Shown here piece after piece: positions 1 to 64,000 of a stretch of DNA of 64,000 bases (within the stretch, counting starts at the first letter, position 1; each line of letters begins with the position of its first letter). Origin of the DNA: Thioploca sp. GTDB taxonomy: Bacteria > Pseudomonadota > Gammaproteobacteria > Beggiatoales > Beggiatoaceae. Below the pieces are notes generated by a model. That model searched no databases. It saw only the letters and a program-made list of their open reading frames with translations, and was not told where the DNA came from. The stretch covers positions 1 to 64,000 of the forward strand of contig JAAUSR010000001.1 of NCBI GenBank assembly GCA_012032555.1, written 5' to 3'. Both the position numbers and the translations under genes were made by a program.

Positions 1-162
1 GAGGCTCCTTTAAGGTAGAAAAGTGTTCTATAATACTAGCCGTCATAACCCGTCCTCTGATGGCAAAATTTCAATCATAGTACTCCTAAATTATCACGTT
101 GACACGAATTTTAATGCGGTGGCCCTGTGGTTAAATTCACCTCAAAAGATCTTTGAAGAGAT

Positions 163-976
163 TCATGTTAAATTAAGCAGCTCACTTATCAGTCTTTCAA
201 ACCCCAAAGCTACCACAACATGGGTATGCAACCGTAATTGTGGACCATATTTTTCCATTAAGCTGTGTTGATAAGGCTGTAATTGGACTTGAGCTTGGGT
301 GATTTGTTCTTGTACTAACGGATGGTTTTTTAACTCCTCTAATGATATTGGTTTTACCATTTCTGCCTTCAATCCCAAGGCTTTGAGACTTAGATATTTG
401 AATTCAATCAAATGATCCAACAGTTGATACTGTCGCATATCCGGACGAATAATCAGACTTAAATCAGCATAATGATGAGATAAAGGTGTTTCTGATTCCA
501 TCATGTAAAAGTCGTCATTGAACAGCACTATCATCACTGCGGTTTTCACGGTGAGTTCATTACTCCAACGATAATCACGGTTGTCGAATACTTGGGAATA
601 GGTTGCGGTAATAAAATCGCACAGCGGTTGTAACTCACCGGTACTATAAAATTGTTCGGTTAAACGTAAGGCAGCACGTTTATTATCATAATTACCAATC
701 AACATCTCCGCGATACATTCCACATAGAGTTTGCGAATAACTAAATTCGGAATGGATAAAATTTGTTTACCGAAGGTATTTTTACCACCTAAGGTTAAAA
801 CGCCAAAATAGTACAGCAAAGAAGCCATGAAACTGTCATCGGGTTCTCTAGTTAACATGTCATCTAAGCCAAAACGATCAACCAATTTGGTAACAGCTAA
901 TTCTTCAGGTTGATTTAGAGCACGTAACATCAATAATTAAGTTATAGAAATCGCAAAGACCATAAGGAAATTTCAT
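163..976 (-). pseudogene. Internally deleted AAA-ATPase-like / PD-(D/E)XK nuclease (PDDEXK_9) gene
   Basis: A 255-residue reading frame (TTG at 933) matches only the C-terminal half of the common 500-570 aa proteins that pair an AAA-ATPase-like domain with a C-terminal PD-(D/E)XK (DUF1703/PDDEXK_9) domain; the tail reading HVVVALGFERL is typical. Just upstream, an ATG at 976 opens a peptide MKFPYGLCDFYNLI that resembles the usual start of this family, but it is in another frame and stops after about 23 codons at the junction. The P-loop region that should lie between the two pieces is absent. I infer an internal deletion of several hundred codons with a frame change. The family is often multicopy in large sulfur bacteria and other genomes; its function is uncertain. 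Family assignment is by eye. Confidence 0.65.
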
Positions 977-1076
977 GAGAATGGACTCGGTTAAATTAGA
1001 ATCAAACTGTTCTACCAGTTGGATAACTCTCTATCGTTTAATGTTGTACCCTCGTAGCTAATCAATCATCACCCAC

Positions 1077-2974
1077 TTACTTTTCAGTCATCGCCTCAAT
1101 CCCTTCCCAACTATCAGGAACATCGTGTTTTTGCCAATATTCACAACGTTGCAGATAAATTTGGGCCGCTTTATCACGATTATGAATGCGTAGAATTTCA
1201 TTAAAACAAAGCGTTGCTTCACGAAATTCTTGCTGGCGATAGTGGGTTAAGCCTTGCTCAAACCGGTTACGCGTTTGCATTTTGAGTTCAATGATATCGG
1301 GTGGATCATGATCAAAAACTTCATAAATCGTCACCGGTGTCGATTTTCCTTTGGCTTTCACGCGATCAATGATCCGAATGGCATATTGAGTGGTATCACC
1401 CAAACGTGAGTAAGTTGCTTCCGAAATTAATAATGCAGCCCCATATTTCTTCGACATACCTTCAATACGGGAAGCTAAATTAACGGCATCGGAAATAACT
1501 GTACTATCCATACGGTTTATACCACCGACCGTCCCTAACATCAAAGGTCCACTATTAAGACCAATCCCAATCCGAATCGGTTGATAACCGGCTCGGTGGC
1601 GTCCTTGATTGTATTCAACTAATTTCTTTAACATGGCAATAGAACCACGCACTGCATCATCGGCACTGGTTGGAAACAATGCCATAATTGCATCACCAAT
1701 ATATTTATCAATAAAACCGTGATGTTTACTAATGATAGGTTCCATTTTGCTTAAGTAAGAATTGATGAAATGAAAATTTTCCTGAGGGCTCATTTGTTCG
1801 GAAAGCGTTGTAAAGTCCCGTACATCAGAAAACAATACGGTCATTTCTTGAGCGACTTGATCGCCTAACTCGACCTCAATAATGCTATTTTTGTTTAAAA
1901 AACTTAAAAATTGTTGAGGAACAAAGCGTTCATAAGCTGCATTAAGTTCTTCTAATTCTTGGGTAAAACAAATGCGTTCTTCTTCTATCTGTTTGCGTTC
2001 AGTAATGTCATAAATTACTATAAGTAAGGCTTTTTCACCATTAAATACCATGGGTTGAATAAAGAGATTGACCCACATAGGCGTACCGTTGGCTTTATTT
2101 AATTGGACTTCGTAATGGCTTAGTTCTTGATTGCGCAGAAAGGTTCTTAATAATCTTTTCCAACCAGGATGTTCGGGGTAAAAATCCGTGATCAGGTGAC
2201 TCGTCAGCCGACTGATTGACAAACCAAACAGGAGGGTGGCTTGGGTATTAGCATATAAGATTGCACTATCAGCGGTATGAATAATGACTAAAGGTACCGG
2301 CGTAGTTTCAGCAATTACGCGAAACCGCTCTTCACTGGTTTGGAGTTCTTGAGTAAAACGAGCCCGCTCCTGCTCTGCCTGTTTACGTTCAGTGATATCT
2401 TGAAAAGCAGCAATCGCGTAAGTTAGGTTATTTTTTTCATCAAAAATTGGTGTTCCCCTCATTTCTATCGGAACGATTTTATTACTTTGATGAATTTCTA
2501 TATCATCAACACTGGAAATATTACCTTGCAATGCTTGAGTAAGCGGATTACGTTCGATGGGATATAGTTGCGTGCTTCTCGCTAGATAGAGTTGATATAT
2601 TGCTGAAAATTCTTGAATCGTAGCAGTGGGTACAATACTTTTACCAAAAATGTGCTGGGCTTTATGATTCGCATAATAAGGATGACCACTGGCATCAACA
2701 ACAAATACGCCAACTGGTATCGCTTCTAAAAATCGTGCTAACTTTTCTTCACTGGCGCGTGCCACTTTTTCAGTTTTATCGGATAACTGATTATGTTGTT
2801 TATCGCTAACTGTAACAAGGAATTTGGTTTGTTTAAGTAATTCTTTATAGGCTTTAAATAAAGATTTATATTCTTTAACAAGCGGTGTTTCTTGATCATT
2901 AAATTGTTCTAAAGTATTGGCGGCATTCTCTAGTACATTTTCTTCATTTTGGAACAGGGCTAATTTTTTTTCAT
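1077..2974 (-). CDS. PAS-PAS-class III nucleotide cyclase in the SiaD position (frameshift near start)
   Basis: Predicted soluble adenylate cyclase. Counted from the GTG at 2765: PAS domain ~7-127, second PAS ~145-255, class III catalytic domain ~285-480, helical TPR-like tail to 562. Both metal aspartates are visible (FSDVRDF and GDAIMALF). The base-selecting residues are Lys (FIDKYIGD) and Thr (STVISDAVN), the class IIIb pattern, which favours ATP; several class IIIb enzymes respond to bicarbonate. The frame stays open upstream of the GTG to a stop at 2991-2993 and encodes a helical stretch reading PLVKEYKSLFKAYKELLKQT, of the kind found ahead of the GGDEF domain in SiaD-type proteins. An ATG at 2974 followed by eight A would be in frame with nine, so I infer a one-base loss at 2964-2971. 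Last gene of a siaABC-like cluster. Confidence 0.85.
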
Positions 2975-2996
2975 AAAATGATAATTTTGATTATTG

Positions 2997-3097
2997 TCAG
3001 AAGCAGAATCTTTAGTAAAGAATTCACAGAATGAACGATCGAGTTAAACTTCAACTGAATTCTGATAATTCTTCAATTCTGAAAATTCTGCTTCTGA
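2997..3097. repeat. 13-bp perfect inverted repeat flanking a 75-bp spacer
   Basis: TCAGAAGCAGAAT at 2997-3009 is the exact reverse complement of ATTCTGCTTCTGA at 3085-3097. It fills the gap between siaC and the cyclase gene. The spacer holds further AATTCTGA-type motifs, so the whole intergenic RNA could fold. It could act as a processing or attenuation structure setting the siaC to cyclase ratio, or be a decayed small mobile element. Confidence 0.55.
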
Positions 3098-3098
3098 T

Positions 3099-3482
3099 TT
3101 ATTTGGGAACTAAATGAAAAGGTAAGTGTTCCAAGTCTTCCTGAAACTCTTCTCCATATTCTTGAGCGTATTCGTTATCGCTGTCATAAATCCAATTAAT
3201 AATGATATTTTTATTATCGTTAGCTACGGCTTCTTCTAGTTGATCGAACAGATCCAGTAACATTTTAGAAGAACTGCTATTAAAGTAATTGAGTTCAATA
3301 TTGATAGTTAAAGTTGGTTCATTAGGTTGTTCTAAGTATTGTTCCAACCAAGAGAAGATAGGTTCAGAAAATTCAGTAATATTTTCTGGATACATTTCAC
3401 CTTTAAATACGAGTAATTGATTCTCTTTATCAAAATAAATCGTTGGAGTTTGTTTAGTGGCTTCGATTTGCCAACTTTCCAT
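3099..3482 (-). CDS. siaC: SiaC-family regulatory phosphoprotein (DUF1987)
   Basis: A 127-aa protein matching the SiaC/DUF1987 family: beta strands followed by the central motif IELNYFNSSSSKMLLDLFDQ and an acidic C-terminal part. In Pseudomonas, SiaC is a partner-switch protein, phosphorylated by the kinase SiaB, dephosphorylated by the PP2C phosphatase SiaA, and in the unphosphorylated state it binds and activates the diguanylate cyclase SiaD. The phosphorylation site of the family lies in the SSSS-type loop seen here around residue 70; here the candidates are all serines. It starts 11 bp after siaB ends and reads toward the PAS-cyclase, so it is the likely protein signal that controls that cyclase. 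Family call is by motif and by neighbours. Confidence 0.85.
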   Translation of the reverse strand: MESWQIEATKQTPTIYFDKENQLLVFKGEMYPENITEFSEPIFSWLEQYLEQPNEPTLTINIELNYFNSSSSKMLLDLFDQLEEAVANDNKNIIINWIYDSDNEYAQEYGEEFQEDLEHLPFHLVPK

Positions 3483-3493
3483 AACTGATCCCT

Positions 3494-4051
3494 TTAAATA
3501 AACGTTCTCAGTGAGAAAAATGCTAAATGTTCATCAACGGGTTGAAATTCGAATTCAATCGGTTGGGTGGTTTTTCTTGCCAATTCGATAAAACCTAAAC
3601 CAGCACCTTTACTGTTACTATTTTCATTAGTTTCTCTTTTACGCTGTTCTTTGTAGTAACGTTTGAGTTCCTCTTTATCCATATTTTTTAAGGTTATTAA
3701 CCGGTTCTGGAGATCATCAACTAGGTTACTGTTAATCAAATTACCGCACATAACATAATATTTTTCATTTTCACAACCAATGACAATAACGCCATGACTT
3801 AATTCTACTGAGTCTGGTTGAGTCGTTGAGAGCCGATCAGCAGAATAATGAATGACATTCTGAACCTGCTCTACGAACAGGGAAAAAACTTTAAGCACTT
3901 TGGCAGAGTTAGTTTCTTCTAGTTTCATCCGATTTCTTAAAGTATGACCTATTTCCACAAATAACTCTTGGGAAAGTGGGCCACTGAAACCAAAAAAAAT
4001 GTGTTGTGCATCTAGTTCTTTTTTAAATTTATAGAGATGTTTGAGCTTCAT
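3494..4051 (-). CDS. siaB: SiaB-family protein kinase
   Basis: Matches the SiaB family (DUF6272), small GHKL-like kinases that phosphorylate SiaC. Visible parts: N-terminal FGFSGPLSQELF, a helix with VFSLFVEQVQNVIHYSA resembling the N-box region, and a glycine-rich SKGAGLGFIELARKT near the C-terminus corresponding to an ATP-lid/G-box. I chose the ATG at 4051 (185 aa) because AAGGAAG lies 5 nt upstream; an upstream ATG at 4096 would give 200 aa but its AGAAGG is only one base from the start codon. Follows the 9-bp tandem repeats and the VapBC pair; overlaps nothing and is followed closely by siaC. Confidence 0.8.
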   Translation of the reverse strand: MKLKHLYKFKKELDAQHIFFGFSGPLSQELFVEIGHTLRNRMKLEETNSAKVLKVFSLFVEQVQNVIHYSADRLSTTQPDSVELSHGVIVIGCENEKYYVMCGNLINSNLVDDLQNRLITLKNMDKEELKRYYKEQRKRETNENSNSKGAGLGFIELARKTTQPIEFEFQPVDEHLAFFSLRTFI

Positions 4052-4102
4052 CTGTACTTCCTTAGAGTCGATAACTAAATTCAATTCAACCGACATACCT
4101 TC

Positions 4103-4155
4103 TATTATCCATATTATCCATATTATCCATATTATCCATATTATCCATATTATCT
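4103..4155 (-). repeat. 9-bp tandem repeat, five full copies plus a partial, ahead of siaB
   Basis: The unit TATTATCCA repeats five times without change at 4103-4147, with a partial copy to 4155. On the coding (minus) strand it reads ATGGATAAT repeatedly, giving an open frame of Met-Asp-Asn repeats that ends in a TGA overlapping the 5' end of the siaB frame (ATG 4096). Copy number can change by slippage without altering that frame, but would alter spacing between promoter and siaB. Confidence 0.9.
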
Positions 4156-4212
4156 GTAGTACTCAATCGTAAGTAGTGAAGCACCAATCAACTAGTATTT
4201 GGAATCCGTAAC

Positions 4213-4255
4213 AATCCCCCCTAACCTCCTTTTCAAAGGGGGGTTAGGGGGGATT
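4213..4255. repeat. Near-perfect hairpin of C-run/G-run type (dispersed repeat)
   Basis: AATCCCCCCTAACC (4213-4226) pairs with GGTTAGGGGGGATT at 4242-4255, with a TTTTCAAA loop region between. Hairpins of this composition are widespread dispersed repeats in cyanobacteria and large sulfur bacteria. It sits between vapC and siaB and could act as a transcription barrier between the toxin-antitoxin pair and siaB. Confidence 0.7.
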
Positions 4256-4336
4256 TAAGAATTTAAAATACCGCAAAACTCATGCTTTAGTACTTAGATG
4301 GTGGACAACAACAAAAACCTGCTAACATGACTTGAT

Positions 4337-4741
4337 TCACTTTGTCAGCAACACAATTTTTTGAGGAATGGCGAGTTTTTCAACGTTTTTTATTATCCTT
4401 TTATCAAACGTTGCAAAACCTTCCGTATCAAAACTACCGACAATATGCAGTGCATCAGCGAAGTCCATTCCAGCTTCATACCATTCTAAGGCTAGCGCGA
4501 CTTTGGTGACATCATCTACTACTATATTTGATAAACCTAAAATATGCCTAACTCGCTTAACAATGACTTCCCTTGGTAAAGCATAACCGCTAGAAGAACC
4601 CAAAACCCAAATCAATTCAAGTAAAACATTTGGTAAAACCAAACACTGATGTTGAGCAAGAAAATCTGTTGCCACTGCTGTTTGTACGGGCTCATCTTTG
4701 ATCGCATAACGCACCAGAATATTGGTATCTACTGTGATCAT
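4337..4741 (-). CDS. vapC: VapC-like PIN-domain toxin
   Basis: A 134-aa PIN-domain ribonuclease of the VapC type. The acidic metal-binding residues are in place: Asp5 in VDTNILVRY, a Glu in LLELIWVL, Asp in MDFADALH, and Asp in FATFDKRI. VapC toxins cleave tRNA or rRNA and are held inactive by a cognate antitoxin. The start codon overlaps the antitoxin stop by 4 bp (ATGA-type overlap), the normal antitoxin-first order. The pair lies between the siaA-like and siaB genes on the same strand, which is unusual and may reflect insertion into that operon. Confidence 0.9.
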   Translation of the reverse strand: MITVDTNILVRYAIKDEPVQTAVATDFLAQHQCLVLPNVLLELIWVLGSSSGYALPREVIVKRVRHILGLSNIVVDDVTKVALALEWYEAGMDFADALHIVGSFDTEGFATFDKRIIKNVEKLAIPQKIVLLTK

Positions 4742-4992
4742 TTTTGTTTGCCTGCCTCTACACTAATTGCTACATCCATCTCTTCAATACTAAGTGATTT
4801 ACCTTGGTAAATAGACAGTGGCATATCGGGTGGTTCCAGTTGTGAAACGGGAAACACGGGTACTGGTCTAATAAAAACTCCTTTTGCCGTATGTTGCAGC
4901 ATGAGTTCCATACCTTGATGCCATTGTAATGCGTTTAGAAGCTGAGTTGGCAACCTTATTTGTCCTCTCTCTTCAAGCACTATTTTTTCCAT
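4738..4992 (-). CDS. vapB: AbrB/MazE-type antitoxin of the VapC pair
   Basis: An 84-aa protein with an N-terminal SpoVT/AbrB swapped-hairpin DNA-binding domain (residues 1-45; LEERGQIRLPTQLLNAL) and a C-terminal tail rich in Pro and acidic residues that would wrap the toxin. Such antitoxins neutralise VapC and repress their own operon. Translationally coupled to vapC by a 4-bp overlap. Confidence 0.85.
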   Translation of the reverse strand: MEKIVLEERGQIRLPTQLLNALQWHQGMELMLQHTAKGVFIRPVPVFPVSQLEPPDMPLSIYQGKSLSIEEMDVAISVEAGKQK

Positions 4993-5198
4993 AACGATAT
5001 CCTTACGAATTATTCAATTAAACTATCACTATCTAGGTTGGTAGCTTATTAATATACTGAGAATTACCACCAAGATTCAATTTGTACCCCAGCATTCCAA
5101 TGTTGAGGATGAATCAATTGTCCAATCACGTTAACCTTCTTAGCTTGATTACTTTTAGTAGGCGCAATTTATTCATCTCTACTATTTAGGTTAACCAA

Positions 5199-7091
5199 TT
5201 AGACTTTAAATCCCAAAACAGTCACATCATCCAACCGGTCATAATTATTTTTATAATCATTAAATGCCTCAAGTAACTTATTTCCTTGTTCACTTAAAGG
5301 AAAATGATAATTTTCTAAGAGTAGATTTTTAAAACGCTTATTACCCAAGGAGAAACCTTTTTCTCCACCAACTTGATCAATAAAATCATCTGTTGATAAA
5401 TAAAAATACATGTCTGGTTCAATTTTGATAGTATGGGTCGTAAAAGTAAAATTGAGGTCCGATTTTTTATAACTTAAACTTTGTTTATCCCCTTTAATCA
5501 TGTGAACTTCATTTTGATGAATGTAATACAGCGGCAATTTTGCCCCGGCAAACAGTAGGCTTTGTTCTGATAGATTGACCCAACACAACGCCATATCTAA
5601 ACCATCATCAGAAGTGACATACTCGGTATCTTGTTGCAATGACGTTTTGACCATGGTGTTTAACTGTTTCAAAATCTCACTGGGCTGGTAACAACTTTCA
5701 TCTCGGGTAATTCTTCTTAACGCCGTTGAAACTACCATGGTCATAAATGCACCCGGAACTCCATGACCCGTACAGTCTATCGCAGCAACTATAAAACTAT
5801 CCGCAAAAGCTTCCGCATAGATCATATCGCCACCTACAAGATCTTTGGGTAACCAAAGGAAAAAATGATTGGGTAAAGTGGTTACTTGCGTTGGATTAGG
5901 CAATAAAGAATTCTGGATACTTTGTGCGTATCTGAGACTTGCCATAAACATTTGGTTAACGGCTTCAGCTGCTTCCTGTGCTCTTTCCGCTTGTTCGCGT
6001 TGGAGACGCTCGGTGATGTCTTGGAATGCACTAATGGCATAAGTAATCTGACGCTGCTCGTCAAAAATAGGAGCACCCCACACTTCTAAGGGAATAATTC
6101 GATTATCCTGATGGACTTCTATATCATCAACACGGGTACTTTGTCCTTGTAATGCTTGTATGATAGGTAACTGAGTCTTGGAATAGATTTTTTCAGTATC
6201 TTTTTGATATAAATTATAAAATTCTGGTAATTGTTCCGCACAGATGTCTTGTCCCAGACTTCTACCAGAAATGTGTTGGGCTTGTTGGTTAGTAAAATAA
6301 GGTTTGCCTCTAGCATCAAAGACATTAACACCTATTGGTAGTGCTTCTAAAATTTGTCTTAATCTATTCTCATTTTCTTGGATCATTTGTTTGTCTTCAA
6401 TCAAAGAGAGACGCATGTTATTAATCGATTTGGTAACGTGTTCTAGTTCATCATCATTTATGGGTGTTTTTCGGTTAAGGATTAAAGCGGTATGCAAGTT
6501 ATCTAAGTTTAAGTTGCGGGTATAAGCGGCTAATTGACTCAAATGTTTCGTAATTAAGTATTGAACAATAAATAAGATAAACAGTGAGACTATAAATGTT
6601 TTAATCGCTTGGCTGATGAGTATGATTAAGGTTTTATCAATTAAACGTTGATATACTCTCTTTAAGTTGGCAACTACCTTTAGTACCCCTAAATAATATT
6701 CTTCTCCATCCTTAGTGTAGGACATTGGTATAGAATGACTAATGATAGCTGTATGTGCAGGCATTTGACCTGCTGTATAATTTTTATCCAGATCAGAATG
6801 TTTGATCTCCAAATATTCTATATCCGGCAACTGTAGAATTCCTTGTAGTTGTAAGTTAATTGCCTCGGAATCGATAGACCACAAACTATTCATTATGCTA
6901 GCTAAATAACTCGTTTTAATTTGAGTCATTTGCTTTTCAATAACTGAAATATCATGCCAATAATCCAAATAAAGCTGGAATACCGTCGCTAATAAGGTAA
7001 TAGCTGAACTACATAGTAAAATATAAAAAAGAAGATGATGGACTAACGGATGTTCACGCCTAATTTTTGCCAATTTAGATAATAAATTCAC
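5199..7091 (-). CDS. siaA: SiaA-like membrane sensor phosphatase: sensor-HAMP-PAS-PP2C (SpoIIE)
   Basis: A 630-aa membrane protein. Transmembrane segment at ~20-42, periplasmic sensor region to ~155, second segment ~158-182, HAMP ~185-235, PAS ~243-362 ending in DITERLQREQ, then a SpoIIE/PP2C phosphatase domain ~375-630. Metal-binding motifs of the phosphatase are visible: LVGGDMIYAEAF, AIDCTGHGVPGAFMT and LSTDDFIDQVGG. In the SiaABCD pathway the PP2C enzyme SiaA dephosphorylates SiaC. The protein differs from Pseudomonas SiaA in carrying a PAS domain, which is visibly related to the first PAS domain of the cyclase at the other end of the cluster. The periplasmic part may respond to the substrate-binding protein encoded just upstream. 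Confidence 0.85.
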   Translation of the reverse strand: MNLLSKLAKIRREHPLVHHLLFYILLCSSAITLLATVFQLYLDYWHDISVIEKQMTQIKTSYLASIMNSLWSIDSEAINLQLQGILQLPDIEYLEIKHSDLDKNYTAGQMPAHTAIISHSIPMSYTKDGEEYYLGVLKVVANLKRVYQRLIDKTLIILISQAIKTFIVSLFILFIVQYLITKHLSQLAAYTRNLNLDNLHTALILNRKTPINDDELEHVTKSINNMRLSLIEDKQMIQENENRLRQILEALPIGVNVFDARGKPYFTNQQAQHISGRSLGQDICAEQLPEFYNLYQKDTEKIYSKTQLPIIQALQGQSTRVDDIEVHQDNRIIPLEVWGAPIFDEQRQITYAISAFQDITERLQREQAERAQEAAEAVNQMFMASLRYAQSIQNSLLPNPTQVTTLPNHFFLWLPKDLVGGDMIYAEAFADSFIVAAIDCTGHGVPGAFMTMVVSTALRRITRDESCYQPSEILKQLNTMVKTSLQQDTEYVTSDDGLDMALCWVNLSEQSLLFAGAKLPLYYIHQNEVHMIKGDKQSLSYKKSDLNFTFTTHTIKIEPDMYFYLSTDDFIDQVGGEKGFSLGNKRFKNLLLENYHFPLSEQGNKLLEAFNDYKNNYDRLDDVTVLGFKV

Positions 7092-7195
7092 TGTAAATTA
7101 TTTGGGATTTGGATATCATTTTAATGAATGTGGATTGTTCCCATGACGTTAGGATTTACACAGTTGGATGAGCGCTCAATAAAATTGATATTGCC

Positions 7196-8314
7196 CTAAT
7201 TTCGGTGATTCAATTTACCCGATTTGGTGCAGGTATCGTAATTTTCTGGCGTACAATAGGTCAGGGGAGTGTAAATAATTTCTTGGTATTCTTTACCAGT
7301 TACGATTTTATATAAGGTAAAAATAGCTTGTCTTCCCATCTCATATGGCATTTGGCCAATGTTGATATCAGATAGATGTTCTTTTAAAAGTGCTAATTGA
7401 GCTTCAGTTGTATCAGCACTAATGATAACAATTTCTTTTTGTGCTATTTTTTCTTTGACGGGAGAAATCAGTTGACGGTATTTTTCTGGAGCGATTTGTT
7501 GAACCCCAACAAGAACAGAAACAAATGTATCAACCTCCTGTTGAGGTCTGGATAAGATAAAGTTCATTTGCTCAATGGCTCGGTCAATTTGCGTAAGACT
7601 ATAAAGAGGACACCTTGCAATTTCTGTCCATCCATTGATGTTTTTGAGTTTTTCACCTGGTGGCACGTTATAGATTTTACCCGATAGTACGGTTCGCACG
7701 CCCATCAATCGTAGATTCAAATTGAATGAGTTTTTATAACCCATTTGAATACAAAGCTTGTCACCATTAGGACGTCGTTTTTTTATCTCTTTCCCAAGTG
7801 CTTTGCCGAATTCAAAATTATCAGTGCCAATATAAGCCAACCGTAAATTTGGATCATTTTTCAAAGTAATAAAATCAAGATCAGAATCAAAAGTGATAAC
7901 GGGAATTCCAGCTTCTTTGGCTTTTTGTAAACTATTTTTAGCCAAATATTCAGACTGTACAATGGCTACAGCAATACCATCCACACCTTCATCGACGATA
8001 AGCTGTTCTAAAATTTTATTTTGTTCTCTAACGTCAAATGCTTCAGGCGAACCACGAAAAATGCACTTGACTCCACCAATTTTAATAGCAGCATCCTGAC
8101 AACCTTTTAGACTTTCAAGAAAAAATGGATGCGTCATAATCTTTGGAACAAGGGCAAATTTCAGTTCATCTGCGTTAACCGAATGAAATAGAGTCAAGAT
8201 AAATATTAGAACTAGGTTACGCACAATTATTGGACTATTGAAAAACAAAAAATTTAAAATCTGGTGAGACTTTTGGAGCTTTGCCAGTATGAAATTAAAT
8301 TGTACAAAAACCAA
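7196..8314 (-). CDS. Periplasmic sugar-binding-type (TorT-like) substrate-binding protein
   Basis: A 372-aa exported protein of the type I periplasmic-binding fold (Peripla_BP_4), close in style to TorT and ribose-binding proteins. The mature part starts near DELKFALVPKIMTHPFF after a hydrophobic segment (VLIFILTLFHSVNA). Characteristic stretches are VDGIAVAIVQ, AGIPVITFDSDL and IGTDNFEFG. No ABC transporter genes accompany it. TorT-type proteins act as ligand-dependent partners of membrane sensors, and the next gene, 104 bp downstream, is the SiaA-like sensor phosphatase; I infer that this protein gives that phosphatase its ligand input. The N-terminal ~30 residues before the signal region look extra, so an internal start is possible. 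Confidence 0.8.
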   Translation of the reverse strand: MVFVQFNFILAKLQKSHQILNFLFFNSPIIVRNLVLIFILTLFHSVNADELKFALVPKIMTHPFFLESLKGCQDAAIKIGGVKCIFRGSPEAFDVREQNKILEQLIVDEGVDGIAVAIVQSEYLAKNSLQKAKEAGIPVITFDSDLDFITLKNDPNLRLAYIGTDNFEFGKALGKEIKKRRPNGDKLCIQMGYKNSFNLNLRLMGVRTVLSGKIYNVPPGEKLKNINGWTEIARCPLYSLTQIDRAIEQMNFILSRPQQEVDTFVSVLVGVQQIAPEKYRQLISPVKEKIAQKEIVIISADTTEAQLALLKEHLSDINIGQMPYEMGRQAIFTLYKIVTGKEYQEIIYTPLTYCTPENYDTCTKSGKLNHRN

Positions 8315-8766
8315 TCCTATAATTGATATCCTTTAAAAAAAGCTTTTTTAAACATAAAATAGCAATCATTAAAATTAGATTTATTTGTGATCATATGATT
8401 GGATTTTATATTCAGCAGAACTCAGTCTTCCCATATCCGCCATGACTATCTGCGAAAAAACCAACTACTAATAATGACTATCAAAACCGCTATTTTTTCA
8501 TAAAAAGTACCTTAAGTTATCTTTTAGCAACTTGTTTCACAAACTACGCTAAATCAGAATCATTTTTAATCGTGGGTAACCCAATGGAAGCAAAATTCAA
8601 CTTGCTAAAATTTTTGTTAACATTTTTCATCTGTTCCCAAAAAAACCGGCATTTGTCCCAATCTTTTAAAATAGATGCGGCTACTAAACCATTGTGTGCC
8701 GCTTCTCAATTCCAACTACCTTCAACGACTACCTGTTCAACTATTTGAATATAATTAATCTTTAAT
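8315..8766. other. Intergenic, left flank of the insertion sequence
   Basis: AT-rich, no convincing gene. An ATG at 8585 opens a 54-codon frame with a hydrophobic start (MEAKFNLLKFLLTFFICSQ) that stops about 20 bp before the insertion sequence; there is no good ribosome-binding site and I see no family, so it is not called as a gene. Promoters for the substrate-binding protein cluster should lie near 8315-8400. Confidence 0.5.
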
Positions 8767-8784
8767 ACACGACTTTGAAGGTTA
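8767..8784 (+). repeat. Left terminal inverted repeat of the insertion sequence
   Basis: ACACGACTTTGAAGGTTA; identical over 18 bp to the reverse complement of the right end. The next outer base differs between the two ends, so this is the likely boundary. Confidence 0.9.
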
Positions 8785-8838
8785 CGCCAATGTAAGATAA
8801 ACTACCGAGCCTGGAAATGTACCGGATAAATTAATGCT

Positions 8839-10182
8839 ATGCTCCCCATTACACAAATACCGGCCTCAATATTGGAAGGACTTCAAGACTACCGAGAGTT
8901 ATTCTGCCGTGACGCCGGGTTTGAACACATCGGTCGTTACCTAACCGGATTGATAGTCAGCCCCAACCAAACGCTGCAAGGTATCCATGATTTGCAGGTC
9001 TGGTGTGACGGTGTACAAGTCAGCAGCCGAGCTATGCACGAGGCGGTATTTGAAGCGGGTTGGCAAAGTGAACAACTGATGCCGCACCATCGGAAGCGCG
9101 TCAGCGTCAACTACCAAGGCAAAGGCCGGCACACGCTCTCGATAGATTGGACCTACGCACACCATCCGCGTGGATTCGAAATTTACGGTGTCAGAAATGG
9201 ATTTGACTATGCCAAAGGCGGTTATGGTCGGTTCCAAACGGTATTGACAGCAACTGTCGCCAATGCCAAACGGCAGGATGGCATTGAAGTGGAAATACAA
9301 CAACCGGCGGAATTACCCAAGGAGAAAGCGTACTTGAAAGCAACGGCGGGACAAGATTACGATAACCGGCAAGCCGCATGTGAACGTCTGTTGGAACTGC
9401 TGCATTACCAAGCACATCGTCAAGCCTATCGTAAAATCACCGAGATAGCCGTTGACGTGGTGCGCCAAATCGAAGACGAAGGACATTTTCCGGATGCCGA
9501 TTATGCTTTTGATAACGGCGTGCTGAGCCTCAATTTGACTCGATTGATAGAAGAGCGCGACAAATATTGGACAAGTGAGTTGGAAGCCTCGCGCCACATT
9601 AATTGGAGAGGTGAGTGGCACCGAATTGATGAAGTTGCCGCTGAATTGAAAGAACAGCATCCACAGAGCTTTCGCCGTATCGAGTATCAAACCCGTGCTG
9701 GCGAAACCACAGTTGGCTGGGGATTTAGCAAAGCCGTACGCCTGAAACGTTACGGCAAAAAACGCATTCTGATTGTGCATCAAGAAGAGGATTTAAGCGA
9801 TAAGCCACGTTTTCTCGTTACCAATGCGCTGCATTGGGAGGCAAAACGCATCCTGACTAGCTGGAGCTATCGTTGGCCAAGCGAGCTTTTTCACGAGTTC
9901 AGCAAGCAGAGCGCCGGTTTTGAGGCGGCTCAGGTACGCAAGAAGGAAGCGGTCAAACGCCACGTCCGATTGAGTTGCGTAGCGCAGACGCTTTTACAAG
10001 ACCTCACGATGCTGGCTTCGACATCTGAAAAGGTTGATTTTGCAGAAGGGCAAGTCACGCAAGGCCAGCGGGTGCGAAAGGTTTGCCGAGAAGTGCTGTC
10101 CGGTGTCCTTGCGTTTGCTCAGCAGGCATTCAATGCGGGTAAAACAACGGCTCAAGTACTGGAAGCACTGATGCCGGCCTAG
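8839..10182 (+). CDS. DDE transposase, IS701/IS4-like
   Basis: A 447-aa transposase. The catalytic triad can be proposed as Asp in LSIDWTYAHHPRG, Asp in YAFDNGVLS and Glu in WPSELFHEFSKQS, with the C-terminal arrangement (YRWPSELFHEFSKQSAGFE then an Arg/Lys-rich helix) of the IS4/IS701 type. The N-terminal part (FEHIGRYLTGLIVSPNQTL) recalls the DDE_5 domain of IS701 elements. It is full length and lies inside an 18-bp inverted repeat pair with 72 bp before and about 10 bp after it. Exact family assignment needs a profile search. No frameshift or stop interrupts it, in contrast to many genes in this window. Confidence 0.85.
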   Translation: MLPITQIPASILEGLQDYRELFCRDAGFEHIGRYLTGLIVSPNQTLQGIHDLQVWCDGVQVSSRAMHEAVFEAGWQSEQLMPHHRKRVSVNYQGKGRHTLSIDWTYAHHPRGFEIYGVRNGFDYAKGGYGRFQTVLTATVANAKRQDGIEVEIQQPAELPKEKAYLKATAGQDYDNRQAACERLLELLHYQAHRQAYRKITEIAVDVVRQIEDEGHFPDADYAFDNGVLSLNLTRLIEERDKYWTSELEASRHINWRGEWHRIDEVAAELKEQHPQSFRRIEYQTRAGETTVGWGFSKAVRLKRYGKKRILIVHQEEDLSDKPRFLVTNALHWEAKRILTSWSYRWPSELFHEFSKQSAGFEAAQVRKKEAVKRHVRLSCVAQTLLQDLTMLASTSEKVDFAEGQVTQGQRVRKVCREVLSGVLAFAQQAFNAGKTTAQVLEALMPA

Positions 10183-10192
10183 AATTTTTAGC

Positions 10193-10210
10193 TAACCTTC
10201 AAAGTCGTGT
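10193..10210 (-). repeat. Right terminal inverted repeat of the insertion sequence
   Basis: Exact inverted copy of 8767-8784; begins 11 bp after the transposase stop codon. Confidence 0.9.
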
Positions 10211-10476
10211 TTCAGGAGTTAAAAGACGTCGGTTTAGTCTATAAAGGCACGTATGTTGAGGTCAAGGATGGTGATTATACACAAACTCCACCACAGGTAT
10301 GTTTTACTGTGATAGGATTTGATCCAGGCAAAAACCAGATAGGTTGGCAATATTCTAATAGTGTACGAGATCCACTTCAGGAAGTATGGCATTGTAAACC
10401 AAATAAAGTAGCATGCACTACTATTGAGGATAAATATCTTATTCCTCCTTGTAGATCAACATCTCCTGATCTGTAG
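10211..10476 (+). pseudogene. 5'-truncated ORF next to the insertion sequence, unknown
   Basis: An open frame runs from inside the right inverted repeat to a stop at 10476, about 88 codons, with VEVKDGDYTQTPPQVCFTVI and a cysteine-containing C-terminal part. The only start codon available near its 5' end is a GTG made by the inverted repeat, and in the same frame the left flank of the element contains a stop immediately before the junction. I therefore read it as the 3' remnant of a gene whose 5' part was lost when the element arrived. Not recognised. Confidence 0.4.
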
Positions 10477-10918
10477 TAAAGTTAAAATGTATTAGCTCTG
10501 TAGCCAAGTAGAGTACAAAAAGCATAGCTTTTCAGATGTATTACAGTTAACGCTTAACGTGTTTTACCTTGCTACGTGCTAACATATTAAATGTCCTTGA
10601 CTTAGTTCATATCGATCGGTTCAATAAACTTAGAACAAAACCTGTACGAAAAACTGTTGAAAAAAATTAAAATTATTAATGATTTATATTGAAAAGCTTG
10701 CTTGGCAACATGGCTTAAATATAGATTTAGTAGATTAAACCAATATAAAGGACGGTTTTCTTCACTATTGTCATTACCAGCAGATGTTTGAACTGTTATT
10801 TAAACACTTACTGAAAACTAAAAGTAACCTGAGTTCGATATAAATAATCCCCCTAGACGGCCGTTCTAGGGCATAAACACCATTATCCGCGTCCCACACA
10901 CAACACCTAGCTATTTAT
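10477..10918. other. Intergenic with a hairpin at 10851-10871
   Basis: No gene seen. CCCTAGACGG (10851-10860) pairs with CCGTTCTAGGG (10861-10871) with a one-base bulge. It lies 48 bp after the stop of the minus-strand ABC gene and could serve as its terminator, although no strong T-run follows. Confidence 0.5.
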
Positions 10919-12124
10919 TTAAACTTGTGCCCAACGACGTGGTAAACTCACTACACCTTGTTCTAAACCACGTTGATGTACTTGGATTTGAGCAATGTTA
11001 GTGGCTTTATCATAAACATGGATAGCATTTTCACAAAGTAAATAAACATCAATCCAGTATTCTCCTTTTAATAAAGCTAATTTGGGAAATTGAACTCTGA
11101 CTTTGGCTTTACCCTGAAGGTTCCGTTCGATGATTAAACCGTCATGTTGGGTACCTGCACTCGTAATAACTCTGCCATCCACTTGGGTTACAAGCAAACC
11201 GATGCTGGGAATTGGTAAATTCAGATCAGAAGTAAAGGCAATGGTTAAGCTTAGTTCACTTTCTAAACTTAAGGCTTCTAGCTGATGTCCGGTAATACCA
11301 TCGATGCTCACTTTAATATCTGTAAAATGCGCTGTTCCTTCTACCGGTTTCATTGGTGAAGGGATTGATGTTGAGGTTGGTAAAAGCGTTTTATTGGCCA
11401 ATGAAATCGCTTCGGTGTAAGCGGAAACGACCCGACTTGGTAAACCATCTTGTTTAACTTGACCCTGTTCCAACCAGATCACGCGGTCGCAGATAGCTTC
11501 AACTTGATAAAGGGCATGAGAGCAAAATAAAATGGTTTTACCCGCTTGCTTAAACTGCATAATCCGATTAAAAGACCGGCGAGCAAACGCACCATCACCA
11601 ACTGATAATGCTTCATCTATGATAAGAATATCTGGCTCAATACAGGTGGCTACTGAAAAAGCTAACCGCACAAACATGCCGGAGGAGTAGGTCTTAACTG
11701 GCTGATCCATAAAGTTAGCAATACCGGAGAAATCCACAATCCGGTCATAAAGATGATTAATTTCCGCTAAGGAAAGTCCCATCATAGTACCGCTTAAATA
11801 GACATTTTCGCGTCCGGTCATTTCCGGGTGAAAACCACCGCCTAACTCAAGTAAAGCCGCAACACGACCGCTGACTTCACATCGTCCACCTCGATCGGGT
11901 CGTAACGTTCCGGCAATCAATTTTAATAAAGTACTTTTACCCGCACCATTATCACCAATAATACCAACGACTTGGCCATAATAAATCGTTAAATCCAGTG
12001 GATGTAAAGCGATAAACGACTGATGACGGGTACGATAAGCAATTAGTTCCAATAACCGATCAACCCCATGGGTATAATGAGTATACGTTTTACTTACTTG
12101 GTGTAACTGAATAACATTCATCAC
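10919..12124 (-). CDS. Polysaccharide-export ABC ATPase with Wzt-type C-terminal domain
   Basis: A 401-aa ATPase of the O-antigen/teichoic acid exporter group (Wzt, RfbB, TagH). The nucleotide-binding domain occupies ~1-240: Walker A GDNGAGKST near residue 57, signature YSSGM, Walker B ILIIDEALSVGD, H-loop FCSHALYQ. Residues ~255-395 form a beta-rich domain like the Wzt C-terminal domain that recognises the modified end of the glycan. Members normally work with a Wzm-type permease to move lipid-linked polysaccharide across the inner membrane. No permease or glycosyltransferase genes lie nearby, so the partner must be elsewhere. Confidence 0.85.
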   Translation of the reverse strand: MMNVIQLHQVSKTYTHYTHGVDRLLELIAYRTRHQSFIALHPLDLTIYYGQVVGIIGDNGAGKSTLLKLIAGTLRPDRGGRCEVSGRVAALLELGGGFHPEMTGRENVYLSGTMMGLSLAEINHLYDRIVDFSGIANFMDQPVKTYSSGMFVRLAFSVATCIEPDILIIDEALSVGDGAFARRSFNRIMQFKQAGKTILFCSHALYQVEAICDRVIWLEQGQVKQDGLPSRVVSAYTEAISLANKTLLPTSTSIPSPMKPVEGTAHFTDIKVSIDGITGHQLEALSLESELSLTIAFTSDLNLPIPSIGLLVTQVDGRVITSAGTQHDGLIIERNLQGKAKVRVQFPKLALLKGEYWIDVYLLCENAIHVYDKATNIAQIQVHQRGLEQGVVSLPRRWAQV

Positions 12125-12176
12125 TATTTAAAGCGTAGTATTAGAAATAACGATTATAATTTCCAGTTACTGATTA

Positions 12177-13196
12177 CTATTCCCATATTTTAATCGTAGT
12201 ATCTTCACTACCGGACACTAATTCACTCCCATCTGGTTTAAAAGCAACTGACATGATATGTCCCCAATGTCCTTCTAAAGTACGAAGCAATCTACCGGTA
12301 GCAACGTCCCAAATTCTGAGGGTTTTGTCTAAACTACCCGAAGCCAAAAGTTTACCGTCGGGATTGAAAGCGACTGACATCACCGCAGAACGATGTCCTT
12401 TAAGGGTACGAATTCGCTTACCGGTATTAACATCCCACAGCCGGATAGTTCGATCCAAACTACCTGATGCCAGTATTTTTCCATCAGGGCTAAAGGCAAC
12501 GGAATTAAGCCAACCTTTATGTCCTTTTAAGGTACGAAGTACCTTACCCGTTTCAACATCCCACAATTTGATTTCTTTATCCCAACTGGCTGAAGCGAGT
12601 GTACTCCCATTTGGACTGAAAACTATTGAGGGGACATTACGTCTATGGCCAACAAGAACTCGTAAATTTTTCCGGGTTTTAACATCCCAAAGATTAATTT
12701 TTCTGTCCCAACTGGCTGACGCCAGAATTTGTCCATCGGGACTAAACGCCAGTGCAGTTACCGAATTATCATGTCCATGTAAAGAATCCAATTTTTTGCC
12801 GCTACTTACCTCCCACAAATTAATGACTTTATCTTCACCACCTGATGCCAAAAGTTCACCATCTGGACTAAAAGCGACTGAAGTAACCCAAAAATTATGG
12901 GCTTTTAAGGTACGAATTTCTTCACCAGTATCTACTTTCCACAATTTTAGCGATTCATCTTCACTTCCTGATGCTAAAATTTTACCATCTGGGCTAAAAG
13001 CAACCGAGGTGACATTGCGTTTATGCCCAAGCAAAGTACGAACTATTTTACTGGGTAAATTATCAACCAACCCGCTTGGAACCGTTGTTTTAGGTATCTC
13101 TGATTCAGCCCTTACCGGTGGTCCAACTAAACATAAATACAGAGTCAACGCAATAAAGTACATTATAACCAAGTAAGATTTGACACTCATATCCAT
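12177..13196 (-). CDS. Secreted seven-bladed WD40 repeat protein
   Basis: A 339-aa protein with an N-terminal hydrophobic export signal (residues ~5-30, IMYFIALTLYLCLVGPPVRA) followed by seven regular 42-residue WD40 repeats, each of the form H-x5-SVAFSPDG-x-LASGS-D-x-I-x-LWDV-TG. The protein ends exactly at the last IWE, so the seven blades make one complete beta-propeller with nothing appended. WD40 propellers are binding platforms; no enzyme domain is present. Free-standing WD40 proteins are common in cyanobacteria and giant sulfur bacteria but their partners are usually unknown. The regular 126-bp coding repeat also creates a long open frame on the opposite strand, which I regard as an artefact. 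Confidence 0.85.
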   Translation of the reverse strand: MDMSVKSYLVIMYFIALTLYLCLVGPPVRAESEIPKTTVPSGLVDNLPSKIVRTLLGHKRNVTSVAFSPDGKILASGSEDESLKLWKVDTGEEIRTLKAHNFWVTSVAFSPDGELLASGGEDKVINLWEVSSGKKLDSLHGHDNSVTALAFSPDGQILASASWDRKINLWDVKTRKNLRVLVGHRRNVPSIVFSPNGSTLASASWDKEIKLWDVETGKVLRTLKGHKGWLNSVAFSPDGKILASGSLDRTIRLWDVNTGKRIRTLKGHRSAVMSVAFNPDGKLLASGSLDKTLRIWDVATGRLLRTLEGHWGHIMSVAFKPDGSELVSGSEDTTIKIWE

Positions 13197-13490
13197 AATA
13201 AATTCCTCATTTTTTTAACAAAATTTTAAATAGGTCTAATGCTATTTAATCTGATCTATTTCAAGCGTTTTTTATCCTACTACAACCGTTATTGCACCAT
13301 CAAAACAACGAGATTCATAATTATCATCGCTTCATGCGTTCGTTTATAGCTGATGAGCCGTTTTATTTGAACCAAAATAGGTTAATAGTAAATCAATAAG
13401 AATACCAGCTTGGTTCATTTCAGCAAATAAACAAAAAATAATTCAACGTATTTCAGTGCAGTTTAATTCTTCTGATATCGAAGTAAATAG

Positions 13491-14270
13491 TTAAGGTACT
13501 TTTTCTTTTCCCATCGCTGGAATATCAGCCTTACCCGCTAATACTTCGGCAACATGATACACCTTTATAGAACTCGCTAAACGTTTTAGGTAACCGGCGA
13601 TATTTAATAAACATCCCATATCTCCTGCCAACACGACTTGCGCCCCTGTTGCTTGGATATGAGCAACTTTATCTGCTAAAAGACGTGCTGAAATAGGAGA
13701 ATATTTCACACAAAATGTTCCTCCAAATCCACAACATTCTTGGGTTGTTTTCATTTCAATTAGCGTTAATCCTGAGATGCTGTTTAATAATTGTCGCGGT
13801 TGCATTTGGATACCTAATTCACGTAATCCACTACAGGAATCATGATAAGTAACCTTTTGTTCAAAGCAAGTATTTACTTGAGTCATTCCTTGTACTTCTG
13901 TTAGAAAACTGACTAACTCATAACAACGGTCAGCAAAGTTCTGAGCCTTGGCTTGCCAATAGGGTTCCTGAGTAAATAGTTCTAGATAGTGTCGTTTAAG
14001 CATACCAATACAAGATCCTGAAGGTGCGACGATATAATCATAACTCTCAAATTCGCTTATCAGTTGTTGAGCTAGTAAACGACTATTGTTAATATCACCA
14101 TTGTTATAAGCAATTTGACCACAACAAGTTTGCCTAATAGGTACCTCAACATGGCAGCCACAATGTTCTAGTAATTTAAGCGCAGAGAAACCCACGTTAG
14201 GACGAAATAGATCCACTAAACAAGTAATGAACAATCCAATTTGGGGAACATTAGTAGTTTTGCTCGACAT
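13491..14270 (-). CDS. lutA: LutA/YkgE-type (Fe-S)-binding oxidoreductase subunit
   Basis: A 259-aa protein with two CCG cysteine-rich domains: TCCGQIAYNNGD in the first half and ECCGFGGTFCVKYSP in the second. This is the architecture of LutA/YkgE, one of three proteins (LutABC) of the L-lactate oxidation complex, and is related to GlpC and heterodisulfide reductase subunits. The partner genes lutB and lutC are not adjacent, so the physiological substrate is uncertain. Length fits the family. Soluble, no signal peptide. Confidence 0.8.
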   Translation of the reverse strand: MSSKTTNVPQIGLFITCLVDLFRPNVGFSALKLLEHCGCHVEVPIRQTCCGQIAYNNGDINNSRLLAQQLISEFESYDYIVAPSGSCIGMLKRHYLELFTQEPYWQAKAQNFADRCYELVSFLTEVQGMTQVNTCFEQKVTYHDSCSGLRELGIQMQPRQLLNSISGLTLIEMKTTQECCGFGGTFCVKYSPISARLLADKVAHIQATGAQVVLAGDMGCLLNIAGYLKRLASSIKVYHVAEVLAGKADIPAMGKEKVP

Positions 14271-14981
14271 GAAAATTCATTTTACTCTTATTTTAAATTT
14301 AAACACGCCTTGAGATAGGGTTGATAAAATTATAAAAATTATAAATTATCTCTAATGAGGAGACACTATAAACTTTAAGCGTATAACGATGGTATATTGC
14401 CTCAATAAATAGAAATATTTCTATATTAATGGGTTGTGTTACTTTTTCTGTTGATATATCGTTTGGTTGAAAAGTGGGTAAGGCACGTTAGTTATACCCC
14501 AATAAACATCAGAACAAATGTCGGTTATCAAGCCATTACCAACCGGTGTAGCGGAATAGGATTCCCACCCTGTAGAACGGAACTATTCTTGGAGGTAACT
14601 GAATATGACTGAGTGCGGAAATCCTTTTCCACTATTTCGGGTAACCAAGTCATACTTCTCTGGAATCGGTAAGAATTTGCTAATCTACGCCGGCCTGTTA
14701 CAATCAAAGTATTGATGAGCGTTTATTATGAATAACCAGATATTCTGTAAAGTGAGCAACTTCGCTTAACCACCCAGTAGAACACCTTATTAGTTGAGGT
14801 ATTCTCGATAAATCGCTGCGGAATCCAGGATTTTTCTAAAGCCAGGATAAAATGAAGCGAAGTAAAATTTAAGAATTAAATCACTCGATTTCTGGATGTT
14901 ACCACGCTTCATTCGAACCACTTACCATTAGTTCGCTCAATTTAAAAATAGCAGAAAAAATGGGTTAAAAAGAGATATTTT
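14271..14981. other. 711-bp stretch without a recognisable gene
   Basis: No open frame of coding character. Between 14820 and 14900 there are inverted fragments around AATCCAGGAT and TTTCTGGATG resembling a worn dispersed repeat. I looked for signatures of RNase P RNA, tmRNA, 6S and SRP RNA and recognised none. Confidence 0.4.
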
Positions 14982-15683
14982 TTAATGAGTTGAATTCAAC
15001 TGTAACCACATTTTTAATAGATAACCAATTAAGTCAGCCATATATTGAAGCAACTCCGTGCCCATACCCGCATGAAAACGTGAAATTTCCTGGCTACCCA
15101 TAGCCAATACCCCTTGTGGCTTAGGTTTTCCTAATGGCAACAAAACTGCAGAAGCAATGTTGTTATTCGGAAACAGATATTCAAGTCGTTCAGTGGTCAG
15201 TTGTCCACAAAAAGGCGTATTGTTAGCTAACAAATTTTCAAATAAAGCGAATACTTGAGCATCATATTCCTTGAATTCATCTCGTAACTGACCACTCGGT
15301 AATTCAAACCACTTCACTGCCACCGCTTGGGTATTAAATTCATTTGCTAAAGTGGTGTACAGGACATGAAAAAATTCATCTATCCCAGTGGCACTAGCTA
15401 AAGCCGCAATTAAACGTTGAATACGCCAATTCAGTTGTTCGTTTTCTTGAGCAATACTGACCAACTTATCCAATTGGCGTTGTAATTGTTGATTTTCTCC
15501 ACGTAATACCGCCAGTTGCCGTTCTATCAATGAAATGGCTGAACCGGTGATATGTGGAATCTTCATGGTCGCCAACAAACTCTCGTGGTGAGTAAAAAAC
15601 TCGGGATGTTGTTGTAAATAGTGTGCTACCGATTCTTCAGAGAGTCCGTCATAAGGCGGCCAGTTTTTAGGTGATATATTCAT
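14982..15683 (-). CDS. DUF484 family protein
   Basis: A 233-aa DUF484 protein. The N-terminal signature SEESVAHYLQQHPEFFTHHESLL is typical, followed by a coiled-coil stretch (~45-80) and a GAF-like domain (~85-225). In many gammaproteobacteria this gene sits between dapF and xerC and is of unknown biochemical function. The start codon overlaps the dapF stop by 4 bp, so the two are translationally coupled. No xerC follows here. Confidence 0.9.
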   Translation of the reverse strand: MNISPKNWPPYDGLSEESVAHYLQQHPEFFTHHESLLATMKIPHITGSAISLIERQLAVLRGENQQLQRQLDKLVSIAQENEQLNWRIQRLIAALASATGIDEFFHVLYTTLANEFNTQAVAVKWFELPSGQLRDEFKEYDAQVFALFENLLANNTPFCGQLTTERLEYLFPNNNIASAVLLPLGKPKPQGVLAMGSQEISRFHAGMGTELLQYMADLIGYLLKMWLQLNSTH

Positions 15684-16513
15684 AATTCAATGGTACCTTC
15701 AAATACATGAACAGCCGGACCGGTCATCAATACAGCCGCATTTTCCTCACCAGCCCACTGAATTTGCAAATTTCCACCAGGTAAATTGACTGTTACTATA
15801 CTATCCAAACGTTTTAGCCGCTGACCAACCACCACCGCTGCACAAGCGCCGGTACCACAAGCCAGGGTTTCACCAACACCCCGTTCATACACCCGCAATT
15901 TAATATTTGAATTGTCAATAATTTGCATAAAGCTAACGTTGGCATGTTGTGGAAAGCGATGATGCAAAGACAGCTTTACTCCTACTGTTTCTACCGGTGC
16001 GGTTTCTATTGAGTCAACTAATAATACAGCATGAGGGTTACCCAGCGATACCGCTCCAATCTTATATAAGTCCGTTCCGATCATAATCGGGTATTGTAAT
16101 TCGACTTCATCAGCATTAAAGGGGATATCAACTGGGTTCAAACGTGGGACTCCCATATTAACAGTAATATCCCCATTAGCTTCGATTTGCGGGCAAATTA
16201 GACCGGCGTGTGTTTCGATGACTAAATTACTTTTGTCAGTTAAACCTTTATCGACAACAAAACGGGCAAAACAGCGGGCACCATTACCACATTGTTGGAC
16301 TTCTTCGCCATTGGCATTAAAAATCCGATACCTGAAATCAATGCCAGGCTTGTGGCTGGCTTCTACAAATAACAATTGATCACATCCTATCCCAAAGCGA
16401 CGATTCGCTATAAAACGTATTTGTTCTGGAGTTAAGGATATGGAGTTAGAAATATTATCAAAGATGATAAAGTCATTACCCAGCCCTTGCATTTTAGTAA
16501 AAGCAATTTGCAT
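15680..16513 (-). CDS. dapF: Diaminopimelate epimerase
   Basis: Converts LL-diaminopimelate to the meso form for lysine and peptidoglycan synthesis; cytoplasmic. The two catalytic cysteines are in QQCGNGARCFARF and LACGTGACAA. I chose the ATG at 16513 (277 aa; MQIAFTKMQGLGNDF) because it matches the family start and has AGGGA upstream; the open frame extends 17 codons further but that part is not conserved. Followed by DUF484 with a 4-bp overlap, the usual gammaproteobacterial pairing. Confidence 0.95.
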   Translation of the reverse strand: MQIAFTKMQGLGNDFIIFDNISNSISLTPEQIRFIANRRFGIGCDQLLFVEASHKPGIDFRYRIFNANGEEVQQCGNGARCFARFVVDKGLTDKSNLVIETHAGLICPQIEANGDITVNMGVPRLNPVDIPFNADEVELQYPIMIGTDLYKIGAVSLGNPHAVLLVDSIETAPVETVGVKLSLHHRFPQHANVSFMQIIDNSNIKLRVYERGVGETLACGTGACAAVVVGQRLKRLDSIVTVNLPGGNLQIQWAGEENAAVLMTGPAVHVFEGTIEL

Positions 16514-17262
16514 ATTAAGAGTCCCTTTTTTAGCGAGAGGAAAGCCATTATTTTTTACATACAATGTAATTATTTTATTTTTATTATAACTAACTCTATA
16601 AAAATCGAGTATGTTTAAATTAAAGAAAAGAATACCCGTATGTTGGCAGAGTAATTTAGAAAGAGGAAATAACCCGGATAGACTTACTTTAAACGGGATA
16701 CGTTGCTATCTTGCTAATCTAAGGAGATGAGATATTGATACATATTACTATAATAAAAATAATGGTCTTATTTTCATAACGATTCAGTTTTACTATCCAT
16801 AACCTCAAAATGATGTCAAGATAACTGTTGAATTATAGCACCCGACTATACCGATGACCGAGTAGTCAATCAACCTGGAAAAATTGATCGAAACGCAAGA
16901 AAGATAGTCTGATTAAGAAAGTTATGGGCGTGCATCTTATTAGAAGCCCACTTGTATCGAGGAAATGGAAAGTCTAAAAAAGAAGGATAGCAATAACAGC
17001 GGTAAGATGCTGTTAAGAGACGGTTTGGGGAGAAAACACCTGACCAATAGCAGTAGCTTAAGCCCTAAAAGCGGTAAAAATCCGAGCGGTCAAGCGCGGT
17101 ATGAAGATCATACGCTGCAACCGAATCACCGGTTTGCAGCGGAGTGTTATTATGTTCACTGGTAAGGCTTGTGGACTGTTATGCTTACCCGTTGCAAGAT
17201 TTATTTAAAGCAGGGCTGCCTAACTCATTTACGGTAGACAAGGAACATCTTAAGCCACTATT
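16514..17262. other. About 750 bp without a recognised gene, containing a denser GC patch
   Basis: The 16920-17220 part is less AT-rich than its surroundings and has several short inverted matches, for example CAGCGGTAAGATGCTG and CGCTGCAAACCGGTG-like segments. A plus-strand frame of 66 codons starts at 16965 but has no family resemblance and no ribosome-binding site. A plus-strand frame ending at 17265 reads QDLFKAGLPNSFTVDKEHLK. It could be a structured RNA or the eroded end of a mobile element. No call is made. Confidence 0.35.
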
Positions 17263-18004
17263 TTAGTCTGTTGTCAAGTAACCCCATTTTTTAATCATGG
17301 CACGAGCTATCGGTTCTTGTAGAAAAACCATGAATGCTTTAGCGGCGTTATTTTTCTTCCCCGTTTTTAATAATACTGCTCCTTGTTCGATTGGAACATA
17401 CCAGTTTTGTGGTACCTGCCAATAAGAACCACTCCCTGGATATTGAGATAGTGCAATAAAACCCAATTCCGCACCACCGGTTACCACAAATTGGTAAGTT
17501 TGAGTGATATTCTCTCCTTGTACTATTCTACTTTGCAGAGCCCCCATACCCCTAGTTTTTCATTACCTGCTTGGCAGCTGTACCATAGGGTGCAGTTTTA
17601 GGATTGGCTATCGCTAAATGTTGAAATTGACCAGTACTAAGAATTTTACCTTCCTTATCAACTAAATGAGCTTGTTTACTCCATAACACTAGTTTTCCGA
17701 TGGCATAGGTAAACAAGCTATCCGCTACAGCTTCACCTTCAGTTACTAATTTTTCTGGACGTTCTCGGTCAGCAGATAGTAAAATTTCATAAGGCGCACC
17801 ATTTTTAATTTGGGAATACAATTGACCGCTAGAACCGGAACTAACAATGACAGTATGTTTAGAAATCTTTTCAAATTCTTGTTTGAGTTGCTCCAGCGGT
17901 TTAGTAAAATTAGCGGCTACAGCGACATGGACTTCCGTTGCCGGAGAGGATAAGCTTATTATCCAAGTTACCATGAGACCTACCCAAAAACGACAATTCA
18001 TCAA
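17263..18004 (-). pseudogene. modA: Molybdate-binding protein ModA, frameshifted
   Basis: Periplasmic molybdate-binding component of the ModABC transporter. The first frame (18004-17552) carries the signal peptide and the N-terminal lobe (AVAANFTKPLEQL, SSGSSGQLYSQI, TAPYGTAAKQVMK); the second (to 17263) carries the C-terminal lobe (IVQGENITQTYQFVVTGGAE, LGFIALSQ). At 17556-17560 the coding strand has five A after ATG; six would join the frames into KKLGVWGALQ, the normal family sequence. So a single base appears lost. It follows modE by one base. No modB or modC follows, so either the transporter is elsewhere or the locus is decaying. Confidence 0.85.
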
Positions 18005-18005
18005 G

Positions 18006-18821
18006 TTACCTCCGCTTTTTAACCGCTAAAATGACATGACTTGCTTTGACAATACCACACAACGCTTGACCTTCTTGAATCCCCAATTCGGTAACTGCTT
18101 CTTGAGTGACTACTGCTTTAAGCGTGTTGCCACCGGATAATTCTAAAACAACTTCAGCATTTACTTGGTCTCCGCCTATGAGACGAATGACTTTGCCACA
18201 GAGACGATTCCTTGCACTGAATTCCAGTTCAGAATCAGTTGGTACCAAAATAACATGAGGCGCTTTTATCAATACATAAGCTTCACTTCCTTCTTGAAGA
18301 TCTAAACGGTTAACACTTTCTTGAGTAATGGTGGCTACAATTTGATCATCTCCTTTTAATTTTAACAAAATTTCTGCACTGACCTGCCCTATTTTAATGT
18401 GGGTGACTGTACCTATAAATTGGTTTCTGGCACTTGTACTCATATTGATATGCCTCATTAATTGATAAAAGTGATCGAATTTTTCAATTTCTTGACTAAG
18501 TTGTTCTAAAAATTGTTGATGTTCTGCTTCAATAGCCCGAAAGGTGGCAATAAGTTGACGACCATATGCTGTTACTTGGGTACCTCCACCTCCTTTACCA
18601 CCACTAACACATATCACCAAAGGTTCTTGAGCTAGATTATTCATGGCATCTACAGCGTCCCAAGCGGCTTTATAACTCATTTTCATTGCCTTAGCAGCTT
18701 TGACAATCGAACCATATTGAGCAATTTTTTCTAGTAACTCAACTCGTCCCCGACCAATAAAATTATGATCTCGTTTAGTTATCCATAACCGACCCTGAAT
18801 TTCTGTCTTAGTTGAACCCAT
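18006..18821 (-). CDS. modE: ModE-type molybdate-responsive transcriptional regulator
   Basis: A 271-aa regulator with the full ModE architecture: a LysR-like winged helix (~20-90; VELLEKIAQYGSIVKAAKAM then MSYKAAWDAVDAMNN), a linker with the glycine-rich GGKGGGGTQVT, and two Mop/TOBE molybdate-binding domains (~130-195 and ~200-268; SARNQFIGTV and SARNRLCGKV). Molybdate-bound ModE represses the transport operon. A palindrome matching the ModE box lies 33 bp upstream of its start codon, so autoregulation with modA is likely. The gene is intact, unlike modA. Confidence 0.92.
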   Translation of the reverse strand: MGSTKTEIQGRLWITKRDHNFIGRGRVELLEKIAQYGSIVKAAKAMKMSYKAAWDAVDAMNNLAQEPLVICVSGGKGGGGTQVTAYGRQLIATFRAIEAEHQQFLEQLSQEIEKFDHFYQLMRHINMSTSARNQFIGTVTHIKIGQVSAEILLKLKGDDQIVATITQESVNRLDLQEGSEAYVLIKAPHVILVPTDSELEFSARNRLCGKVIRLIGGDQVNAEVVLELSGGNTLKAVVTQEAVTELGIQEGQALCGIVKASHVILAVKKRR

Positions 18822-18853
18822 GATGTTAGCCTCAGTAGTAAGTGGATCTGAAG

Positions 18854-18877
18854 CGTTATATAAATTTATATATAACG
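18854..18877. promoter_or_regulatory. Predicted ModE operator
   Basis: CGTTATATA at 18854-18862 and TATATAACG at 18869-18877 form an inverted repeat separated by 6 bp. This fits the CGTTATAT...ATATAACG pattern of ModE boxes in E. coli. It lies directly upstream of modE. Confidence 0.75.
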
Positions 18878-18926
18878 ATATATATTGGCAAACTTAATTG
18901 TATGAGCGGTGATGATTATTTGACAA

Positions 18927-19112
18927 ATGGTAACAAGGGCGGATATAGGATTACGACAATTATCAAAAATTATTACTAAACAACCACCTCCTAACAGTGA
19001 ACTAGCATTGCTGGGGGCGCACACTGTAATCGAGTCGGTAATAGTCGGTTTAAATCAGGATTATCAAAGATGTTTTGAAGAATACCACATCTACATTTTG
19101 ATGATAACGTGA
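18927..19112 (+). CDS. Small ORF divergent from modE, doubtful
   Basis: A 61-codon frame starting 50 bp past the ModE operator on the opposite strand. It has no clear ribosome-binding site and no family that I recognise; the stretch VTRADIGLRQLSKIITKQPP looks protein-like. It could be a remnant of a ModE-controlled gene. Low confidence. Confidence 0.2.
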   Translation: MVTRADIGLRQLSKIITKQPPPNSELALLGAHTVIESVIVGLNQDYQRCFEEYHIYILMIT

Positions 19113-19247
19113 TGAAACTGGTCAGTAAGCCTCATTATTTTCGGGTTGACTTCCGAAAGCTTGATTTGATAATAGGTTAATTTTTTTGTCTTTATCGTTT
19201 TACCTATCACATAATTCTAATCGTAGGGCTTAGAAATAGATTTAAGA

Positions 19248-19332
19248 TGGTGCCGATGGCCAGAATCGAACTGGCACGGCTCGCGCCACTGCCCCCTCAA
19301 GACAGCGTGTCTACCAATTCCACCACATCGGC
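19248..19332 (-). tRNA. tRNA-Leu (GAG)
   Basis: An 85-nt class II tRNA with encoded CCA. Acceptor stem GCCGATG pairs with CATCGGC, the D-loop TGGTAGAC and T-loop GTTCGATTC are present, and the anticodon loop reads CTTGAGG giving anticodon GAG. A long variable arm is present as expected for leucine. Position beside secG matches the secG-leuU arrangement of E. coli. Confidence 0.95.
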
Positions 19333-19430
19333 TACTTTTGTCCTGGAATCCTGAATAATCAGATCCAAATGAAGTGTAATAACAATCGTTTTATTATTTT
19401 TAACTGAATTCTTTTGGGCCCATTGCCCAT

Positions 19431-19889
19431 TTAGTCACCACTTGGAACCTCACTTTCAACTGGACTCTCATTTTTATTTTCTGATCCTAAATTTATAGTC
19501 ACTTCTTTATCACCAACTGAACTGCCATTGTTAGTTTGGGGAGTTGATAATTCGACTTTCGGTGTTGGCGATGTTTCAACTGTCGGTATTTCTGATTCAG
19601 TTGCCGTCTTGGTCGATGTTTCTTGAGCTTGAGTAACTACACTTTTTGCTGCAACGGGTTGCCTTGAATAATAAGCTAAAGTCAAACTGGTAATAAAAAA
19701 CAAGGTAGCCAAAATTGCCGTTGTACGAGTCAAAAATGACGCTGATCCCCGACTACCAAATACCGTTGAGGAAGCCCCGCTACCAAACGCAGCACCAGCA
19801 TCCGCTCCTTTACCATGCTGAATTAACACCAATCCAATTAAACCAACACAGATAAAAATATGAACAACAGCCAGTATATCATGAAACAT
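19431..19889 (-). CDS. secG: Preprotein translocase subunit SecG
   Basis: A 152-aa SecG, the small non-essential subunit of the SecYEG channel. Two transmembrane helices (~3-22 and ~55-75), with the conserved cytoplasmic loop between them: [20 protein letters not shown] then [12 protein letters not shown]. The C-terminal ~75 residues are a Ser/Thr/Glu-rich tail of low complexity, longer than in E. coli. It follows tpiA by 8 bp and precedes tRNA-Leu. Confidence 0.95.
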
Positions 19890-19897
19890 ATTCTATA

Positions 19898-20650
19898 TCA
19901 CCGGGCTGCTTGGCAAATAGTTAAAAATTCATCTGCTTTTAAAGCAGCGCCACCAATAAGGCCGCCATCAATATCGGACATCGCGAACAATTCACCGGCA
20001 TTGCTGCCTTTAACACTACCACCATAAAGGATTTGCACTTTTGCAGCAATTTTAGCGTCTTGTTGAGCAAGATGTTGCCGAATAAACGCGTGAACTGCTT
20101 GAGCCTGCTCAGGTGTTGCTGTTTTACCCGTACCAATAGCCCACACCGGCTCATAAGCGATCACGGCTTGTTCTAAAGCAGTAATCCCTTGTAAATGGAT
20201 AACTGCTTCTAACTGTCGCTGAACGACTTGTTCAGTTTTACCCGTTTCTCGTTCTGCTAGCAATTCACCCACGCAAAAAATTGGTATTAAACCAACTGAT
20301 TGAGCACATTTAAATTTTTTAGCGACTAATTCATCACTTTCACCATATAAATTACGCCGTTCGGAATGACCGACAATAACATATTTACAGTTAAAATCTA
20401 GCAGCATATTAGCGGCTATTTCACCAGTAAATGCACCAGGTGCTTCATGAGAAAGATTTTGTGCTCCCCAAGTGATCGCAGTATCTTGGAGTAACTCTTT
20501 AACCTGTTGTAAATAAACGAAAGGTGGACATATTGCCACCTCAGCGTTAAGTATTTTACTCATTCCTTGCTTAAGAGCATTGAGTAATGATTGATTACTT
20601 TGGATGGAGCCATTCATCTTCCAATTAGCGGCTACCAGTGATTGACGCAT
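19898..20650 (-). CDS. tpiA: Triosephosphate isomerase
   Basis: A 250-aa TIM-barrel enzyme interconverting dihydroxyacetone phosphate and glyceraldehyde 3-phosphate. Catalytic motifs are complete: NWKMNG (Lys), VIVGHSERR (His), AYEPVWAIGTGKTAT (Glu) and the phosphate-binding ILYGGSVKGSNA. Start ATG 20650 is preceded by GAGG. Operon-like with secG. Confidence 0.97.
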   Translation of the reverse strand: MRQSLVAANWKMNGSIQSNQSLLNALKQGMSKILNAEVAICPPFVYLQQVKELLQDTAITWGAQNLSHEAPGAFTGEIAANMLLDFNCKYVIVGHSERRNLYGESDELVAKKFKCAQSVGLIPIFCVGELLAERETGKTEQVVQRQLEAVIHLQGITALEQAVIAYEPVWAIGTGKTATPEQAQAVHAFIRQHLAQQDAKIAAKVQILYGGSVKGSNAGELFAMSDIDGGLIGGAALKADEFLTICQAAR

Positions 20651-21163
20651 TTTATTTCCTCATTAAAACTGGTCATAAATCTTATTGGATTTCATCTTAC
20701 GTTGGAATATTAAACAATTTTTGAGAGAATGTCACTAGTGTTTGTTAAGTTACCTTATCACCTCTCAATTTCTTCTTTTTGAAATCACGACTCACCTATC
20801 ACCGCCCTGATCCCGAGTTCATCATCTGTCCCAATAATCCTATAAGTTTTTACTTTATACTTATATGCGAATTAATGGCTAAATTTAAGACTGATAAATC
20901 AAGTAGTTACGATAACTTTCCAGCAACACCCAAAAATCTAGCCATTAAATTTCAATGATTGAGCCAGTTAGCTCTTAATTCGCATTTATGGCAATTGATA
21001 GCGGACCAACATCTTTTCTCTTTTCTGGTAACGTGCTTTTGTTATTTTACACTGGCACTAAATACGCTTTAATTTTATTTTTACTATGATGTGATGAATG
21101 TCGTTAAAAAAAGGGCACAATTTATTATTGCACCCTTTGTTATCAATTAAAAAACTCTCTATT
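20651..21163. other. Intergenic with nested inverted repeats at 20865-20985
   Basis: ATGCGAATTAA (20865-20875) is the exact inverse of TTAATTCGCAT (20975-20985), and inside it TTAATGGCTA (20872-20881) is the inverse of TAGCCATTAA (20939-20948). A similar GCGAATTAAGAGCTAA-type sequence occurs near 25630. This looks like a small dispersed palindromic element. No gene seen elsewhere in the gap. Confidence 0.55.
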
Positions 21164-21835
21164 TTATTGGGCTGGGAGTACGACAATAACCCCTGGCGCA
21201 ACACTTTCAGCCGCTACTGTACCATCAGGAAAGTAAATATCTTCTCTATTGGTACCAGTATTCGTCACAATCGTACTGGGAATCCTTACTAAATTATCAA
21301 TCAAAGGTCGACATGCTGGTGTTTCAGTATCAAATCTGACACAGTAGCCGGTGCTAGTAGCGCTAGCGACAACTTGAGTCAGGGTAATATCAATCGTATG
21401 GCTACCCGCTAAAAGATTGGCTTCTCGACCATGATAGACACCATTTTGCCAAGCATTTTGACAAATTTGGTTGAAGGTATCACTTGGTGACGGTAATGCT
21501 CCACCGGTAAAAGGAACGGTTGTTAGGGTATTACCATTTTCTACCTTGGTTAATTTAAAGGTATCCCCTGGAATAAGCGCATCGGTAATTCTTAAACATC
21601 CAGGCTGTACGGTGACAATAGTGAACTGATCTGTTTTGCCTACTGGACCAATATTGCAGGCTTTCCAGGCGCTATCTGGTGTAAGTGTTACCTGACTGCA
21701 ATCAAACGGATTGGCAGCTGCGGAATATTGTCCCTCTGGGAGGGTAAAAATACTTTCTTCAGCACGGAGGTTTCCTAAAGGAACTGTTGTTAAACTAATC
21801 AATATGACCGGTTTTAAAAAAGATTGTTGACGCAT
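21164..21835 (-). CDS. Secreted protein of unknown function
   Basis: A 223-aa protein with a clear signal peptide (~1-25; FLKPVILISLTTVPLGNLRA). The mature part contains seven cysteines (for example FDCSQ, WKACNIG, QPGCLRI, NQICQNAW, YCVRFD, ACRPL), suggesting a disulfide-stabilised extracytoplasmic protein rich in beta structure. Not recognised as a known family. Isolated: tpiA lies upstream across 500 bp and putP reads in the same direction but ends 370 bp earlier in coordinate terms. Confidence 0.6.
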   Translation of the reverse strand: MRQQSFLKPVILISLTTVPLGNLRAEESIFTLPEGQYSAAANPFDCSQVTLTPDSAWKACNIGPVGKTDQFTIVTVQPGCLRITDALIPGDTFKLTKVENGNTLTTVPFTGGALPSPSDTFNQICQNAWQNGVYHGREANLLAGSHTIDITLTQVVASATSTGYCVRFDTETPACRPLIDNLVRIPSTIVTNTGTNREDIYFPDGTVAAESVAPGVIVVLPAQ

Positions 21836-22207
21836 TTTAATTTTTCCTATCAGTAAATTTTTAAGATAAAACCGATGAGTCGATGTTTAGAACAGCTGGT
21901 CAAATCCTACCGTGATATTAATTTTGAGCTTAGCTAAATCGGATGCATTTTAGGCATCGTTAATAGTTGAGAGCGCTTAAACTGTCCTCACTTTTTAAGT
22001 ATAGCAAGTATTATTCAAAAGTGAACAACCCCGGCTAAGACCGGTAGCTTCATTTAACAAATAAATTTAAATAATCAATTTATTATGTTTTTTTATAGTG
22101 AGGTATTTGCCATTTGCTTCTGATTTTCAACTGTTTTTAGATATATCTCGTTTTATCAATTGGATAAAATTAAAGTGTCATTGCCTATTAAAATAGCCGA
22201 ATTATTA
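21836..22207. other. Intergenic, putP 3' side to secreted protein 5' side
   Basis: AT-rich, no open frame of interest, no recognised RNA. It must contain the promoter of the secreted-protein gene. A weak G/C-rich inverted match, CCCGGCTAAGACCGG, occurs near 22030. Confidence 0.4.
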
Positions 22208-23662
22208 TTAAGTTTTATATGAGCATGACGGTGGGTTTAATCCTAATACTTTATCCAACCCACTCACTATGATAATAGCAATACTACCGAGTATGAACGC
22301 CGGGACCATTTCATAAAGTGAAAAAGGAATGAGACCTTGATCAGTTAAATAACGCCATAATATTACCGTTATTGCACCACTAAACAGCCCAGCAAGCGCG
22401 CCATTACGTGTCATCAGTGGCCAAAATAAACTGAATATAATCACTGGACCAAATGAACTTCCAAATCCAGCCCAAGCATAACCCACCAAATCTAAAATAG
22501 TACTCTCTGGATTTTGTGCAATGATGAGGGCTACCATGGTAACGCCAACAACAGCTAATCGCCCAATCCAAACTAATTGAGGCTGATTGGTATTGGGATA
22601 TAAAAATGCCCGATAAAAATCATCCGTTAGCGCACTAGACGCCACGACGAGTTGAGCGTCAACCGTACTCATAACAGCAGATAACACCGCTGCTAACAAA
22701 ATACCGGTTATCCAGGGATTAAATAATACTTGGCTTAATACTAAAAAAACTTCTTCTGGATCATCTAAGGGATTATTAGCAAAGTAAGCTATTCCAACTA
22801 AACCAGTTAAAATTGACCCCAACAACGAGGCTATCATCCAAGTCATTGCTATTCGACGTGCTTTGGGAATAGCCTGTACTGATTTCACCGCCATAAAGCG
22901 TGCCAAAATATGAGGTTGTCCAAAATAACCTAGTCCCCAAGCCATAAGCGAAATAATTTCTAGCGTGCTGGTATCATAAAATGGTTCTAATGAAGCGGGT
23001 TGAACTGAAGCAATAGCTTGAGTGGTGGATTCCCATCCGCCCATTTCAATAATGGCGACAACTGGTACAATAATTAATGCTAATAACATTAAGAGTCCTT
23101 GGAAAACATCTGCCCAGCTAATAGCTAAAAAACCACCAATGAAGGTGTAACCCATAATAATTAAGGTACTACTCCATAAAGCGATGGTGTAATTTAACCC
23201 AAAACTACTTTCAAATAGGGTTGCGCTACTGACTAATCCAGAAGCAACATAAAAAGTAAAAAAAATAAGGATTACTAATGCTGAAAAGATACGCAATAAT
23301 TGGGAATGATCTTGAAAGCGATTATGTAAAAATTCTGGAATTGTCAGGGAATTATTCGCTTTTTCTGTGTCAACACGTAAGCGTTTAGCGATCAATAACC
23401 AATTCAAATAGGCACCCATAATCAAACCAATCACAATCCAAATCTGATTCAATCCAGCGGCATATAGAGCACCTGGTAACCCTAATAATAACCAACCGCT
23501 CATATCAGAAGCACCAACGCCCAATGCAGTTACACCACTACTTAATTGTCGTCCACCAAGTATATAATCAGCTAAGTTATAAGTTTTCCGATAGGCGATA
23601 ATACCTAATACTATTAATCCTATAAGATAAATAACAAATGTGATTAAAGTTGCTATGTGCAT
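22208..23662 (-). CDS. putP: Sodium/proline symporter PutP
   Basis: A 484-aa member of the sodium:solute symporter family with 13 predicted transmembrane helices. PutP hallmarks: YILGGRQLSSGVTALGVGAS with the Na+-site region, DMSGWLLLGLPGALYAAGL, and FGQPHILARFMAV. It imports proline with Na+ for nutrition or osmoprotection. Monocistronic, no putA nearby. The length matches E. coli PutP (502 aa) closely. Confidence 0.9.
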   Translation of the reverse strand: MHIATLITFVIYLIGLIVLGIIAYRKTYNLADYILGGRQLSSGVTALGVGASDMSGWLLLGLPGALYAAGLNQIWIVIGLIMGAYLNWLLIAKRLRVDTEKANNSLTIPEFLHNRFQDHSQLLRIFSALVILIFFTFYVASGLVSSATLFESSFGLNYTIALWSSTLIIMGYTFIGGFLAISWADVFQGLLMLLALIIVPVVAIIEMGGWESTTQAIASVQPASLEPFYDTSTLEIISLMAWGLGYFGQPHILARFMAVKSVQAIPKARRIAMTWMIASLLGSILTGLVGIAYFANNPLDDPEEVFLVLSQVLFNPWITGILLAAVLSAVMSTVDAQLVVASSALTDDFYRAFLYPNTNQPQLVWIGRLAVVGVTMVALIIAQNPESTILDLVGYAWAGFGSSFGPVIIFSLFWPLMTRNGALAGLFSGAITVILWRYLTDQGLIPFSLYEMVPAFILGSIAIIIVSGLDKVLGLNPPSCSYKT

Positions 23663-24134
23663 TTTTTACAGCCTTTTTGCTTGATATGAATTCTTTTTTT
23701 ATCTTTACCTTGATTTTAAGAAATAGTGTTAATAAATACTTACTAAAAGAACTAAACCTGGTAAAGATAGTTAGCTTGCCTGAATGAAAATTAGGCAATA
23801 TTTCTATGGATATATTATTGAGCTTTGCTATACTTAACATTAACAAGAATTAAGTAGTGAAAAACTTGACATGCCTTGATTAACATGATGTTAACTGCTT
23901 TTAACCCAAAAGTAGATAACTTCCCTGCTTAAATACCCTGCTCTTGTCATTAACCCCCCTTCTTTGTATATCTTTGAATTAATTAAGATAATCTCTAAAT
24001 AACCGGTTAGAACAAAATCGAATTTGGGTTCAGGCTCGTTATAACCGAGCATTCTATTTTTATAAATTCTAGTTTTGAATAACCGCTAAAAAAATTGTTT
24101 TCTTGATCTTAAGTACTTTTTGAGGATTTGCCCA
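23663..24134. other. Divergent intergenic between putP and the cytochrome genes
   Basis: No gene seen. It should hold both promoters. A short hairpin GCTCG-TTATAAC-CGAGC lies near 24033-24050 followed by ATTCTATTTTT; it may be a weak terminator or leader structure. Confidence 0.4.
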
Positions 24135-25004
24135 ATGAAACAATTAGCTCATTTAAAAATTGTTTTGACCATAATAATTTTGTTATTGACTGGCGTTGGT
24201 ATCGCACAATCGGTTGGAGTTATCCTGCAAATAAAGGATAACAACAAACAAATCAGAACATTCTCTCTTTCACAGCTTAAGATGATTCACCCCCCTACGG
24301 TTGTTCAAGTATTAGATCCTTATGAACAACAGATTCAGCAATATAGAGGTTTTGCTATTAATGCGCTGTTTGAGTCTCTTTATGGAGATAATTGGCAACA
24401 ACAAGAGGAAGTATTGTTGACCGGTATGGATGGCTATCAAACTGCTATTTCAGTGAACTATTTTCTGCAATATAAAGGTTTTTTAGCCTATGAAAAACTG
24501 GATTCGCCGCAATTTACAGTGACTAATAATCTTCTTCAACCAACCCTGGTGGAATTAATACCATTTTACTTAATTTGGGATAATGTCAACCAACCTCATT
24601 CTTCTCAGCTATCACAGTGGCCTGATCAAGTCATGAGTATCGAATTGGTCACCTTTGCCGAAAAATTTCCTCAAATGACACCACCAGAGGAGAGCAGTAA
24701 CGATGTCAAACGCGGATTCATTGCGTTTAGAAATTTTTGCCAAAATTGCCATTCGATCAATGGAGATGGTAACAACAGAGCGATAGACTTAAATTATCCA
24801 ATTAATGTCATGGAATATATGGATGAAGCTAAGTTAAGAATTTGGCTTAATAAACCGACTGATATTCTCCCAGATACAACCATGCCAGCTTTTCCTTACC
24901 ATATAAAAAATCGTGAACAACAACTCAATGATATTATTGCCTATTTAAAGACAATGGCTCAATATAAGCGTGAACCAGCACGGGAGGTATTGACTTCTCC
25001 CTAG
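24135..25004 (+). CDS. Periplasmic monohaem cytochrome c with N-terminal molybdopterin-oxidoreductase-like domain
   Basis: A 289-aa exported protein. Signal/anchor helix ~8-30 (IVLTIIILLLTGVGIAQS). Residues ~35-180 resemble a sulfite-oxidase/molybdopterin-binding fold without cofactor (FSLSQLKMIHPPTVVQV, MDGYQTAISVNYFLQYKGFL). The C-terminal ~100 residues are a class I cytochrome c with one haem site FCQNCHS and an axial Met candidate in DTTMPAFPYH. Start ATG 24135 has GAGGA upstream; the longer frame begins with a TTG only. The next gene, 80 bp on, is cytochrome c', so the two probably form an electron-transfer operon. Confidence 0.8.
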   Translation: MKQLAHLKIVLTIIILLLTGVGIAQSVGVILQIKDNNKQIRTFSLSQLKMIHPPTVVQVLDPYEQQIQQYRGFAINALFESLYGDNWQQQEEVLLTGMDGYQTAISVNYFLQYKGFLAYEKLDSPQFTVTNNLLQPTLVELIPFYLIWDNVNQPHSSQLSQWPDQVMSIELVTFAEKFPQMTPPEESSNDVKRGFIAFRNFCQNCHSINGDGNNRAIDLNYPINVMEYMDEAKLRIWLNKPTDILPDTTMPAFPYHIKNREQQLNDIIAYLKTMAQYKREPAREVLTSP

Positions 25005-25083
25005 AGAAAATTCCACAATAGCTTGGTGAAGTTATTACCGTGAATCTAACCACGATAGATGAAATGATAGGAGAAAATTTATA

Positions 25084-25542
25084 ATGAATCAGTTTAAAAT
25101 CGGTTTAGTGGGCACACTATTATCTATCGGTATCAACACAATAGCCGACGCTGCAGAAAATAAAGCGACAGATGCGATTGAATACCGTCAAGCTGCTTTT
25201 GAGGTGTTAGCCTGGAATTTTGGCCCCATGGGCGCTATGGTGAAAGGTAAAGTTCCTTTTGATGCCAAAACTTTTGCGGAAAGAGCCGCTAATGTCGCTT
25301 TTTTAAGCAAAATGCCAATAGAAGGTTTCATTCCGGGTTCCGATAAAGGTGAAACTGATGCTAAACCGATCATTTGGCAAGAATGGGATGATTTCAAAGA
25401 GAGAATAGGACAACTTCAAGAGCAATCCGCCAAGCTAGCAGAAGTAGCCAAGACCGCTACCAAAATAGAAGAAGTCGCTAATCAATTTGATGAAACCGCT
25501 AAAGTTTGTAAAGGTTGTCACAAAAAATATCGAGAAGATTGA
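25084..25542 (+). CDS. Cytochrome c' (class II c-type cytochrome)
   Basis: A 152-aa periplasmic four-helix-bundle cytochrome. Signal peptide ~1-23 (ends ADAAEN), four helices, and the C-terminal haem-binding motif CKGCHKKYR that defines the family. Cytochromes c' bind NO and CO and are often linked to nitric oxide resistance. AGGAG lies upstream of the ATG. Second gene after the larger c-type cytochrome. Confidence 0.93.
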   Translation: MNQFKIGLVGTLLSIGINTIADAAENKATDAIEYRQAAFEVLAWNFGPMGAMVKGKVPFDAKTFAERAANVAFLSKMPIEGFIPGSDKGETDAKPIIWQEWDDFKERIGQLQEQSAKLAEVAKTATKIEEVANQFDETAKVCKGCHKKYRED

Positions 25543-25675
25543 ATACTCATAGCTGAATTCGGATTTCAAGGTGCGACTGGATGGTAATAGCGAATACACG
25601 GTGCGATAACACACCTCCATTCACTCAAATGCGAATGAAGAGCTAAAATATTAGCCTCCCAATCAATAAATTATG

Positions 25676-25754
25676 TAGGTTGGGTCGAGCACAGCGAAAC
25701 CCAACTTATTTTTCAATGAGTGATAGTAAGTCGGGTTAGCAAAGTGTAACCCGA
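25676..25754. repeat. Two adjacent REP-like hairpins
   Basis: GTTGGGT (25679-25685) pairs with ACCCAAC (25699-25705), and TCGGGTTA (25731-25738) pairs with TAACCCGA (25747-25754). The sequence GTAGGTTGGGT...GAAACCCAAC is a dispersed palindromic repeat known from many gammaproteobacterial and sulfur-bacterial genomes. The gap lies between converging genes and the hairpins may end transcription in both directions. Confidence 0.7.
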
Positions 25755-25847
25755 TATTTATTCATTAGACAATTAATTAAAACCGGTGAGTTTGAAAACC
25801 AACTCACCCGTTGCTTAGTTATATTATGGATTAGACCGACTTGGCTG

Positions 25848-28226
25848 TTATTGATGAGCTGCTAATAGCTGATCTAAACATACCCCGGCTAACTCATATT
25901 CATGACAAAGTGTAATGGCTTTGGTCCGGAGCTCATTTAATTCTGTGTCAGATAGTTTACTATCACCAACGACTACGGTATCAATTTGATCACAATGGAG
26001 CATGCATTGACCACTCGCATCAATATCTTCTAAGGTGCAGTGTTGAACCCCGGGTTTCTGGAGGTTAGTATTGACATAAGGATAATCAGTTGATGAATAA
26101 AGCGCACCATAGTTGGGTAACATAGCTTTACTGGGAATGAGCTCACTATTCAGTTGAGTAATTTCCTGAAATTGATTGCCTTGCATTTGGGCGCACCAGA
26201 GATTCATGCCTAAATTGTTCTCTTCCGAGGCAGTATCCCATTGGATAACCAGTTGATTTCCTAAAATTGATGTGGTTAACTTATTTAAAGTTACTCCCAA
26301 ATATTCTTGAACATCACCACAAGTTCCGCCGGCCTGACACATTTCTGCTGTTGCTTCATTAACCTGACCCCAGTTAAATTTTTTAGCACCAGCATTCTTG
26401 GCTAACATTTTACATTCCTCAAAAGTATATGAACCCGATGAAGCATCACAAACAGTACTACCATCCGCTCCAGTGTAGCTACAACAATTATATAATTCTG
26501 CTTCATCTGGTATACCATTACCATTCTCATCAACAGAAGTACCGTTGCGGATATCTAAGAGATCATCAATGCCATTTTTATTTAAGTCCGGTTTAATTCC
26601 CGCTAATTGGTAAAAAATCCTCGATTCCAATGGCCCATCAACGAATTGTCCTTGATTAGGATCCCAATAATGGGCATTAGGATCAATGACAGTAGCAATG
26701 ATATAGACATAGGTTGACGGAAACAAACTCAAAGCAGTACCTTTTTCACAATATTCCATTTCCCCATACTGGGTATCCGGTATGGGTGGTGATTTAAACC
26801 CTCTTTGGCAGTTATCTCCGGGATTATAAGTAATATCAACATGCCTTCTATCAGTCAGTTTAGCTATATTAATTGAAGTTTCTTCCTCAACTTCTAATGC
26901 CTCTTGAATATTAAATTCCGAAATAACTTTAACGGGTAAACCACTTAAGTCGACTAATCTAGCATCTCGTACCATTGAATTTATATCGATCATGCGTGGT
27001 ACAAAACGTACTACTAAATTCTGTAAAATAAGCGGGGTCGGCATAGCGTTAAAAAAGCTCAAATTAAAAATACCACTAGCCATATCAAGCGTGCCAGTAT
27101 CATATCCAAATAACCGTGGTGAAAGTGCCAACTCATTATTGCCAGCACCGAGTAATTTTACCTCACGCACGATAATTGCGTCCGGTTGAGTAAAACTGGT
27201 TCCGATATGAAATTTAACGCCCGGTGGTGCAATGCCATTCGCTCCGTTTGCCCAACTTTTTGCCACATTAAACTCTAACTGAAATACGTTAAAAAGATTA
27301 CCTTGAAAAGTTTCGGTAGCACCCGTATTAGTGACAGTAGGATTGGTCCATGGACTTAAAGAACCATTGTAAAACCAGCTGATGGTAAGTGAATTAGCTT
27401 GACTGAGGATTTTTATTCTTAAAGCATAGGCATCTACGCTATTTGGATTAATAAAATCCCAATTATGCACAGTTTTAGTATTCAAACCGACGTTGTGACC
27501 TAATATTTCGTAAGCAGTATCACTAAAATGTCGATTGAAACCAGCACGTTGTTCTCCGGTCAACCCGGTTGATCCGGTTGCCATAATGTGATTATTTTGT
27601 GGATCTTCTCCCATTTGTGGTGCAGAATTACCATGCGATAGTCCATAATTATGCGCCGCTTCATGACTAACTGTTCCAGTAATCGCATTAGCCCAACGGG
27701 CTAAAGTTGAATTAGCACCGGCTAAAGCTCCTCCGGCTCCACCGTAAGCATCACCGAAACTTTGAGCCCAAACTCGGGCATAATCTTGGGGATCATTGTC
27801 ACCAATATCTACATTTTGTGCTTCCCCAAACAAAGCTCCTCCACCTAAACTTTCTGAGTCTGAACCAATAGCTACTATTTGCCAACGGGTTTCGCTTGGA
27901 CTGGGTGTAGAAGTAGTGTTTTTCACCTCTACATTAAATTCACAGTAATCATCTATTACGCCTTCAAAAATTTCTTGACGCAGTTGTGCGGTACTTCCAA
28001 TTCCAGCATCGAGATCAGAAACATTAAACGGTTCAGCCGGTGAGGTATCTCCAGAACCATACTCTGGAAAGCTCATATCAGCTACAGTTGGAAAATAAAG
28101 ATAAAGCGCATTGTCTTTAGGACTTGAAATTGCACTAGAAGGACAAATCTGTGCTGTAGATAGGTTAATAAATGAAATAATCGTAAAAATAAAAACTATA
28201 TTAATAAAACGAGATAATATTAACAT
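25848..28226 (-). CDS. Secreted metzincin-like zinc metalloprotease
   Basis: A 792-aa exported protein, signal peptide ~1-25. The zinc motif HEAAHNYGLSH (HExxHxxGxxH) and, about 20 residues later, a Met-turn candidate NHIMATG place it with the metzincins. A beta-rich middle region (~260-520) follows, then two calcium-binding loops of the dockerin/thrombospondin-3 type (DLNKNGIDDLLDI and DENGNGIPDEAE, ~570-600), a cysteine-rich patch, and a C-terminal beta domain (~660-750; LVIQWDTASEENNLGMNLW). That last domain is also found in the divergent neighbour, a TIMP-like protein. Substrate unknown; likely secreted to the cell surface or medium. Confidence 0.8.
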   Translation of the reverse strand: MLILSRFINIVFIFTIISFINLSTAQICPSSAISSPKDNALYLYFPTVADMSFPEYGSGDTSPAEPFNVSDLDAGIGSTAQLRQEIFEGVIDDYCEFNVEVKNTTSTPSPSETRWQIVAIGSDSESLGGGALFGEAQNVDIGDNDPQDYARVWAQSFGDAYGGAGGALAGANSTLARWANAITGTVSHEAAHNYGLSHGNSAPQMGEDPQNNHIMATGSTGLTGEQRAGFNRHFSDTAYEILGHNVGLNTKTVHNWDFINPNSVDAYALRIKILSQANSLTISWFYNGSLSPWTNPTVTNTGATETFQGNLFNVFQLEFNVAKSWANGANGIAPPGVKFHIGTSFTQPDAIIVREVKLLGAGNNELALSPRLFGYDTGTLDMASGIFNLSFFNAMPTPLILQNLVVRFVPRMIDINSMVRDARLVDLSGLPVKVISEFNIQEALEVEEETSINIAKLTDRRHVDITYNPGDNCQRGFKSPPIPDTQYGEMEYCEKGTALSLFPSTYVYIIATVIDPNAHYWDPNQGQFVDGPLESRIFYQLAGIKPDLNKNGIDDLLDIRNGTSVDENGNGIPDEAELYNCCSYTGADGSTVCDASSGSYTFEECKMLAKNAGAKKFNWGQVNEATAEMCQAGGTCGDVQEYLGVTLNKLTTSILGNQLVIQWDTASEENNLGMNLWCAQMQGNQFQEITQLNSELIPSKAMLPNYGALYSSTDYPYVNTNLQKPGVQHCTLEDIDASGQCMLHCDQIDTVVVGDSKLSDTELNELRTKAITLCHEYELAGVCLDQLLAAHQ

Positions 28227-28342
28227 GTAAATATCTCCTTACCTTGATATTAGAAATACAAAATTTGGGACGCTATTAAGAATTACAAGTCCGTTTTTCA
28301 TAGATTATATTTACTCTATATAGATAAAATTGGAGAGATATT

Positions 28343-29170
28343 ATGATTACGTCTAAATATCGTCGTTCAACTTATAATAAGATTATGTTATTATTGATTT
28401 CCATCAGTATTAGTGATTTATTTTTTAATAATGTCTTTGCTTGTGATTGTGAGTTACCTAGAACACCGCTTGATGGCTTAGCAAAAGCGACTACTGTTTT
28501 TTCAGGGAAGGTTCTGGAAGTGAAACGTGCTTTGCTAACCGATAAGGAATTAGAAGTGATGGAAGTGACATTTCAGGTTCAAACGGTCTGGAAAGGCACA
28601 ATGCATCCCCTACAAACAATTGTTACTGCTGCTTCAGAAGCAACCTGTGGATTCAATTTTGAGAAGGATCATGAATACTTGGTTTATACCTTTACTTCTG
28701 GAGGTCAACTTAACACTTCCCTATGTAATCGAACTACTGCTCTTTCTTCAGCAAGCCAAGATTTGCAAGAACTGGGTGAAGGTCATCCACCAATAGCGGA
28801 AAACCCAGTTAAATTTAAGACAATGGCACTTCAAAATCGTGTTTTTATAGAATGGGAAACACCACCTGATTCTAATCGGCTTGGTTTTTATTTGTGGCGT
28901 GCTCTCCCTCAGGGCAAGGAATGCACTCAAGATGTAGCAAAATATACTGATATTATCATGCTTAGCGATCCTACTGGAAAATTACTATTATTTGAAAGTA
29001 AAGATACCCCAATTCTAGGCACCAAATACTTTTATGTAGATTATGATGTCATTTTGGAAAAGAGTTATTGCTATATGTTACAAGAAATTGATTATAAATA
29101 TAATTCTACTTACTATTTAGATAGTATAAGTTTAGTTACTATAGAAAATAATAGTTGTAGTATAAAGTAA
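28343..29170 (+). CDS. Secreted TIMP-like (NTR-domain) protein, candidate metalloprotease inhibitor
   Basis: A 275-aa exported protein. After a signal peptide the mature chain would begin CDCELPRTP, that is Cys-x-Cys at the very N-terminus as in tissue inhibitors of metalloproteinases. The following ~115 residues fit the TIMP/netrin-like domain: TTVFSGKVLEVKRA, FQVQTVWKGTMH, TCGFNFEKDHEYLVYTF, SLCNRTTALSSASQDLQEL. In TIMPs the free N-terminal Cys chelates the metzincin zinc. Residues ~165-270 form a beta domain (VFIEWETPPDSNRLGFYLW) shared with the C-terminus of the protease encoded 116 bp away in the opposite direction. GGAGAG precedes the ATG. Whether it inhibits the protease is inference. 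Confidence 0.75.
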   Translation: MITSKYRRSTYNKIMLLLISISISDLFFNNVFACDCELPRTPLDGLAKATTVFSGKVLEVKRALLTDKELEVMEVTFQVQTVWKGTMHPLQTIVTAASEATCGFNFEKDHEYLVYTFTSGGQLNTSLCNRTTALSSASQDLQELGEGHPPIAENPVKFKTMALQNRVFIEWETPPDSNRLGFYLWRALPQGKECTQDVAKYTDIIMLSDPTGKLLLFESKDTPILGTKYFYVDYDVILEKSYCYMLQEIDYKYNSTYYLDSISLVTIENNSCSIK

Positions 29171-29374
29171 ATTAAAAAAACAAGTATCCTCTCCCATTCT
29201 TTCTTTACCGAGAAGCAAGAGCGAGAAAACCCTTCGCATTTCTGACAACCCCAAAATCCTTAAACCAATAGCTTAATCTCTTTCGTGCTAAACTTGTTTT
29301 TAGCAAGAAATTTTAATGCAGTGACCCTCCATTTGAGAGAGGGAGATTTAATCGCTTAATTTAATGGCAGGGTG

Positions 29375-30470
29375 TTATAAACCGCTTTTCAAACTGGCTT
29401 CAATGAAGGTGTCTAAATCACCATCTAATACTGCTTGAGTATTGCCGATTTCAATCCCAGTTCGCAAATCTTTAATGAGCGATTTATCTAATACATAAGA
29501 ACGAATTTGGCTACCCCAACCAATATCGGCTTTATTTTCTTCAATGGTTTGTTGATCAGCACGACGACGTTGCATTTCAATTTCATATAGCTTCGCTTTG
29601 AGTTGCTTCATAGCGGTTGCTTTATTTTTATGCTGTGAGCGGTCGTTTTGACATTGCACCACGATATTAGTGGGCAAGTGCGTGATTCTCACTGCGGATT
29701 CAGTGCGATTAACATGCTGTCCGCCAGCACCACTGGCACGGTAAACATCAATGCGTAAATCAGCGGGATTAATTTCAATATCAATTTCATCATCGATTTC
29801 TGGGGCAATAAATACTGCCGCAAATGAAGTATGACGGCGATTTCCTGAATCAAAAGGTGATTTACGCACTAAACGGTGAACCCCCGTTTCCGTTCGCAAC
29901 CAACCATAAGCGTAATCACCGATTACTTGGAGGGTAGCGCTTTTAATTCCAGCTACATCACCGGGGGAAATTTCAATGACTTCGGTGACAAAACCTCGGC
30001 GATCAGCCCAACGTAAATACATTCGCAACAACATTTCTGCCCAATCTTGAGCTTCAGTGCCTCCAGAGCCAGACTGGATATCTAAAAACGCATTATGGGT
30101 GTCCATTTCGCCGGAGAACATTCGAGCAAATTCAAGTTGTGATAACTGTTGTTCTAAGTGATCTAAATCTTGACATATCGAGGTAATTGTCTTTAGATCT
30201 TCTTCTGGCTGAGCTAGTTCTAATAATTCTTGTTCTTCAGCGAGTTGAACGTTAAGCTGGTCTATCGTTTGCACAACTTTAGTTAGAGCAACTCGCTCAC
30301 GTCCAAGTGCTTGTGCTTTATCTGGATTATCCCAGAGTTTTGGATCTTCCAATTCGAGGTTAACTTCTGTTAAACGTTCCTGTTTAGTGGTATAGTCAAA
30401 GATACCCCCGAAGTGCTGCTACTCGGTTTTGCATATGAGCTATGCGTTGAAAAATAATATTGAGTTCCAT
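29375..30470 (-). CDS. prfB: Peptide chain release factor 2, with programmed +1 frameshift
   Basis: Releases nascent protein at UGA and UAA. The long frame (30352-29375) carries [13 protein letters not shown] (the SPF tripeptide reading stop codons) and [13 protein letters not shown] (the GGQ catalytic loop). Upstream, an ATG at 30470 opens a 24-codon frame reading [20 protein letters not shown] then RGYL, which ends at a UGA at 30398-30396. Slippage on CTT TGA C gives RGYLDYTTKQE, the standard family sequence, for a 364-aa product. This is the autoregulatory frameshift known from E. coli prfB. Confidence 0.95.
30391..30412 (-). promoter_or_regulatory. prfB recoding site: SD-like stimulator plus CUU UGA C slippery stop
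   Basis: On the coding strand the sequence reads CGG GGG TAT CTT TGA CTA. The GGGGG element just upstream of the slippery CTT acts as an internal Shine-Dalgarno stimulator in known prfB genes. Low RF2 favours the shift and so raises RF2 synthesis. Confidence 0.93.
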
Positions 30471-30664
30471 AGTGATTCTAGTCATCCTGCGAAATTATTT
30501 TTAAAGTGAATATAGTATTGCTTATTATTAATTAAAAAACGATTTAAAAAAATTATCACTTCCACAACTGCATTGAACAGTTGAAAAAATACAATGAAAG
30601 TTATGATCATATCTAGTTGTTGCTAAAAAACGGGTTGTTCTAACCATTAAAGGTATTCATATCC

Positions 30665-31381
30665 ATGCCTAGCCTGTCCCATAATTGGTCTACCCCGGCT
30701 CTTGAATTAAAAGGAAGCCTGTTAACTTTAATGATTTTACGGTTGTTTGAAACGGATAGTGAAAGAATTGCCGAACAGTTAGTAACAAAAATAGCACAAG
30801 CACCGGGTTTATTTCAACAGGCACCGGTCGTCATCGATCTACAAGCTTTACCGGATGATAATCAATCTATTGATTTAATTGAGTTAATCAGATTATTGCG
30901 TCTTCATGGATTGATTCCGGTAGCGATACGCGGTGGTAATTCGCAACAACATCAACTAGCAGTCAGCTTAAATTTAGGTATTATGATTGATAATAGCCGA
31001 GCAGAACGTCCGCGTCGTTATCCGGAACCTGAACCGGTCGTTGCTTCACCACCTTGCCTTACTAAAATTGTGACCCACCCGATTCGTTCTGGGCAACAGG
31101 TCGTCGCACTCCAAGGTGATTTAATTGTGCTCGCCACCGTAAGCCATGGCGCCGAAATATTAGCTCAGCGGCATATTCATGTCTATGGGGCGTTACGCGG
31201 ACGTGCTTTGGCTGGTGTTAATGGAGATGGTGAAGCACGAATCTTTTGTCAACAATTGGATGCTGAACTGGTATCGATAGCTGGACAGTATCAAATTAAT
31301 GAGGAATTAGCCAATCATCTTCGTGGTAAACCCGCACAAGTCTATTTAGACAATGATACCTTAAAAATTGAGCCACTTTGA
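30665..31381 (+). CDS. minC: Septum site-determining protein MinC
   Basis: A 238-aa FtsZ-polymerisation inhibitor. N-terminal MinC_N domain (~8-105), a short Pro/Glu linker (~117-128), and the C-terminal beta-helix MinC_C (~130-235) with PIRSGQQVVALQGDLIVLAT, HIHVYGALRGRALAGVNGD and AQVYLDN. Works with MinD and MinE to keep division at midcell. First gene of minCDE; 99 bp before minD. Confidence 0.95.
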   Translation: MPSLSHNWSTPALELKGSLLTLMILRLFETDSERIAEQLVTKIAQAPGLFQQAPVVIDLQALPDDNQSIDLIELIRLLRLHGLIPVAIRGGNSQQHQLAVSLNLGIMIDNSRAERPRRYPEPEPVVASPPCLTKIVTHPIRSGQQVVALQGDLIVLATVSHGAEILAQRHIHVYGALRGRALAGVNGDGEARIFCQQLDAELVSIAGQYQINEELANHLRGKPAQVYLDNDTLKIEPL

Positions 31382-31480
31382 AAAGTATGTTAATAGTATA
31401 ACCATTAGTTAAAAAATATTTCTTGAATTTATCATTCTAAAGTTATAATCCGTTTAACAGTTTAAGGGCAGGAAAATAGA

Positions 31481-32287
31481 TTGGCTAAGATTATTGTAGT
31501 TACTTCTGGTAAAGGTGGAGTAGGTAAAACAACTACCAGTGCTGCTTTTGCTACTGGCTTAGCTTTACGCGGTCATCAAACCGTTGTCATTGATTTTGAT
31601 GTAGGGTTACGTAACCTGGATCTCGTGATGGGATGTGAACGTCGAGTCGTTTATGATTTTGTCAACGTCATTAATGGTGAGGGTAATCTCAATCAGGCGT
31701 TAATTAAAGATAAACGGGTGGAGAGCTTATTCATTCTCCCCGCTTCCCAAACCCGAGATAAGGAAGCATTAACGATGAAAGGCGTTGCTAAGGTAATGGA
31801 AGTTTTAAAAAAACGTTTTGAATATATTATCTGTGATTCACCGGCTGGGATTGAACATGGTGCAATTATGGCGATGTATTTTGCAGATGAAGCTTTAATT
31901 GTCACCAACCCAGAAGTGTCGTCGGTGCGTGATTCCGATCGGATTATTGGGATGTTATCCAGTAAAACCCGCCGTGCGGTACAAAATTTACCGCCCGTTA
32001 AGGAACATTTATTATTGACCCGTTATTCTAGTAAACGAGTCAATACCGGTGATATGCTGAGTGCTCAAGATGTACAAGAAATTTTGGCAATTCCGCTATT
32101 AGGTGTGATACCCGAATCGAAATCGGTATTACAAGCTTCTAATGCGGGTATTCCGGTTACTTTGGACAAAAATAGTAACGCGGGACAAGCTTATCTTGAT
32201 GTGGTTGCCCGGTTTCTCGGTGAAGAGTGTCCCCAACGTTTTATTGAGGACAAAAAAGGCTTTTTCTCCCGTTTATTTGGAAGTTAA
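31481..32287 (+). CDS. minD: Septum site-determining ATPase MinD
   Basis: A 268-aa ParA-family ATPase starting at TTG with AGGA upstream. The deviant Walker A motif is GKGGVGKTT at residues 10-18, and the C-terminal amphipathic membrane-targeting helix [11 protein letters not shown] is intact. ATP-bound MinD dimerises on the membrane and recruits MinC; MinE stimulates hydrolysis, producing pole-to-pole oscillation. minE begins one base after the stop codon. Confidence 0.97.
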
Positions 32288-32288
32288 C

Positions 32289-32570
32289 ATGGGTTTCTTT
32301 AATTACTTTCGTGCCACATATCCTCCTAAGACCGCCACGGTTGCCAAAGAACGGTTACAAATTATTGTGGCACACGAACGTAAGCAACGTAGTGGTCAAA
32401 ATTCAACTCTCGATTATCTGCCTTTATTACAAAAGGAATTGCTCGAAGTCGTTAGAAAATATGTTGCTATTGCTGATGAACACATTAAAGTTAATTTAGA
32501 AAAAGAAGGGGATTATGAAATTTTAGAACTCAATATTACCTTACCAGATCCCGACAATCGCTCAACTTAA
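32289..32570 (+). CDS. minE: Cell division topological specificity factor MinE
   Basis: A 93-aa protein (ATG 32289, GGAAG upstream, [20 protein letters not shown]). The N-terminal membrane-binding and MinD-activating segment contains [16 protein letters not shown], and the C-terminal topological-specificity domain contains ITLPD. The frame is open further upstream inside minD but the conserved start is here. Confidence 0.95.
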
Positions 32571-32583
32571 CGACTAACAAAAC

Positions 32584-33165
32584 TTACTCTTCTTTACGGT
32601 TAATCATAAAAGTACCAAACGGCGTTTTCACCAACTGATGACCTGGGGGAATTTCTTCTGGCTCAGGTGGTGGCTGTGTCGAGGTATCAACCGTAGTTGA
32701 AGCGAGTTCTGTAGGTAAAGATTCTTGACTATCTCGTTCCTCCGCTTGGATAGCGGCTTCTGGTGCTTGAACAATGTCTTCTGGTGGTGTGACTGGTGGT
32801 ATTTCTTCATTGCTACTTTCTCCTTCTGGGGCAACGAGTGGCTTGGCTGAATGGGCTGTGGATGGCTCACTCGGTGTGGGTAAAGGCGAGCGGTGATCCA
32901 GCCGCAATTCTGCTGTAGAACCGGCTTTTGTTTTAAACAATACGGAATCTTGTTTGATGAGAACAACTTGCCAAGTTCCTTTGGCTTTGCCTTCATTAAT
33001 AGTAATTTCATCCCCTTCAGTCACCGAAATTTTTCCGCCGGAGAGAGAAATGTAAGCAATTCTTTTTTCGCCTAGAATACTAATTCCTTCCAAATAACTA
33101 CTTTCTTCACCCCAGCTGGGAATGGAAAAAAGTAGTGTTATCAAAATGATAATCATTTTTAGCAT
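32584..33165 (-). CDS. Exported protein with GspC/PilP-like N-terminal domain and proline-rich tail
   Basis: A 193-aa protein with a signal peptide (~1-18). Residues ~25-90 form a small beta domain reading LEGISILGEKRIAYISLSGG then WQVVLIKQDSVLFKT, the pattern of the homology region in type II secretion GspC and type IV pilus PilP. Residues ~95-175 are Pro/Glu/Ser-rich and probably unfolded. No other pilus or secretion genes are near. It follows the PKD-protein gene by 16 bp, so the pair is probably co-transcribed and may act in surface export of that protein. Functional call is tentative. Confidence 0.6.
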   Translation of the reverse strand: MLKMIIILITLLFSIPSWGEESSYLEGISILGEKRIAYISLSGGKISVTEGDEITINEGKAKGTWQVVLIKQDSVLFKTKAGSTAELRLDHRSPLPTPSEPSTAHSAKPLVAPEGESSNEEIPPVTPPEDIVQAPEAAIQAEERDSQESLPTELASTTVDTSTQPPPEPEEIPPGHQLVKTPFGTFMINRKEE

Positions 33166-33181
33166 AATTTACTCCCGCTGA

Positions 33182-36100
33182 TTAGCGTGAAAAGTTACCT
33201 ATCTTCACTTGTGGAAAGCGATGAGTTTGTAAAGCTTGATCAATGACGACTACCGTAAATTGATTAGGCTGCTCGCCAAACAAATTACTTAAAGTACCTT
33301 TCTCAAATTGATCATAAGGATAAGTATAATTGAGAACATACAATTTGTCGCCATTGGGTAAAATTTCTTGTAAGTGCATCGGTAATTGCCAATCACCTTG
33401 GTTGGTTTGAAAAGTCACACTTTGCAGTGGAGAAAGTCCTTCTCGAACAATCGCTTTAATCGTAACTTGATTATCACCCACATAATTTAAACTGGGAAGT
33501 GTGTCATTGAGGTAGAGTAAACTGGGATCAAAACCAGCTGCTAGTACTTGTGGCTGCAGTCGCCGAACGCCTACTTGATGTAATGGTTCAATGTTAAGTG
33601 ATTGTGATACGATGGCGAGCGGCGGATTATTACCGAATTCTACATTAGGAAAAGTATGGAATTGCCCTGCTTGATCAATAGCTTGAATTCGATATTGTCC
33701 AGCTTGATCACCTAATAAATTACTTAAGGTCAGTACTGGAAAAGATCCCGGTTGAAAAGTAAGTACGGTTTCATAATGCTGATCACCATTCGCATAAGTC
33801 GCAATTTGCTGCATGATCATTTGAAAATCACTGCCGTTTTGTAAAAACCGCACGGTTTGTAATGGCGTCTTACCCGGTCTGACAATCGCAAATATTTTTA
33901 CTTCAGTATCCAGGACATCGACTAACATGGGATCAAAACCAGCTAATAGGACCTGAGGACGTTCTCGCACAATGCCGGTAATTGGAATATCAATACTGTG
34001 GCGATCAATGACGGTAATGGGTACGCTATAAGCTGCGGGTTGTTGATCAGAAAAAGCTTGTAAAATAACATGATAAGTACCCCCTAATTGAAAAGTATGC
34101 GCTGGATTAGCATCTGTGGCTACTTCACCATCACCAAAGTCCCACAAATAACGCAGTGGTTCTTGAGCGAGCAACGAATTAAAAGTCGATTCATTATTGA
34201 AAAAAACGCGCAGTGGTTTTTGTCCAAATAGCGGTGTGACCCGAAATAATGCTTGAGGTGTAACGGATTGCTTATTAAGCATAAAGGTTTTACTACTTTG
34301 CACCGATTGATTGTCGGCATTAACCGCTGTCACCGTTACCGTCATGTTACCTTCGCGGGAATAGCGATGAGAAACAATAGCTTGATCAGTGCTAACCCCG
34401 GAGCTATTATCACCAAATTGCCAACGAAACAAAGTGGCTTGGAAACTTTCGGGTAATCGCGCAATAAATAAATTTTGCAAGGGATTATCCAACGCCGGTG
34501 AAGATTCAATGAGTAACTGCGGTAAGGTGGTGGGTGAAACTAACGCTAAAGTGAGATCGTATTTTCCTAAGGTATTATCTTTAAAAGCAGTCGCTTCCAG
34601 CAATAAATCGCCATCGTTAGTTGGCGTATAACGTAATTCAACTTGATGGTTACCATTGCGATTATCATTTCGATGTAACCGTTGATAATATTCGTCATAC
34701 AGATATAAAGATCCCTCGAATTGTTCAGAAGACATCGTGACAATTAATTCTTGTCCAGCCGTAACGGCAGTAATGCGATATTGATCTGCAAACGCACTAG
34801 AACGAGTTCGCGAACGCGAATCAGCCGCAGCTAATTCTCCACTAATGGTATTGCCTACCGGTAAAACCACGCCGGGACCAGGCGGTGTCCAACTAATCGC
34901 GACCAGTTCATTATGGTAAGCGTAAGCACCCTCATTATCACGTACAGTTAAACCCACACTATATCGCCCTGCTTGTTCATAAGCGTGCGTTATGTTGGGT
35001 TCAGTGTTGCAAAGTAAAGATGAACCATCCCCAAATTGCCAACAGCGTTCCGCAATCTCACCATCGGGATCTAGACTAAAATCAGTAAATGTCACGGTTG
35101 CAGGGGCGGTTAATTGCGACAGTTCAAATTCTAAGGCGTGCGCTTGCGGTGGTTGATTAATCGCCCCTTTCAACAGAGCTAAACTATAACGACCATATTC
35201 TCGTTGATTATGCGCCGTTGCTTCCAGATAATAAGTGGCTTTATGATCAGCCGTAAAAATGATTTCGGCATTGGTGGTATTAACTGCACTGTCATCATTT
35301 GCCGCTAATAATTCTTCGCCGGCTTTATCTTGAAATAAATATAAATAAGCATTGAAATTAGCTGCCATACGGATCGTTACGGTTTCGCCGCTTTCTAAAT
35401 TGACAGCATAAGTATCTGCCAGTGTAGCTGAACGTTGGTGTGACCAGGGATCGGTTTCGGCTAATGCTCCAGTGCGCAACTCGTCTAAATTCAAAAAAGG
35501 CATGGGAATACTTTCACCCTCATCACGCGGAATGGGTTTGGGTGGTTTAAAATTAATTAATTGCTCACGTGCTGCGGCATCAATGTTTTCATAGAGCGCG
35601 GTCGGATTACCATAGATAAAAGTAGCGATCCGGTGTGCTGCGGCTACATCTTGAGTTTGGGCAACGAAATAAATTAATCGCACTTGCGCTTGTGCCGGCA
35701 CCGTGACCGAATAAATCCAACTGAGTTGATTACCTATCAGCGCGTGAGTTGCCGCTATTGGGTTATTCACTTGGGAGTGATAATGCAATAAAACCGGCTT
35801 ACTACCCGCAGTATCATTTGTCATTAAAAAATGACCTTGATCCGCCACCGTGACCGTATGACTTCCAGAACCTAATTTGCCAAAAATTTCAACGGTGGTG
35901 TTTAGCGAACTATCACTGGGATTGCGTAAGATCTCTGAGAAACGCGCAAAATTCTGGGTTTTAGATACGTAAACGCGACGCTCAATTTCCAAACCACTTC
36001 CCGGTTCCGTAAAGGTTCCATAATATACTTCGCGCCCATCCACAGATAATCCCGTCACCTGACCGACATAATTGGTACCATTAACCCGTAATTGATACAT

Positions 36101-36256
36101 TCCGGCATAAGCATCCAAACTCCCTTTTAACAAGACACCATTTTGACCGATATCATATAAAAAATTTTCTCCATCAATAAGTTGTAAAGCAAAACTCACT
36201 GGCGATAGGAGCCATCCGAACAAGATAATGACTTTCAGCCAATCCAGTTTGATCAT
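33182..36256 (-). CDS. Large secreted PKD / PPC-domain surface protein
   Basis: A 1024-aa exported protein, signal peptide ~1-24. Domains in order: a beta-sandwich N-terminal region (~25-240); a PPC-like domain (~265-360, IRMAANFNAYLYLFQDKAG); PKD ~375-455 (CWQFGDGSSLL); a second PPC-like domain (~465-570, TMSSEQFEGSLYLYDEYY); PKD ~585-665 (FRWQFGDNSSG); PKD ~675-755 (YLWDFGDGEVA); then two related ~115-residue C-terminal repeats beginning RPQVLLAGFDP and LQPQVLAAGFDP. No protease or hydrolase motif is visible, so it is probably an adhesive or structural surface protein. Operon-like with the GspC/PilP-like gene. Confidence 0.8.
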   Translation of the reverse strand: MIKLDWLKVIILFGWLLSPVSFALQLIDGENFLYDIGQNGVLLKGSLDAYAGMYQLRVNGTNYVGQVTGLSVDGREVYYGTFTEPGSGLEIERRVYVSKTQNFARFSEILRNPSDSSLNTTVEIFGKLGSGSHTVTVADQGHFLMTNDTAGSKPVLLHYHSQVNNPIAATHALIGNQLSWIYSVTVPAQAQVRLIYFVAQTQDVAAAHRIATFIYGNPTALYENIDAAAREQLINFKPPKPIPRDEGESIPMPFLNLDELRTGALAETDPWSHQRSATLADTYAVNLESGETVTIRMAANFNAYLYLFQDKAGEELLAANDDSAVNTTNAEIIFTADHKATYYLEATAHNQREYGRYSLALLKGAINQPPQAHALEFELSQLTAPATVTFTDFSLDPDGEIAERCWQFGDGSSLLCNTEPNITHAYEQAGRYSVGLTVRDNEGAYAYHNELVAISWTPPGPGVVLPVGNTISGELAAADSRSRTRSSAFADQYRITAVTAGQELIVTMSSEQFEGSLYLYDEYYQRLHRNDNRNGNHQVELRYTPTNDGDLLLEATAFKDNTLGKYDLTLALVSPTTLPQLLIESSPALDNPLQNLFIARLPESFQATLFRWQFGDNSSGVSTDQAIVSHRYSREGNMTVTVTAVNADNQSVQSSKTFMLNKQSVTPQALFRVTPLFGQKPLRVFFNNESTFNSLLAQEPLRYLWDFGDGEVATDANPAHTFQLGGTYHVILQAFSDQQPAAYSVPITVIDRHSIDIPITGIVRERPQVLLAGFDPMLVDVLDTEVKIFAIVRPGKTPLQTVRFLQNGSDFQMIMQQIATYANGDQHYETVLTFQPGSFPVLTLSNLLGDQAGQYRIQAIDQAGQFHTFPNVEFGNNPPLAIVSQSLNIEPLHQVGVRRLQPQVLAAGFDPSLLYLNDTLPSLNYVGDNQVTIKAIVREGLSPLQSVTFQTNQGDWQLPMHLQEILPNGDKLYVLNYTYPYDQFEKGTLSNLFGEQPNQFTVVVIDQALQTHRFPQVKIGNFSR

Positions 36257-36562
36257 AAAAAATCTCCAAGTTATGGAATGATAAATAAGTTACATTTTAT
36301 AGCGAATGTCAACACGGCAAAAGAGTAAGGTGAATTATTCTATTAATAGATCATTTAGAAATGAGGAACCACTCATTCCAGAATCTATAAAGTGAGGTAT
36401 TAACTAGCCATTAAAATTTTTATTACCGTTTGAAAGTTACTTGATACCTTTCGTCTATTTATGGCTAAATAATATTTAATAGTTATATAGAATTTTAAGT
36501 GTATACTTTTATTGGTATACAACAGTCCACTTAACCCAGACCAAATGGTTAAGTGTTATTAA

Positions 36563-36664
36563 AAGAACAGGTAGGGATTTGCTAAAAAGCAGAGATATTC
36601 TTACTGCTTCTTTTTTTCTCAACTATGATTTGATTGACCATTAAGCCTTTCATAGTAAAAGGAG
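36563..36664 (+). promoter_or_regulatory. Structured 5' leader of secreted paralogue 1
   Basis: AGGTAGGGATTTGCT (36569-36583) is followed by a terminator-like stem AAGCAG/CTGCTT (36587-36592, 36604-36609) with seven T, then CTATGA/TCATAG (36623-36628, 36650-36655) just before the ribosome-binding site. The same order of elements recurs ahead of the two downstream paralogues. Candidate cis-acting RNA. Confidence 0.5.
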
Positions 36665-36667
36665 AAA

Positions 36668-37762
36668 GTGATGAAAAAAACTAGTCTATTGCTGGCAATT
36701 GGTGCATTGTTATATGGTGCATCAGGTAGTTATGCCCTTGCTGATATATATCCCGGGATGTCAGATGATGAAATAAATGCGGTTCTCAAAGAACATGGCA
36801 TTTCTCTTGAACAACCCGATTCCATAACCGGTTCTGGTGAGGAAGAAAATGCAATTACCCCCTCTGATGTAGATCAAGCCCTAGCTCTACCATCCTATGT
36901 GAGTGTAGATGATTCTAATCCAGTGCATACAACTGGAGCATGTGATCCTCCCCCTCCTTCTAGTTATAGTGTGACTGGATGGGATATGGCTACCTATATG
37001 GGTCCTTTTCCTGTAACTGCGAATACTGCTCCACCATCACCTCCAACGACGTGGACGCCAGGCATTAACCCAACAGGAAAAGCTGTATCCGATGGATGGA
37101 TGTTAGTTGAAACGGGTGATACTTGGAATAAATACTGGACTATAATCACAGATCCAGGCGTAACTGTATTCAGTATTGAAATTGATGCTTGGCATAACAC
37201 GAATGGTTCTGGCAAACATGCTGTTTTTGATATAATTCATGGCTCAATAGTGACCCCAGGTTCTGCAGATGGGTACCCTTTTACTAAGAAACAACCTCCC
37301 AATTGGCCAGCAGATACCCAGGTTGTTTACAGTACTCCTGTGTTAGGAGGAGTGCCAAGTGGTGACCTCTATGGCGTTATGACGATCAATTTCCCTTCAG
37401 GATTTTCAGGGGCTGCTACAGCGCCTATTGGTGGCCAGTTAATGTTCCGAGCTGATACTGATTGCATGCCCGTTAATCAAGGTGAAGTCCTCTCTTATAA
37501 TCCTGATACTGGCGATTTGGCTATGAATATTATCGCAGACAAGGATGGCTTAGCGGCGATTATGCAAAAATGCGGTGATGATGTTAATATGGTAGCAGGT
37601 CCTTTTGATTTAACCGGTTATAATGACAATACCGTTACGACTTCCCTTCAACTTAAACCAGATTGTTGTTATAGTTTAGAGGATTTAGATTCCTCACGTA
37701 ACGTGCCTATTTCAGGTATAGGTGTAATCACTAACGCCAACAATGAACTTTGCCCGGGCTAA
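36668..37762 (+). CDS. Secreted protein, tandem paralogue 1 of 3
   Basis: A 364-aa exported protein. ATG 36668 has AAGGAGAAAG upstream; signal peptide ~1-24 (MKKTSLLLAIGALLYGASGS). Conserved with the next two genes: a GW-x-L...DTWN-x2-W motif (~150), ADTDCMPV (~275), and the strongly conserved GLAAIMQKCGDDV then VAGPFDLTG and DCCYSLEDLD near the C-terminus. The paired cysteines suggest disulfides in the periplasm or outside the cell. It lacks the FDIGGKRPS segment seen in paralogue 2. Not a family I recognise. It is followed by its own terminator. Confidence 0.75.
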   Translation: MMKKTSLLLAIGALLYGASGSYALADIYPGMSDDEINAVLKEHGISLEQPDSITGSGEEENAITPSDVDQALALPSYVSVDDSNPVHTTGACDPPPPSSYSVTGWDMATYMGPFPVTANTAPPSPPTTWTPGINPTGKAVSDGWMLVETGDTWNKYWTIITDPGVTVFSIEIDAWHNTNGSGKHAVFDIIHGSIVTPGSADGYPFTKKQPPNWPADTQVVYSTPVLGGVPSGDLYGVMTINFPSGFSGAATAPIGGQLMFRADTDCMPVNQGEVLSYNPDTGDLAMNIIADKDGLAAIMQKCGDDVNMVAGPFDLTGYNDNTVTTSLQLKPDCCYSLEDLDSSRNVPISGIGVITNANNELCPG

Positions 37763-37831
37763 TTTAAAATAGCTCATATCATTCCTAAATTAACTCAATA
37801 ATAGTTTCTTCCTCTCTAACTGAAAGATAAA

Positions 37832-37865
37832 AGAGCAACTGTTATGATAATAGTTGCTCTTTTTT
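37832..37865 (+). terminator. Rho-independent terminator after paralogue 1
   Basis: AGAGCAACT (37832-37840) pairs perfectly with AGTTGCTCT (37852-37860), followed by five T. Confidence 0.92.
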
Positions 37866-38040
37866 AGTTTCTGTTCATGAGTAACCTATTTAAAATAGGT
37901 GAGTTAATTTGTATATCCGGTTTTATTACGGTAAAATATATTTTGTAGTTTACTCAAATTAAGATAAACCTAACCAAAGCAATCTTAACAAAGTAGTTAA
38001 CTACATTGGTTGAGAATGTCATTTCATTTTCAATTCAGGG

Positions 38041-38150
38041 AAAGAAGAATTAGGTAGGAATTTGCTTAATCTCAAGTAAACCATTTCTTGCTTGTTTCTT
38101 CAAACTATGTATTAACTGACCCTATGATTGATCATAGTTGTAAGGAAAAG
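38041..38150 (+). promoter_or_regulatory. Structured 5' leader of secreted paralogue 2
   Basis: AGGTAGGAATTTGCT (38052-38066), a seven-pair stem CAAGTAA/TTGCTTG (38073-38079, 38088-38094) followed by TTTCTT, then a palindrome CTATGATTGATCATAG (38122-38137) and AAGGAAAAG. Closely similar in sequence to the leader of paralogue 3. Confidence 0.5.
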
Positions 38151-38153
38151 ATA

Positions 38154-39341
38154 ATGAAAAAAACTAGTCTATTGCTAGCTATAAGCGCCTCGTTATACGG
38201 TACTTATGCCCTCGCTGAGGACCAGCTATATGCAGGAATGCCAACCGCAGCGGTCGAGAGCTTTCTGGACAAAATGGATATTTCAGAAGAGCCACCTGAG
38301 GGAATGTCAGAAAACGCCCCTGATCCAGGACTTGCTTCATTTATGGGTCTTGATCCCGCCCAAAGATTACCTAATAATATTGCTGTAGATAGTAGTAACG
38401 CCATTTATCTGCCCAAAATGTGTCCGGAATCATTCGCCGTAAATGGATATGAAATGGCGAAATTTCCGGTGACAGTGACTTTTGGAGATGAAACTCAAGA
38501 AACACAGTGGTGGACAGCCGGTACCGGTACCAAGGGATATGTTGCCGGAACGGGATGGTTACTCGCTCAAAAAGATGACACTTGGAACCATCGATGGACA
38601 CTTTTTACCAATACCGGTGTATCTATAAAACAAATTGTGCTCAAACCTTTAGAAAGAAAAGCATCGGGGGATAATCCCGGGGAGAAAAGAGTATATACCT
38701 TTGATATCGGTGGAAAACGGCCTAGTGCGCCGGCGCCAGCTGCACCTGAACATACCCCAGGGTCTGCCAGAGGTCAATTTGTTAAACAAACTCTTCCTAC
38801 CGCACCATCACCGATTTTCACAGCAACCTATACTGACCCCGTATACACAGTTACTCACGATACTGATCCACAAACGAATAATGCGCCACTCGATGGCAAC
38901 ACGATTCCACTCAATGAAGCACCCAAGTTATCCAACAATTATCGTAAGCCGACACATGATCTTTACGGAACGTTGACCATTGATTTCCCAACGCCGGTGG
39001 GTGGGACGACTCCAATAGAAGCGATTGATTTTGCTTACATAGCGGATACTGATTGCGTGTTACCGGTTAGAGAGGGTAAAGTGGTCTCTTATGATCCCCA
39101 AACCAATACCTTGGTTATGAAGATTTTGGCAGAAAATGGTGGGTTAGCTGCTATTATGCAAAGATGTGGCGCTAACGTTAGTACCGTTGCTGGTCCTTTC
39201 GATTTAACCGGGGATGATACCATTACTGCCTCACTTCAACTTCAAAGCGATTGTTGTTATAGTTTGATGAACGTCGATACTTTAGAGACGGTTAAACTTC
39301 TGAAAGTGAATACCAATGCTGATAATGAATACTGCCCCTAA
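38154..39341 (+). CDS. Secreted protein, tandem paralogue 2 of 3
   Basis: A 395-aa exported protein starting at ATG 38154 (MKKTSLLLAISASLYGTYAL), with AAGGAAAAG upstream; the frame is open further 5' but only through the leader. Shared motifs with its neighbours: FAVNGYEMAKFPVTV, GWLLAQKDDTWNHRW, TFDIGGKRPSAP, EHTPGSARGQF, THDLYGTLTIDFP, ADTDCVLPV, GLAAIMQRCG and CCYSL. Longest of the three. Function unknown. It sits between two intrinsic terminators, so it is its own transcription unit. Confidence 0.75.
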   Translation: MKKTSLLLAISASLYGTYALAEDQLYAGMPTAAVESFLDKMDISEEPPEGMSENAPDPGLASFMGLDPAQRLPNNIAVDSSNAIYLPKMCPESFAVNGYEMAKFPVTVTFGDETQETQWWTAGTGTKGYVAGTGWLLAQKDDTWNHRWTLFTNTGVSIKQIVLKPLERKASGDNPGEKRVYTFDIGGKRPSAPAPAAPEHTPGSARGQFVKQTLPTAPSPIFTATYTDPVYTVTHDTDPQTNNAPLDGNTIPLNEAPKLSNNYRKPTHDLYGTLTIDFPTPVGGTTPIEAIDFAYIADTDCVLPVREGKVVSYDPQTNTLVMKILAENGGLAAIMQRCGANVSTVAGPFDLTGDDTITASLQLQSDCCYSLMNVDTLETVKLLKVNTNADNEYCP

Positions 39342-39378
39342 TAACTCAAAAAAACGATATTAATTAATAACTAACTAT

Positions 39379-39420
39379 AGAGTAATGGTGATCGCGGTTA
39401 AAAAAACCATTGCTCTTTTT
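39379..39420 (+). terminator. Rho-independent terminator after paralogue 2
   Basis: AGAGTAATGGT (39379-39389) pairs with ACCATTGCTCT (39406-39416) with one G-U pair, followed by a T-run. Confidence 0.88.
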
Positions 39421-39610
39421 TAATTTCTGCTCACCAAATAAGTAGAAAATAAATTAATTTTATAAAGAGTAGATTTAAGTTGTAAAATATATTTTTTTAC
39501 AGTATACTATTTATTAGTTTAATGATAATACATTAAAGTGAGCTTAACCAAAGCCACCTCAATAAGTCGTTAACTATTTAAGTTGAGAATGTGATTTCAT
39601 TTTCAACTCA

Positions 39611-39718
39611 GGAAAGAAGAATGGGTAGGAATTTGCTTAATCCAAGGCAAGCCATTTCTTGCTTTTTTCTTCAGGCTATGTATTGACTGACCTATGATTG
39701 ATCATAGTTATAAGGAGA
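39611..39718 (+). promoter_or_regulatory. Structured 5' leader of secreted paralogue 3
   Basis: GGGTAGGAATTTGCT (39623-39637), stem AGGCAAG/CTTGCTT with loop CCATTT followed by TTTTCTT, then CTATGATTGATCATAG (39692-39707) and AAGGAGA. The stem plus T-run is a good intrinsic terminator lying upstream of the start codon, so attenuation is plausible. Confidence 0.55.
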
Positions 39719-39724
39719 ACCCTC

Positions 39725-40809
39725 ATGAAAAAACGAGTCTAGTGCTGGCTATCAGTGCGTTATTGTATGGTACTTCAAGTGTTTATGTTCTTGCTGAAGA
39801 TGAATTATTTCTTCCAGGTATATTTGCAGAAGATGGTGAAGGCCCTATCGATGATAGCCTTAACTTACCTGCAGGTTTTGACGAAGCCCAACCTTTACCT
39901 GGAAATGTTGCCATAAGTAATGATAATCCAATAGACCGGGATAGTATTAGGATGTGTAATCCATCATTCGCAGTAAATGGGGCTGCAATGGCCGAATTTC
40001 CGGTAACGGTCAATGATGGTTTAGGTGTTTGGAACGGAAGTACCGTTACAGGACCTGGTTGGACATTAGAACTACCACCAGCAGATTCCTGGAACTCTGC
40101 ATGGAAATTGACTGTAGATCCGGGAACAGTTATAACAAGTATTCTACTTGAACCTTTCCTGAGACAGGCACCAGATGGAAAATGGTATGCTTTTGATGTG
40201 GGTGGAAAACGGCCCAGTTACCCGGCAGAACGTTCACTTTATGAACATACTCCAGATGCGGCTAGAGGACAGTTTATTGTAAAAAGACCTAGTGGTTCAC
40301 TACCCAAGTTCACCGCAGCTTACAGTGGTCCAGTGTATACTAAAAAGCATGATGATAATGTACTTGGTAGTGCCTTTGTTACTCCTGGCGATAGTACTGC
40401 TATTCAACTCACTCCAGCCTTCGGTGGTACTGGCCCTGTTAAGGCTGCTGACCGTATACCAACACACGATCTTTACAGTACCTTAAAAATTGAATTTCCT
40501 GACGGTCTCACCGGTGATGTAGAAATAGATCCGAGTTTTGGTTTTGTAACCGATACCGATTGCTTACCGGTTAGTAGAGTAGAAATCGATTCTTATGAGA
40601 ATGGTATTCTCAACTTCAATTTAGCCGGTGATGGTGCGGTAGTGATTGTAAAAGATGGCAACCCAACTGACTTAAGATTCGAAGTAAGTCTTGACGATGG
40701 TGTAAAAACTTTCAGTGAGCCACTCTCTCCTCAAGCGGGTTCCTGCTATTATATGATGGATGAAAATACCGGAGACGAAATGACAGACACTTATTGTGCA
40801 CCTAACTAA
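39725..40809 (+). CDS. Secreted protein, tandem paralogue 3 of 3 (start region frameshifted)
   Basis: Third copy of the family: FAVNGAAMAEFPVTV, GWTLELPPADSWNSAW, AFDVGGKRPSYP, EHTPDAARGQF, THDLYSTLKIEFP, TDTDCLPV. The C-terminal third has diverged and lacks the GLAAIMQ-CG and DCC motifs, though a cysteine pair remains. The expected start ATG 39725 (AAGGAG upstream) is followed by six A, where copies 1 and 2 have seven, so the signal peptide is out of frame; the intact frame instead begins at ATG 39694 inside the leader palindrome (MIDHSYKENPHEKTSL). Either one base is missing from the sequence, or this copy is off through slippage. Confidence 0.7.
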
Positions 40810-40840
40810 AAGCACATAGCAACTGATTAATAACGAGCGG

Positions 40841-40881
40841 AGCAACTGTTATCTGCTGAAGGGGATGACAGTTGCTTTTTT
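40841..40881 (+). terminator. Rho-independent terminator after paralogue 3
   Basis: AGCAACTGT (40841-40849) pairs with ACAGTTGCT (40868-40876), followed by six T. The stem is nearly the same as that of the terminator after paralogue 1. Confidence 0.88.
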
Positions 40882-40947
40882 GTATTTTGTCGGTGAAAAA
40901 GCTTGAATTTTTTATCAACCCTAGTTACAATACCGCGCTTTAAATGC

Positions 40948-41023
40948 GGGCCGTTAGCTCAGTCGGTAGAGCACCGGACTTTTAATCCGTTGGTCGTGCG
41001 TTCGAACCGCACACGGCCCACCA
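40948..41023 (+). tRNA. tRNA-Lys (TTT)
   Basis: A 76-nt tRNA with encoded CCA: acceptor GGGCCGT/ACGGCCC, D-loop AGCTCAGTCGGTAGAGC, anticodon loop CTTTTAA giving TTT, and T-arm TGCG-TTCGAAC-CGCA. Confidence 0.96.
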
Positions 41024-41642
41024 AATTTTCCTAGTTTTTCTTCATCTGGCCGCTATTATCCCTGACCGGGTAAATGATGTTATCACTATTCAACTATGGT
41101 GGGATTCATTGCGTCCTTCCTGTCTAATTGTGTTGTTAATTCTAATATAAGAACAAATTACCAATACTGGCTTGTTTTTCGGTACGATAACGCCGAGTTA
41201 CCGAATTAAATTTTAGCAAAAAATCATAGATTAAACTCGTGAGCTATCATGTGTATTTTTGTCACATTTCTTTGTCACAATGTCCTAAAGGGTATGGCAC
41301 ATTTTAATCATAAAAGATAATATTATTAACTAAACTGTGGTTAACCAAATGTTGACCTCAATGAAATGTCAAATTAAAGTAGTGGTAAACTGATTTCGTC
41401 ACTTGTTAATAGATTGTTACCTAATGGAAAGCAATTAGTGCTATGTAACCCAATTTGGCAAATGGTATGGGTGATCATTTTATTAATGATAATTTGGCTC
41501 TGATCAAAGAGAAACGACGGCTCAACTGGTGTCTACAGTTGGAATAGTTTAGTCATGCCAATGTCACTGGTAAAGGAACTGGTTTCTATACAGTTAAAAA
41601 AGGCAAGCGAAATACTTCGGTTTCCCTTGGAGAAAGCAAAAC
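41024..41642. other. 619-bp intergenic without a recognised gene
   Basis: AT-rich; no frame of coding character and no RNA family recognised. Promoter of the REC-PAS-PAS-GGDEF gene is expected in its 3' part, and CTTGGAGAAAG directly before 41643 is its ribosome-binding site. Confidence 0.45.
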
Positions 41643-43319
41643 ATGTTGAGTGAAAACCAACCACCACCCCTCGTGCTAGTCGTTGATGATGATGTTTTTA
41701 TGCGAGGTATGCTGCAAAACCTCCTTGAAGAACAGGGTTATCGTGTTACCGAAGCACAAAATGGTGTTAATGCCCTAGAAGAATTTCAACACTGTTACCC
41801 CGATTTGGTCTTAATGGACGCTGCTATGCCGGTTATGGATGGTTTCATGGCTTGTGCACAGTTAAAGCAATTAGAAACCGGCGCTGACATTCCGGTTATT
41901 ATGATTACCGCACTGGATGATGAACAATCGGTTAATAAAGCTTTTGAATCGGGCGCAACTGAATACATTACCAAACCGGTTCATTGGGCGGTGTTACGTC
42001 ATCGGGTAGAAATTATTCTCCATGCTCGACAATCGGCGGCGGCGTTGCAAGCGAGCGAAGCCCGATTTCGAGGTATCTTTGAGCAAGCCGCTATGGGTAT
42101 TGCTTTAATCACCATGACTGGGCAATTGATCCAAAGTAATCCCGCCGCTAAAAAAATGCTGGGCATTGAAGCAGCGGATTTACGCGGCAAATTGTTTAAC
42201 AAATTTTTTTACCCTTATGATACCGCAGTAGAAAGAGAGTTCTATCAACAATTGTTAGCGGGTGAACGTGACTATTATCAAATGGAAAAATATTTTTTCC
42301 GCAAAAATACCCCCATATCATGGGCACGACTCACCACCTCCCTAGTAAGAGAAGCGGATAATACGCCCCAATTTATCATTCAGATGATCGAGGATATTAC
42401 TGAACGTAAACGTGCTCAAGCTAAACAACGGTTAGCGGCTAAAGTATTTGAAACAACTTCGGATGGCATCATGATCACCAATGCTGAAGGTCACATCATT
42501 GATGTTAATCAAGCTTTTTTAGCATTAACGGGTTACAGTTATGATGAAGTACTCGATAAGAATCCCCGGATTTTACAATCAGGTCATCATGACCGGGTTT
42601 TTTATGAAGAAATGTGGGCAGCAACACGAGAAACCGGCCGTTGGCGAGGTGAAATTTGGAATCAACGTAAAAATGGAGAAGTTTATTCGAGTTGGATGTC
42701 AATGAGTGCCGTTCGGGGTGAACATAATGAAGTCACTCACTATGTTGCGGTATATTCTGATCTAAGTGCGCTCAAACAAGACGATCAACGCTTACGCTTA
42801 TTGACTCATTATGATTCCTTGACCGAACTACCTAACCGATTGTTATTTTACGAATACTTAACGAGAGCTTGTCGACAAGAAGAACGATTAGCTTTACTTT
42901 ATTTGGATTTAGATGATTTTAAACGAATTAACGAAAATTTTGGTTTTGATGTGGGTGATGATTTTATTAAAGTGATTGCTTATCGTCTCCAACAATGTAT
43001 TCGTGAAGGTGATACGGTTTCACGTTTAGAAGGTGACGAATTTGGCATTATTCTCTCACCAATACATCAAGATTATGATGTTCGTATCATTACGGAAAAA
43101 ATAATTACCCGTATCAGTGAACCGGCATCAATTAATGGACAGCTACCTCAAATTGATTGCAATATTGGTATTAGCTTTTACCCAGATGATCAAATGGCTT
43201 CCCAACATGAAAGTGTGGAAATCCTTATCCAACATGCTGATATGGCAATGTATCTTGCTAAAGAAGTCGGTATTAATACTTATCACATTTATTCGGAATC
43301 TGAAGAAGAAGGCGGTTGA
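41643..43319 (+). CDS. Response regulator REC-PAS-PAS-GGDEF
   Basis: A 558-aa cytoplasmic protein. REC ~10-125 (VVDDDVFMRG, phospho-Asp in LVLMDAAMPVMDG, Lys in YITKPVHW); PAS ~140-255; PAS ~265-380; GGDEF ~395-550 with LTELPNRLLF, LYLDLDDFKRIN and the active-site loop RLEGDEFGI. The loop reads EGDEF rather than GGDEF, so diguanylate cyclase activity may be weak or lost. No EAL domain. The phosphorylating kinase is not adjacent. It is the only GGDEF protein in a window with three class III cyclases. Confidence 0.9.
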   Translation: MLSENQPPPLVLVVDDDVFMRGMLQNLLEEQGYRVTEAQNGVNALEEFQHCYPDLVLMDAAMPVMDGFMACAQLKQLETGADIPVIMITALDDEQSVNKAFESGATEYITKPVHWAVLRHRVEIILHARQSAAALQASEARFRGIFEQAAMGIALITMTGQLIQSNPAAKKMLGIEAADLRGKLFNKFFYPYDTAVEREFYQQLLAGERDYYQMEKYFFRKNTPISWARLTTSLVREADNTPQFIIQMIEDITERKRAQAKQRLAAKVFETTSDGIMITNAEGHIIDVNQAFLALTGYSYDEVLDKNPRILQSGHHDRVFYEEMWAATRETGRWRGEIWNQRKNGEVYSSWMSMSAVRGEHNEVTHYVAVYSDLSALKQDDQRLRLLTHYDSLTELPNRLLFYEYLTRACRQEERLALLYLDLDDFKRINENFGFDVGDDFIKVIAYRLQQCIREGDTVSRLEGDEFGIILSPIHQDYDVRIITEKIITRISEPASINGQLPQIDCNIGISFYPDDQMASQHESVEILIQHADMAMYLAKEVGINTYHIYSESEEEGG

Positions 43320-43410
43320 TGCTTTTTTTATTACGATTAAGTTAGAGGTTGGCATGCAAACAACTATTTGGTTCCCTCTCCCGCTGGAAGAGGGGAATTT
43401 TTTCTTATTC

Positions 43411-43593
43411 CTATTTATCCGCCCCATCTTGATAATCCGTTGAATCTTGCTCAAAATGTTGTAGATCAGGTAAGTAACCTCAGCGAAAACGCTTGAACTT
43501 TAACAACCAAATTAATCCTACCAATCCGATACTCATTGAAAGAGCGCTTAACCATAAATGAAATCGGTTTATCAGTTGCGGGATGATAGCAGT
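43411..43593 (-). pseudogene. Possible broken small membrane-protein gene (CcoS-like position) after fixH
   Basis: Directly after the fixH stop, the same frame continues with a hydrophobic helix HLWLSALSMSIGLVGLIWLL and KFKRFR, a TGA, and then an acidic tail YLPDLQHFEQDSTDYQDGAD ending at 43411. A single helix with basic then acidic tail is what one expects of CcoS or a similar small cbb3-oxidase assembly protein, and position after ccoG-fixH fits. No good start codon is visible and the internal TGA breaks it, so I record it only as a possible remnant. Confidence 0.3.
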
Positions 43594-44091
43594 TCAGGAT
43601 GAGCTAATATATAATTTCTCGATCTTAATAGGTACTTGCAGTGATTTTAATAAGCGCCAATCATCTGCAGCTAATTCGACATACCAAGCCCCCGGTTTTA
43701 GATTCGGTAATGCGCCTCGGTAAAGCGCATTATCGATGCGTTCAAGTATAATACGGTTATCCAAATGGGCCCGGGTATGGTGACTCAGTTTGAGTTCAAT
43801 TTGGTTAGGCAAAACATAATCGGGTTTGGCACTCAGCGCTAAATAGATCAGCTTTGGATCGCGGTTAAAATCTAAAATAGCCTGCAAGCCGTGAAACCTA
43901 GCGGCTTGATCACGTGCGATAACTTGATTGATTTCCAATCCCTGTTTGTAATAATCGTCAACCACTAAACCATCATCTGAAGCGACGGCGAGATAAAGAG
44001 TGATTAAACCGCCTATGACCGCGACGGTTGGAAAAAATATCACTAACCAAACCAACGGCTCACGATACCAAGGTGGTTTTAAGGTTTTCAT
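43594..44091 (-). CDS. fixH: FixH family cbb3 oxidase assembly protein
   Basis: A 165-aa membrane protein with one N-terminal transmembrane helix (~13-37; WLVIFFPTVAVIGGLITLYL), then a DDGLVVDDYYKQGLEIN motif diagnostic of FixH and a periplasmic beta domain. FixH/CcoH helps assemble cbb3-type cytochrome oxidase. It lies 53 bp after ccoG on the same strand; the structural ccoNOQP genes are not in the window. Confidence 0.9.
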   Translation of the reverse strand: MKTLKPPWYREPLVWLVIFFPTVAVIGGLITLYLAVASDDGLVVDDYYKQGLEINQVIARDQAARFHGLQAILDFNRDPKLIYLALSAKPDYVLPNQIELKLSHHTRAHLDNRIILERIDNALYRGALPNLKPGAWYVELAADDWRLLKSLQVPIKIEKLYISSS

Positions 44092-44144
44092 TATTTGCTA
44101 TGATCCATTGTTGCTATAATCCCATATTCTAGTCAATTAGGGTG

Positions 44145-45551
44145 TTACCGAATAAGCGGACCTAAAAAGCGGGCTAATTCTGTCACAGTTAACTGTGGAT
44201 CATCTGTCGCCACCAGTTTGAAAGTCACTTCCGTGCTCGGTTTAAGTATATTAGCGCGATTAGCTAATAAACTTAGCGAAATATCTTCTACCGTACCGGC
44301 ATTAACGATAACGGGTTGGTATTTGCTCAATTGGAGTCCTTTAATGCCACTGACCGTAATTTCATAACGATGTGATTTATTGTCCATATTCATCATTTTT
44401 AAAGTATAAACATTTTCAATTAAACCGGTTGCCGTTTCTCTAAATAAGCTATTACGGTCTCGAATGACATCGACTTGAATAAGAACGCGGGTACTAATCG
44501 CATAAATTAAACCAATAAATAAAGCCAATAAAATACCACCATAAACAAAAATTCGCGGACGCAATACCTGAGTCGGAATACCATTAAGTGAATTTTCTGT
44601 GGTATAACGGACCAAACCGCGTGGATAATTCATTTTATCCATAATTTCATCGCAGGCATCAATACAAGCTGAACAACTAATGCATTGATATTGCAAGCCA
44701 TCACGGATATCAATGCCAACCGGGCAAACTTGGACACACATCGTACAGTTAATACAATCACCTAGTCCTTGCGCTTTGGGAGCCACTTTGCGTTTTCTAG
44801 CTCCACGTGGTTCGCCTCGTTTTTCGTCGTAGGCAATAATCAGCGTTTCCTTATCAAACATAGCGCTTTGGAAACGTGCATAAGGACACATATAGGTGCA
44901 AATTTGCTCCCGTAACCAACCGGCATTACCATAAGTAGCCAAACTATAAAATAATAACCAGAAAGTTTCCCAACCACCGAGGTTAAGGCTAATAACACCT
45001 TGACCCAATTCACGGATGGGCGTGAAATACCCGACAAAGGTAAAACCGGTCCACACCGCAAAAGTGAGCCATAAGAAATGTTTAGTTGTTTTAATGCGAA
45101 ATTTACGCAATGTCAAAGGAGCTTGGTCCAGTTTTATTTGTTGAGAACGATTACCTTCCGTTAACCGTTCTAGCCACAAGAACGAATCGGTCCAAATAGT
45201 TTGTGGACAAGCAAAACCACACCAAAGTCGACCCGCTAAAGTGGTAAAGAAAAATAAACTTATTCCGGCAATAATTAATAAAAACGCTAAATAAATAAAA
45301 TCTTGTGGCCAGAAAGTAAGACCAAACACATGAAACTGCCGTCCTGGTAAATCGAACAATATAGCTTGTCGATTATCCCATTGGAGCCAAGGGAACAGGT
45401 AATACATACCCAATAAAACTATACCACTCAATGCTTTGAGACGACTAAAAAAGCCAAAGGCTATCCGAGGATATATTTTCTTATGCTTAGCGTAAAGACT
45501 TGGTTCTTCATCGATCGAAGTCGGGTTTGCTTTGATTGCGACTGCTTTCAT
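44145..45551 (-). CDS. ccoG: Cytochrome c oxidase accessory protein CcoG (FixG/RdxA)
   Basis: A 468-aa polytopic membrane ferredoxin. Five or six transmembrane helices in the N-terminal 220 residues, GFACPQTIWTDSFLWLERLT, then two 4Fe-4S clusters (CINCTMCVQVCPVGIDIRDG and CISCSACIDACDEIM), another helix, and a C-terminal periplasmic Ig-like domain. CcoG reduces copper for delivery to the cbb3 oxidase. It is followed by fixH. The promoter should lie in the divergent gap shared with ilvB. Confidence 0.95.
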   Translation of the reverse strand: MKAVAIKANPTSIDEEPSLYAKHKKIYPRIAFGFFSRLKALSGIVLLGMYYLFPWLQWDNRQAILFDLPGRQFHVFGLTFWPQDFIYLAFLLIIAGISLFFFTTLAGRLWCGFACPQTIWTDSFLWLERLTEGNRSQQIKLDQAPLTLRKFRIKTTKHFLWLTFAVWTGFTFVGYFTPIRELGQGVISLNLGGWETFWLLFYSLATYGNAGWLREQICTYMCPYARFQSAMFDKETLIIAYDEKRGEPRGARKRKVAPKAQGLGDCINCTMCVQVCPVGIDIRDGLQYQCISCSACIDACDEIMDKMNYPRGLVRYTTENSLNGIPTQVLRPRIFVYGGILLALFIGLIYAISTRVLIQVDVIRDRNSLFRETATGLIENVYTLKMMNMDNKSHRYEITVSGIKGLQLSKYQPVIVNAGTVEDISLSLLANRANILKPSTEVTFKLVATDDPQLTVTELARFLGPLIR

Positions 45552-46086
45552 ATCATTTTGAAATTAAAGTTGATATTTAGATTATTTAAGGTTGTTATTT
45601 CCAAGATTTAATTAAGAAATATTTAGTAATAAATAATGGCTTTATATTAAAATTATGTCGTTAATTTATTTTTCGTTATAGTTAACCGGTTATTTGGGTC
45701 TAGTTAAAAATGAATCACTTTTTATCATTTAAAAAACGGCGTTTTTTGAATGAGGGCTGGTGTATAAATCAATTGTGTATTAGCATTTGCTCATAAATAA
45801 TATTGTAAGCTGTTTTGTTTTATTCTTAAAGCAGCGTTCTAAGCATTTTTACATGCGCCTTTACAAGGCCATAGACGTTTCTTCAGCATAATGATTTAAG
45901 CTCATGATAATATAAAAATTTTTAAAATAAACTCAGTTTATCCACCTAATTATTATCACAATTAATTTTTTAATGATAACGGATAACTGAATAAGCTTGG
46001 TATTTTTTACTATTTGCGCTTTAATATAAGCTAAATTTTCCGTAATATACTCACTATTTCTATTGCTTTTAGAGGAATAAAAACAA
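45552..46086. other. Divergent intergenic between ccoG and ilvB
   Basis: 535 bp, very AT-rich. No gene seen. I looked for an FNR-type TTGAT-N4-ATCAA box before ccoG and saw only an imperfect TTGATATTTAGAT near 45570. No leucine- or valine-rich leader peptide typical of ilv attenuators was found before ilvB. Confidence 0.45.
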
Positions 46087-47819
46087 ATGAATGTGGCCAA
46101 TAAACTTGAAATGATGACTGGTGCTGACATTCTGATGAATTGTTTAGTAGCTGAAGGAGTTGAGTTTGTATTTGGCTATCCTGGTGGCTCGGTATTACAT
46201 ATTTATGATGCCATGTTTAAACAAAACCAAATACGACATATTCTCGTTCGTCATGAGCAAGGCGCTACCCATGCCGCTGATGGTTATGCGCGTTCAACTG
46301 GCAAACCTGGCGTAGTACTGGTCACTTCCGGACCCGGTGCCACTAACGCCATTACCGGTATTGCGACGGCTTATATGGATTCTATTCCGTTGGTTATTAT
46401 TACTGGACAAGTGCCTACCCAATTAATCGGCAATGATGCTTTTCAAGAAGTCGATTCCGTGGGGATATCTCGTCCTTGTGTTAAACATAATTTTTTAGTC
46501 AACGATGTGAATAAATTAGCTATCACCGTTAAGAAGGCTTTTCATATTGCTACAACAGGCGCCCGGGGCCGGTACTAATCGATATTCCTAAAGATGTCAC
46601 TGCTAAAAAAGCGCTCTTTGAGTATCCAGAAACCCTAGATATGCGTTCTTATAAACCGGTATTAAGCGGGCATCCGGGTCAAATTCGGCGGGCGGTGGAC
46701 TTAATTTTATCCGCTAAATGCCCTATTATCTATACGGGTGGTGGAGTGATATTAGGTAATGGTTCCGAAGCCCTCACCCAATTGACGCATTTATTAGGCG
46801 TTCCTATCACCCAAACTTTAATGGGATTAGGCTCTTATCCGGCAACTGATCCGCAATTTCTCGGCATGCTTGGTATGCACGGGACTTATGAAGCCAACAT
46901 GGCTATGCATGAATGTGATGTGCTTATGGCTATTGGCGCGCGTTTTGATGATAGAGTTACTGGTGAACTCGAGAAATTTTGTCCTGATGCCAAAATTATC
47001 CATGTGGATGTGGATCCTTCCTCGATTTCTAAAAACGTGAAGGTTGATATTCCCATCGTAGGTGCAGTGGGTCAAGTGTTAAATGATATGATTCAGGCGA
47101 TTAACGAAACTGGACGTAAACCCGATTCCGACGCCTTAGCCGCTTGGTGGGAAAAAATTAATGCTTGGCGTGCCACCAAATGTTTACGTTATGACCATAA
47201 CAGTCCCTTGATTAAACCTCAAGCTGTGGTTGAAAAACTCTACGAATTAACCCAAGGAGAAGTATTTATCACTTCTGACGTTGGTCAACATCAAATGTTT
47301 GTTGCCCAATTTTACAAATTTACTAAACCGCGTCGCTGGATTAATTCTGGGGGGTTAGGCACAATGGGTTTTGGTTTACCCGCTGCTATGGGTGTGCAAT
47401 TAGCTCATCCGAATGATACCGTTATTTGTGTCACTGGTGAAGCGAGTATTCAGATGTGTATTCAGGAACTGTCTACTTGTAAACAATTTGATTTACCGAT
47501 TAAAATTATTAATTTAAACAATCGCTACATGGGAATGGTGCGGCAGTGGCAAGAAATGTTTTATGACAAACGTTATTCACATTCTTACGTAGATGCCTTG
47601 CCAGATTTCATGAAATTAGCAGAAGCTTACGGACATATCGGCATACGCATTGAAAACCCCGCTGATGTAGAAGGGGCACTGAAAGAAGGTTTAGCCATAA
47701 AAGATCGGCTAGTTTTTATGGACTTTATCATTGATCAAGGTGAAAACGTGTATCCCATGGTGGCCGCTGGTAAAGGGCAACATGAAATGGTGTTATCCCC
47801 ACTAAGAGAGTTAGCTTAA
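46087..47819 (+). CDS. ilvB: Acetolactate synthase large subunit (one-base frameshift)
   Basis: Thiamine-diphosphate enzyme that makes acetolactate or acetohydroxybutyrate in branched-chain amino acid synthesis. N-terminal part: [15 protein letters not shown], the catalytic Glu in [15 protein letters not shown] and [18 protein letters not shown]-terminal part: ThDP site [14 protein letters not shown] and a GDG-like VTGEASIQM (here GEA rather than GDG). The frame breaks near 46560: GGCGCCCGGGGCC would read [15 protein letters not shown] if one more C were present. ilvN and ilvC are intact and the enzyme is central, so a sequence error is the likeliest cause. AGAGG upstream of the ATG; ilvN starts 2 bp after. 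Confidence 0.92.
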
Positions 47820-47821
47820 TC

Positions 47822-48316
47822 ATGCGTCATACAATTTCTATTTTACTCGAAAACGAAGCCGGTGCTTTATCACGGGTCGCCGGTTTATTCTCCGCTCGTG
47901 GTTATAATATTGAATCTTTGACGGTAGCACCCACTGAAGATCCTTCCATTTCGAGAATGACACTGGTCACGAGAGGTTCAGACAACATTATTGAACAAAT
48001 AACTAAGCAACTTAATAAATTAGTTGATGTTATTAAACTCATTGATCTAACAGAAGGTAGTCACATTGAAAGGGAACTCTTGTTAGTTAAAGTCAAAGCG
48101 GCAACTGCTCATCAACGTGAAGAGATTAAGCGGTTAGTCGATATTTTTCGGGGTCGAATTATTGATGTGGCTGAAGGTAATTATACCATTGAGATGACGG
48201 GTACTGGTGATAAAGTTGATGCTTTTATTAAAGCCATTGAAGCCCCATTGATTGTTGAAGTAGTGCGTTCTGGGGTTTCCGGAATTGGCAGAGGTAACAA
48301 AAGTTTACATTTATAA
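47822..48316 (+). CDS. ilvN: Acetolactate synthase small (regulatory) subunit
   Basis: A 164-aa protein with an N-terminal ACT domain (MRHTISILLENEAGALSRVA, GLFSARGYNIESLTVAPTED) and the C-terminal ALS_ss_C domain. It activates the large subunit and confers valine feedback inhibition. Starts immediately after ilvB. Confidence 0.96.
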   Translation: MRHTISILLENEAGALSRVAGLFSARGYNIESLTVAPTEDPSISRMTLVTRGSDNIIEQITKQLNKLVDVIKLIDLTEGSHIERELLLVKVKAATAHQREEIKRLVDIFRGRIIDVAEGNYTIEMTGTGDKVDAFIKAIEAPLIVEVVRSGVSGIGRGNKSLHL

Positions 48317-48352
48317 AGTTGCCGATTCTCATTCTAAACACTGTAAATGTAT

Positions 48353-48374
48353 GGGCGAGCTGGTAGGTTCGCCC
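48353..48374 (+). terminator. Hairpin after ilvN, possible terminator
   Basis: GGGCGA (48353-48358) pairs with TCGCCC (48369-48374), followed by TAACTTT. Weak T-run. It may separate ilvBN from the ATPase module. Confidence 0.45.
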
Positions 48375-48409
48375 TAACTTTAAAATAAATATATATAATT
48401 AGGTTATTA

Positions 48410-49759
48410 GTGGAAATTAAGATAGAAAACTTAGGTCCAATAGCTAGCGGAAAACTTGACTTATCTAAAGACTTAATAGTCTTTACGGGGCCAAATAATA
48501 GCGGGAAATCTTATTTAGCTTATTTGATTTATGGATTATATAAAATAGGAGAACTTCATGAACGCTATGAAGTTGCAACAAAATTTGAATCAGCTTTGCA
48601 AATAGAAGATACCGATTTAAGCGTTTTTGATTTAAGAAAGGCAATTCTAAACAATTATCAGCTATTTTTTAAATTAATTAATGAAACGATAACGCCACGG
48701 CTAATGTTAGAAATATTCTCCTCTAGAAAGATAATACCATCTGTAAAAATTACCCAACCCAGTCAAATTAATTTTAGTCAAGATGGTGTGGCTCGAATTG
48801 AATTCAAAAATGAGGAAGCTTGGTCGGTTTCTAAACAAGGTAATCTTAAACTTATTCAAAAAGGATTAAGCTTTGCTGAAAGACAAGCATTTATAAAAAG
48901 CCAGCTATCTTACTATCTTTTTAAGCTATTGCTTCCAAGTGCTATCTATTTTTTTCCGGCTGAACGTACCGCGATTAACTTTTTGGCCAAAGAGATCTTT
49001 AGAGAAAGATCCGTAAAATTAGATAAACTATCTCATTCTTTAATACTATCGAAACCAAAGTCTATACTAGAAATCTTGGACAAAGAAAATATTGAAAAGT
49101 ATTTAGTTCCCCGTTATCCATTAGCAATTCATGATTATTTATATTTTGTCAATGATCTAGCTAATCTATCAAAAAATGAAAGTGAGTTTGCCAACTTCGC
49201 TGATGAGATTGAAAACTTACTATTACAAGGCCAAATTGCTATTTCAGGATATGGTAATATCGAATTTATACCACAAAATAGTCAACAAACTCTAGAATTA
49301 CCTATTTCTTCATCACTGATTAAATCCTTATCTAGTTTAGTGTTCTATTTTAGGCATATGGCGCAACCTAATGATATTATCATGATAGATGAACCCGAAT
49401 TAAATCTACATCCAAATAATCAGCGGATGGTAGCGAGAATTTTTGCTAAAGCGGTTAATAAAGGTTTCAAAGTCATTTTAAGTACTCACAGTGATTATAT
49501 TATCAAAGAACTTAACAATCTTATCATGTTAAATAAATCGGCTATCACTGATTTAGCCACAATCTCAGCAGATTATGGTTATGAAATCGATTCGATTTTA
49601 GATAAAAATAAGGTAGGCGCTTACTGGTTTGGCAATAACACTATCGAACCTATCGAAGTTGCGGATACTGGTTTTAGCGTTAAAACGATAGATGCGACGA
49701 TTGATCAATTGGATAACACCACAGAAAACCTTTATTACCAACTTTTTGAAACAGCATGA
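48410..49759 (+). CDS. OLD/RecF-like AAA ATPase of a two-gene module inserted in the ilv operon
   Basis: A 449-aa cytoplasmic ATPase starting at GTG. Walker A GPNNSGKS at residues 27-34 inside a RecF/OLD-type N-terminus (IKIENLGPIASGKLDL), a coiled central region, then the signature-like SLIKSLSSLVFYFRH, Walker B IIMIDEPELNLHPNNQR and the H-loop VILSTHSDYIIKELNN. This is the AAA_15/AAA_21 architecture common in antiphage and other conflict systems (RloA, PARIS AriA, Gabija-like ATPases), but no TOPRIM or nuclease domain is fused. It is coupled to the next gene by a 4-bp overlap and splits the usual ilvN-ilvC adjacency. Confidence 0.8.
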   Translation: MEIKIENLGPIASGKLDLSKDLIVFTGPNNSGKSYLAYLIYGLYKIGELHERYEVATKFESALQIEDTDLSVFDLRKAILNNYQLFFKLINETITPRLMLEIFSSRKIIPSVKITQPSQINFSQDGVARIEFKNEEAWSVSKQGNLKLIQKGLSFAERQAFIKSQLSYYLFKLLLPSAIYFFPAERTAINFLAKEIFRERSVKLDKLSHSLILSKPKSILEILDKENIEKYLVPRYPLAIHDYLYFVNDLANLSKNESEFANFADEIENLLLQGQIAISGYGNIEFIPQNSQQTLELPISSSLIKSLSSLVFYFRHMAQPNDIIMIDEPELNLHPNNQRMVARIFAKAVNKGFKVILSTHSDYIIKELNNLIMLNKSAITDLATISADYGYEIDSILDKNKVGAYWFGNNTIEPIEVADTGFSVKTIDATIDQLDNTTENLYYQLFETA

Positions 49760-50208
49760 TAGCCGTATTACCACTTTTAAAAGAAGCCATTGCGCCACCA
49801 TTTCATTATGCTGAAGATAAAGGTAATATCATTACTTTACATGAATCGCAACATCAAGCCGAATGTAAATGGGTTAAACTGAGGAAAACGCATACCCAAA
49901 CTTTTACCATAAAACTCGATAAAGAAATAGACATTCACCCACTATTAGCTCCAATTAAAGAATTAAAAATAAAATGTGACTATATTATTTTTTGTCAACA
50001 AGAAAATGATTTTTATACATTGTTAATAAAAATGAAATCTAACAATTCAACGGGTTGGCTAAAACAAACTCAAGCGGGAGAAATCATCTCTCACTATTTA
50101 ATTAAAATGATAGAAAATCACTCAGAATTTTCAATTCTAGCACATTTAAAATTTCGTCATATACTCTTTAGTAATCAAGTCACTATAAAAAAAGACTACG
50201 GCGAATAA
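49756..50208 (+). CDS. Small partner protein of the AAA ATPase, unknown
   Basis: A 150-aa soluble protein whose start overlaps the ATPase stop (ATGA). I do not recognise a family. The middle region KCDYIIFCQQENDFYTLLIK followed by MKS has the spacing of a PD-(D/E)XK core (an Asp, then a strand ending x-x-K), but the usual Glu/Asp before the x-Lys is replaced by Lys, so it may be a degenerate nuclease fold acting as sensor or binder. A helix GEIISHYLIKMIENHSEF follows. Ends 139 bp before ilvC. Confidence 0.6.
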   Translation: MIAVLPLLKEAIAPPFHYAEDKGNIITLHESQHQAECKWVKLRKTHTQTFTIKLDKEIDIHPLLAPIKELKIKCDYIIFCQQENDFYTLLIKMKSNNSTGWLKQTQAGEIISHYLIKMIENHSEFSILAHLKFRHILFSNQVTIKKDYGE

Positions 50209-50320
50209 AAGTTTCCAGTATGATAAACACCAGATGAAAAATATTCTTTTCACTCGTAAGCCTTGTAATACTGATTATCCTGATTTAGCGATTTTTCTAA
50301 GATAAATTTAACTAAAATAA

Positions 50321-51364
<1,044 letters not shown>

Positions 51365-51508
51365 ATTTTCTGTATTAAGTTCTGCTTTTCAGTATGGTAA
51401 AAGCAGAAAATTAAATATTGGTTGAGTTAAATTGAGGTATGCCCAATTATTGTTGGTATTGATCGGACTATGAATTTTACCACTAATTTTAATTACAATT
51501 AATGTGCT

Positions 51509-52330
51509 ATGTCTGATGAAATAGACCGGCCTGATAAACCTAAGCGGCGGCGTGGTATCTATCTGTTACCTAATCTGTTCACCACAGCCGCTTTATTTTC
51601 CGGTTTTTATGCCATTGTCGCGGCCATTAATAATCGGTTTGAAGCGGCAGCGATTGCGATTTTCATCGCGATGATTCTAGATGGGATTGATGGACGAGTA
51701 GCGCGCCTAACTAACACCCAAAGTGCTTTTGGAGCGGAGTATGATAGCTTATCCGATCTAGTTTGTTTTGGGATTGCGCCGGCTTTATTGATGTATGAGT
51801 GGTCCTTATCTAGTTTAGCGGCAGTATCTAACCTATTTGGTAAGATTGGTTGGTTAGCCGCTTTTATTTATACTGCCGCTACTGCACTGCGTTTAGCTCG
51901 CTTTAATACGCAAGTCGGTAAAGTGGATAAAGCGCATTTTCAGGGATTAGCAAGTCCGTCAGCGGCAGCAGTTATGGCTGGTTTTGTGTGGCTGAGTACC
52001 GATCACCAGCTTGACGGCACGGTTTTAGCGGTACCAGCTCTTATTATTACCGTTGCCACTGGTGCCTTGATGGTAAGTAATATTCGCTATCGGAGTTTTA
52101 AAGAACTCGATCTAAAAGGCCCGGTTCCCTTTGTCAAAGTCTTGAGTGTGGTTATGTTATTTGTGCTTATTTCGATTAGTCCACCACAAATTTTATTTGT
52201 TAGTTTTTTACTTTATGCTATTTCTGGCCCGGTTTTCACCTTAATACAATTACGCAAACATCGTGCTGCTCGCTTTACTGTTGATAATCCTAATTCTACT
52301 TTACGTAAACGCTCTGCTGCTGATGATTGA
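51509..52330 (+). CDS. pssA: CDP-diacylglycerol-serine O-phosphatidyltransferase
   Basis: A 273-aa integral membrane enzyme making phosphatidylserine, the precursor of phosphatidylethanolamine. The CDP-alcohol phosphotransferase signature is visible as DGRVARLTNTQSAFGAEYD followed by SLSD, with about seven transmembrane helices. It belongs to the long PssA type found after ilvC in several gammaproteobacteria, which matches its position here. Confidence 0.93.
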   Translation: MSDEIDRPDKPKRRRGIYLLPNLFTTAALFSGFYAIVAAINNRFEAAAIAIFIAMILDGIDGRVARLTNTQSAFGAEYDSLSDLVCFGIAPALLMYEWSLSSLAAVSNLFGKIGWLAAFIYTAATALRLARFNTQVGKVDKAHFQGLASPSAAAVMAGFVWLSTDHQLDGTVLAVPALIITVATGALMVSNIRYRSFKELDLKGPVPFVKVLSVVMLFVLISISPPQILFVSFLLYAISGPVFTLIQLRKHRAARFTVDNPNSTLRKRSAADD

Positions 52331-52408
52331 TTTTATTGTCGGGTGTAAAAATATCTATTGCTCTGAAAAAAGAATGCGAGATCGAACATCATTAAGTTAA
52401 CAACCAAC

Positions 52409-55400
52409 ATGTTGCTCAAATTAATAAACCATCTCGTTTCTAGAATTTCTGGCAAAGCTCATATTCGAGTGATCCTTATTGTCCCGTTTATGTTCCAAAT
52501 TATTATAGCGGTTGGACTAACCGGCTATTTTTCCTTTCGGAATGGACAAGAAGCGATCAATGATTTAGTTACTCAGTTGCATACAGAAATCAATGCCCGG
52601 ATTGAACAATATATCAATTCCTACCTAGAAATTCCTTCTTTGGTGGTAAATATTAATGCCAATGCTATTCGTAATAATCAGCTAGATTTGAATCAGTTAC
52701 GGAGTTGGTTACCACACTTAATTAAACAAAGTCAAGTATTTAGTTCTTTAAGTTATATTTATTTTGGCAATGAACAAGGTAACTATATTGCATTACAACG
52801 ACTAGACGGTAGTGGTTTAGCTTATAATTTGAAAGATAATAATACCGGTGGTTTCATGCAAGACTATCACCTTGATGAGGAAGGTTATTCTATCGATTTA
52901 CACAATCCTCAACAATATGATCCACGGTTACGCCCTTGGTATCAGTCAGCTGTTCAAGCCGTCGACCAGTTTGGACTGAAATTTACCAATTTATCGGTTC
53001 TAAAGGGACAGAGCAATTAGGAATGAGTTTTGTTTATCCTTATTTCGATGAAAATGGGGTGTTACAAGGCGTATTAGGCTCAGATTTTACTTTATCCAAG
53101 ATTAGCGAATTTTTACGGAGCGTTAAAATCGGTAAAACTGGAAAAACTTTTATTGTCGAACGTTCTGGTTTATTGGTCGGTGGTTCCTTTCCTTATCCGT
53201 CTTTTGATGAAAATAAACGCCGCTTAAAAGCATTTGATGTGGATGATCGTTTGATTCAAGCCACAGCAAAATACCTAGTTGATTATTATGGTAATTTTAC
53301 TCAAATTACGCAAACAAGGGAATTACGTTTTGCAGCGAATGGTGAACGACAACGTGTTCGGGTTTCTCCATTTAAAAACAAATTTAATCTGGATTGGCTG
53401 ATTATTGTGGTGGTTCCAGAAGCAGATTTCATGGAACAAATCAATATTAATACCCGCACCACCTTAATACTGACTTTAATTGCCTTAGTTCTAGCTACTT
53501 TAATTGGTGTCTTTACTTCTAAATGGATTGTCAGTCCTATTTTACGCCTTAATGATGCCGCTAAGAAGTTAGCTAATGGTGACTGGGACCAAATTTTACC
53601 AGTAGGACGTGCTGATGAATTAGGTGAATTAGCTAATTCATTCAATAGTATGGCCAAACAGTTAAAAGCGTCTTTTCAGACTTTAGAGACCAAAAATCAA
53701 GATTTACAACGCTTAGATCAATTAAAAAATGAATTCCTAGCGAATACTTCTCATGAATTACGAACTCCACTCAATGGGATTATTGGTATTGCTGATTCTC
53801 TGTTAGATGGTGCTACCGGGCCATTACCAGAGCAAACTCGAGCTAATTTAGCCATGATTGTGGTTAGTGGTCGGCGTTTAGCTAATTTAGTGAATAATAT
53901 TCTCGACTTTTCTAAGCTGCGACATAAAAATATTGAACTGCAACTCAAGTCAGTAAGTATGCGAGAAATTGTTGAAGTCGTCTTTACCTTGAGTCGACCT
54001 CTATTGGGCAAAAAAAATTTACAATTTATTAATGCGATTTCTTCCGATTTACCGCCAGCTTATGCGGATGAAAACCGGTTACAACAAATTTTACACAACT
54101 TAGTGAGTAATGCGATTAAGTTCACAGATAGCGGTTCGATAGAAATAGCGGCTGAAGTCCAAGAAAATTTTTTAGCTATCCAGGTGATTGATACCGGTAT
54201 TGGCATCGCCGAAAATAAAATCGGGAGTATTTTTGAATCTTTTGAACAAGGAGATGGCTCAACAGCTCGGCTCTATGGAGGTACCGGTTTAGGATTAGCG
54301 GTAACTAAACAACTGGTTGAGTTACACGGTGGGCAAATTACGGTTCAGTCTACTTTAGGCCAAGGCTCTAGCTTTACTTTCACTTTACCAACGGCCTCCC
54401 AAGCAGTAGAGAGTCTCTCCTTAGATGAATTTACACCGAGTCGAGAATCTTTAGTGATTCAAAGTTTATCCGCACAGATCTATCCAGATATCACCATTAC
54501 TCCACCGATTCCTTCTAAACAACATGGCTATTTCAAAATTTTGATCGTTGATGATGAGCCGGTTAATTTGCAAGTACTTATTAATCACTTATCATTACAT
54601 AATTATTCAATTACTCAAGCCATGAATGGGTTAGAAGCCTTAGCCATTGTAGAAAAAGGTTACCAGCCGGACTTAGTCTTGTTGGATGTCATGATGCCGA
54701 AAATGACTGGATATGAGGTTTGTCAAAAATTACGAGAAAAATTTCCGATTAATGAATTACCGATTTTAATGTTAACGGCTAAAAATCAAGTTTCTGATTT
54801 AGTTGAAGGATTAGATGCGGGCGCCAATGATTATTTAACCAAACCGGTTTCCAAAAGTGAGTTGATGGCTAGAATCAAAATGCATTTGGAATTATCGAAA
54901 ATTAACATTGCTTATGGTCGTTTTGTCCCACGACAATTTTTACAATTTTTAAATAAGGAAAGTATTGTCGAAGTACAATTAGGTGACCAGGTACAAAAAG
55001 AGATGTCAATTTTGTTTTCTGACATTCGTTCTTTTACGACCTTATCGGAACGCATGACTCCGGAAGACAATTTCCGCTTTATTAATACTTATCTTAGTTG
55101 CATGGAACCCATTATCATTGAACATACTGGATTCATTGACAAATATATTGGTGATGCCATTATGGCTTTGTTTAGCGGTAGTGCTGATGATGCAGTCAAA
55201 GCGGGTATTGATATGTTATGCCAATTAAAAAAGTATAATGAACACCGTGAATTGGTTGGTTATGTTCCGGTTCAAATTGGCATTGGGATTAATACCGGTT
55301 TATTAATGTTAGGTACCGTGGGTGGACAGAAACGAATGGATAGTACAGTTATTAGTGATGCCGTTAATTTAGCTTCACGAATGGAAGGTTTAACTAAAAA

Positions 55401-55737
55401 TTATGGTATACCTTTACTGATTAGTCATCAAACTTATTTAGGATTACTCAACCCCAATGCCTACGCTATCAGGCGAATTGATCAAGTCCAAGTTAAAGGT
55501 AAATCAGAATTAGTAACCGTTTATGAAGTTTTTGAGGCGGATGATCCCGATAGCAAGGCTGCTAAGTTAGCTACTTTAGGACCTTTTATCGAGGCATTAT
55601 CACTTTATGAGGCTAAAGATTTTCTGCCAGCTGCGCAACTCTTTGAAGCTTGTCTGCAACGCAATCCCGCTGATAGTGTCGCTCAAATTTATTTAGAACG
55701 TTGTCGTCTCAATCAGGATTGGAAACCCTTTATTTAG
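52409..55737 (+). CDS. Cache-HAMP-histidine kinase-REC-class III cyclase hybrid (one-base frameshift)
   Basis: About 1110 aa if read through. Transmembrane helix ~23-45; large periplasmic dCache domain (~48-340); second helix ~345-367 (TLIALVLATLIGVF); HAMP; HisKA with NTSHELRTPLNGIIGIAD (phospho-His); HATPase with DENRLQQILHNLVSNAIKF, DTGIGIAE and GGTGLGLAV; REC (IVDDEPVN, LVLLDVMMPKMTG, LTKPVSK); then a class IIIb cyclase (ILFSDIRSF, DKYIGDAIMALF, Lys and Thr base-selecting residues) and a TPR-like tail. Frame 1 ends at 53020, frame 2 opens at 52936; the join lies near 52957-52962, where one extra base gives RPVWTEIYQFIGSKG. The cyclase-plus-tail half is a close paralogue of the SiaD-position cyclase at 1077. 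Confidence 0.9.
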
Positions 55738-55787
55738 AATATTTTTTAACTGACTTTAATGCCGATTGCTACTGAGTTCTAAATGGA

Positions 55788-56270
55788 TTATTCATCTCCG
55801 GCTTCACAAGCAAAATTGTCTTTGCATTCATTGGGTTGTTGTATCGGGTGAGAATCGTTAATTGTTCCAGATAAAAGAGCTGCTACTTGAGGACATAATA
55901 TTTTAGCTGGGGTTTCCCATTGACCATCAAATTCAACCGCTGTTTTAGCATAACAATGACCTTGTTCATCTATTTGAATGTAATAACCAGCCGGTTGATT
56001 ATAAAACCCATTTCTTATCTTCAGGAGTTCTGCATTCGGTTGTGCTAGAAAAATACGTAACGCTTGCTTATCGGTAGTTAATAAAATGGGATAAAATTGA
56101 GAAGTAGCCGAACTGGAGGGATGAAATAATTGGGTTATCAAACTATCAATAACACTGATTGCTCCCCACAGAACTCGCCTCGCTTTACCCGGATCTAACA
56201 GCCAAAGTAACGCATATAGTAAAATAACAGCGAAAATCAAATATTTCCATAGGTTGCTACTTGGCTTCAT
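55788..56270 (-). CDS. Small membrane-anchored protein co-transcribed with ycjXF
   Basis: A 160-aa protein with one N-terminal transmembrane helix (~9-28; YLIFAVILLYALLWLL) and a mixed alpha/beta soluble part with two or three cysteines near the C-terminus. Its ATG overlaps the end of the restored ycjF frame (stop at 56257), so it belongs to the same operon. Not recognised. It might be a new partner of YcjX/YcjF at the envelope. Confidence 0.65.
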   Translation of the reverse strand: MKPSSNLWKYLIFAVILLYALLWLLDPGKARRVLWGAISVIDSLITQLFHPSSSATSQFYPILLTTDKQALRIFLAQPNAELLKIRNGFYNQPAGYYIQIDEQGHCYAKTAVEFDGQWETPAKILCPQVAALLSGTINDSHPIQQPNECKDNFACEAGDE

Positions 56271-57464
56271 GGGCTTTTATCTCATCCCCACGGGTATTTT
56301 CCGACAGTTCCAAGATTGATTCAAAACGAGTTAAAACCGCCGGATGAGCTTTCGTCGGTATCTCTAAACATTTTTATCCTTGAGTTCCTGAGTAGCCACT
56401 AATTTTTTAAGTGATTTGATAATTTCCTTGCGGATTTCTTTTAAACGAGGTTTTTCTCCCTCTAAAAAAGGCAAAGGTCGACAAACTTGCATAGCACGTA
56501 ATCCCACTCGAGCCGTGAGTACGCTACTTCCTAATCCTTGTGCCATTTGGGTAGATAAAATAGACAACATTGAACTCCCTAAAATTTCAGCGATACTTTC
56601 AGCAGCCATTTCACTGACATCGGCATAAATTAAATTTTGGAGAACATCCCGGATCAAGCTAATTGAATTTAATAAACTCGGTCGCCCGCCATATAAAACC
56701 GCAATTTCTTGAATCATACGAATATTTCGCCATAAGGTGAAAACAGCATCTAACCAAGCAACATGACTTATCATGACCAGTAAGGCCGATTCTTTAGAAC
56801 GTTGGGTAATAATGTAATGTGCTTGTTGATCAATTTCTTTCATAACCTGCTTAGAAAACAAAGCGCAGATTTCACGATCCTGATAAGTATCTTTTAAAGT
56901 TAGGTAAAATTGTTCCAGGCGCAATTTGGTAGCAGGACGGTCAATGTAGAGATGAGCGACCCGATTAATATAGTAAATGGCATTACCATAACTTTGACTG
57001 GTCATCAATTGCTGACCTTCTTGTTGCAACGCAGAGATCATACGCAAGGCAATTATATTTTGATAGGAACGCCAAATTAAAACGGTCGTTGCTGCTGTTA
57101 TTCCAGTAATGACAGCTAAAAATAGGGTACCTAATAAGAAACTGCGGCTATATTGTTCAAGTACCAGATAATAAGTATCAAGCAATAACATTAATACCAG
57201 TAGTAATCCCAAAAAGGTAGCTAACCATATCCAAGGAGAGTGAATGGAAAAGGAAGATAACCGAGGATTGACAGTAGTGGTTGCAGACCAAGTACTGACC
57301 ATAGTGGTCGTTGGTAAAGGTTCTGGTTCTAACTCTAGTTCTAGGTCGGCTGGTAAAATCACTGGCGGCTTATAGTCTAAGACGACTGTAGCTTCTTCCT
57401 CGGCAATACTTTCTACTTCATCGAGTTCAAAGTAAATCGGTTTATTACACATAGTTGCATTCAT
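56257..57464 (-). CDS. ycjF: YcjF-like membrane protein (DUF697), frameshift near C-terminus
   Basis: Inner membrane protein of the YcjF/TIGR01620 family. An acidic, Pro-rich N-terminus (~15-60), two transmembrane helices (~78-98 and ~103-125), and a C-terminal DUF697 domain (~210-360) with RESALLVMISHVAWLDAVF-like and LYGGRPSLLNSISLIRDVL. In E. coli ycjX and ycjF lie in the phage-shock (Psp) regulon. The first frame ends at 56364, but one more A in the run at 56371-56375 would continue it as CLEIPTKAHPAVLTRFESIL to a stop at 56257, overlapping the next gene. So another single-base loss is likely. It starts 1 bp before the ycjX stop. Confidence 0.82.
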
Positions 57465-58875
57465 TAAAATTTGTCTCCAAGCAAAAATTCGAGTGCCCGA
57501 TCAAGACGAATATGAGGAAGCCCGGTACCATGGACATTAGCCAACCGAGGTGGTTTAAAGTCAACAAAATTAAAGCGCCCTTCAGTCCATTCTACTGGCA
57601 TAGGCACTTCGATAGGGACTTCACCTGGAAATAAAGCCACCGGCTTGTCTGAATCAACCGGAACACCTTTAATACAAGAAATCTTTTGACCTTGGAAAGT
57701 AGCATAGGCCGCCTGAGTACATTTAACGGCTGACAATGCCAAGGTTTCAGTCTGTACCCCTTCAAAGTGAACATTATTATGAGAAGTTGCTAACATGCTA
57801 TGAAGAAAGCGTTCTAAGTGAGGTAATTGATTAGGGGTAACATGATCTGCTTTGGTGGCAGCAAATAATAGTTTATCAATTTTTAAGCCAAAAAGTTTAT
57901 TTAGTAATCCGGATTTACCATATTGAAAGCTGTTGAGTACCATATTAATCGCATCACGCATGTCGACAAAAGCGGCGTAACCCGCATTGAAGGTTCGCAA
58001 AACATCCACTAATACAATTTGGCGATCAAAGCTAGCAAAGTGCTCATGATAAAATTTTCTAACAACATGTTCTTTATAGGATTCATAACGTCTTTTCATT
58101 TCTGCAAATAAGCTATTTTCAGCATAACCATTTTGGGGTATTTTAAACCAAGGAGAAAATTCCAACAAAGGTGCACCTTTTAAATCACCGGGCATAGTAA
58201 ATCGACCTGGTTGTAACAAGCTCAAACCATATTGAGAAGTTTTACATTGATGTAAAATGCGGTGTAAAGTATACTCGCTTGCCGTAAAGTGGCTTCATTC
58301 ACGGATTCGCTTGCATCAATCTCATTGATATAAGAACGCCAAGCGGTGGATAAAGATAAACGTGGTTCAGTTTGGCAAGTAGCGGCTATTTGGTCTGACC
58401 ATTGTTCATAAGTTAATTCCAGCAAAGGTAAATCTAATAACCATTCACCAGGATAGTCAATGATGTCTATGTACAAGGTATTAATTGGTGAAATCTGTTT
58501 CAAAAGCAGATTCTGAGAAAGATAACGAACAGCTAATCTAATTTCACTAATACCACTGGTTGGTGCTGGCCAAGTTGGCGGTTCTCCACATAACTGCTCA
58601 ATAGCCCGATCGTAGCGAAATGAGGGAATGTGCATGTCTGGCTGGGGCATCACCTTAGTGCCGCGTAATCGGCCACTATTCACAATTTGGAAAAAAGGCA
58701 AATGAGTGCCTTCTAAACCATGTAAGAGTTGATGTACCAACGAAGTAATAAATACCGTCTTACCACTCCGACTTAAACCGGTTACGGCTAATTTTACTTG
58801 TCGATCGAGGCTACGATTAATTCTTTCTTCTAGTTGTTGAGAAGTGGGTGACAGACGCGAGAACCATTTATTCAT
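57464..58875 (-). CDS. ycjX: YcjX-like P-loop NTPase (DUF463), one-base frameshift
   Basis: YcjX is a stress-induced GTPase-like protein of about 470 aa. The N-terminal frame (58875-58222) has the P-loop GLSRSGKTVFITSLVHQLL and IDIIDYPGEWLLDLPLLE (Walker B region). The C-terminal frame (58225-57464) has QPGRFTMPGDLKGAPLLEFS, IVLVDVLRTFNAGYAAF and LLFAATKADHVTPNQ. With one more T in the run of four at 58254-58257 (coding strand) the frames join as YTAFLHQCKTSQYGLSLLQP. First gene of ycjX-ycjF-small membrane protein. Confidence 0.88.
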
Positions 58876-59080
58876 AATATAAACACGTCATACTAACGTG
58901 TCATACCTCCTAATTAATTAACGATACCAGAGGGAAATTTATTTTTCATCAATCTAAAGATTGTAGATCAATGACGCCCATGTAGATACTAAAATAGCGG
59001 TAAATTGCTTCTGATTGGTTTTAAGATTAGCCACTATAAAATTTTTGTATAAAACAATAAATTATTATAATTTATGTTGT

Positions 59081-60827
59081 TCATTTTCTGTCATTAAGTA
59101 AATAAGTGACCATACTGCCTTTACCTTTGATTTCAATTGCTCCACGTTGTTCAAACACAAATTTATTTTTAAGACGTTGGTAAGTTGCTTCAGAAACTTG
59201 GATACGTCCGGACAGACCGCGTGATTCCATCCGACTAGCAATGTTGACGGTATCTCCCCATAAATCATAATTAAATTTATTTTTCCCGATGATCCCAGCG
59301 ATGACTGGACCGGTATGAAACCCAATTCGAATCTGAAAATGAGCCTGGACTTCTTGGTTGATTTTATTAATAGTGGTTAACATTTCTAATGCCATATTGG
59401 CAACCGCTTCCACATGATCAGGGCGTGGGGTTGGTAAACCACCTACTAACATATAAGCATCACCAATCGTTTTAATTTTTTCTAATTGGTGTTTTTCAGT
59501 TAATTTATCAAAAGCGAGAAAAATTTGGTTTAATTTCTCTACTAATTTACAGGGTTCAATCGTCGTTGATAATTCAGTGAATCCAACCAAATCAGAAAAT
59601 AATACGGTGACTTCAGGAAAACTATCAGCGATAGTCTGTTCGCCTTTTTTTAACCGATCAGCAATCGGTTTAGGTAGGATATTAAGAAGTAGTTTTTCTG
59701 ATTTTTGTTGTTCTATTTTCAATTTCTTTTGTTCTATCCGCAATTTCTTTTGCTCACTTTGTAATTTAAGCATAAAAGCACGTTCTCGATCTCGAAACCG
59801 TTTTCGTTCCAATGAAGCAGAAATTTTGGCATTTAAAATGACTTGGTTAAAAGGTTTTTGTAAATAATCCTCTGCGCCCATTTCAATACAGCGTACTACG
59901 CTATCAATCTCATCTAATGCGGAAATCATAATAACTGGAATCGGGTTCAGTTCCTTATCAGCTTTGATGGTTTCTAGTACCTGATAACCGTTCATTTCTG
60001 GCATGATTAAATCTAATAAGATTAAATCAAATTTTGATGACGAATCATTTGTAGTGCTTGTCGTCCATTTTCAGCAACTTCAACGTGAAATCCTTGCCGA
60101 TCCAAACGTCGTGACAGTAAATCACGGTTACTTTCACCATCATCAACAACTAGTAACGAGGCACTATGTAAGGAAAGATCCGAATCATTTGGAGTGAAAG
60201 GGTGATGATTTGTCCATGATGAGTCTGAAGGTGTTAAAGTTAAATCTGGAGGAAGTGATTCAGTGGCACGCCAAGTACGCACCACCTCATCCATTAAAGT
60301 TGTTGTAGAGACGATTGGTTCTGGTTCCAGCTCGTTTTTTTTTTGGGCAACAATTCTGACTTAGAATAATAGGATAGATCACCAATTAAAGTCAGTAATC
60401 GCCGTGCTGTGGTAAGAATTTTTTGCAGTTCAGTTTGCGCTTGGTGGTGAGTCTCTTTATCAACGTCCTCTAATAGCATCTCACCATAGCCAATAATCGC
60501 ATTAATAGGTGTACGTAAATTATGACGAATGGTGGAAGTAAAAGCTTCCCGGTCAATTTCGCCATGGGGAGAATGTTTCTCAGAAAATAACTGGGTAATT
60601 AAAGTTAATAACTGCTCCCCGGCCACTAACATTTTGTTCAGATCTGGAATAAAATCATGGTAAGTCATTTCTTGATCAGCGTACTTTAATAGTTTCTCAA
60701 TATGAGCACCAATCGCATTGGTGAGCGTGATCAAATCCTGTTTTATCTCCACCAGTTCAACGTCGTAACGAATACTTTTCTCCACGCCGGAAGATGAACT
60801 TGAACCGCCAGTTCCTACAACACCCAT
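59081..60827 (-). CDS. HisKA-REC-adenylate cyclase protein (two one-base frameshifts)
   Basis: Three overlapping or adjoining frames form one protein of about 580 aa. Frame 1 (60827-60294): a Ser/Gly-rich start and a HisKA dimerisation domain with TIRHNLRTPINAIIGYGEML, but no ATPase domain. Frame 2 (60294-60022) and frame 3 (60004-59081): a REC domain split at the phospho-Asp (LLVVDDGESNRDLL ... LILLDLIMPEMNG), a coiled coil rich in Gln/Lys, then a class IIIa cyclase (VLFSDLVGFTELST, Lys in KIKTIGDAYM, Asp in YDLWGDTVNIASRME), consistent with ATP as substrate. Breaks are at the ten-T run 60336-60345 and the four-T run 60032-60035. It follows a stand-alone receiver gene by 27 bp. Confidence 0.8.
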
Positions 60828-60854
60828 AATGAAAAATCTCTATGTGTTTTATTA

Positions 60855-61220
60855 TTACCGCGCTAACAAAGTTTCAATTTTACCCAGTAAGCGTGGTAAT
60901 TCTATTGGTTTAGTATCATAATCATCACAACCTGCTGCTAATGCTTGTTCTCGATCCCCAGACATCGCATGCGCTGTTAAAGCGATAACCGGAATATTTT
61001 GAGTATCCGCTGCTGCTTTCAATTCTTTGGTGGCAGTCCAACCATCTTTAACTGGTAAGCTCATATCCATCAAGATCAAATCGGGCTTTTCGTTATGTGC
61101 CATATCCACACCCTGTCCACCATCTACGGCAATAACAACATCAAACCCTTTACGTTTCAAACGTCTAGAGAGCATATCACGATTCATTTCATTATCTTCT
61201 ACCAGTAAAATTTTGGGCAT
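60855..61220 (-). CDS. Single-domain response regulator (DivK/CheY-like)
   Basis: A 121-aa receiver domain and nothing else: acidic pocket LLVEDNEMNRDMLSRRL, phospho-Asp in LILMDMSLPVKDG, Thr in IALTAHAMSG, Lys in DYDTKPIEL. Such proteins relay phosphate or switch a partner. Placed 27 bp ahead of the HisKA-REC-cyclase gene, it probably works with that protein. The intact frame has GGAGA upstream of the ATG. Confidence 0.93.
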   Translation of the reverse strand: MPKILLVEDNEMNRDMLSRRLKRKGFDVVIAVDGGQGVDMAHNEKPDLILMDMSLPVKDGWTATKELKAAADTQNIPVIALTAHAMSGDREQALAAGCDDYDTKPIELPRLLGKIETLLAR

Positions 61221-61944
61221 TCATAGTCTCCTTAGGTGAAAAATCAGTAACTGCACACTGTATAATGAGATACGCCCTCATGCAAGCTAAGCACTGGTTG
61301 TTATGGTTCGCTTTCTTGAGGGGGAGTTGCATAAATTAAGCGGTTTATTTTACAGAGAAATATTTCTCTTGTCCCTAACTACAAGAATAATAACATCTAG
61401 ACGTGTTAGATAATGACCTTCTCGATAATTACTATGAACTGAATTAATTTTTTATACCGGCGGTTAATAAGGTTCTTGGAAAGATAACCAGCAAACAAAG
61501 CGCACTTAGTGCTGCTATAGTTAACATAACCATTTATACTTAATGGTCATTTTAGCAATAAATTTAAATGACGAGATGTTAACCGATCTTTCTTAAGATT
61601 ACCTATTGAAGAACTTGCTGTCAGCATTTTACTAAAATTTTTTTTCAAATCAATGCTTCAGTGATATAATATTACGTTAGTTTTATTGATAGTTAATTTG
61701 AGCTATTTTGGCTTCAAAGGCTTATTTCAATAATATAACTTATTTTGCTGCTTTACCGGACTTAGGTTATTTGAGAAATGTTGAGAACTGGCCTAAATTG
61801 ACTTAAGGTAAGTAACCTCAATTTTTTATATTATAACATTACCTATTGAGTACTCCCGGCTTGATCAAATACCTTTACTCAGTTGGGATGACGAATAAAC
61901 ATGGCTTTATTTTTTAATATCAAACAAAATGAAAGGGTTATATA
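61221..61944. other. Divergent intergenic between the receiver gene and cysC
   Basis: 724 bp, AT-rich, no gene recognised. The motif TTACCTATTGA occurs twice (near 61601 and 61841). AAAGGGTTATATA before 61945 is the cysC translation start region. Confidence 0.4.
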
Positions 61945-62568
61945 ATGACAACTCACTCGCCGAAAAGTAGCAATACCGTGTGGCATCATGCTACTGTAAC
62001 ACGGGAACGTCGAGCAAAGCTAAATGGTCATAAAAGTGTTTTACTTTGGTTTACCGGCTTATCTGGCGCTGGTAAATCTACCTTGGCCCATGCCCTAGAA
62101 GAAAGCCTTTATCAAATGGGTTATCATACTTTTGTTTTGGATGGTGATAATGTACGTCATGGCTTATGTGGAGATTTAGGATTTTCCAATGAAGCCCGCG
62201 TGGAAAATATTCGGCGTATCAGTGAAGTAGCTAAACTATTTGTGGAAGCGGGAGTGATTGTGTTAACGGCCTTTATTTCTCCTTTTCGTGCCGATCGTGC
62301 CAAGGCGAGAAATTTAGTTGGAGCAGATTTTTTTGAAATTTACTGTCAATGTCCATTAGACATTTGTGAGGAACGTGATGTCAAAGGACTGTATCGTCGA
62401 GCCAGAGCCGGTGAAATTAAAGAATTCACAGGTATTTCCTCACCTTACGAAGAGCCTGAACAACCTGAATTGATAGTAGAAACGAGTGGTCGTAGCATAG
62501 AAAACTGTGTTGAACAAATCCTCAATTATTTGATAGAACGGGGAATTTATGAAGCTAAACCAAAATGA
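61945..62568 (+). CDS. cysC: Adenylylsulfate (APS) kinase
   Basis: A 207-aa kinase that phosphorylates APS to PAPS. P-loop GLSGAGKST at ~36, [19 protein letters not shown] (APS binding), [17 protein letters not shown] and FISPFRADR are all standard. PAPS serves assimilatory sulfate reduction or sulfation of surface glycans. No cysDN or cysH is adjacent, so the gene stands alone here. Confidence 0.96.
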
Positions 62569-63087
62569 ATCAATAAGTTGTTATTATAACGCCCAACACT
62601 TAAATTAATAATATAAACCATGCTAACCTTCAATGCTAATTAAGTTAAGCTTTTGAGTAACAGGGCAAATCGAAGGGTTTGCCCTTAAGGCATGGTATTG
62701 ATGCGAAGCTTGTTATCGTAGCGGGAGCAGGTGTTTCTTTAGCCAGTGGTGTTATTTCTATAGCGGCTGGGCCATCAGGTATTTTCCTATCTCCAAAATA
62801 AGTGCTATCATTAAAATTGGCCTTGTTCTATCTAATTGAGTGCCGTTAAATTTATAGATTGATATCTCTATTTCTTCCTATTTATTTGATTTCACAAAAC
62901 GAGCCGGTTATCTCTTCGTAATAATCTTTCGTTTAATCTTATTTTACCGGCTTATCCCAGTGGGGAAATTTAAGATTGAATAGGATTATATATTTTAAAC
63001 TGTTTCAACTGATTTCTGGGTTTGACTGTTTGACTAACTAAATTGATTTTAAGTAAATAAACTAAATAAGTGTTAATTTTAGTCATT
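62569..63087. other. Intergenic with a hairpin at 62662-62685
   Basis: AGGGCAAA (62662-62669) pairs with TTTGCCCT (62678-62685) after cysC; no T-run follows. A Gly/Ala-rich frame without a start codon (VIVAGAGVSLASGVISIAAG) runs from about 62710 to a TAA near 62801; it may be a fragment of a lost gene. Nothing else recognised. Confidence 0.4.
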
Positions 63088-63849
63088 ATGAAATTAATGG
63101 TAAGCATGTGGTTAAGCTGTTTAAGTTGTTTTGGATACCCAGCAGAAATACCGGTTTATAGCTATCAGATTGTTAATATTTATCCTCATGACCCTCAAGC
63201 TTTTACCCAAGGCTTAGTGTATGACAAAGGTGTACTTTATGAAAGCACCGGCTTATGGGGACATTCCTCTTTACGACGTATCGATTTACCTACTGGGAAA
63301 ATATTAAAAATAATATCATTATCTCCAAAATTCTTTGGAGAAGGTCTAACGCTATGGCATGACCAATTAATCCAACTAACTTGGCGTTCTCGGCGAGGTT
63401 TTATTTACCAAAAAGAGGATTTTTCGTTGATTAAAGATTTCAACTATGCTACCGAAGGGTGGGGCATTACCCATAATGAAGATTTTTTAATCATGAGTGA
63501 TGGAAGTGAACAATTATATTTTCTCAATCCTAAAACTTTAATTAAGCAATATAGTATCCAGGTACATACCCAAAAAAAGCCGGTAACTCATCTTAATGAA
63601 TTGGAATATATCAAAGGAGAAATCTTTGCCAATATTTGGCTAACCGAAAAGATTGCTCGTATCAATCCTAATACTGGAGAAGTAAAGAGTTGGATTAACT
63701 TAACTGGATTAATGCAACAACAAACGGGTAGTCAAGCTGAGGTAGTTAACGGTATTGCCTACGACGCCTTGCATGATAGATTATTTGTGACCGGAAAACG
63801 TTGGTTAAATTTGTTTGAAATAACTTTAATTCCCCCTTCACCCCCCTAA
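63088..63849 (+). CDS. Glutamine cyclotransferase (glutaminyl-peptide cyclotransferase)
   Basis: A 253-aa exported protein with a signal peptide (~1-20, MKLMVSMWLSCLSCF). The mature part is a five-bladed propeller of the plant/bacterial glutamine cyclotransferase family: IYPHDPQAFTQGLVYDKGVL, YESTGLWGHSSLRRIDL, GEGLTLW, TEGWGI and LNELEYIKGEIFANIWLTE. It converts N-terminal Gln to pyroglutamate on exported proteins. I chose ATG 63088; the frame is open to a GTG at 63070. The last residues PPSPP come from a C-rich repeat-like sequence at the gene end. Confidence 0.9.
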   Translation: MKLMVSMWLSCLSCFGYPAEIPVYSYQIVNIYPHDPQAFTQGLVYDKGVLYESTGLWGHSSLRRIDLPTGKILKIISLSPKFFGEGLTLWHDQLIQLTWRSRRGFIYQKEDFSLIKDFNYATEGWGITHNEDFLIMSDGSEQLYFLNPKTLIKQYSIQVHTQKKPVTHLNELEYIKGEIFANIWLTEKIARINPNTGEVKSWINLTGLMQQQTGSQAEVVNGIAYDALHDRLFVTGKRWLNLFEITLIPPSPP

Positions 63850-64000
63850 AATTTCCTTTCACCTCGTCTTTGAAAATTTTGTTCTGGTGGTATTCGCGGT
63901 TGGTGATAGCATCGAGTAATATATTTTTCATATTTAAAACGACAAGGTCTGTTAGAATCCCAGGCTGTATTAATAAGAACTAAGAATAGCGATACTAATA

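What the first reader, a model, noticed from the sequence alone, without database searches (positions are those of the whole stretch)
1077..8314. SiaABC partner-switch cluster whose output enzyme is a class III (cAMP-type) cyclase instead of a diguanylate cyclase
Seen: the gene order is periplasmic binding protein, sensor-HAMP-PAS-PP2C phosphatase, SiaB kinase, SiaC, PAS-PAS-class III cyclase, all on one strand. Known: in Pseudomonas, SiaA (PP2C) and SiaB (kinase) set the phosphorylation state of SiaC, which activates the GGDEF enzyme SiaD. Inference: here the same switch controls a class IIIb adenylate cyclase, so a c-di-GMP pathway has been rewired to cAMP. The upstream extension of the cyclase carries a helical stretch of the type that precedes GGDEF in SiaD proteins, which could be the SiaC docking site.
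Basis: partly seen in the sequence, partly recalled or inferred. Interest (0 to 1): 0.78.

Follow-up and report, generated by a model that had tools for sequence, protein, structure and literature searches.

The report
SiaC switch wired to adenylate cyclase
In a sulfur bacterium of the Beggiatoa family, a protein switch known for controlling the biofilm messenger c-di-GMP sits in front of a predicted cAMP-making enzyme that carries the same docking helix, and a survey shows that this switch and helix are re-used with at least five kinds of output enzyme.

Summary
On the minus strand lie a periplasmic binding protein, a CHASE5-PAS-PP2C phosphatase (SiaA-like), SiaB, SiaC and a PAS-PAS-class III cyclase with intact adenylate-cyclase residues (K/T, two metal Asp, Asn, Arg). 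The cyclase extension carries the SiaC-docking helix of SiaD: E = 1e-23 to a profile from SiaC-neighbour effectors, with S82 and D83 of the Pseudomonas contact surface kept and Q86 replaced by His. The profile was found in only 1 of 18 cyclases of this genome. Across 397 genomes of the phylum, helix and SiaC co-occur (49 both, 3 helix only, 10 SiaC only, 335 neither). SiaC plus helix-cyclase recurs in Beggiatoaceae, Gallionella, Desulfobacterota, Campylobacterota and Acidobacteriota bins. The same helix heads GGDEF, HisKA-HATPase, HD-GYP and PP2C proteins, so SiaC looks like a general adaptor. "c-di-GMP rewired to cAMP" is too narrow: the window's nearest SiaC relatives drive cyclases or histidine kinases. 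Weak points: the homologous start ATG is one base out of frame (A8 run), a docking model was inconclusive, nothing is biochemically shown. No SiaC-adenylate cyclase report was found in the open-licence literature held. New variant of a known kind.

The parts
7196..8314 (-). periplasmic solute-binding protein, Peripla_BP_4 (candidate ligand sensor)
   Evidence: Pfam 159 bits. Other SiaC loci have SBP_bac_3 proteins in the same place upstream of the PP2C gene: L025, L151, L168
5199..7091 (-). siaA-like sensor phosphatase: CHASE5 - membrane - PAS - PP2C/SpoIIE
   Evidence: Pfam CHASE5, PAS, SpoIIE; GGD, DCTGHG, DQ and DD metal-site motifs read in the sequence
4738..4992 (-). AbrB-like small ORF (probable antitoxin), not part of the switch; intrudes between siaA and siaB
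   Evidence: 84 aa ORF, overlaps the start of the PIN gene; no Pfam match at E<=0.001, AbrB-like by eye only
4337..4741 (-). PIN-domain protein (probable VapC-type toxin), not part of the switch
   Evidence: Pfam PIN 33.7 bits
3494..4096 (-). siaB kinase (DUF6272)
   Evidence: Pfam 153.7 bits; phmmer E 2e-26 to 6kko_A (P. aeruginosa SiaB) with the N-box Glu/Asn and the GAGLG box aligned
3099..3482 (-). siaC phosphoprotein
   Evidence: Pfam 145 bits; phmmer E 8.5e-18 to 6kko/6kkp/7e6g; model of SiaC matches 7e6g_D, Z 20.5, rmsd 1.3 A over 125
3276..3278 (-). SiaC Ser69 codon, aligned to phospho-acceptor T68 of P. aeruginosa SiaC (N-S-S for N67-T68-S69)
   Evidence: alignments
2972..2974 (-). 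ATG homologous to the start in relatives, one base out of frame with the cyclase because of an A8 run (2964-2971)
   Evidence: window ATG-A8-TTA against L041 ATG-A9-CCG; L026 and L024 start at the same distance from the LF..EE motif
2757..2960 (-). N-terminal helical extension with the SiaC-docking (stalk) module LFxxEE...YKxLLKQxKxLVxxSDKQ
   Evidence: profile A4, E 1.0e-23 in a whole-genome search; earlier profile whose seed excluded the window, E 4e-11
2007..2729 (-). two PAS domains between docking helix and cyclase
   Evidence: Pfam PAS_4 / PAS
1329..1856 (-). class III cyclase catalytic domain with K (DKYIGD) and T (STVISD), two metal Asp, Asn and Arg: predicted class IIIb adenylate cyclase
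   Evidence: Pfam 75 bits, genome search, closest solved domain CyaB 3r5g E 1e-27, motifs
1077..2963 (-). whole cyclase reading frame after the A8 run (ends at 1077)

Best explanation
This is a SiaABC-type partner switch whose output enzyme is a class IIIb adenylate cyclase. Most likely working: a periplasmic ligand, perhaps presented by the binding protein, is sensed by the CHASE5 phosphatase, which removes phosphate from SiaC Ser69. Unphosphorylated SiaC binds the N-terminal docking helix of the cyclase dimer, as it binds the stalk of SiaD, and holds the coiled coil in the form that lets the two catalytic domains pair, raising cAMP. SiaB phosphorylates Ser69 and ends the signal. The two PAS domains between helix and catalytic domain could add a second input. 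More generally, SiaC is an adaptor and the helix is a portable docking tag that has been joined to several kinds of output enzyme. Shown here: gene content, domain identity, catalytic and docking residues, co-occurrence, recurrence, exchange of outputs. Inferred: ligand sensing, phosphorylation, physical docking, sign (activation) and ATP as substrate.
For: Domains. Docking helix: the Pseudomonas SiaD contacts S82, D83 and Q86 for the SiaC phospho-site loop are published (eLife 2021, PMC8457831). In 93 SiaC-linked effectors position 83 is D in 93, position 82 S in 76, position 86 Q in 66 and E in 23, across cyclase, GGDEF, HATPase, HD and PP2C classes. Specificity: the helix was found in 1 of 18 cyclases of this genome; genome co-occurrence with SiaC is 49 both, 10 SiaC only, 3 helix only, 335 neither, Fisher p 8e-49. 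Recurrence: about 20 further SiaC loci with a helix-bearing cyclase, one of them a cyclase-GGDEF protein. On the SiaC tree the cyclase label needs 14 changes against other outputs, at least 7 forced by well-supported branches. Helix identity follows SiaC identity even between loci with different outputs (r 0.47; largest of 2000 permutations 0.13). In a family relative without SiaC (G011) a SiaB remnant with a stop still lies directly upstream of an intact helix-cyclase. The genome has 10 cNMP-binding domain matches, so cAMP receptors are plausible.
Against: The start codon of the cyclase is out of frame by one base in this assembly, so the helix may be poorly or not translated here (sequencing error, slippage, -1 frameshift or real loss cannot be told apart). 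The window has His where Q/E is usual at position 86 and Phe/Thr at 77/80. SiaD has two SiaC motifs, the cyclase one. The SiaC-helix fusion model gave pTM 0.55, about what two unplaced domains would give by my estimate. Within Beggiatoaceae and class relatives co-occurrence of helix and SiaC is looser (10/4/6/38). Covariation between SiaC and helix could be shared ancestry: too few independent pairs to test. A PIN/AbrB-like pair interrupts the operon.
Confidence: 0.72

Rival explanations
1. The cluster is a degenerate remnant: the cyclase has lost its helix to the one-base deletion at the start and now runs without SiaC control from the internal GTG at 2765; SiaABC is idle or serves another target.
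For: No in-frame ATG/GTG/TTG before 2765; homologous start is ATG-A8 instead of A9; PIN/AbrB-like insertion between siaA and siaB; a relative (G011) has visibly lost SiaB/SiaC while keeping the cyclase.
Against: The helix frame is open and strongly conserved (E 1e-23), not drifting. A AAA AAA is a known type of slippery run, and only three A8 runs occur on the plus strand of the 64 kb. siaB and siaC are intact.
Confidence: 0.2
2. The helix is a general dimerisation/coiled-coil linker shared by signalling proteins; its link to SiaC is only neighbourhood, and SiaC here acts on another partner.
For: Structure test inconclusive. Among the close relatives six genomes have the helix without a SiaC match.
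Against: Phylum-wide, 49 of 52 helix-bearing genomes have SiaC, and the three exceptions are weak (E>1e-5) matches. 17 other cyclases of this genome gave no match. The best-conserved positions are those that contact SiaC in 7e6g. One SiaC-less case retains a SiaB remnant.
Confidence: 0.1
3. SiaC docks on the cyclase but inhibits it, so that SiaB kinase activates and SiaA phosphatase shuts off cAMP.
For: The sign cannot be read from sequence. In the window, two PAS domains separate the helix from the catalytic domain, unlike SiaD.
Against: In SiaD unphosphorylated SiaC activates (PMC8457831). Short cyclases such as L092, L116 and L155 have the helix directly before the catalytic domain, as SiaD does.
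Confidence: 0.12

Closest known systems
SiaABCD of Pseudomonas aeruginosa (SiaC-SiaD complex 7e6g)
   Same: PP2C sensor phosphatase, SiaB kinase, SiaC with N-[TS]-S site, effector with SiaC-contact motif in an N-terminal helix; even the siaC-effector gap with a first-called GTG start that cuts the helix off
   Different: Effector is PAS-PAS-class III cyclase, not GGDEF; one docking motif, not two; two PAS domains between helix and catalytic domain; Ser instead of Thr; a separate periplasmic binding protein; PIN/AbrB-like insertion
STAS-type partner switches acting on second-messenger enzymes (HsbA-HsbD; BgrV-BgrR)
   Same: STAS-fold protein under kinase/phosphatase control docks on a second-messenger enzyme
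   Different: There the target is a diguanylate cyclase and the adaptor is a STAS-domain protein outside the SiaC family (named in PMC8457831); here the adaptor is SiaC and the target a cAMP-type cyclase
Predicted PP2C / STAS-kinase / STAS pathways in Campylobacterota (PMC9239204)
   Same: Same kinds of component found as gene clusters, predicted to act on other signalling systems
   Different: Outputs named there are c-di-GMP enzymes or a chemoreceptor; adenylate cyclases are described there in a different cluster with CHASE2; no docking motif in the parts read
Class IIIb adenylate cyclases (CyaB 3r5g, photoactivated cyclases 5x4t/5m27)
   Same: Catalytic domain and substrate residues
   Different: Presumed control by a SiaC-docking helix, in addition to PAS domains

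Membership tests
SiaABCD system | SiaC-family regulatory phosphoprotein (PF09345) with N-[TS]-S site | tested here: met
   145 bits; N68-S69-S70 aligned to N67-T68-S69; fold Z 20.5 to 7e6g_D
SiaABCD system | SiaB kinase (DUF6272) with GHKL boxes | tested here: met
   153.7 bits; aligned to 6kko_A, E 2e-26
SiaABCD system | Membrane sensor with cytoplasmic PP2C phosphatase (SiaA) | tested here: met
   CHASE5 + PAS + SpoIIE
SiaABCD system | Output enzyme is a GGDEF diguanylate cyclase (SiaD) | tested here: not met
   Effector has PF00211 and PAS only, no GGDEF
SiaABCD system | Effector carries the SiaC-contact motif (S82-D83-x-x-Q86) in an N-terminal helix | tested here: met
   Profile E 1e-23; S and D kept, H at 86; one motif found where SiaD has two
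SiaABCD system | Physical SiaC-effector complex | tested here: inconclusive
   AlphaFold of SiaC read through into the helix: pLDDT 86, pTM 0.55; coordinates not available for contact counting
SiaABCD system | Phosphorylation of SiaC by SiaB, dephosphorylation by SiaA | not testable with these tools
   needs biochemistry
Class III adenylate cyclase (IIIb) | PF00211 domain with two metal Asp, transition-state Asn/Arg and K/T substrate pair | tested here: met
   motifs LFSDVRDF, DKYIGDAI, STVISDAVNLASR
Class III adenylate cyclase (IIIb) | Makes cAMP from ATP | not testable with these tools
   needs assay

The most novel reading that the evidence does not exclude
SiaC is a general adaptor of bacterial signalling: one portable docking helix, swapped repeatedly between adenylate-type cyclases, diguanylate cyclases, histidine kinases, HD-GYP proteins and PP2C phosphatases, puts any of these dimeric enzymes under Ser/Thr partner-switch control.
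Probability: 0.7. Interest if true: 0.75.

Novelty: new variant of a known kind. Interest (0 to 1): 0.63.

Why it matters
In the papers found here SiaC is studied only as an activator of one diguanylate cyclase; the authors suggested in general terms that it may modulate adjacent proteins (PMC8457831). The helix profile turns that into a specific, testable rule: any enzyme with the helix should be a SiaC client. It links Ser/Thr partner switching to cAMP signalling, which was not found in the open-licence literature held here, and it offers a natural set of clients for comparing how one adaptor acts on unlike dimeric enzymes. Outside the library searched (subscription journals, preprints) an earlier report cannot be excluded.

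Tried and rejected
AlphaFold docking test: siaC and the cyclase extension are in one frame 36 codons apart, so a read-through translation (stops as G/S/A) was folded with 50 further aligned rows. SiaC and helix are each confident, but pTM 0.55 does not show placement. Covariation: the top pairs out of 6976 fall on SiaC 71 and helix 85/74/86, at or next to the published interface, but with only 1-3 independent pairs on the tree it cannot be separated from shared ancestry; not counted as evidence. The fold search tested mainly residues 5-137 of the fusion; the helix has no fold result of its own. The reading 'helix always means SiaC' was weakened among close relatives, where six genomes have the helix without a SiaC match; for one of them (G011) a SiaB remnant explains it, and for the others no SiaC gene was seen beside the helix gene. 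Literature searches for SiaC/DUF1987 with adenylate cyclase or partner switching returned no such system.

Full report
What is there. The finding's genes are confirmed on the minus strand: Peripla_BP_4 binding protein (7196-8314), CHASE5-PAS-PP2C phosphatase (5199-7091), SiaB/DUF6272 (3494-4096), SiaC (3099-3482) and a PAS-PAS-class III cyclase (stop-to-stop 1077-2990). SiaC occurs once in the 5.55 Mb genome. Named relatives of this SiaC are Parabeggiatoa, Thioploca, Thiomargarita and Halobeggiatoa, and loci of the 'same family' genomes are identical to some of these contigs (for example G033:C8 and L131 give the same cluster), so the organism belongs to the Beggiatoa family.

Quality of the parts. 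SiaB and SiaC align to the solved P. aeruginosa proteins, and the modelled SiaC superposes on SiaC of the SiaC-SiaD complex 7e6g (Z 20.5, 1.3 A over 125). The site N67-T68-S69 reads N-S-S here. The cyclase has both metal aspartates, the Lys/Thr substrate pair of class IIIb adenylate cyclases, and the Asn/Arg pair (assignment of these positions is from general knowledge of class III cyclases); the closest solved domain is CyaB. cAMP as product is inferred from these residues.

The docking helix. In SiaD, SiaC grips an N-terminal stalk helix, with SiaD S82 and Q86 bonded to SiaC T68, and D83 to neighbouring residues (PMC8457831; SiaD sequence). The cyclase extension contains YKELLKQTKFLVTVSDKQHNQL, which aligns to that motif. 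A profile made from SiaC-neighbour effectors (A4, which includes the window row) finds it at E 1e-23; an earlier profile whose seed excluded the window finds it at 4e-11. Across 93 SiaC-linked effectors, D83 is invariant, S82 is S in 76, and position 86 is Q or E in 89. The window has S, D and H.

Specificity. About eighteen class III cyclase genes were found in this genome and the helix profile matched only this one (1.5 kb flanks, so the far N-termini of some very long proteins were not seen). A whole-genome search with the helix profile likewise found this one place only. In 397 genomes of the phylum, 49 have both SiaC and helix, 10 SiaC only, 3 helix only (all weak), 335 neither. Among the 58 closest genomes the link is looser: 10, 4, 6, 38. 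One of those six helix-only genomes, G011, keeps a SiaB remnant with a stop directly upstream of its helix-cyclase and has lost SiaC, as expected if the helix came from a SiaC system.

Breadth. Of 150 distinct SiaC loci, a helix-bearing output gene was found nearby in 93: 26 GGDEF, 25 HATPase (histidine-kinase type), 20 HD, 19 class III cyclase, 2 PP2C and one protein with both a cyclase and a GGDEF domain (L178). Pfam confirms HisKA-HATPase, hybrid kinases, HD_5 with or without GAF, and HATPase-CheX architectures. SiaC-cyclase pairs occur in Beggiatoaceae, Gallionella, Desulfonema and other Desulfobacterales, a Campylobacterota bin and an Acidobacteriota bin (metagenome bins can be contaminated). 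The 80 named loci were chosen for likeness to the window's SiaC, so these are not frequencies.

History. On the SiaC tree, the cyclase label needs 14 changes against other outputs, at least 7 forced by well-supported branches, so outputs have been exchanged many times; 124 columns leave many forks open. The window's SiaC sits in a supported Beggiatoaceae clade whose members with a known output drive cyclases or helix-bearing histidine kinases, so there is no evidence that this particular system was once a c-di-GMP pathway. L025, from a family relative, is different: its SiaC lies in the clade of SiaD-linked SiaCs and is followed by a helix-cyclase, the best single case for a diguanylate-to-adenylate cyclase exchange. 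Helix identity follows SiaC identity even across different outputs (r 0.47; permutation maximum 0.13), consistent with helix and SiaC being inherited as a pair.

Mechanism and doubts. The proposed action is that of SiaD: phosphatase on, SiaC dephosphorylated, SiaC binds the helix, dimer held in the active form, cAMP up; SiaB reverses it. Phosphorylation, binding, sign and substrate are inferred. Solute-binding proteins of another family stand upstream of the phosphatase in other SiaC loci (L025, L151, L168), which makes the binding protein a plausible input. Three doubts remain. First, the homologous start codon is one base out of frame (ATG-A8 against ATG-A9 in L041); the helix frame itself is open and conserved. 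A sequencing error, transcriptional slippage, a -1 ribosomal shift on A AAA AAA and a real loss all fit. Second, the docking model was inconclusive; a monomer fusion cannot show a site formed by two helices. Third, the window carries one docking motif and two PAS domains between it and the catalytic domain, whereas SiaD has two motifs and a direct junction; other helix-cyclases (L092, L116, L155) have the direct junction.

Novelty. No paper in the open-licence library reports SiaC with an adenylate cyclase. The closest are the SiaD structure paper, which suggests that SiaC-family proteins modulate adjacent proteins, and a Campylobacterota survey that predicts PP2C/kinase/STAS switches on c-di-GMP enzymes and a chemoreceptor (PMC9239204). 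Filed as a new variant of a known kind.

Noticed in passing
window 4337-4992 (-): PIN-domain gene with an overlapping AbrB-like small ORF, VapBC-like, between siaA and siaB of the switch operon.
   Followed up: partly
window 2964-2974 (-): ATG followed by A8, one base short of the in-frame start seen in relatives; candidate homopolymer error, slippage site or real frameshift.
   Followed up: partly
window 4103-4154: Perfect 9-base tandem repeat (TATTATCCA, 5.8 copies) immediately upstream of the siaB start, a possible variable-spacing element.
   Followed up: no
window 2997-3022 and 3072-3097: 26-base inverted repeat filling the siaC-cyclase gap (13 bases at its ends perfect); no other copy of those ends in the window.
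   Followed up: no
window 4213-4255: Near-perfect palindrome with 21-base arms between the PIN gene and siaB.
   Followed up: no
L178 7428-8972 (+): One protein with docking helix, class III cyclase domain and GGDEF domain downstream of SiaC (Desulfobacterales HSG16): a possible joint cAMP/c-di-GMP output.
   Followed up: partly
L291 6066-8153 (-) and just upstream: Genome without SiaC keeps an intact helix-cyclase with a SiaB remnant directly upstream: decay of the switch with survival of its client.
   Followed up: yes
L142, L146, L151, L152, L156, L165, L168: Recurrent cluster in Campylobacterota, Gammaproteobacteria and other bins: solute-binding protein (SBP_bac_3 by Pfam in L151 and L168), PP2C, SiaB, SiaC, helix-HATPase protein (with CheX domain in L142), two small ORFs, GGDEF protein.
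   Followed up: partly
window 54994-55521 (+) and 59093-59626 (-): Two further class III cyclase domains in the same window, without the docking helix.
   Followed up: no

What the first reader, a model, noticed from the sequence alone, without database searches (positions are those of the whole stretch)
25848..29170. Divergent gene pair: secreted metzincin-like protease and secreted TIMP-like inhibitor
Seen: one gene encodes an exported protein with HExxHxxGxxH and a Met-turn candidate; 116 bp away, in the opposite direction, the other encodes an exported NTR-type protein whose predicted mature N-terminus is Cys-x-Cys. Known: TIMPs block metzincins by chelating zinc with the N-terminal Cys. 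Inference: a bacterial protease-inhibitor pair sharing one promoter region, possibly protecting the filament from its own secreted protease or controlling matrix turnover.
Basis: partly seen in the sequence, partly recalled or inferred. Interest (0 to 1): 0.76.

Follow-up and report, generated by a model that had tools for sequence, protein, structure and literature searches.

The report
Bacterial TIMP-like inhibitor beside ADAM-like protease
A bacterium carries, back to back, a gene for an exported zinc protease resembling animal ADAM proteases and a gene for an exported protein resembling the animal inhibitors (TIMPs) that block such enzymes; the likeness is real, but that one blocks the other is unproven, and the pairing was not found in any other genome examined.

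Summary
25848-28226(-) encodes an exported protein with HEAAHNYGLSH and a Met-turn HIMATG; 28343-29170(+), 116 bp away and divergent, encodes an exported protein with predicted mature N-terminus Cys-Asp-Cys. The second is a real TIMP-domain protein: Pfam TIMP passes its cut-off (31.3 against 23.1 bits), a sequence search starts at TIMP-3 Cys1, four TIMP cysteines are kept, and an AlphaFold model (pLDDT 88) matches N-TIMP-3 (Z 14.4). The signal peptide fits SPase I (VFA|C) and fails the lipobox pattern. The protease resembles adamalysin/ADAM enzymes by profile, has no visible propeptide and passes no Pfam cut-off. The genome has one TIMP domain and two HExxHxxGxxH proteins, so chance adjacency is about 0.1%. 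Both proteins end in the same type of C-terminal module, and both lie in a segment missing from the sister species. Against a fixed pair: none of 26 TIMP-like loci elsewhere has a metzincin motif nearby, and the one full protease homologue has no TIMP neighbour. A metzincin/TIMP-like pair is already known in Listeria (PMC8235301), where the protease cleaves the TIMP-like lipoprotein. Inhibition is plausible (about 45%), not shown. A shared promoter is unsupported.

The parts
25848..28226 (-). exported ADAM/adamalysin-like metzincin, 792 aa, modular
   Evidence: ORF; profile match to adamalysins/ADAM8 E 2.3e-4; 49% homologue G770
28152..28226 (-). signal peptide of the protease (STA|Q), no visible propeptide before the first conserved strand NALYLYFPT
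   Evidence: read; alignment with the G770 homologue
27462..28151 (-). catalytic domain (about residues 26-255)
27633..27665 (-). zinc-binding motif HEAAHNYGLSH
27573..27590 (-). Met-turn HIMATG, followed by RHFSDT (compare ADAM FSDCS)
26592..27461 (-). conserved accessory region (residues about 256-545), no Pfam match, conserved in the G770 homologue
26502..26591 (-). DLNKNGIDD...DENGNGIPDE calcium-binding-type repeats (inference from the motif)
   Evidence: read; conserved in G770
25947..26501 (-). Cys-rich segment plus C-terminal module, about 65% identical to the ends of other proteins of this genome
28227..28342 (.). 116-bp divergent intergenic region, 26% GC, no promoter signal above chance
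28343..29170 (+). exported TIMP-domain protein, 275 aa
28343..28441 (+). signal peptide ending NNVFA|C; fits the SPase I AXA rule, fails lipobox pattern PS00013
28442..28777 (+). TIMP N-domain (NTR/OB fold), Cys 1, 3, 69 and 95 of the mature chain
28790..29167 (+). C-terminal module of the same type as in the protease

Best explanation
The two genes most likely encode a secreted, ADAM-like zinc protease and a secreted TIMP that inhibits it. Shown: both are exported by sequence; the protease has a metzincin zinc site and Met-turn and no visible propeptide; the partner has a TIMP N-domain whose Cys1 is predicted to become the first residue after SPase I cleavage and is not a predicted lipidation site. 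Inferred: Cys1's amino group and carbonyl chelate the catalytic zinc, and Asp2 enters the S1' pocket, as residue 2 does in animal TIMPs. Because the protease appears to be made without a propeptide, the inhibitor would keep it silent in the periplasm or on the cell that makes it; the C-terminal module shared by both would send them to the same place. They were probably gained or moved together as one segment.
For: TIMP membership: Pfam TIMP above cut-off; phmmer to TIMP-3 beginning at Cys1; family profile against TIMP-2 4e-7; Foldseek and VIA best hits are TIMPs, Z 14.4 and 2.3 A over 110 residues to N-TIMP-3. Cys1 directly follows an A(S)-x-A-type cleavage site in the window and in relatives from Bacillota, Acidobacteriota and other Pseudomonadota; none of 18 has Leu at -3. 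Protease: profile against ADAM8, acutolysin and ADAMTS-5, conserved Met-turn and FSD. Pairing: the only TIMP domain lies next to one of only two HExxHxxGxxH proteins in the genome, chance about 8e-4. Both carry the same C-terminal module type (BLASTP 5e-10). The protease is absent from all, and the TIMP-like gene from all but one, of the other 41 genomes of the family, and both are absent from the congener; the segment holding them falls between two blocks that are 1.2 Mb apart in the congener. TIMP-3 is the animal TIMP that inhibits ADAM/ADAMTS enzymes (established knowledge).
Against: The pairing is seen only here: 0 of 26 other TIMP-like loci have a metzincin motif nearby, and the G770 protease homologue has no TIMP-type neighbour. 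The shared module occurs in roughly 30 other proteins of the genome, so it marks a class of surface proteins rather than this pair. Residue 2 is Asp, not Ser or Thr as in animal TIMPs; most bacterial relatives have Ser. The third N-domain disulphide (Cys13-Cys124 type) is missing. No complex could be modelled. In the only studied bacterial case the TIMP-like protein is cleaved by the metzincin and not shown to inhibit it (PMC8235301).
Confidence: 0.45

Rival explanations
1. The TIMP-like protein is a general-purpose bacterial TIMP/NTR protein that inhibits foreign or other metalloproteases, or binds another partner. Its place beside the metzincin is coincidental or reflects only a cluster of lineage-specific surface proteins.
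For: TIMP-like proteins with the same CxC N-terminus are scattered over several phyla without any metzincin neighbour. The neighbouring breakpoint and repeats suggest a variable region in which unrelated accessory genes collect.
Against: The genome has just one TIMP domain and two metzincin motifs, so adjacency has odds of about 1 in 1,200. Both share the phyletic pattern and the module type.
Confidence: 0.33
2. As in Listeria Mtz-Tim, the protease cleaves and releases or activates the TIMP-like protein, which then acts on the envelope; the two form an effector pair rather than an enzyme and its inhibitor.
For: The only experimentally studied bacterial metzincin/TIMP-like pair I found works this way (PMC8235301). 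The C-terminal module could be an anchor from which cleavage releases the TIMP domain.
Against: The Listeria protein is a lipoprotein with structure-only resemblance to TIMP and an N-terminal stretch removed by cleavage. Here Cys1 is predicted at the mature N-terminus and TIMP similarity is detectable by sequence.
Confidence: 0.17
3. The Cys is lipidated, so the protein is an outer- or inner-membrane lipoprotein in which zinc chelation by Cys1 is blocked.
For: A Cys directly follows a small residue at the end of a signal peptide. Among the 18 sequences tested, 4 relatives fit the loose PS00013 pattern.
Against: The window sequence SDLFFNNVFAC fails PS00013 (Asn at -4, Asp at -9). None of 18 family members has Leu at -3, and position -2 is mostly aromatic or polar.
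Confidence: 0.05

Closest known systems
Listeria monocytogenes Mtz-Tim (LMRG_00713/LMRG_00714; PMC8235301)
   Same: Adjacent genes for a secreted metzincin and a TIMP-like exported protein in a bacterium; the same paper reports similar pairs in other Firmicutes with SPase I signals.
   Different: There the genes are in tandem, of phage origin, and Tim is an LTAC lipoprotein with structural but no sequence similarity to TIMP that Mtz cleaves. Here the genes are divergent, no phage context was seen, Cys1 is predicted free, TIMP similarity is at sequence level, and both proteins have C-terminal modules.
Animal TIMPs (Pfam PF00965, MEROPS I35), especially N-TIMP-3
   Same: N-domain fold, Cys1-x-Cys3 at the predicted mature N-terminus, equivalents of the Cys1-Cys72 and Cys3-Cys101 disulphides (TIMP-2 numbering), SEATCG-type loop.
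   Different: No TIMP C-terminal domain; third N-domain disulphide missing; residue 2 is Asp; a bacterial C-terminal module instead.
Adamalysin/reprolysin (M12B, ADAM/ADAMTS) metzincins; also weak M66
   Same: HExxHNxGxxH, I-M-A Met-turn and FSD motif after it.
   Different: Only profile-level similarity (2.3e-4), no Pfam family passes its cut-off, no visible propeptide, unknown 300-residue accessory region.
[quoted passage not shown] also cited in PMC8235301)
   Same: A bacterial metzincin with a partner inhibitor that uses its N-terminus at the active-site zinc.
   Different: AprI has an unrelated fold (beta-barrel, N-terminal Ser) and is in the protease operon.

Membership tests
TIMP (Pfam PF00965 / N-TIMP) | sequence profile above the curated cut-off | tested here: met
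   31.3 bits against 23.1 on the NTR domain, 30.3 on residues 1-151; the full-length scan did not list it
TIMP (Pfam PF00965 / N-TIMP) | N-TIMP OB/NTR fold | tested here: met
   model pLDDT 88; Z 14.4, 2.3 A over 110 residues to 3cki_B; Foldseek best 18 hits all TIMPs
TIMP (Pfam PF00965 / N-TIMP) | Cys1 at the mature N-terminus (free amino group) | tested here: inconclusive
   predicted: VFA|C fits SPase I and fails lipobox PS00013; no SignalP-type program or protein data available
TIMP (Pfam PF00965 / N-TIMP) | N-domain cysteines 1, 3, about 70 and about 99 (two disulphides) | tested here: met
   Cys 1, 3, 69, 95 aligned to TIMP-2 Cys 1, 3, 72, 101
TIMP (Pfam PF00965 / N-TIMP) | third N-domain disulphide and C-terminal TIMP domain | tested here: not met
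   no further cysteines in the NTR domain and a different C-terminal module; not required of all members, as many invertebrate TIMPs lack the C-terminal domain (established knowledge)
TIMP (Pfam PF00965 / N-TIMP) | inhibits a metzincin | not testable with these tools
   needs protein
Metzincin | HExxHxxGxxH | tested here: met
   residues 188-198
Metzincin | Met-turn | tested here: met
   HIMATG; column is Met in the window and the G849 relative, Leu in G770
M12B adamalysin/ADAM | Pfam reprolysin profile above cut-off | tested here: not met
   best Reprolysin_5 12.7 bits against 27; PDB profile search ADAM8 2.3e-4, so adamalysin-like, not filed as M12B
M66 peptidase | Pfam M66 above cut-off | tested here: not met
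   19.1 bits against 20.6, zinc helix only
Conserved metzincin-TIMP pair (Listeria Mtz-Tim type) | pair conserved across genomes | tested here: not met
   0 of 26 other TIMP-like loci have HExxHxxGxx[HD] nearby; G770 protease has no TIMP-type neighbour

The most novel reading that the evidence does not exclude
A true bacterial TIMP that blocks its neighbouring ADAM-like metzincin by N-terminal Cys chelation of zinc, in a Gram-negative bacterium. The animal-type TIMP/ADAM mechanism would then exist in bacteria as a protease-inhibitor pair with a common targeting module.
Probability: 0.38. Interest if true: 0.75.

Novelty: new variant of a known kind. Interest (0 to 1): 0.55.

Why it matters
TIMPs are usually treated as an animal family. 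The Listeria authors (PMC8235301, 2021) wrote that they found no published record of bacterial proteins structurally similar to TIMPs. Here, and in relatives from at least three phyla, the TIMP N-domain with Cys1-x-Cys3 right behind the signal peptide is detectable by sequence. If the inhibitor reading holds, TIMP-type zinc chelation is far older or more mobile than assumed, and this pair is a simple two-protein system in which to test it. If it does not hold, bacterial TIMP domains have another role that must still explain a strictly placed N-terminal Cys.

Tried and rejected
Structure of the protease from its own sequence alone: pLDDT 33, discarded. The secreted 245-residue ORF upstream of the G770 protease homologue looks NTR-like by eye but gave shuffle p 0.37 and hhalign probability 1.4%, so it is not counted as a TIMP partner. 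Phage and plasmid collections: no TIMP match in phages, one Nonomuraea chromosome-sized record in plasmids, no protease match in plasmids. Viral contigs: no protease relative; the TIMP alignment was too divergent to scan. The first motif pattern scan was mis-spaced and void, repeated correctly. The divergent gap has no promoter-like excess (2 found, 2.5 expected) and only weak palindromes.

Full report
OBSERVATION. Two divergent ORFs lie at the stated coordinates with 116 bp between them. The minus-strand gene (25848-28226, 792 aa) begins with a signal peptide (...INLSTA|QICPSS) and carries HEAAHNYGLSH at residues 188-198 and HIMATG at 213-218. The plus-strand gene (28343-29170, 275 aa) has a signal peptide ending ...FFNNVFA followed by CDCELP. 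Both starts have Shine-Dalgarno sequences.

THE TIMP-LIKE PROTEIN. With the domain given alone, Pfam TIMP (PF00965) scores 31.3 bits against a cut-off of 23.1 (30.3 bits on residues 1-151). The scan of the whole protein did not list it. A single-sequence search of PDB sequences gives TIMP-3 at E 0.002 with the alignment starting exactly at Cys1, and a profile of relatives gives TIMP-2 at 4e-7. The AlphaFold model (11 sequences, pLDDT 88, pTM 0.83) finds TIMPs as its best 18 Foldseek hits and aligns to N-TIMP-3 with Z 14.4, 2.3 A over 110 residues, model residue 5 (the first Cys) on TIMP Cys1. Its domain cysteines are 1, 3, 69 and 95 of the mature chain, which align with TIMP-2 Cys 1, 3, 72 and 101, the partners of two of the three N-domain disulphides (the pairing is established knowledge of TIMPs; it was not measured in the model). 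The third disulphide and the animal C-terminal domain are missing, and residue 2 is Asp where animal TIMPs have Ser or Thr.

IS CYS1 FREE? The sequence SDLFFNNVFA|C obeys the SPase I (-3,-1) rule and fails the lipobox pattern PS00013. In 18 family members none has Leu at -3, position -2 is mostly Tyr, Phe, Gln or similar, and position -1 is Ala in 17. The Cys-x-Cys follows the predicted cleavage site directly in relatives from Bacillota, Acidobacteriota and other Pseudomonadota. This argues that the exact N-terminal placement matters, which a structural disulphide alone would not require. It remains a prediction from rules, without SignalP or protein data.

THE PROTEASE. No Pfam family passes its cut-off; M66 comes nearest (19.1 against 20.6 bits), followed by M11 and Reprolysin. 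A profile of the catalytic region with four relatives has adamalysins and ADAMs as its best PDB hits (ADAM8 2.3e-4, acutolysin 6e-4, ADAMTS-5 0.002), the ADAM8 alignment running from the zinc helix to the FSD motif behind the Met-turn. The Met-turn column is Met here and in G849 and Leu in G770. The first conserved strand starts about 13 residues after the predicted cleavage site, here and in G770, so there is no room for a sizeable propeptide. Behind the catalytic domain follow a conserved region without Pfam match, DxNxNGxxD-type repeats, a Cys-rich segment and a C-terminal module.

THE SHARED MODULE. The C-terminal modules of the two proteins are related (BLASTP 5e-10 for this one comparison). 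About 30 further places of the genome encode it, among them leucine-rich-repeat proteins. The G770 protease has a different C-terminus and most of the Bacillota TIMP-like proteins end in a hydrophobic segment with a basic tail instead. So both window proteins carry a local module, which suggests a common destination but is not specific to the pair.

ADJACENCY. The genome (5.55 Mb) has one TIMP-domain match and two HExxHxxGxxH sites, the other in an astacin/matrixin-like protein. With about 4,800 genes (estimate) the chance of adjacency is about 8e-4. It is a post-hoc figure. Among 42 genomes of the family only one other has a TIMP-like gene and none other has the protease. In the one other species of the genus the two flanking blocks are present at 87% identity but 1.2 Mb apart (on a circle), and 25546-29370, with the two genes and short dispersed repeats on either side, is missing apart from a relative of the protease's C-terminal module elsewhere. 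The pair is therefore a lineage-specific segment at a rearrangement breakpoint.

TEST OF THE PAIR ELSEWHERE. TIMP-like genes occur in about 2% of the genomes sampled in class and phylum (6 of 369, 9 of 398). In 26 TIMP-like loci (326 kb in all; a few are short or end near the gene) no ORF of 100 aa or more holds HExxHxxGxx[HD]. The only full homologue of the protease found (G770, 49% identity) has no TIMP-type neighbour. The pairing is thus not conserved in what could be searched, and co-function rests on this genome alone.

KNOWN PRECEDENT. Boichis et al. 2021 (PMC8235301) describe mtz-tim of Listeria: a secreted metzincin and a lipoprotein structurally, not by sequence, like TIMP, of phage origin, with similar pairs in other Firmicutes. 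There the metzincin cleaves the TIMP-like protein, and the pair sensitises cells to lysis. The present pair is a new variant: divergent genes, a Gram-negative host (inferred from the gene content), a sequence-level TIMP domain, a predicted free Cys1 and added C-terminal modules.

MECHANISM. Most likely (about 45%) the TIMP domain inhibits the neighbouring protease in the TIMP manner and protects the producing cell from an enzyme made without a propeptide. The alternatives are an inhibitor or binding protein with another target (33%), a Listeria-like cleavage pair (17%), or a lipoprotein (5%). A shared promoter is not supported.

Noticed in passing
window 25627-25721 and 29284-29328: Short dispersed repeats flank the two genes; the left one has about 20 further copies and the right one about 10 in the genome. 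In the congener the flanking blocks are 1.2 Mb apart.
   Followed up: partly
G770, locus L067 9951-10685 (-): A secreted 245-residue ORF directly upstream of the full-length protease homologue looks NTR/OB-like by eye but lacks the TIMP cysteines; sequence tests were not significant. A structure prediction would settle it.
   Followed up: partly
genome contig C119 52328-53406 (L002, L011) and about 30 other places: The C-terminal module of both window proteins recurs in leucine-rich-repeat proteins and others of this genome; no Pfam family matches it.
   Followed up: partly
genome contigs C37, C184, C44 (L017-L020): Proteins with many HYDGNQW-type repeats share the Cys-rich segment plus module of the protease at about 60-65% identity, which suggests domain swapping between surface proteins.
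   Followed up: no
L031-L043: Bacillota TIMP-like proteins with the same ACSC mature N-terminus mostly end in a C-terminal hydrophobic segment with a basic tail, so the TIMP domain would sit on the outer face of the membrane; no metzincin lies nearby.
   Followed up: partly
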